From a virus, in IMG/VR virus record IMGVR_UViG_3300038441_000032, positions 1-21,723 of that record: DNA of 21,723 bases. One strand, written 5' to 3'. The translations under genes were made by a program, and so were the position numbers. Below are positions 1 through 21,723 of the stretch, piece by piece (position 1 is the stretch's first letter; each line of letters starts with the position of its first letter). The notes beneath the pieces were generated by a model. It saw only the letters and a list, made by a program, of their open reading frames with translations, ran no database searches and was not told where the DNA came from.

Positions 1-2418
1 AGGGTCCGGGCCCGTCACGAGGATGCCCGCGGAACCGGTACCGGAGACCACGTTGTCCGCAATCACAGCGCTCTTCCAGGCGTAGGCGCGGATACCCTCC
101 TGAAGAGTCGCTTCTATTCGGCATCCCAGGATCTGAATGTTCTGGGCGTAGGTAGTGGCGTTATAACTGGTGTGTGAACCAACGGCCCGGCCAAATCCCC
201 CGAGCCTGTCAGACGGACCAAAGTAGCACCCCTGTACCAGGACGTTCTTGCAAGGAGTCCCATCCATAGCGCCATTGATGCCGGAAAGAGGGATTGCCCA
301 GTCAATCTGAATGGCTTCCCTGAAACCGGACGACTGATCAACGGTGTTGTCTCTGAAACCTTCGAATCGGCAGTTCAAAACCTTGACGTTCTGAACGCCT
401 ACCATGTCGATACCATGTCCACTGGAGACGTTCCGGATGGTCACTCCATCGAAGACAACATTGTTGTTGTGACTCAGAAGGAATCCGTTGTTGAGAGAAG
501 TAGCCGTCCCGGTGGTTCCATCAGAGGCGTTCTGATCCCAGATTCCGCCGTAAACTCGAATGTTCGAGTGACCGTTGTACCCGGTCAGTGCGTTGTCCGT
601 GTTCCGGTAGAACTTGGCAAGGCCCCGGTCCGCAGTGTTCTTGATTGTTGCTCCGTGGGCAACAATCGTGGTCCCGGACAGGACGTTCAGGTAGTCCGTA
701 ATGGCGTAGGTGTACCCTGCCGGGAACTCCACTGTGCTACCCGGCAAGGAGGCCGCCACATCGAGGGCGGCCTGGATAGCGGGCCGGTCATCAATAGCCC
801 CGTCTCCCACAGCTCCGTAGTGCCGGACGTTGATCCTGTTTCGGCTCGACACCCGAGCCTCGGCGTAGTTGATGCCAGCTACCTGACTGATCGCATGGAG
901 GTCCACCCTGTTGTTGGTGGCATCGTTCACCAGGCCCTTGAGGGCACCGTGAAGGTATGCGCCGGCAAGCTGGACGTCTCGGGCGCCAGTGATTCGGACA
1001 CCGTAGTCAGGGCTGGTGCCCGCGGTGCCTCCGTCATCCGTACCTACGTAGCAGGTGACTCCTGTAGCAACTACAGGGGCTTGGTTGCTGAGCCGAAGTC
1101 CGGCGTAGCCCCCACCACCAGGACCGCCGTTACGGCCATCCCGACGAGTCATGAGCCCCTGGATCAGGAAGGCTCCGTTACCGGAGGCGTCGACTCGGAC
1201 ACCATCCCAGCCATTACGGTCAGTGGAACAACCAGTCATGGTCATGGAGCCACTACCCGGCCAGTTCCCCCAGCCTCCAGTCACATGGAAGCCGTAGTTA
1301 CCATTCCACTCCGCACGGGAATGAGTCACGATACTGTTTGCGCAGTTGGTGAGCTTGACTCCAGTAGACCAGGACCCGATGATCTGGCAGTCCTCAAGGG
1401 TCAGGTCGGTGTTCCGCTCGAAGGACATGCCGTTCACATGGCAGTTGTCCACCATGACGGAGTGGAGACGCCAGGAGTAAGGCCACTCGTCAGCGGCATT
1501 GGCCGCGGTGACGATGCCGTTGTTCGGCATCTGACGGACACACACGTCTCTGAGGACCACGTTCTGAACGTTGCCCTTTGAGTAGATGCCGTCAAGGGAA
1601 CCGGTCGGGACCTTGGAGCCGTCAAGCATCAGGTTGAGCAGCCGCTGTTCCCCGTTAATAGCGGGGTGGTCTCCGTCGTCCTCACCGATGATGTTGATCA
1701 TTGCACCTGTGGTGAAGGTTGGAGCGGCCTGAAGGTAGCAGGGCCACTCGTCTCCGACCATCCCAGGTCCAACCATCAGATTGGAGTGGGACCCCATGAG
1801 GGTCACACCTCGGGGAAGGTCCAGAGGGTATGAGACCTTATAAATACCCTGGGGGAAATACACAACTCCGCCGTAGCCGGCCTCGTCGATCGCGGTCTGA
1901 ATAGCCGCGGTGTCATCCGTAGCCCCATCACCCTTGGCACCGTAGGGGTTGTTCTTGACATTGAGCCAATGAGTGCCCCCTGAGCTGTCCCCGCTGAGGG
2001 CGGGGAGCTGGGAGGACGGGACCTTGCCCGAAGAGTCCAGTGTGGCTATGCCGTTGGCCGAGCCCTTCTGAGCTTCCATCTCGGCAAGAGCATCTGCCTT
2101 TGCCCCGTGGGGATCAGGAGTATTGAGGTGCTGGGAAAGAGCACTGGAGGTATTAACCGGAGTCAGGGCCACCCGCCCTGCCCCGAAGTCAACATAGAGA
2201 AGGTCAACGCCTTCGGGACCATAAAAATGCCCCACCATTCCCTGACCATCAGAGGTCAGGTTCATAATGGGGTTGCCGTCAGCATCCTGAAGGTCAGTTA
2301 TCTGAACGGCTTCCGCTCCCGGACCGGCGTAGACAGTGCCAGTTGCGCTGGGGACTCGGGAGCCGTCGATGTCCTCCGCTACGTCAGCCGCGGAGCCACC
2401 AAAGAGATTACGAGCCAT
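1..2418 (-). CDS. Tail spike / receptor-binding protein with two tandem pectate-lyase-like beta-helix domains (partial, C-terminus beyond left edge)
   Basis: The frame is open for 806 codons from an ATG at 2418 to the window edge, so the protein is truncated at its C-terminus by the window. GGAGGG lies 6 nt before the ATG. Residues 1-128 look like a virion-attachment and linker region ending in SGKVPSSQLP (about 129-138), a linker motif common in phage fibres. A pectate-lyase-3-type entry motif, YGAKGDGATDD, follows at about 158-168 with VVYFPQGIYKVSYPLDL after it. A second one, YGAVGDGAIDD, appears at about 532-542 with VEFPAGYTYAI. Each is followed by short Asn/Gly/Val-rich repeats (for example VLRDVCVRQMPNNGI and VLNCRFEGF) typical of right-handed beta-helices. 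By family knowledge such spikes bind or cleave surface glycans. Cleavage here is inference, because catalytic residues cannot be assigned by eye. It is the last gene of the tail cluster in this window. Confidence 0.85.
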   Translation of the reverse strand, partial: MARNLFGGSAADVAEDIDGSRVPSATGTVYAGPGAEAVQITDLQDADGNPIMNLTSDGQGMVGHFYGPEGVDLLYVDFGAGRVALTPVNTSSALSQHLNTPDPHGAKADALAEMEAQKGSANGIATLDSSGKVPSSQLPALSGDSSGGTHWLNVKNNPYGAKGDGATDDTAAIQTAIDEAGYGGVVYFPQGIYKVSYPLDLPRGVTLMGSHSNLMVGPGMVGDEWPCYLQAAPTFTTGAMINIIGEDDGDHPAINGEQRLLNLMLDGSKVPTGSLDGIYSKGNVQNVVLRDVCVRQMPNNGIVTAANAADEWPYSWRLHSVMVDNCHVNGMSFERNTDLTLEDCQIIGSWSTGVKLTNCANSIVTHSRAEWNGNYGFHVTGGWGNWPGSGSMTMTGCSTDRNGWDGVRVDASGNGAFLIQGLMTRRDGRNGGPGGGGYAGLRLSNQAPVVATGVTCYVGTDDGGTAGTSPDYGVRITGARDVQLAGAYLHGALKGLVNDATNNRVDLHAISQVAGINYAEARVSSRNRINVRHYGAVGDGAIDDRPAIQAALDVAASLPGSTVEFPAGYTYAITDYLNVLSGTTIVAHGATIKNTADRGLAKFYRNTDNALTGYNGHSNIRVYGGIWDQNASDGTTGTATSLNNGFLLSHNNNVVFDGVTIRNVSSGHGIDMVGVQNVKVLNCRFEGFRDNTVDQSSGFREAIQIDWAIPLSGINGAMDGTPCKNVLVQGCYFGPSDRLGGFGRAVGSHTSYNATTYAQNIQILGCRIEATLQEGIRAYAWKSAVIADNVVSGTGSAGILVTGPDP

Positions 2419-2429
2419 GGGGCTCCCTC

Positions 2430-3497
2430 CTAGTCAAATTGATTCGTCTCATACACCCCTGAAACAAGAAGTTCCGATTTACCGGGAATGATCCTTAGGC
2501 CGTCCAGTCCATCGGGTGTGTCTACGTTGGGGTAATACAGGTAGGCGCTGGTATTGCCGCCGGCCGAACCGCGGACCTTGATATCCACGAAGTTGGGCAA
2601 ACCATTTCGGCGCTCAGGATTGTCGAGAAAGCCGTGAAGGACGAACCGGGTAACCCGACTGGCAGCCACGGGGAGTGTGAAGCCGATGATCCACCCGTCA
2701 CCAGTCGCTTCCACCGCCTTGGTGGAGGTGTTGTTGACCTGTATGGAGAACTGGACTGTTCCGGGAGCTGTGTATCTCCACCAGCCCTTACGGTTTGCTG
2801 CGGTAGGCTTATTGCTCACGGTGAACAGATCAGGTGTGTAGGCCCTACGCTTGCCCAGGTGTCGAGCAATGAAGATGCCGTCACGTCCCTTGAAAAACTC
2901 CTGCTGGGTATCTCCGCTGTTGTTGTTCGAGTCCATATCGACAACGACACTGCCCTGAGGACTTCCCGCGGCCACCAGGGAGGCATTCCAGGGGGCGTAC
3001 GTTGCGCCAGGCGCATCAAAGCGCCTGCGGTCACTCAGGGTCCGGGCACCGTTGTTCTTCTCAGCCAGAACCCGCCAGACTGGCATCTCCCAGACACCTC
3101 CCACGACCCGCTGAACCTGAGGTTCAACAGGACTGGTGGCCGCCTGGCCCGTCTTGATAGCAAGGTTGGCGGAGCCGGCTGCCATGTCCAGCCGAATGAC
3201 CACCAGGTCCATTCGGTCAGTGGCCCCGGAGTTGGTGGGGACAGGGAGGCTCAGAGGAGCATCATTCTTGTAGTAGAAGCCGCCAACCCAAGCGGCTCCT
3301 GCCTGGATCACAATGTCCGTTCCCACGATTTCTGCGTTCAAGGGAAGAGCCGCAGAGGTATAGGTGTTGCTGACCAACTGGAAGTCAATCCGATCCGGGC
3401 CCCACAGGTGTGACATACTCTGCCATTCCACCTGGGACACCATCTCTGAACCACCACCAGCAGAAGCCGCAGCAAACGGGTAGCTGATTTCTGCCAT
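2430..3497 (-). CDS. Minor tail / baseplate-upper protein
   Basis: This encodes 355 residues, with the ATG at 3497 immediately after the stop of the Gp37-like gene (1-nt gap). The N-terminus (MAEISYPFAAASAGGG, then VSQVEWQSMSHLWG) resembles actinophage minor tail proteins that begin with a short 'all-positions/quantity' domain: residues 60-160 contain DIVIQAGAAWVGGFYY and DRMDLVVIRLD. The C-terminal half (about 190-355) is rich in beta-strand-like sequence (TVQFSIQVNN, RFVLHGFLD) and may be a jelly-roll or carbohydrate-binding module. Position between the Gp37-like protein and the spike suggests a baseplate or fibre-connector role. No catalytic motif is visible. The exact function is inferred from gene order. 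Confidence 0.75.
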   Translation of the reverse strand: MAEISYPFAAASAGGGSEMVSQVEWQSMSHLWGPDRIDFQLVSNTYTSAALPLNAEIVGTDIVIQAGAAWVGGFYYKNDAPLSLPVPTNSGATDRMDLVVIRLDMAAGSANLAIKTGQAATSPVEPQVQRVVGGVWEMPVWRVLAEKNNGARTLSDRRRFDAPGATYAPWNASLVAAGSPQGSVVVDMDSNNNSGDTQQEFFKGRDGIFIARHLGKRRAYTPDLFTVSNKPTAANRKGWWRYTAPGTVQFSIQVNNTSTKAVEATGDGWIIGFTLPVAASRVTRFVLHGFLDNPERRNGLPNFVDIKVRGSAGGNTSAYLYYPNVDTPDGLDGLRIIPGKSELLVSGVYETNQFD

Positions 3498-3498
3498 A

Positions 3499-4869
3499 TC
3501 ACATCCTCGCTTCCAGTTTGCGCAGCTTTTCTCTCATCTCAAATACTGATCTGTAGAGGTTCAAAGGATCGTTGGTTCCCTGCTCACCGATCTTCGGAGC
3601 AATAGTGTGGGCGTTTCCTCCGTCATCTACGGTGATGGTGACCTCACGAACCATGTCCACATAGGAGGTTCCGTCGATCTCAACGGTCACGAGATCCCCT
3701 ACGAAGTAATCCCTGCCGAACTTGACCTGCTCTGTATCAATGGGGTAGATCTGAAAGTTTCCCGACTTCTCGCCCTCCTTGAGGACTTCATCAGCAGCCT
3801 GTTCCACGACATCCAAGTAGTGGGCAACCGCAACAGGCTTGGCCGCTGTTATGGCGCTCTTCAGATTCGCCAGGGTGGTGCTGTTCTGGTTAGCGTTGTA
3901 CGCGGCTCTGGCTGTAGTGAGCTGGGGAGTCCATTCCTGTCCATCGGGGTTCATTCCGATGTCCTCGATCCCCTCCTCAGAAGTCGTGGTGACGAGCTGG
4001 GGCTGTCCTGTCTTGGACGTCTTCAGAGGGACGTCCCTCCGGTCTACGAACTGCTCTATCTGGAGACTCCATTCGGTCTCCGATGCAGCATCCACCTTTT
4101 GCCAGATGTAGCGCTCTTTGCCCTCGCCCTGGCAAGCGACAATGACCCTGGTGACCTTAGGAGCCGACAGAGTCCATACGTACTCACGAAGGTTTCCTAG
4201 CTCAGGGGAGAACCGGACCTCTTTGGAGAGGTCCCGTGGCTCGTAGATGTCCAGATCAATCGTTTTGGTGTCGGGGCTGTAGAGCAGCCTCCAGCCCGTC
4301 TTCTTGTCACTGCACCACTCGAAGAACTTCTCTCCGAGCACGTCATACCGAAGGGTGTCTGACTTGGCGGTTCCTCCAAGAGCCGGCTCTAGGCCCGTGT
4401 TGACCCCTGCTACCCGTCGGTCTGCCACCGCGGACATGCCTACGGACTTCTCCAGCTCGTTCCAGATGAGCTTGGCCGGCTCCGCCTTGACGTTCCTGGT
4501 TGAGATCGAGGAAGCGTACTGCTGAGGAATTGTCCTGGAAGGGTCCGGAAATGCCAATCGACTGTAAGCCAGCTTGTTGTCAGTCTTCCCACCAACGAAC
4601 ACAGACCCTCGTGAAGAGTGTTGCTGAGTTGTCCAGTAGGTTTGGAAATCCTCAATCTGACCAGTCAAAATGGGCTTCTCCACGCCATCCTGATAGATGG
4701 CGACTCCTCCACCTCTCTCCAGAAGCCTGGACTGTTCAGTACCGTTCTTGACCAGAAGCTTCCAAGAGCCCTGGTCACAGAACTGAATCACCATGTCAAG
4801 CTGTATCCAAGTGTCAATCTCACCAATCCGATTCAGGTCCTTGTCTCGTACCTCGATCCGGTATCCCAT
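3499..4869 (-). CDS. Gp37-like minor tail protein (Siphovirus ReqiPepy6 Gp37-like family)
   Basis: This encodes 456 residues, with the ATG at 4869 one nucleotide past the distal tail gene's stop. The N-terminal part (MGYRIEVRDKDLNRIGEID, then a W..L.VIQFCDQGSWKLLV stretch) and the central LRYDVLGEKFFEWCSDKKTG / GWRLLYSPDTKTIDLDIYEP region fit the Sipho_Gp37 family. That family sits at the tail tip, analogous to the Tal/gp27-type hub below the distal tail protein. The C-terminal region (about 370-456) contains YFVGDLVTVEIDG, like hub beta-barrels, and ends in a short predicted helix (FEMREKLRKLEARM). Location directly after the Dit-like gene supports a tail-tip hub role. No peptidase motif is visible. 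Confidence 0.8.
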   Translation of the reverse strand: MGYRIEVRDKDLNRIGEIDTWIQLDMVIQFCDQGSWKLLVKNGTEQSRLLERGGGVAIYQDGVEKPILTGQIEDFQTYWTTQQHSSRGSVFVGGKTDNKLAYSRLAFPDPSRTIPQQYASSISTRNVKAEPAKLIWNELEKSVGMSAVADRRVAGVNTGLEPALGGTAKSDTLRYDVLGEKFFEWCSDKKTGWRLLYSPDTKTIDLDIYEPRDLSKEVRFSPELGNLREYVWTLSAPKVTRVIVACQGEGKERYIWQKVDAASETEWSLQIEQFVDRRDVPLKTSKTGQPQLVTTTSEEGIEDIGMNPDGQEWTPQLTTARAAYNANQNSTTLANLKSAITAAKPVAVAHYLDVVEQAADEVLKEGEKSGNFQIYPIDTEQVKFGRDYFVGDLVTVEIDGTSYVDMVREVTITVDDGGNAHTIAPKIGEQGTNDPLNLYRSVFEMREKLRKLEARM

Positions 4870-4870
4870 A

Positions 4871-5863
4871 TCAGTAGCCCTCGTATCTCGGCTGAAATAC
4901 CAGCCTCACCTTTGCGCTCGTTGATCCGGGGACAATGTCCACGGTGCATTCAGACTCTCCTTCTGGGATAGGCCAAAGCTGAGGACTGGCGTCCAGGTCA
5001 GGCCAATAGTTCGTGCCGAGGTCATCCTTGAGGGACTTGAATCCGGGCCTTGTGTCGACGATCAGAGTCCGTCCGCCGGCCACCACGTCCGAGCTGTCAC
5101 CAGGCGCAGTGACTCCGAAGGACTGCCCAGAGGGACTGGTAAACCGGAAGCCCTTGATAGGGCCTGTAAGTTCCCACCTTGGCCAGGCTTCTACATCGCC
5201 CGGATTGTCCACGCTGACCGTGGACCCTGAGATAAGACCTGCGTTCAGGCGCAGGGGGTAGAAAGCCTCTGTGGTGGAGAGGAACGGCCGTCCTTCCCCG
5301 AAGGACCATTGAGCGACCTGGACATCATCCGAGAAGAAGTAGGGGTCATAAGCCACAAGCTGAATGCCGAACTTCTTCCAGGTGAACCCTGCCTGGTCCT
5401 GGGACTCGCTGCCTTCCATACCTGTCTTGTAGTAGCACCTTAGGTAACGCGGTATAGCGTCACCTTCAACGAACTTAAGAACACAGAACCCCTTCTTGGG
5501 GTTCAGAGCCGAGATGAGCCGGCTCTTGATATCCCGAACAGTCCGCCTGTCGATACCGTGCAGATAGACTGGGAGCATGATCTCTCGGGCAACTGCCCTG
5601 GCATCCCGGAATATCCCTCCGTCCAAGTTAGGACTGTCATCCGCGTGCAATTCAAAGGGAGGTGCATCCAAACCCGTGGGACCGGGCATCATGAAGATGC
5701 CCGGCCAACGAGGATCAGAGAAGTCAGTGAGGGGGATCTCCTCCCCCTCACCGTTCTTCCCTGCGATAGACACGTATGTCCTCCCCCAGTGCACCGGTAC
5801 CGGAGGGGTCGGCTCTGTCGGAATGGTTTCCGGAGGAGCCGCCCGTAGCACCGGAATAGGCAT
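4871..5863 (-). CDS. Distal tail protein (Dit-like)
   Basis: This encodes 330 residues, with the ATG at 5863 preceded by GAGGTGG 5 nt upstream. It is the first gene after the tape measure, the standard place of the distal tail protein that caps the tail tube and anchors the tip. The sequence has the expected two-part layout. Residues about 25-200 include DPRWPGIFMMPGPTGLDAPP and a REIMLPVYLHG strand followed by RRTVRDIKSRLISALNP and LKFVEGDAIPRYLRCYYKTG, then VAYDPYFFSDDV, a signature of Dit-type N-terminal domains. A beta-rich C-terminal domain (about 210-330) includes PRWELTGPI and IVDTRPGFKS. The N-terminal 25 residues are proline-rich (PPETIPTEPTPPVPV) and may be an extension. The family call rests on motif recall and position. 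Confidence 0.8.
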   Translation of the reverse strand: MPIPVLRAAPPETIPTEPTPPVPVHWGRTYVSIAGKNGEGEEIPLTDFSDPRWPGIFMMPGPTGLDAPPFELHADDSPNLDGGIFRDARAVAREIMLPVYLHGIDRRTVRDIKSRLISALNPKKGFCVLKFVEGDAIPRYLRCYYKTGMEGSESQDQAGFTWKKFGIQLVAYDPYFFSDDVQVAQWSFGEGRPFLSTTEAFYPLRLNAGLISGSTVSVDNPGDVEAWPRWELTGPIKGFRFTSPSGQSFGVTAPGDSSDVVAGGRTLIVDTRPGFKSLKDDLGTNYWPDLDASPQLWPIPEGESECTVDIVPGSTSAKVRLVFQPRYEGY

Positions 5864-5878
5864 ACATCCACCTCTTTT

Positions 5879-8800
5879 CTACAGACGGTTTCCGTACATG
5901 GAATCAATCCACTGGAAGCCTCGAAGGATCGCCTGAGGCGTTGTCTCGTGTCGGGCCTCCTGGACAGTCACAGAAATGGGCCGACTCCCGGACAGGATTG
6001 ATTCCGTGTCCTGGTTGTTGTAGACCCGCTGACCTCCCTTACCGAAGTCCACCAGCTCAGGCCCCTTCTCGCCTACAAGGGCGAGACCAGGAGATGCAGA
6101 AAGCGTCCCGGTCCAATAACCCTTGTAGCCGGACAGAGCCTTACGCCAGTTGGACCCGTACCGAGTCGTGGCGTAGTTAAGCCCCGCATAGATACTTGCC
6201 AGAGGGTCTGTAATGCCCCGGCTCTTAAAAGGCCCTGCATAAGCAGCGAAGGTCTGTGGGATCGTCTGCATAAGGCCCTGGGAAGGATAGCCAGCCTGAG
6301 CGTTGGAGTCCCAAAGGTTGATTGCCCTGGGGTTACCCCCGGACTCCACCTTGATTCTGTGAAGAACCAACCCCATATCGGACTGGGGGAGACCAAGCAT
6401 CGCAAGAACCGCTCGAACCATAGGAGTCCAGCGAGTCACGCTGTCTCCGAGACCAGAAGCAGTGAACGTCTCCCCCATAAGGTGGTTGACATCAGGCTTC
6501 TTGGCTTCGAGGCGATCACCACTGAAGTCAAACAGACCCTCCAGGTTAGGGAGATTCTCCTTAGCCCTGGAGTAGATGTCTCCAACCACCTGACTGGCGT
6601 ACTCACTAGGGTTCTGCCAGATCCCACGGACACCCTTGGTCATGGAGATAATTCCGTCGTACTGAGAACGGACCATTTCGAAGACGCCATCAATGGTGTC
6701 CGAGACGGTTCCCATGGGGTCAGTGGCCAGAGATGACACGGTGTCCCAAATGCTTGATGCAGAATCCCAGGCGCCCTCAAAGATGCCAGAGACGATGTCA
6801 CCAAGGTTATCCATCGAGAACATGTGGCCCATGAATGTCTGGCCACGCTCCAGGATGTTACCGTTGCCCTTCCAGACGTCATCCCAGAAATACTCACTGG
6901 CAGAGGGAGCAATAGCCCCGCCTACGGCCCCAAGTACCTGAGTCAGGCCATTGGGGATAGGGAGCTTCTTCATGAGCGACCAAGTGTCCTTGGTCATGAA
7001 GTCGTATATTCCCCGGAATCTACTGCCCAGGTCCCCACCTATGAAGTGAGACCCTCTTGTGCCAGCACCGATGACACCTCGTTGAGCAGGGCCGCCGATG
7101 GCATCGGAGGACTCGTTCATCGTCATGTTCTGAGAAGCGCCGGCTACATCCCAGCCAACCTGGAAATTGTTCACTCCATCGACGAGAGGACCAAGCCCGA
7201 GCCTGTCAAGAACACCGCCGTTGGCGAACCGCATTTCCCTTCGGACACCAGCAGTGCCTTCAGTTCGAGCAGCCGCATTGAGGCGGTTGATTCTGCTCTC
7301 GCCAAGTACCGCGGTGACTTCCGGGCGCATGATGGCCTCTCCACCGCCAAGGTGAAGAATGCCGCCGGTAGGTGAGGTGAAGGTGTGGATATCTACGTTG
7401 GGGGAGTATCCTGAGAGGACACCACCATCAGCCTTCTTCTTGTTCTTTTTGGAGCCTGAAGAGGAGGAGCCTCCACCAGGGGCATGCCGGGAAATGTCGT
7501 CCAGGCGGTTTTCGAGGGTGTCAGCCTCGTCCCCTGCACCATCCAAGGCACCCTTCAGTTCCTTGACCTGAGAGATGACCTTGTTCAGCTTACGGTCGTT
7601 CAGGTTGGACACACGGCCCGCAAGGCCGCTCTTGGTGGTACCAACCAGCTTATGAACGTCGTTAACCGAGGTGTGGAGATCCTTGAATTCCTTTCGGAGA
7701 CCCTTCAAGGATTCCTTGTCCAGGCTGTTGACTGAATTAATAGCCTCGTGGACCTTGTCCCGGAAGGAGTCCGCGGAATTGGTGGACTTACGGAACTCCT
7801 CCCGGAGTTCCTCCAGCTTCCGACGGTTCAGGCTGCCTGTAGCAACGCCGGCATTGTCTATGGAGTTCTTGAGATCCTGTACGGCGCCCTCGGCTCCATC
7901 AACGGTCACCTTCAGAGAAGTCAGCTTCTCTCCGTCCAGGCTCTTCACTGACTGGGCGGCGTCCTTGACCTTCTGCACCAGGTCCCGAACCTTGTTCTCC
8001 AGATCTCCGTACTGCTGGAGTACCTGCGAGAGACTCTGTCGGTTGAGCTGCTGTGTCTGGTTGGTGACGTTGTTGACCTGTCCACCAGCGTTGTTGGCAG
8101 CCCCTTGGAGGCTGCCGCTTCCGGCAGTACCCGCGAACTGGTCAACAAGCTGACGGATCGAAGTGGAGTTGGCTTCTCGGATCTGCCGTTGCAGATCCCT
8201 CATGCCGTCCTCGGCCTGCCTGATGGCGTCCTCGGTATCCCGTATCTGCTGCTGAAGCTGGTTGCGCCCAGAGTCACGGCCGGTGATCCGGTCACGGACG
8301 CGGGCAACAGGCCCGCGGACATCCCCATCTCGCAGAGCCGTACGGCGATCCCTGTAGCCCTGCCGGAAGCCATCACCGTTTCGGGCTGAACGGACGCCGG
8401 CCCCAACCTGACGAGTCCCTCGGGTAGCAGCCCGAACACCGCGCCCTGCTGCCTTGAACGGAGTCAGAGCAGATGAAAAAACCTTGTTCATCATGCCGAA
8501 GGTCTTCGTCAGAAGACCGATAGCCAGAATGAACGGCAGAGCTACAGCAGCCATCTTCAGGAGGTTTGCGAATACTTCCTTGACCTCAGGGTGTGCGTTG
8601 AGCCAGTCAGAGAACCATTGAATCTGCTCAATGAAAGTACTCAAAGCCCCGAGAGAGGTCTTGAGGAGAGTGACGACATTGTCCTTCTGACCTGCGCCCA
8701 GCTCCTGTACCTGCTGGAGAAGTCCACCTTCGTAGGTGTACTCCCCAGACTCCACCATGGAGCCGTCAGGCCCCTTCTTCATGACAGGAGTCCGCTTCCC

Positions 8801-10534
8801 CATGATGACTTCACCAAGGCCCGTGTACCGGTATTCGCCGGTCTCCTCGTCCTCAGTGGCAAAAAGTGAACCGAGTTCGTACTGAGCCCGTTCCTTGATC
8901 TGGGAGACTCGACCTGAAATGGTCGCAGAGGTCATCTTCTCACCGAAGCCGGCTGAACCGCCGGTTCGGTCACTACCAGTATTGACAATGGGCTGACCCG
9001 TCTTGGGGTCAATCTTGGGCTTACCGTCCTTGCCCATGACGAAGTAATTCGGGTCCCAGGCGCGGAGTAGGTTGTCAATCATGTCCTGACCTGAGATGCC
9101 ACCACCCTTGGCAACAGGAGTTCCAACCTGCTTCCAGAAGGCACCAGCAGACTCGTACCCAAACATCTTGGCAAGCTCAGCCGCGGGGATACCCGTGGCC
9201 CGGACGAGTTGGTTGATGTTCCTCGTCGGAGCCTTGTCCATGTCCATGATGCGGTCAACCGCATACATGGCTCGCTTGAACTGCTCGGGGTCCAAGTTAC
9301 CTGCCCGAGCCATGGAGTCGCCTACGGACATAATGACGTCCGAGGTCTTAGCAGCAGCCCTGTTGGCTGCCGAAGTCTTCGTGTTCGGGTTATACCAGGT
9401 TTTGTCATTCGCTGCGATAGAGCGAATGATCTTCATCTGGTACTCGTGCATCGTTTCGATGCTGAAAGGCGTGTTGATAGCGTATTCCTGGATACGCTTC
9501 ATTTCCGCCGCAGACGACTTCTTGGAAACACCTGCTGCGGAGAGACCGAGCTGTCCCAGAATTCGCATGTCCGCAGACTGCACACCAATGGTGGTGAGCA
9601 TCCCGGAGACAGCAGCCAGAGGCCCGAGGAGCTGAGTAGAGACCAGGCGTCCGGTTTCGGTGATGTTCGTACCGAGCTGGTTAATCGCCTCGCCCTGCCG
9701 GCGCCAACTGGTCTGTAGCCCTGTCAGGCTGCGACCAACAGACCTGGTGTGGTCCTGCATCTGCCGGCGGTAGCCCTGGAGTTGTGCCCGGAGAGCCGCG
9801 GTCTGGCTTCGGTGGGCATCCATCTGAGACCGGAGATCAGCAAGGCGGGCCTGCCTCATCTCAGTCAGAGTCCGGCGAAGCTCCGCCCTGTCCTGCTGCT
9901 GAGCACGGCGGAAGGCAGCAGCCTCGTCACGGGCCGCCCTTTCGGCGGCCTTCTGCCTGTCTCGAAGGAAGCGCTGGTAGGACCGAAGCGCCTGCTCCTC
10001 CCGACGAGCCGCGTCACGGGCGGCTCTCTGCTCTGCCCGCTCCTTCTCCTGGAGGTAGCGCATGAACTCGCGCTGAGCCCGCTGCCATCGCTGGGCCTGG
10101 TCCCTCCGGGCCTTCTCCTCCTGGCGCTCCGTCTCACGGATCGCACGACGAGTAGCCACAGAAGTCTGATCAAGAAGCTTCTGCTTCTTCTTCTCCTGCT
10201 CAGCAAAGTCCCGGAACCTCTTAGCAGCTTCCTTGCCGTATGTCTTCGAGATCTCCTGTTCAATGCGCTTCAGGACCTTTTTGGAGTCCTGGGCATTCTT
10301 CTGGATCTCACGCTGAGCCTTCTCCGCAGCAGCCTTGGCCTTACGCGGGATCTGGGAAACCTGGGAAGTCACACCATCTGTGAAGGACTTGCCGGCCTTC
10401 TTGCCAGTAAGACCCATCTGCTTCTCAAGCTGAGCACGAGTCTCTCTGAGCTGCTTCTGATTGATCTTAGGGAAGACATCGATGTAGCCCGATCCCACCT
10501 TTATGGGACCCCGGCCGCTGCCAGTGCTAGCCAT
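5879..10534 (-). CDS. Tape measure protein with C-terminal lytic transglycosylase (SLT) domain
   Basis: This encodes 1551 residues, with the ATG at 10534 and GGAGG 5 nt upstream. It sets tail length and is ejected during infection. At about 0.15 nm per residue, a family rule of thumb, the tail would be near 230 nm. The N-terminus (GSGYIDVFPKINQKQL) is typical of actinophage tape measures. Residues about 30-270 form a very Arg/Gln/Glu-rich coiled coil. A hydrophobic stretch (AAVALPFILAIGLL) lies near 658-675. Further heptad-rich coils at about 860-1010 carry repeated short units (SVKSLDGEKL, AINSVNSLDKESL). An SLT-like domain occupies about 1373-1476, with probable catalytic Glu1397 in RIKVESGGNPRAIN and the supporting motif GYPSQGLMQTIPQTF. 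This domain would cut peptidoglycan during genome entry. It follows the frameshifted chaperone genes, as expected. Confidence 0.95.
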   Translation of the reverse strand: MASTGSGRGPIKVGSGYIDVFPKINQKQLRETRAQLEKQMGLTGKKAGKSFTDGVTSQVSQIPRKAKAAAEKAQREIQKNAQDSKKVLKRIEQEISKTYGKEAAKRFRDFAEQEKKKQKLLDQTSVATRRAIRETERQEEKARRDQAQRWQRAQREFMRYLQEKERAEQRAARDAARREEQALRSYQRFLRDRQKAAERAARDEAAAFRRAQQQDRAELRRTLTEMRQARLADLRSQMDAHRSQTAALRAQLQGYRRQMQDHTRSVGRSLTGLQTSWRRQGEAINQLGTNITETGRLVSTQLLGPLAAVSGMLTTIGVQSADMRILGQLGLSAAGVSKKSSAAEMKRIQEYAINTPFSIETMHEYQMKIIRSIAANDKTWYNPNTKTSAANRAAAKTSDVIMSVGDSMARAGNLDPEQFKRAMYAVDRIMDMDKAPTRNINQLVRATGIPAAELAKMFGYESAGAFWKQVGTPVAKGGGISGQDMIDNLLRAWDPNYFVMGKDGKPKIDPKTGQPIVNTGSDRTGGSAGFGEKMTSATISGRVSQIKERAQYELGSLFATEDEETGEYRYTGLGEVIMGKRTPVMKKGPDGSMVESGEYTYEGGLLQQVQELGAGQKDNVVTLLKTSLGALSTFIEQIQWFSDWLNAHPEVKEVFANLLKMAAVALPFILAIGLLTKTFGMMNKVFSSALTPFKAAGRGVRAATRGTRQVGAGVRSARNGDGFRQGYRDRRTALRDGDVRGPVARVRDRITGRDSGRNQLQQQIRDTEDAIRQAEDGMRDLQRQIREANSTSIRQLVDQFAGTAGSGSLQGAANNAGGQVNNVTNQTQQLNRQSLSQVLQQYGDLENKVRDLVQKVKDAAQSVKSLDGEKLTSLKVTVDGAEGAVQDLKNSIDNAGVATGSLNRRKLEELREEFRKSTNSADSFRDKVHEAINSVNSLDKESLKGLRKEFKDLHTSVNDVHKLVGTTKSGLAGRVSNLNDRKLNKVISQVKELKGALDGAGDEADTLENRLDDISRHAPGGGSSSSGSKKNKKKADGGVLSGYSPNVDIHTFTSPTGGILHLGGGEAIMRPEVTAVLGESRINRLNAAARTEGTAGVRREMRFANGGVLDRLGLGPLVDGVNNFQVGWDVAGASQNMTMNESSDAIGGPAQRGVIGAGTRGSHFIGGDLGSRFRGIYDFMTKDTWSLMKKLPIPNGLTQVLGAVGGAIAPSASEYFWDDVWKGNGNILERGQTFMGHMFSMDNLGDIVSGIFEGAWDSASSIWDTVSSLATDPMGTVSDTIDGVFEMVRSQYDGIISMTKGVRGIWQNPSEYASQVVGDIYSRAKENLPNLEGLFDFSGDRLEAKKPDVNHLMGETFTASGLGDSVTRWTPMVRAVLAMLGLPQSDMGLVLHRIKVESGGNPRAINLWDSNAQAGYPSQGLMQTIPQTFAAYAGPFKSRGITDPLASIYAGLNYATTRYGSNWRKALSGYKGYWTGTLSASPGLALVGEKGPELVDFGKGGQRVYNNQDTESILSGSRPISVTVQEARHETTPQAILRGFQWIDSMYGNRL

Positions 10535-10542
10535 ACGGCCTC

Positions 10543-11249
10543 CTACTTACTATTCATCCTTCCGAAGAAGGCGGCCACTTCTTGGCCGGTAGCAAAGTCT
10601 TCGGGTTTGGGCTTTTCAGCCTCCACAGGCTTCCCAGGTCGTTCAATCGGCTCGGGCAAAGGAACCTCTGAGCCCTCAGCCGAGTTGGCTTGAATGAACA
10701 AATAGTTGGATAGCTCAAGAGCATCAGATATCCGGGCCGCGATATACAGATCAGGGCCCCACTCAGTAGCCTCGTCTATCGCCATGAGGAGAGTTGATCT
10801 CCCTGGCTTCCGCATCAGAGACTTGACACAAACGTAGATCTTATGAAGTGACAACCGCCCGCGCTTGAACTCGTCCAGGTCCAAATGAAAGAACTCCTGG
10901 AGGTCTGCCTCCAGTTCATCCCGGTACTCCTGGTATGCGCGGACGGTCAGGATCAGTTTCCCGGTTCGTCGTACCCACAAGCCTTGAAGACGTGCTCCGT
11001 AAACGTCTGGAAGTCACGGATAGTGGGACGAGTCTTGCGGAACTCTACAAACTGATCCGGGCCCACAATCTCCTGAACGATCTCGAACTCAGATTCAGCA
11101 AGAGCGACCTCCATAGGGAGGTCCAGCGGGTCAGCCGGCACAGAGTAGGTGGTGCCCTTGTACTCGAAGGTGTTGACCTTCGGAGTCTCGTCGGTAACGG
11201 TCTCAACCGGCTTAGGCTTGGGAGCCACGGCCTTACGTGCAGTCGACAT
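10543..11249 (-). CDS. Tail assembly chaperone, long frameshifted product (gpGT-like)
   Basis: This product starts at the ATG at 11249, reads 98 codons, slips -1 at GGGAAAC (10956-10962) and continues to the stop at 10543, giving about 235 residues. The downstream frame has no convincing start codon or RBS of its own. It enters with LILTVRAYQEYRDEL directly after the slip and continues with a helical chaperone-like segment (LDLDEFKRGRLSL, AIDEATEWGPDLYIAARISD) and a Pro/Glu-rich tail (PEPIERPGKPVEAEKP). It ends 8 nt before the tape measure start. In siphophages the equivalent pair recruits tube subunits to the tape measure. Frameshift efficiency cannot be judged from sequence. Confidence 0.85.
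10953..11249 (-). CDS. Tail assembly chaperone, short product (gpG-like)
   Basis: This encodes 98 residues, with the ATG at 11249 and GGAG 7 nt upstream. It lies between the tail tube and the tape measure, the canonical chaperone position. The sequence begins with a Lys/Pro/Val linker (MSTARKAVAPKPKPVETV), then a compact domain (TFEYKGTTYSVPADPLDLPM, VALAESEFEIVQEIVGPDQF) and TFTEHVFKACGYDEPGN. It terminates at a TGA directly behind the slippery heptamer, so the short form is the default product and the long form the minority product. Confidence 0.85.
   Translation of the reverse strand: MSTARKAVAPKPKPVETVTDETPKVNTFEYKGTTYSVPADPLDLPMEVALAESEFEIVQEIVGPDQFVEFRKTRPTIRDFQTFTEHVFKACGYDEPGN
10956..10962 (-). 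other. -1 programmed ribosomal frameshift site (GGGAAAC)
   Basis: Read on the minus strand, the heptamer G-GGA-AAC is in the correct phase (zero-frame codons GGA AAC, then TGA) for a canonical X-XXY-YYZ -1 slip. After the slip the next codon is CTG, which opens the 137-codon downstream frame. A stop codon directly behind the heptamer is typical of tail chaperone pairs. Confidence 0.88.
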
Positions 11250-11298
11250 AATGGGTCTCCAGAACAGTGAGTGAGTAGGTGGAGCTAGCAGCTACACC

Positions 11299-11350
11299 GA
11301 TAAGTGAGAGAGGCGCCGGGGTTTTAGATCTCCCGGCAAGATCTCTTATC
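11299..11350 (-). other. Nested inverted repeats between tail tube and chaperone genes
   Basis: Outer arms GATAAG (11299-11304) and CTTATC (11345-11350) enclose inner arms GCCGGG (11315-11320) and CCCGGC (11332-11337) with an 11-nt loop. The element lies in the 106-nt leader between the tube gene stop and the chaperone start. It has no T-tract on the minus-strand exit side, so it is not a classic intrinsic terminator. It could protect the 3' end of the abundant tube mRNA or damp downstream expression (inference). Confidence 0.5.
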
Positions 11351-11355
11351 AACTA
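11340..11355 (-). repeat. 16-bp direct repeat, copy 1 (partner at 21555-21570)
   Basis: The minus-strand sequence TAGTTGATAAGAGATC starts immediately after the tail tube stop codon. An exact second copy lies in the non-coding region upstream of the right-hand HNH gene, in the same orientation. Confidence 0.6.
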
Positions 11356-11949
11356 TCAGGCGTCAACCATGTCCTCAGTGGTGAGGATGTAGCCCAGAGA
11401 ACCAGAGGCGTCCATGGCGTCGATGGTCAACTCAAACTGCTGACTCTGAGTACGCTGGAGGGTGATAGCTCCTCGCTCAGCGACCATGGCTCGCTCAATG
11501 ACGGCTCGCCACAGGTTGCCCTTGTAGTTCCAGTCACAAACAAGACTGAACTCGGCAAGGTCCGGAAGGCTGGACAGGTCGAGTCGGTACTCACCCGTCG
11601 GGGTCGGGGTACCGCCCACGTCTTCCATAACCTCTGACCATGTGGTCCCGAAGAACGTCTCAGTAACCAGCTTGCTTGCCTCCAGAAGCGTGGCCTGGAG
11701 CTGGAAAGCAGCGGCATCAACGTTGTAGAGGACCGGGGCCGCGGACTGCCAGGCAGGCAGAGGCGTGGTGGTGATGGTCGGAGTCAGCGTGACTCCGTTC
11801 TCCGAAACATAACCGAGTGCCTTGTAACCAGCCGGCGCAGTGACTCCGTCACCAACATCGGTCGGAAGAACGAGACCACCACCAGTAGGGGCGATGTAAA
11901 GCATTCCATCCGGTGCGAACCGGATCTTTTCTGCATTTCCAGAAGGCAT
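11356..11949 (-). CDS. Major tail tube protein
   Basis: This encodes 197 residues, with the ATG at 11949 and AAGGAG 5 nt upstream. It polymerises into the tail tube. The N-terminus (MPSGNAEKIRFAPDGMLYIA) and the strand-rich pattern (YKALGYVSENGVTLTPTITT, EYRLDLSSLPDLAEFSLVCD) match actinophage tube proteins of this size. The position after the tail terminator and before the chaperones is canonical. A hairpin with a T6 tract lies 21 nt upstream of the start codon, as it does upstream of the capsid gene. This suggests that these two abundant proteins share a control element. Confidence 0.88.
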   Translation of the reverse strand: MPSGNAEKIRFAPDGMLYIAPTGGGLVLPTDVGDGVTAPAGYKALGYVSENGVTLTPTITTTPLPAWQSAAPVLYNVDAAAFQLQATLLEASKLVTETFFGTTWSEVMEDVGGTPTPTGEYRLDLSSLPDLAEFSLVCDWNYKGNLWRAVIERAMVAERGAITLQRTQSQQFELTIDAMDASGSLGYILTTEDMVDA

Positions 11950-11969
11950 ATGGACTCCTTGGGGGCAAC

Positions 11970-11994
11970 AAAAAACGGCCCCTCAAGGGCCGTT
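11970..11994 (-). terminator. Terminator-like hairpin with T6 just upstream of the tail tube RBS
   Basis: On the minus strand, AACGGCCC pairs with GGGCCGTT across a 5-nt loop (8 bp) and runs into six Ts (plus-strand A-run 11970-11975). The tube start codon is only 21 nt further on. By form it is an intrinsic terminator. By position it may be a partial terminator or a 5'-end stabiliser of the tube mRNA. Confidence 0.8.
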
Positions 11995-12009
11995 GGGGTG
12001 TTATTTGGT

Positions 12010-12396
12010 TCAGGCTTCTACGAGATACAGGGAGACAACCCCGCAATAGACGTGTTCCCGTGAACTGGTGTCAGGCTCGTAGTTCGGGTACTCCTCGTCA
12101 TGGGCATCAAGGAAGTAGTGGTCTCCAACGGTCACGGCTCGGAGACCCTTCAGGAGGTGCTCTCGAACCACGAGGGACAGTTCCGCGGCCTGTTCCCTGT
12201 CAAGGCTGTAGACCTCGAAAGCAACGTAGATGCGATCCATCGCATCCCGGACGACTCGATAGCCGTCCTCCAGATAGACATAGACCGAGGTGTCTCCGAC
12301 CTCACGAGAGTTCATGTCACCTACGACACTTCCCGGAGGAATGTCAGGCAGGCTTCTCAGGAAGGACACCACAGCCTTCATAGGGTCAAGACTCAT
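12010..12396 (-). CDS. Tail terminator / tail completion protein
   Basis: This encodes 128 residues, with the ATG at 12396 overlapping the previous stop by 4 nt (ATGA) and GAGGG 5 nt before the start. Its position directly before the tail tube gene and its size fit the ring protein that caps the tube and joins it to the head. The sequence has the expected alternating pattern: an N-terminal helix (MKAVVSFLRSLPDI), central strands (SVYVYLEDGY, IYVAFEVYSLDREQAAELS) and a final strand (EHVYCGVVSLYLVEA). The assignment is mostly positional. It could instead be another neck protein. Confidence 0.7.
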   Translation of the reverse strand: MSLDPMKAVVSFLRSLPDIPPGSVVGDMNSREVGDTSVYVYLEDGYRVVRDAMDRIYVAFEVYSLDREQAAELSLVVREHLLKGLRAVTVGDHYFLDAHDEEYPNYEPDTSSREHVYCGVVSLYLVEA

Positions 12397-12746
12397 TCAA
12401 CCCTCGCATTCAGAAGAGCAGCCCTCAGGAACCTCTTGCCGGGATGCCTACGGCCTCCCTTATCGGTCCAGCCTCGATCCTGAAGAAGGGTGTGGCGAAC
12501 ACGATCGTTGAGTTCGATTGTGACGTTGCCGTAGTAGCCCTTGTGGTCCTTCTCGACGAAGGCAGAGATGTTCTTCTTGCTCTGGTTCCAGTTGGTCTTC
12601 GTGTTCTTGGCTCTTGGAGCCATCTTCACGGCGTTGTTCCGGATCTCTCCGGTGACCTCAGCCACCAGGGCGCCGGCCTCCAGTGTCGAGAGAACGTCGT
12701 TCTCCCAACCGCGGTGCATGACTAGCTTGAACTCGCCTTCTCTCAT
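12393..12746 (-). CDS. HK97 gp10-like neck / tail-completion protein
   Basis: This encodes 117 residues from the ATG at 12746, which overlaps the preceding stop (ATGA); GGAGGG lies about 10 nt upstream. The sequence is basic with an N-terminal helix (LSTLEAGALVAEVTGEIRNN) followed by AVKMAPRAKNTKTNW and a C-terminal RHPGKRFLRAALLNARVE. This 'helix, APRxTG-like loop, strands, FLxxAL' layout is that of HK97 gp10-type proteins. They act at the head-tail joint. Starting further upstream would run into the preceding coding region without an RBS. Confidence 0.7.
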   Translation of the reverse strand: MREGEFKLVMHRGWENDVLSTLEAGALVAEVTGEIRNNAVKMAPRAKNTKTNWNQSKKNISAFVEKDHKGYYGNVTIELNDRVRHTLLQDRGWTDKGGRRHPGKRFLRAALLNARVE

Positions 12747-13072
12747 CCGTTCTTCGCCCTCCAAATGATCAAGTGCGTATGACGGGTAGAGCCATAAGGC
12801 CAGAGGTCTGGAGGTCCATCGATCTCGTACCAGAGCCCACGCCACATGACGCGGTGCTGGTCGTCTACCGACTCCGTATAAGGCAGATAGACATGGAGTC
12901 TCTCCTGGGCCAAGTCCCTTTCAGGGGACCTCATTTCGAAGTTCCTGTCAGGCTGGACACTGGCACGAGAGGTCAGGACCAGCACAGGGCTAGTCCAGTC
13001 CCTCTTCGTGGTGTAAGTGCCTTCCGCCTCAGCAGCCGAGTAGACCTCAATCCGCTCGTCCCACTGGCTCAT
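12743..13072 (-). CDS. Head closure / stopper protein (head-tail joining family)
   Basis: This encodes 109 residues, with the ATG at 13072 sharing one base with the previous stop (TGATG), so translation is probably coupled. The sequence carries the beta-rich pattern of head-tail joining proteins: MSQWDERIEVYS, then VLVLTSRASVQPDRNFE, LHVYLPYT, and WRGLWYEIDGPPDLWPYG. The G-x-W-Y-E-I-D-G-P/E-P motif near the C-terminus is characteristic of this family, which plugs the portal after packaging. Confidence 0.75.
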   Translation of the reverse strand: MSQWDERIEVYSAAEAEGTYTTKRDWTSPVLVLTSRASVQPDRNFEMRSPERDLAQERLHVYLPYTESVDDQHRVMWRGLWYEIDGPPDLWPYGSTRHTHLIIWRAKNG

Positions 13073-13632
13073 CAGCAGTCACCCCGCTTGAGGGTGATGG
13101 TTCCGGCCGAAGGCCGGTACCTCCGAAGTGCCTGCATGGCAGCAGCCGACAGAGACTGAGGAGACGAGGCAGTTGCGTACTCGACTTCCCTCTCTCCAGT
13201 CCGCTCCATGGCAAGACCAGGAGTCTGAGCCATCCACCTGATGACCTCAGCCGCGGTGGCAGTCTTGAGGACTGCCGGCGGAGTGATGTACCCCCAGGAA
13301 CCAGTGATGGTGACGTAGCCAGACTCGGGCCAACCTGCCTCAAGGACCAGGCAGTTACCGTTCATCGTCCAGTCCTCAACCACGGTCCCGTCGCTCAGGG
13401 CGACGGAATCCACGGTGAGGAACGAGGTGTACCTTATGGGGATCTCAAGGAACCAGCTCCCCTTAGTGGGGAGCTGGAAGGCTTCATTCTCATGACGTTG
13501 GAAGTCCTTACCGCAGTAGTCCTCTATGAGGACGGTGCAGTCATCAATGAAGGCTTGGACACGAGTCTCTTCCTCGGGAGTGAGGGGCCATCCCAAGCGG
13601 GAGGCCACCTCTTCAACAGTGACAAAGGCCAT
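13072..13632 (-). CDS. Head-tail adaptor / connector protein
   Basis: This encodes 186 residues from the ATG at 13632, chosen because GGAGGT lies 6-7 nt upstream. An upstream ATG in the same frame would leave no RBS. The sequence begins with a helical DNA-adaptor pattern (AFVTVEEVASRLGWPLTPEE, then RVQAFIDDCTVLIEDYCGKD), followed by strands and a late helix bundle (TATAAEVIRWMAQTPGLAME). That is the gp6/gp15-type connector layout. It is the first gene after the capsid, as expected for the ring that docks onto the portal. Confidence 0.78.
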   Translation of the reverse strand: MAFVTVEEVASRLGWPLTPEEETRVQAFIDDCTVLIEDYCGKDFQRHENEAFQLPTKGSWFLEIPIRYTSFLTVDSVALSDGTVVEDWTMNGNCLVLEAGWPESGYVTITGSWGYITPPAVLKTATAAEVIRWMAQTPGLAMERTGEREVEYATASSPQSLSAAAMQALRRYRPSAGTITLKRGDC

Positions 13633-13658
13633 CAGGTGACCTCCCATCTCAAATCAAC

Positions 13659-14744
13659 TTACGGAGCAGGAGCGACCTCGGTAATGTTGACCTTCAGACC
13701 ACGAACGAACTTCTCACCAATCAGGGTTCCACGGACGTTGTAATCCGGGTCTTCCTTGATGGTGGTGAAGCCGTACATGGTGTCCAGGCCGATAGTGTCG
13801 GCCTTCTTGTCATAGTCGTAGTCAACGAGCATGCGGGTGGCAATCCCATTGACGGACTGGACAGAACCGGTAACCGCACCCATCGGAATGGCGGGGCAAA
13901 CCGTGGCCAGGAGGAAGGCACTCTTGTGGAAGAAGTACATCTCCAGGTCGAAGCTGTTGTGTACCACGACATCGAACCCGTAGTAGGAACCGATGATCGC
14001 CCGGCGAAGGGCGTTGGTGTCACCGCTATAGTCAACCGCAACGAATTCCGGGTCCTTCAGGAGAATGGCCTCAACCTCAGGGCCAGCAATAACGTAGCGC
14101 TCCGAGGAAGGAACGTTGGCCTTGTTCAGCGCCATACGAGCATCCACAAAAGCAACCCGGAGAGCAAGAGCACGCTCCATCAGGTTCTCCCGAGTACCGT
14201 CGTACTGCGGAATGGAGACCTCAACGTCACCACCAATAGCCGTCTTCTGACCAGCGGTCAGAGCGGAACGGGTGATGTTGGCCTTGATCCAGGCCGCAAT
14301 GGTGTCGTCAAAATACTCAGCCATACCGCGGGTAAGCGGAGCGAGGATCTGACCACCGAACTTCTTCAGGTCGAAAGCAACCTGCTCCATCGAAAGAGCC
14401 GACGCGTTCTGAACGAGCGTGGTGAGCTGAACCGGAAAACGGGTCTCGTTAATGAACCCATTCGTCGCCCGGCGGGCGGTCGGGTCGGTACGCTCAGCAG
14501 CCGCAGCAAAGACGTTCTTGTCACCGGTAATGGTGTTCTTGATGATGCTGGAGACGTTCGTCTCCTGAACCGGGATAGAACGGCTCGGGCGGTTGACGTT
14601 AATCACGTCGCCGAGACCACCAACGAAGTTCAGCTCCGAGTAACGAGCCGGGATAGAACCAAGGGTGAGCTGTCGGTCCAGAAGGCCCAGAGCAGCGATG
14701 GTCACCTGCTTCGGGTCAAGGTTAAAGTGGTGCGTAGTAGCCAT
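13659..14744 (-). CDS. Major capsid protein (P22 coat-like, HK97 fold)
   Basis: This encodes 361 residues from the ATG at 14744 with GGAGG 7 nt upstream. An earlier in-frame start would lie inside the upstream hairpin. Residues 1-120 include SELNFVGGLGDVINVNRPSR and RFPVQLTTLVQNASALSMEQ. Later come ANVPSSERYVIAGPEVEAIL and GSYYGFDVVVHNSF, a pattern of P22 coat (gp5)-like proteins in actinophages. The fold assignment follows from family resemblance. The adjacent scaffolding protein and the lack of a protease gene agree with a P22-style assembly route. It sits behind a T6 hairpin cassette. Confidence 0.88.
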   Translation of the reverse strand: MATTHHFNLDPKQVTIAALGLLDRQLTLGSIPARYSELNFVGGLGDVINVNRPSRSIPVQETNVSSIIKNTITGDKNVFAAAAERTDPTARRATNGFINETRFPVQLTTLVQNASALSMEQVAFDLKKFGGQILAPLTRGMAEYFDDTIAAWIKANITRSALTAGQKTAIGGDVEVSIPQYDGTRENLMERALALRVAFVDARMALNKANVPSSERYVIAGPEVEAILLKDPEFVAVDYSGDTNALRRAIIGSYYGFDVVVHNSFDLEMYFFHKSAFLLATVCPAIPMGAVTGSVQSVNGIATRMLVDYDYDKKADTIGLDTMYGFTTIKEDPDYNVRGTLIGEKFVRGLKVNITEVAPAP

Positions 14745-14766
14745 GTACGGCCTCCAAAAGGGCATG

Positions 14767-14792
14767 AAAAAAGCCCTCCGGAGGGGAGGGCT
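14767..14792 (-). terminator. Terminator-like hairpin with T6 between scaffold and capsid genes
   Basis: On the minus strand AGCCCTCC pairs with GGAGGGCT across a 5-nt loop and leads into T6 (plus-strand A-run 14767-14772), then CATGCC and the capsid RBS. The capsid start codon is 23 nt beyond the T-tract. This is an intrinsic terminator by form, lying inside the structural cluster. Confidence 0.82.
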
Positions 14793-14811
14793 CACAGATG
14801 GTTAGAGAGGG

Positions 14812-15354
14812 TTAGAGGATCAACCCGTCCGAGATGATGTCTGCAAGCTCCTTGGGGTCCATGGACGTGATCTCGGGGGCGCCACCGGACTGCTTGCCGG
14901 CGCCCTGGAGATTGGGGAACTCGGCCTTGGCCTTAGGCAGAGACTCCACGAAAGACTTCACAGCATCCTTGTTCGGACGCCCGTCCTCTCCGAGGAACTT
15001 GGAAACGTTCAGGTACTCAGCCGGGGGAAGAGTGACTCCAGCCGTAGCAGCCTGGAGCGCCATTTCGGCAGTAACCAGGTCTGTGCCCACTTCACTGAGT
15101 GCGGAATTCCGGCCCTCAGTACGAGCAGCCTCAATGGCCTTCTCGGCATCGGTCATTTGGGACGACTTCAGGTTGTCCCGCTCCTTAGAAGCGGCCTTGT
15201 AGTTGTCCTCATTCTTCTTGCTCAGGGCCTGCCACTTGTCGCGATCCGCGGTAAGCTCTGCAATTAGCTGTTCAGGAGTCTTCACAGGCTCCGTAGTGGG
15301 CTCAGTCGTAGGCTCCGTGGTCGGTTCCGTGGTGGGCTCAACAGGTGTACTCAT
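14812..15354 (-). CDS. Capsid scaffolding protein
   Basis: This encodes 180 residues, acidic and mostly helical, between portal and coat, the classic scaffold position. The N-terminus has four near-perfect TTEP units (residues about 7-23), followed by a charged coiled-coil region (EQLIAELTADRDKWQALSKK, then YKAASKERDNLKSSQMTDAE). The C-terminus ends in a short helix (DPKELADIISDGLIL) that could bind coat protein, as in other scaffolds. The RBS is weak (GGGATGA, 5 nt from the ATG). A better one, GGGAGGT, lies in a duplicated copy 22 nt further upstream. The low-complexity start may be disordered. Confidence 0.85.
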   Translation of the reverse strand: MSTPVEPTTEPTTEPTTEPTTEPVKTPEQLIAELTADRDKWQALSKKNEDNYKAASKERDNLKSSQMTDAEKAIEAARTEGRNSALSEVGTDLVTAEMALQAATAGVTLPPAEYLNVSKFLGEDGRPNKDAVKSFVESLPKAKAEFPNLQGAGKQSGGAPEITSMDPKELADIISDGLIL

Positions 15355-15450
15355 GCGCTCATCCCATTTCGGTTAGACCGACCTCCCATTTCGGTTGGCC
15401 GGCATGCGCTAGTTGTTCAGTTCAGTTAGATTGGCTCCAACCGAACAGAA
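15355..15450 (-). repeat. Portal-scaffold intergenic region with duplicated 13-bp unit and inverted repeat
   Basis: The 13-mer TCCCATTTCGGTT occurs at 15362-15374 and 15384-15396 on the plus strand, 22 bp apart. TTCGGTTGG (15390-15398) pairs with CCAACCGAA (15437-15445), a perfect 9-bp inverted repeat with a 38-nt spacer. On the minus strand each 13-mer copy places an SD-like GGGA motif before the scaffold start. No gene of credible size is present. Confidence 0.65.
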
Positions 15451-16896
15451 TTACTTCTTCTCGTTAAGCTTCCGGGAGACATTCCCGGAGTTGCCCTGAG
15501 GAGGCTTGTTAGCCATTGCGGCTGCCTTACCTGCTCCAGGGGCGCCAGGCTCAGGCGCCTGGGGGCCAAGCTCCGCTACTTCCTTCGCTGCCTTTGCATC
15601 GTCCTTCCGCATTTCGCGGAACATCTCGATTTCGGTAGCCGAGAAGCCGGCTCGCATCCACAAGATTTCCTCGGGGACGTTGAGCTGCTTCAGCTTCAGC
15701 AGAGCATCAATGTGCTGGGCTTCAGTTCTGTACTCGGGGTCAGCCCACACAGTCTCAAGAGAGACTTCCTCAGCCCTCTTGTCATTCTTGATCTGGAAGC
15801 ACAGTCGAATGACCTGCTCCCAGGCTTCCCCGAAGTACAGCATCCTCTCCTTCACCTTGGAGACCAGGCCGGCCTCGGCGCTGATAATCGCCTCACCGGA
15901 AGGAGCGGTGCCCTGGTTGACCAGGAAGTAGTGACTTGGGGTCCTGGATACAGAACTAAGGTGCTGCACCAGGAGGTTTATGAAGTTCACGTAGTTCTTG
16001 AGGTCTGCTGCCTCGAACTGCCCAAAGACGACTTCAGGGTTCTCAGCCTGAAGAAGCTTGTCGGCGCCAATGTCGTAAGGCGCCTTAGGCTTGCCGTTTT
16101 CGTCAAGCTGGATATCCAGCCCAGTTACCCAACGCTGAGGCCATGCGGCGAATTCCGAGGCCAGGAGAGCATCAGACGTAATCTTGTTGATGGCATCCTG
16201 AATGGGGATGATGTTGGCAAGGTCCGAGTAAGGATCACCATTGATACGGGACCTGTTGTGAAAGGGGACGACAGGAACCCTCCCAAGGGGGTTCGGCCGG
16301 CGCTCTCCTTGTTCCCACATCGTATTTCCAAGAGGGACCTCATAGACGTAAGTCTCAGTCCACAACGTCACCCAAGTACGTCCCCAAGAGTCCATGAAGA
16401 ACCGTGCAGCAGCCTCCAGCTCTGTGAGGGAGCCGGGCTTGTACTGAACGGCCATTTCCTCAGCGGAGACGGGCGTAACAATGGGCTCCCCATCGTTGTC
16501 ACCCCAGACCACAACGTAAGCCTTGCCCTGCACCATCGCGTCCAGGTGCACGGCGTTGGCCAGTGAATCCAGGCTGTTCCTCTGCCAGAACTCCCGAGCC
16601 TCCTTGCTCATCCCGCCTTCTGATGGGATGCGGAAACCATCGACCCTCATTCGCTCTGTAGCAGAGTCAATGATGAGACCACAGAAGTTGTCTCGCCAGT
16701 CGTTGAAGAGGTCTCGGAATGCGCTCCTGTACCGGGCCTGAGCAAATGCCATCTTCTGCTGTTCGCCCTCGTAGTACGCGATGTACTTGAGGATGTCTTC
16801 TCGACCATCGGTTATCTTCCCCTGAAGGAAGGCAAGCCAGTCCACCTCTGTCTGAGGTGGCCCAACGGACGTATAGCCACTGGGAGGAATAATCAT
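15451..16896 (-). CDS. Portal protein (SPP1 Gp6-like)
   Basis: This encodes 481 residues, with the ATG at 16896 preceded by AGGAGG about 4 nt upstream, 13 nt after the large terminase stop. It forms the dodecameric ring at the capsid vertex. The sequence follows the Gp6-like portal family: an N-terminal YIAYYEGEQQKMAFAQARYR helix, DNFCGLIIDSATERMRVDGF, then a clip/stem region with RVPVVPFHNRSRINGDPYSD and LANIIPIQDAINKITSDALL, and the wing and crown helices (AIISAEAGLVSKVKERMLYF). A long C-terminal low-complexity tail (about 440-481, rich in Ala, Pro and Gly) is probably disordered. Order terL-portal-scaffold-coat supports the call. Confidence 0.92.
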   Translation of the reverse strand: MIIPPSGYTSVGPPQTEVDWLAFLQGKITDGREDILKYIAYYEGEQQKMAFAQARYRSAFRDLFNDWRDNFCGLIIDSATERMRVDGFRIPSEGGMSKEAREFWQRNSLDSLANAVHLDAMVQGKAYVVVWGDNDGEPIVTPVSAEEMAVQYKPGSLTELEAAARFFMDSWGRTWVTLWTETYVYEVPLGNTMWEQGERRPNPLGRVPVVPFHNRSRINGDPYSDLANIIPIQDAINKITSDALLASEFAAWPQRWVTGLDIQLDENGKPKAPYDIGADKLLQAENPEVVFGQFEAADLKNYVNFINLLVQHLSSVSRTPSHYFLVNQGTAPSGEAIISAEAGLVSKVKERMLYFGEAWEQVIRLCFQIKNDKRAEEVSLETVWADPEYRTEAQHIDALLKLKQLNVPEEILWMRAGFSATEIEMFREMRKDDAKAAKEVAELGPQAPEPGAPGAGKAAAMANKPPQGNSGNVSRKLNEKK

Positions 16897-16909
16897 GGGG
16901 CCTCCTGTT

Positions 16910-18559
16910 CTAGAAGCCCACCACCCGGCTCCGCCGGCGCTTCATGCGACCATCAGCAATGGCGTCCGCTCTCGCCTCCAGGGCGAGAATTGCGCACACC
17001 GCAAGGTCAATCTTCCGTTTACTCCGTGGGCTGTCCTTCTGAATGAGAATTCCGACTTCTCCTCCTACTGTGACTTCACGAGTCACGGCATTGAGGACAT
17101 GACGAGTAAGACGCTCGTCTCCGTCGTGGCAGATTTCCTTGGTCATCACCGCGGAGCGGAAGCGCTCCGTTGCCTGAACCATCCTGGTTGGCTTATTGGT
17201 CCAGAACTCAAAGACGTACTCGGTATCCCTGGTGGCGAACTGAATCGCCCACCTACCAAGAGCCTCTTGGAAGTAGGGAGGGTCCCCGTAGAACCACTCG
17301 ACTTGGTACTCTTTGAATGCCTTGTAGACCGCGGCTTCAACCGCGAGAGTGTCTACTTCCCAATCATCCTTAGCGTCCTTGGGACGCTCCCAGACGTCGA
17401 TCACAAAGAGCTTGCCATCACTGAGTCGGCAACCAACAAGGCCCGTTGCGTCACCGCGGATTGATCCGTCAAAGCCGATGGCTATTTGGTCACCAGGCTT
17501 GATGGGGTCCTCTCCAGAGAGGACCAGATCCCATTCATCCTTTGGCATCCAAGTGTCTGCGGACTCCGCAATCTGGTTCAGGTAGAACCGGTGAGCCACG
17601 TTCTTAGGAGTACGAGGGTCCTGGATAGCTTGGATGATGCTGTCCACATCAACCCAGTAGGAATCCGCGTAAGCCTCTATGACAGCCTCTCGGACAGCCT
17701 CAGTGTCCTTGAGGTCTATCTCAGGATTGGAGGCTTCTACGCAGTCGTACAGGAGGCCAGGAGTACCAGCCTCGAAGGCATCAAAGGTTCCCTGGGCTAC
17801 AGATGCTTCGTTGGGGGAGAAGGCGTTCGTACTCTCCAGGAGACGAGAGCCGGCACCCGCGGTTTTGCGGACGTTGCGGTCCAACACCTCGTAGACGTAT
17901 ACACCCTGGTTATTGGGGACAAGGTGGTGTGATTCGTCAAGGCAAACAAAGGTCTGCCTGGCGCCTTCCAATCCTCGGGACGAGGCCGTGACAGGTTCAA
18001 TCTTTCCGGGCCTGCCAGACTTGAACTGAACCAGGGTCTTACCGATGTCCAGGTCAAATTCCCGCTCTGCGGGGGACTCAGCAAGCATGCCGCGGATGGC
18101 GTCGTACACGTTTTTCGTCTGATCAATAGACGTGGCTGCCAAGTTCACCAAGGGAAGCGGAACACGCTTACCAATGGGATGCAGCTCGTTACCAACGTGG
18201 TGAGGGCCCCTGCCCTCCACTTCACAGGAGTAGCACCGCTCACCCTGTCGAGCCCAATGAGAGAACCGGCAAGGACCGATGAACTCAATGATGCAGAGGG
18301 CTGCAAGAACAGGGCTCTTCCCCCATCCTTTGCTGCGACGGAGAGAGCCTGTGGAGTAAACCCACTTACCGCGGTCATCAACCGCGAACCAGTGGGCTAG
18401 GAACCTAATCTGCTCTGGAGTGAACTTCCAGGGGTGGCCGGCGCGTTCTCCGTCCGGCTGCACAATGAATCGCTGTGCCCAAGCAAGAAGCTCCCAAGCC
18501 AATGTGCGCTTGGGAGCTTCACTAGGAGCGTTGCCAGTCTGAATGGCAATCACCCCCAT
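16910..18559 (-). CDS. terL: Terminase large subunit
   Basis: This encodes 549 residues from the ATG at 18559. The SD-like AGAAGG directly abuts this ATG, so the GTG at 18553 (about 5 nt after AAGG) is a credible alternative start. It is the ATP-driven packaging motor and nuclease. A Walker A of the deviant terminase type, RRSKGWGKS, sits at 74-82. Walker B with the catalytic Glu, FVCLDES, is at 204-210. The RNase-H-like nuclease domain shows candidate metal ligands Asp364 (IGFDGSIRGD), Asp426 (YGDPP) and Asp518 (KIDLA). The C-terminus is basic (MKRRRSRVVGF). All catalytic motifs look intact. It is separated from the small subunit by an HNH endonuclease gene. Confidence 0.95.
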   Translation of the reverse strand: MGVIAIQTGNAPSEAPKRTLAWELLAWAQRFIVQPDGERAGHPWKFTPEQIRFLAHWFAVDDRGKWVYSTGSLRRSKGWGKSPVLAALCIIEFIGPCRFSHWARQGERCYSCEVEGRGPHHVGNELHPIGKRVPLPLVNLAATSIDQTKNVYDAIRGMLAESPAEREFDLDIGKTLVQFKSGRPGKIEPVTASSRGLEGARQTFVCLDESHHLVPNNQGVYVYEVLDRNVRKTAGAGSRLLESTNAFSPNEASVAQGTFDAFEAGTPGLLYDCVEASNPEIDLKDTEAVREAVIEAYADSYWVDVDSIIQAIQDPRTPKNVAHRFYLNQIAESADTWMPKDEWDLVLSGEDPIKPGDQIAIGFDGSIRGDATGLVGCRLSDGKLFVIDVWERPKDAKDDWEVDTLAVEAAVYKAFKEYQVEWFYGDPPYFQEALGRWAIQFATRDTEYVFEFWTNKPTRMVQATERFRSAVMTKEICHDGDERLTRHVLNAVTREVTVGGEVGILIQKDSPRSKRKIDLAVCAILALEARADAIADGRMKRRRSRVVGF

Positions 18560-18567
18560 CCTTCTAT

Positions 18568-19059
18568 TTACTTGATGTGCTTCCAGCTCCTCCGAGATGC
18601 GGCGGAGTAAACAGTCTGTCGAGAGAGACCGAGGTCTCTAGCAATCAATGCGCAGTTCTCGCCCCCGTCGTACCTCTTACGTATGAGTGGTACAAGGTCT
18701 TCTGTCAGAACGGCCATGGGACTCTTGGAGCCATCACAGGACTTTCCGTTACGCCGAGCGTCGTAGAAGTTGTCTGACTTGTCACCAACAACCAAGTTGT
18801 CTATCCGGTTGTTGGAGGGATTGTCATCCCAGTGTCGAATGAGCTTCCCTTCCGGGATCTCTCCATGGAAGGCTTCGTAGATCAGACGATGCTTCTTCTC
18901 GTTCTTCCCACCAACCTTCCTCAGGTCAACCTGAAGATGGCCGTGCGCGTCTCGACTACGGCCAACCTCACCACGGGGTGAGAAGACTCGCCCGTCACTG
19001 GAAGCAAAGTAGCCGGGGAAGTTCAGCAAGGGAGCAAAGCTAGTCAACTCAGTTACCAC
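18568..19059 (-). CDS. NUMOD4-HNH homing-type endonuclease
   Basis: This encodes about 163 residues from a GTG at 19059, with GAAGG 6 nt upstream. A TTG at 19062 is an alternative. Either start overlaps the small terminase stop. An N-terminal NUMOD4 motif is visible (FPGYFASSDGRVFS, about 14-27). An HNH_3 core follows (HRLIYEAFHGEIPEGKLIRH, then DDNPSNNRIDNLVV). The C-terminal segment (SPMAVLTEDLVPLIRKRYDG, then ALIARDLGLSRQTVYSAASR) looks like a helix-turn-helix DNA reader. This architecture is that of free-standing phage homing endonucleases. Inserted between terS and terL, it probably spreads by cutting related phages at the terminase locus, although a packaging role cannot be excluded. 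Confidence 0.88.
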   Translation of the reverse strand: MVTELTSFAPLLNFPGYFASSDGRVFSPRGEVGRSRDAHGHLQVDLRKVGGKNEKKHRLIYEAFHGEIPEGKLIRHWDDNPSNNRIDNLVVGDKSDNFYDARRNGKSCDGSKSPMAVLTEDLVPLIRKRYDGGENCALIARDLGLSRQTVYSAASRRSWKHIK

Positions 19060-19477
19060 CAAACGCCTTCAGGAAGTTTTCCGTATCAGACACCAACTGC
19101 TCTGCGGCTTCTTCTTCAGAGAAGCCTTCGTCTTTCTTCTCCTCGAACTTCATCCGGAGCCTTGCCCTGTCCTCGTTGGTAGCTCCGAACTTGGCAACCC
19201 TCTGCCGGATCTCACCGGCCAACTTCCGATCACCCTTAACGAAGTCATCCACCAGGATGGTCACCATCTCCAGCTCAAACCAGTCAGTCTCAAGAAAGGT
19301 TGCTGACTGAGGAGCTGCTGCCCAGGTCTTCCAGAACTCCTTAGCCATAGATGTAGAGACCGGAAGAGTCCGCGGAAGCGGACGAGGGGGCCGAGACTCC
19401 TTGGAAAGCTCAGTCTCGTACTCGTGCTTGTTCCTACGGCGTGCGTTCTCCTTCGGGGCAGGTCCCCGACTACCCAT
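19049..19477 (-). CDS. terS: Terminase small subunit (P27 family)
   Basis: This encodes 142 residues from the ATG at 19477, chosen because GGAGGTGG lies about 7 nt upstream. It recognises phage DNA for packaging. The N-terminus GSRGPAPKENARRRNKHEYE is the hallmark basic start of P27-type small terminases. It is followed by RPLPRTLPVSTSMAKEFWKT and a helical oligomerisation part (WFELEMVTILVDDFVKGDRK, then QRVAKFGATNEDRARLRMKF). The acidic C-terminal tail (EEEAAEQLVSDTENFLKAFG) could contact the large subunit. The gene overlaps the upstream 55-residue gene by 8 nt and the downstream HNH gene by 11 nt. Confidence 0.85.
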   Translation of the reverse strand: MGSRGPAPKENARRRNKHEYETELSKESRPPRPLPRTLPVSTSMAKEFWKTWAAAPQSATFLETDWFELEMVTILVDDFVKGDRKLAGEIRQRVAKFGATNEDRARLRMKFEEKKDEGFSEEEAAEQLVSDTENFLKAFGGN

Positions 19478-19637
19478 GAGAACCACCTCCCCCAAATGCG
19501 TTGTAAAGAACCTTCTGCTGTAGCTCGGGGCTCAAAGAGCCAAACCAGTCAGCCAGTTCCCCTTCAAGATGGATGTGAGTCTCATTGGTCTGTCCGTCAG
19601 GAAGCACTTCAACTCGATGCTCAGGATGGGAGCACAT
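19470..19637 (-). CDS. Hypothetical small protein (55 aa)
   Basis: This encodes 55 residues. The ATG at 19637 overlaps the preceding stop by 3 nt (TGATG) and its end overlaps the small terminase start by 8 nt, so translation is probably coupled. The sequence starts MCSHPEHRVEVLPDGQTNET, then HIHLEGELADWFGSLSPELQ, and ends in AFGGGGSHG. I do not recognise the family. The His-rich start and the C-H-x3-H spacing could bind metal (speculative). The glycine-rich end coincides with the RBS of terS, so its composition may be constrained by that signal. Confidence 0.7.
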   Translation of the reverse strand: MCSHPEHRVEVLPDGQTNETHIHLEGELADWFGSLSPELQQKVLYNAFGGGGSHG

Positions 19638-19798
19638 CAGACCTTCACCCCCGGAATCTGTATGCCGTCAGGAAGCTCGTAGAGGTCTGAGAGGTCGTCA
19701 AGCTCGTCCTGGACAGCAGAACGCCATCCCTTACGCTCCGCGGCCTTAGAGGGCCGCTTGACATCCTCGTAGAAGAACTCGTCATCGAACTCAGTCAT
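19637..19798 (-). CDS. Hypothetical small acidic protein (53 aa)
   Basis: This encodes 53 residues with the ATG at 19798 overlapping the stop of the hydrolase gene by 8 nt (ATGACTGA). The sequence starts MTEFDDEFFYEDVKRPSKAA, continues ERKGWRSAVQDELDDLSDLY and ends ELPDGIQIPGVKV. It is strongly acidic with one short basic stretch. The first two residues (MTE) and the overlap pattern repeat those of the preceding gene. I do not recognise it. The size, composition and place before the small terminase are common for uncharacterised actinophage proteins. Confidence 0.75.
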   Translation of the reverse strand: MTEFDDEFFYEDVKRPSKAAERKGWRSAVQDELDDLSDLYELPDGIQIPGVKV

Positions 19799-20306
19799 CA
19801 CGTGCTTCCAGCTCCTTGAGCAGCTTGTAAAGGTCTCCAGGCGTTACGTCGCCAGGGAAGGTTCCGGGGAAGAGGTTGATGCTGGCTCGTTCGTAGGCGA
19901 GTACGACGAGCTGTGAACAGATCAGATGGCCCGTGGCGGCGACATAATCTCTTACCAACCTTGGGCGCACACCAAGGCGCTCAAGGGCGATTGAGACATA
20001 GTCCAGGAAGGAGTACGGGGTACCGACAAGGGAGAGGGCCTCTACGGAGATACGGAACCTCTCCTCAGTGGAGAGGTTGATCCGGTCCGTGGACCACATG
20101 ACTACTGGAGATGCGTCCTCCAGATTGATCAGCTCTGCCCCCGAGGGCATGGCCTGGACGACCTTGCCGTCTCCGACGTAGACCAGGGCGTGTTGGACGG
20201 GGGCGAAGTCGCCTACGAACCACTGACCGAAGTTCACGAAGGCGCCGGCAAGGCCGCCTATCTTGGTCAGGCCGATGTCACCAGGCAGGGGCTGAGTCTC
20301 AGTCAT
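19791..20306 (-). CDS. Permuted NlpC/P60 (papain-like, YiiX-type) hydrolase
   Basis: This encodes 171 residues from the ATG at 20306, which overlaps the Acb2-like gene's stop by 8 nt (ATGACTGA). GGAG lies 6 nt upstream. The order of motifs is that of circularly permuted papain-like enzymes: GDIGLTKIGG near the start, a His motif VQHALVYVGDGKVVQA (His39), TPYSFLDYVSIAL at 96-108, and a Cys motif HLICSQLVVLAYERA (Cys130). His39 and Cys130 are the probable catalytic pair. Substrates in this superfamily vary (peptide, amide or lipid ester bonds). No signal peptide or cell-wall-binding domain is seen, so it is not an obvious endolysin. It could process a virion or host component (inference). Confidence 0.75.
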   Translation of the reverse strand: MTETQPLPGDIGLTKIGGLAGAFVNFGQWFVGDFAPVQHALVYVGDGKVVQAMPSGAELINLEDASPVVMWSTDRINLSTEERFRISVEALSLVGTPYSFLDYVSIALERLGVRPRLVRDYVAATGHLICSQLVVLAYERASINLFPGTFPGDVTPGDLYKLLKELEARDD

Positions 20307-20517
20307 CGACGCTCCGAGCAATCGCAGCGTTGGACCAGAACATGACCTCTTCCAGCTTGGTAACCGCAAGAGCCTTCTCACGGCCCTCAGGGAGAAGCTC
20401 GTTCAGATGGTCTGCAAGCTGCCGGCAGCTCTGCCGAGCTGACGTGTGCTCATCTCGCTTCTCCTGCCGGCTGGCAGGGTGAAAGGCGAACCGGTGCTCA
20501 ATGTCTTCAGGGCTCAT
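20299..20517 (-). CDS. acb2: Acb2/Tad1-like cyclic-nucleotide sponge (anti-CBASS / anti-Thoeris family)
   Basis: This encodes 72 residues from the ATG at 20517 with GGAGGAG 8 nt upstream. A longer in-frame extension has no RBS. The protein shows the Acb2 pattern throughout: an aromatic-His-Pro start (RFAFHPASRQEKRDE), a helix with a basic residue and Leu-Ala (ARQSCRQLADHLNELLPEGR), and the C-terminal signature EKALAVTKLEEVMFWSNAAI followed by AR. Known Acb2 proteins form hexamers that sequester cyclic di- and trinucleotides and some cADPR-type signals, blocking CBASS and Thoeris effectors. The position corresponding to the ligand-stacking Tyr is Phe12 here, so ligand preference is uncertain. 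It overlaps the hydrolase gene and sits near the head of the structural cluster. Confidence 0.85.
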   Translation of the reverse strand: MSPEDIEHRFAFHPASRQEKRDEHTSARQSCRQLADHLNELLPEGREKALAVTKLEEVMFWSNAAIARSVDD

Positions 20518-20519
20518 CG

Positions 20520-20612
20520 CTAGTGCTCCTCCGGAGGTACTGGGCATTGGGATCTGTGGCAGCCGTGAGACCAACACCAATCGGGACTACGCATCTCTTC
20601 CTCGGTGGCCAA
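20520..20612 (-). CDS. Small Cys/His-rich peptide (30 aa)
   Basis: From a TTG at 20612 (AAGGAG 6 nt upstream) the frame reads 30 codons to a TAG at 20520, leaving 2 nt before the Acb2-like ATG. An internal ATG at codon 7 with GAGG 5 nt upstream would give 24 residues. The peptide MATEEEMRSPDWCWSHGCHR continues SQCPVPPEEH and has three Cys and three His, with C-W-S-H-G-C-H-R-S-Q-C able to form a zinc knuckle (speculative). It is the first frame after the hairpin-T6 cassette. I do not recognise a family. It could be a leader peptide coupling translation to the sponge gene. Confidence 0.5.
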   Translation of the reverse strand: MATEEEMRSPDWCWSHGCHRSQCPVPPEEH

Positions 20613-20633
20613 GGCCAACTCCTTTTAGGCATG

Positions 20634-20659
20634 AAAAAACCCGTCCACGAGGAACGGGG
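20634..20659 (-). terminator. Intrinsic terminator after the tRNA gene, upstream of the structural cluster
   Basis: On the minus strand CCCGTTCC pairs with GGACGGG (one bulged T) across a 4-nt loop and enters T6 (plus-strand A-run 20634-20639). It would end transcripts carrying the tRNA. The T6 is followed by CATGCC and AAGGAG, just as at the capsid gene. Confidence 0.85.
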
Positions 20660-20723
20660 TGGGTTAAGTATTGATGGCAGGGCCTAGGCGGTTCATGACT
20701 CCGTCATTATCAGCCCTACCAAG

Positions 20724-20795
20724 TGTGACGAGAGAGAATCGAACTCTCATCTTCCGGACCACAACCGGGTGCTCTAGCCGTTGAGCTACCGTCAC
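20724..20795 (-). tRNA. tRNA-His (anticodon GUG) with A73
   Basis: A 72-nt cloverleaf is visible. The acceptor GTGACGG pairs with TCGTCAC (one G-U). The D-arm is GCTC/GAGC with GG in the loop. The anticodon loop is TTGTGGT (anticodon GTG), its stem carrying a C27-A43 mismatch, and the T-arm is GAGAG-TTCGATT-CTCTC. CCA is not encoded. Bacterial tRNA-His normally pairs G-1 with C73. Here the preceding genomic base is G but position 73 is A. Confidence 0.9.
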
Positions 20796-21111
20796 CATGG
20801 CCCGACAAGGACAGGAGCACAGCCCCACCGCTTCCTTGCCGAGCTTTGCAATACCGTGCAGGCAGTAGCTCTAAGTCCTGCCCACGTCACCGCTTAGAGT
20901 CCGGCTCCGGTAATGCACATCTTTGGTGCTGCACGGGTCCCGCCGTCGTACAGCGTGGCTCCCCGCTTCTGCGGATCATGACCACCTTCGGGCGACCGCC
21001 GGCCGGACAGTCACAGGACGCCTCACTCTTAGTTGCCCATCACGCCATCGGCTATGGGCTCTAAACCGCGGCAAGTAGTCCAGTTCCCTGGTCCTCACGG
21101 CTCAGCAAGTG
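20796..21111. other. Gene-free stretch between the tRNA and the HNH gene
   Basis: I see no convincing gene on either strand. The stretch contains a strongly foldable section (20854-20936) and otherwise unremarkable sequence. The only frames are short and lack good ribosome binding sites. Confidence 0.6.
20854..20936. other. Nested inverted repeats (possible structured RNA or DNA site)
   Basis: Outer arms CCGTGCAG (20854-20861) and CTGCACGG (20929-20936) are perfectly complementary. Inside them CTCTAAG (20869-20875) pairs with CTTAGAG (20893-20899), and GGCAG/CTGCC offers an alternative small hairpin. The arrangement resembles a branched RNA, but strand, transcription and function are unknown. 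Confidence 0.4.
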
Positions 21112-21429
21112 CTAACCAAACTTCCTGGACTTGGCCTTGTGGTCCTCCTTGCAGAGGACCCACAGGTTGTCCAGCTCCCACGAACCGCCCTTGGCCACAG
21201 GGACAATGTGATCAACTTCCAGCTCGGATCTCTTTCCGCACATCTGGCAAGTGAACTTGTCCCGAGCCAACACCTGGGCCCTGATGGAGGGCCAGTTGCT
21301 AGGCCGGCTGAGGTTCCTGGCAGAGGTGTTCTGCCAGGCTCTCCGGGTCTGGTGCTTTGGGCACCGACCATCCCGGATGGTGGTGGAGGTGCAACCCTTG
21401 TCCAAGCAAATCGATTTTGCCCTTGGCAT
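21112..21429 (-). CDS. Small HNH endonuclease
   Basis: This encodes 105 residues from the ATG at 21429, chosen because GGAGGT lies 4 nt upstream; extending to a TTG would place the RBS inside the gene. An N-terminal zinc-knuckle-like segment is visible (Cys8, Cys13, Cys23, His26), then the HNH core: FTCQMCG (Cys61, Cys64), VDHIVPVAKGG (Asp73, His74), DNLWVLCKEDHKAKS (Asn88, Cys93, His97). It belongs to the compact HNH group found beside terminases, some of which (HK97 gp74 type) help the terminase cut at cos. Here it is about 2 kb from terS and on the same strand. A packaging-related role is plausible. A homing role is the alternative. Confidence 0.9.
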   Translation of the reverse strand: MPRAKSICLDKGCTSTTIRDGRCPKHQTRRAWQNTSARNLSRPSNWPSIRAQVLARDKFTCQMCGKRSELEVDHIVPVAKGGSWELDNLWVLCKEDHKAKSRKFG

Positions 21430-21506
21430 GGTCACCTCCACCAACAACCGAAGTAGGGGCCAGCCAGTGAGGAGCCTTAGCTTCCTGGGTGGCTGGTCAA
21501 GTCTCT

Positions 21507-21541
21507 GGCCCCGGCTGGGTTCTGGTCTGGCAGCCGGGGCC
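21507..21541. other. Perfect 11-bp GC-rich inverted repeat upstream of the HNH gene
   Basis: GGCCCCGGCTG (21507-21517) and CAGCCGGGGCC (21531-21541) are exact reverse complements separated by 13 nt. There is no T-tract, so it is not an obvious intrinsic terminator. It lies between the HNH gene and the 16-bp repeat. Confidence 0.6.
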
Positions 21542-21554
21542 CTTCGCCTTCATG

Positions 21555-21570
21555 GATCTCTTATCAACTA
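21555..21570 (-). repeat. 16-bp direct repeat, copy 2 (partner at 11340-11355)
   Basis: TAGTTGATAAGAGATC on the minus strand matches the copy behind the tail tube gene exactly and in the same orientation. The match ends abruptly on both sides. Confidence 0.6.
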
Positions 21571-21584
21571 ACCTGGAAACAATA

Positions 21585-21610
21585 AGCCAAGGCTTTTAAG
21601 GGCCTTGGCT
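21585..21610. other. Stem-loop 1 of three with a shared loop motif
   Basis: AGCCAAGGC and GCCTTGGCT form a perfect 9-bp stem around the loop TTTTAAGG. There is no T-tract on either side. Confidence 0.6.
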
Positions 21611-21658
21611 ACCTAATCAACAGGGAGATCAACAAGAAGGAAACTTAGTCATGTTTAG

Positions 21659-21682
21659 GTGAGTCTCTTTAAGGAGACTCAC
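21659..21682. other. Stem-loop 2 of three with a shared loop motif
   Basis: GTGAGTCTC and GAGACTCAC form a perfect 9-bp stem around the loop TTTAAG. There is no T-tract on either side. Confidence 0.6.
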
Positions 21683-21703
21683 TTACTAGGTATTTAACTT
21701 ATC

Positions 21704-21722
21704 GGGACTCTTTAGGAGTCCC
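21704..21722. other. Stem-loop 3 of three with a shared loop motif (at the window edge)
   Basis: GGGACTC and GAGTCCC form a perfect 7-bp stem around the loop TTTAG. The stem may extend beyond the window. Confidence 0.55.
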
Positions 21723-21723
21723 T

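Follow-up and report, generated by a model that had tools for sequence, protein, structure and literature searches.

Tail spikes are usually pictured as a conserved anchor that carries one exchanged receptor-binding body. The spike encoded at the end of the virus record studied here raises the question of whether a single chain can hold two such bodies and, if so, how it came by the second. We find that the two-helix spike pointed out in a preliminary description of this DNA is real and largely explained. Sequence matches and a structural model show two modules, separate family memberships and a shared exchange point. In our reading, to which we give a probability of about 0.72, this is the spike of a siphovirus related to Ibantik that gained a second, independent beta-helix of another family by exchange behind helix 1. 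In this spike, conservation extends from the anchor into the first helix, and the exchange would happen behind that helix.

The spike gene and its genomic setting

The window, by which we mean the whole stretch of DNA analysed, is an entire virus record of 21,723 bases. The tail spike gene is the frame 1-2418 on the minus strand (806 codons), which begins with an ATG at 2418 and is free of stop codons up to the record end, where its 3' end is cut. The C-terminus of the spike is missing and, as the preliminary description had stated, lies outside the window. In a relative whose gene has a stop codon (L020; L numbers are our labels for loci), the helix-2 family extends 226 residues past the window's cut-off point, and the complete spike is therefore probably about 1,030 aa long. 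The features are as follows.

1..2418 (-): tail spike gene, an open reading frame running to the record end; matches phrog_2234 (tail spike) and phrog_11699 (minor tail protein)
1972..2418 (-): candidate N-terminal anchor and connector, residues 1-149; common to Ibantik gp83, Success gp65 and viral contigs
877..1971 (-): beta-helix 1, residues about 150-514, phrog_11699 family; from Pfam, PHROG and the model
1912..1944 (-): first entry motif YGAKGDGATDD, residues 159-169; motif scan
838..876 (-): linker, residues 515-527; pLDDT below 50 at 519-526, and relatives switch C-terminal module or stop here
1..837 (-): beta-helix 2, residues 528-806, incomplete, of the phrog_2234 / SPO1 gp18.3 / PfbA type; from sequence matches, the model and the L020 model
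787..819 (-): second entry motif YGAVGDGAIDD, residues 534-544; motif scan
172..417 (-): stretch with the conserved helix-2 residues H668, D671, E701, Q704, D706 and H749; row conservation
4871-5863: minor tail/Dit-like gene, upstream of the spike; Pfam/PHROG
3499-4869: Sipho_Gp37 tail protein gene, upstream of the spike; Pfam/PHROG
2430-3497: gene with virion structural PHROG matches, upstream of the spike

At the DNA level the window comes nearest to Streptomyces phage Ibantik, with 79% identity across 43% of the window's length, and the host is therefore probably Streptomyces or a relative. The anchor and helix 1 together resemble two minor tail proteins, Ibantik gp83 (76% identity over residues 1-522) and Success gp65 (65% over residues 1-524), both preceded by three minor tail protein genes, as in the window. 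What differs is the part behind helix 1, where these proteins carry tails of 194 and 254 residues, respectively, in which no Pfam family was found. In both phages lysis genes follow the spike; the window ends before that point. The window's own spike follows the three tail genes listed above and so lies beside tail-tip genes, as expected of a trimeric tailspike, and residues 1-149 would act as its anchor. Elsewhere in the record, a tRNA-His (gtg) gene lies at 20723-20795 (-), and two open reading frames at 18568-19062 (-) and 21112-21447 (-) may encode HNH endonucleases, which they resemble by eye.

Two beta-helix modules in one chain

Both entry motifs that had been noted are present, YGAKGDGATDD at residue 159 and YGAVGDGAIDD at residue 534, 375 residues apart, and a degenerate form of the motif occurs at only these 2 places across the six frames of the window. 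Pfam families PF12708 (pectate-lyase/RHGA-epimerase type, E 4.6e-27) and PF13229 (Beta_helix, E 1.2e-16) each match 2 stretches of the spike. The window spike was modelled with AlphaFold2 from 31 alignment rows, which were picked by hand until the helix-2 rows fell on helix 2; a first joint alignment, in which the helix-2 relatives had been placed on helix 1, was discarded. The resulting single-chain model (mean pLDDT 80.6, pTM 0.51) shows beta-helix strands at about 150-514, a drop below pLDDT 50 at 519-526 and a new N-cap from 528 that repeats the strand-helix-strand-helix order that opens helix 1. Owing to the low pTM, and despite the confident domains, the mutual placing of the two helices is not fixed by the model. 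The view that the chain contains two separate helix modules is borne out both by this model and by relatives in which each module is found without the other.

Two spike families

Helix 1 belongs to phrog_11699, a spike family of Streptomyces phages (E 1.7e-69, residues 163-557), and the anchor and helix 1 together (the first 525 residues) share 63-78% identity with 9 viral-contig relatives. All 50 structural matches listed by VIA-align for the window model end between residues 505 and 527; among them, helix 1 is matched to AlgE4 (Z 37.7, 322 aligned, 2.5 A), phi29 gp12 (Z 35.2) and the Sf6 spike (Z 34.0). In a set of 46 sequences, cleared of four duplicate loci and of partial domains, the residues invariant in 46/46 include E257, D276, D338, E370, W371, D400, R401 and D427. 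Judged from the alignment, so many conserved charged and aromatic residues are as would be expected for a working groove. Two loci, L042 and L047, carry the helix-1 family twice in one chain; their second copies lose many of the first-copy invariants (e.g., N283, W316, D410, and R425) and retain all of those named above. A scan of genome contigs gave a sole relative, a helix-1-family locus in a bacterial contig of Streptomyces indicus (L107), perhaps in a prophage, whose matched range has the same length as that of L049.

Helix 2 belongs to a different family, phrog_2234 (E 5.8e-76, best stretch 524-800), and from residues 529-534 to 806 it is 64-72% identical to L016-L020 over 273-278 residues. 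In L020 this family stands directly behind an anchor-like N-terminus, and the helix-2 body can therefore stand without helix 1. The L020 model (pLDDT 81.3, pTM 0.80) contains one helix, from about 105 to 595, whose best match is PfbA of Streptococcus pneumoniae (VIA-align Z 39.3, 380 aligned, 2.1 A; Foldseek E 9.2e-17), with the epimerase modules of AlgE6 and AlgE4 behind it (Z 35). By sequence, helix 2 itself matches PfbA (3zpp) with E 9.2e-25, and the window model matches 4mr0_B, also PfbA, with 31% identity over 287 columns; the structural matches of L020 and of the window model thus place helix 2 in the PfbA-type fold. Among phage proteins, Bacillus phage SPO1 gp18.3 and Arthrobacter phage Hankly gp18 resemble helix 2 (37% and 40% identity, respectively) but have this type of helix without a full helix 1.

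An exchange slot behind helix 1

A helix-1 pattern scan of viral contigs returned 44 contigs, and 40 chains were counted after setting aside 4 that are cut early (L029, L030, L056, and L059). As such surveys, including those made for helix 2, for the junction and in genome contigs, capture only contigs with the exact peptide pattern, the counts given here are not frequencies in nature. Six of the 40 chains end 3-5 residues past the helix-1 match (L014, L023, L024, L025, L026, and L032). Eight carry an SGNH (GDSL-type) hydrolase (L007, L027, L028, L031, L035, L040, L039, and L041), two of them together with a LamG-type domain. A second helix is common in this spike family, being present in 11/40 chains with complete 3' ends (L022, L033, L051; L043-L046, L050, L058; L042, L047), which represent about three kinds because L043-L046 are nearly identical. 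Three chains with a possible further second helix (L036, L048, and L053) were left out of these 11; their phrog_11699 match spans a stretch of 62-75 residues only, and no Pfam beta-helix family was found in them. One chain, L055, has a helix-type entry module ahead of helix 1, and the other 11 (L008, L009, L011, L021, L034, L037, L038, L049, L052, L054, and L057) have other tails, HylP-type and K1-lyase C-terminal domains among them. Module classes come from a Pfam or PHROG scan of one member of each kind; within the SGNH and second-helix groups, L028 (93% identical to L027) and L044-L046 (99% to L043) were assigned by BLAST only, and L022 was scanned as L012, on the same contig.

Two cultured phages show module exchange directly. 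The first 430 residues of the GiJojo and LuckySocke proteins are 79% identical and the last 149 residues are 66% identical, and between these shared ends GiJojo has a pectate-lyase-type second helix (440-551) where LuckySocke has a HylP domain (518-672). A HylP-type domain (PF07212) also occurs behind helix 1 in L010/L021 and L013/L038, besides L111 (LuckySocke gp84), with E 9.3e-47 for L010 and E 2.5e-35 for LuckySocke. Like the window's spike, GiJojo gp76 and contigs L012, L043, L051, L042 and L047 have the helix-1 family followed by a second beta-helix, but their second helices fall outside the window's helix-2 family. As relatives diverge right behind helix 1, the position is, on sequence comparison, an exchange slot in these relatives. 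Where helix 1 is related but the second module differs or is missing, natural variants should make the share of each body in host range directly measurable.

Proposed mechanism and the roles of the two helices

We propose that the anchor joins the spike to the tail tip and is followed by a first right-handed beta-helix, a short linker and then helix 2 of another spike family, which would have come in when the module behind helix 1 was exchanged. The chain would form a homotrimer like other tailspikes, with the helices stacked end to end and helix 2 farther from the tail. Each helix would supply its own putative site for binding or cutting glycans, so that the phage may encounter first one and then another wall or capsule polymer, or two different parts of a single polymer. 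One module may bind and the other cleave different glycans, as the preliminary description had suggested.

That each helix binds or cuts a host surface glycan is probable. PfbA has a putative carbohydrate site formed by H293, Q296, Q331, E333 and H377 (PMC3718772). In our alignment, three of these five residues, H293, Q331 and H377, are identical in helix 2 (H668, Q704, and H749), and the other two, Q296 and E333 in the paper's numbering, are changed to D671 and D706. H668, Q704, D706 and H749 are kept in 21/21 rows of the helix-2 family, position 671 is D or E in 21/21, and E701 is present in 19/21. SPO1 gp18.3 is reported, in the available part of the source, to be one of the tail genes that gained mutations while the phage coevolved with hosts altered in teichoic acid genes (PMC10356755). 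On account of the conserved residues, the partial match to the PfbA site and the gp18.3 mutations, we think that both helices face wall or capsule glycans, with helix 2 farther out.

A division of labour in which helix 2 only adheres, in the manner of PfbA, and helix 1 is the sole enzyme, or the reverse, is somewhat unlikely, yet it is the strongest of the alternatives. In the experiments described in the available text, PfbA, which is a cell-wall protein and not a spike, neither acted as a lyase on the polysaccharides assayed nor bound glycosaminoglycans (PMC3718772), and the mutations seen in SPO1 gp18.3, itself of the helix-2 family, with teichoic-acid-changed hosts would fit receptor binding (PMC10356755). 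However, the two acidic positions kept in every helix-2 row examined, 671 and 706, stand where PfbA has Q296 and E333.

Far less probable is a single GH55- or PL6-like enzyme whose two helices, within one chain, share an active site at their interface. GH55 glucanases (3eqn, 8jhh) do have two beta-helical domains per chain, joined by a linker and with the active site between them, according to the accessible part of the description (PMC10637969), and the first PDB match of the window model in Foldseek is the GH55 enzyme 3eqn over 845 columns, with PL6 alginate lyases also listed. That match has a TM of 0.21 and an rmsd of 20 A, which speaks against the GH55 arrangement, though the placing of the helices in the window model is itself uncertain. 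Moreover, each helix is found without the other in relatives, and helix 1 is kept with unrelated modules behind it. The absence of GH55 from the 50 VIA-align matches listed for the window model carries no weight either way.

Within the reading that we prefer, of two independent helices brought together by exchange, it is possible, if tentative, that the position behind helix 1 serves as a plug-in slot, where a helix for a polymer common to the hosts is kept and the distal body, an enzyme or a binding body, is swapped. Its contents in the family would then range from nothing to an SGNH esterase, a HylP-type domain or several unrelated beta-helices. In the window's spike, the body of another spike would have been plugged in, giving two working glycan sites one behind the other, which would act first on one host polymer and then on a second.

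The pairing and the integrity of the contig

The spike has matches in 191 records of the phage collection, none of which covers 80% of it at one place. In 47 helix-2-family contigs, the frame that encodes helix 2 never includes a full helix 1 as well, the frames of L060 and L081 being open at the 5' end. The exact pairing of helix 1 and helix 2 was absent from these searches, outside which records very near to the window may lie, and a viral-contig scan aimed at the junction itself found a single locus, L108, with 38% identity over query residues 8-99. The searches returned no further example of the pairing, which is thus known from a single contig. A contig with both families in separate genes is IMGVR_UViG_3300037418_003348 (L051 and L017), in which the helix-1 spike also has a second helix.

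A chimeric contig, whose last 840 bases come from another phage and whose two-helix chain is an assembly error, could be suspected from a pairing not found elsewhere and a junction within 876 bases of the record end. We regard it as very improbable. The reading frame is kept, and the join falls where relatives change module. At third codon positions, helix 2 has a GC content of 0.68, which lies within the range of eight other window genes (0.64-0.70) and below that of six relatives with 64-72% identity (0.88-0.96). The base composition of helix 2 thus appears to fit this genome better than it fits those of its relatives, which argues against a chimera. It is no proof, as a more distant relative (L066, 49%) has a third-position GC of 0.77 and the family thus also occurs in lower-GC genomes. 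The codon-usage likelihood was non-discriminating, since the helix 2 of the relatives scored equal to that of the window under the window's usage.

The preliminary description had offered duplication followed by divergence as one origin of the two domains, and this part of it did not survive. The same entry module opens both helices, and pairs of the helix-1 family do occur in L042 and L047. However, BLAST joins the two halves of the spike only over the 60-residue entry module (43% identity), profile comparison aligns 131 columns in the N-terminal part, and helix 2 is much nearer to spikes that lack helix 1. Given the separate family of helix 2 and its alignment with helix 1 only at the entry module, tandem duplication of one helix was rejected with little hesitation. 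An unbroken beta-helix that buries the second motif was not returned by the structure prediction and is virtually excluded by the cap, linker and confidence drop between the helices in the model and by the six helix-1 relatives that end at the linker.

Relation to other two-helix proteins

Exchange behind a conserved helix 1 therefore remains our preferred account of the spike. Two-helix tail proteins have already been published, and the protein described here seems to combine known parts in a new way and not to be a new kind of protein. In the literature covered, with most subscription journals and preprints outside its scope, we found neither this pairing nor the exchange slot described. Closest in kind are the human gut phage phAss-1 and its relatives, whose tail fibres have two pectate lyase domains in AlphaFold2 models, as given in the available text (PMC10607447). 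Bdellovibrio Bd2133, a bacterial, phage-fibre-like protein, is similarly described in the accessible part of its report as a trimeric fibre with two beta-helix domains in the crystal structure (PMC10769870). A different arrangement is met among PMC6517402, PMC10653864 and PMC11652154, where the available portions describe helices of neighbouring trimer subunits, not two per chain.
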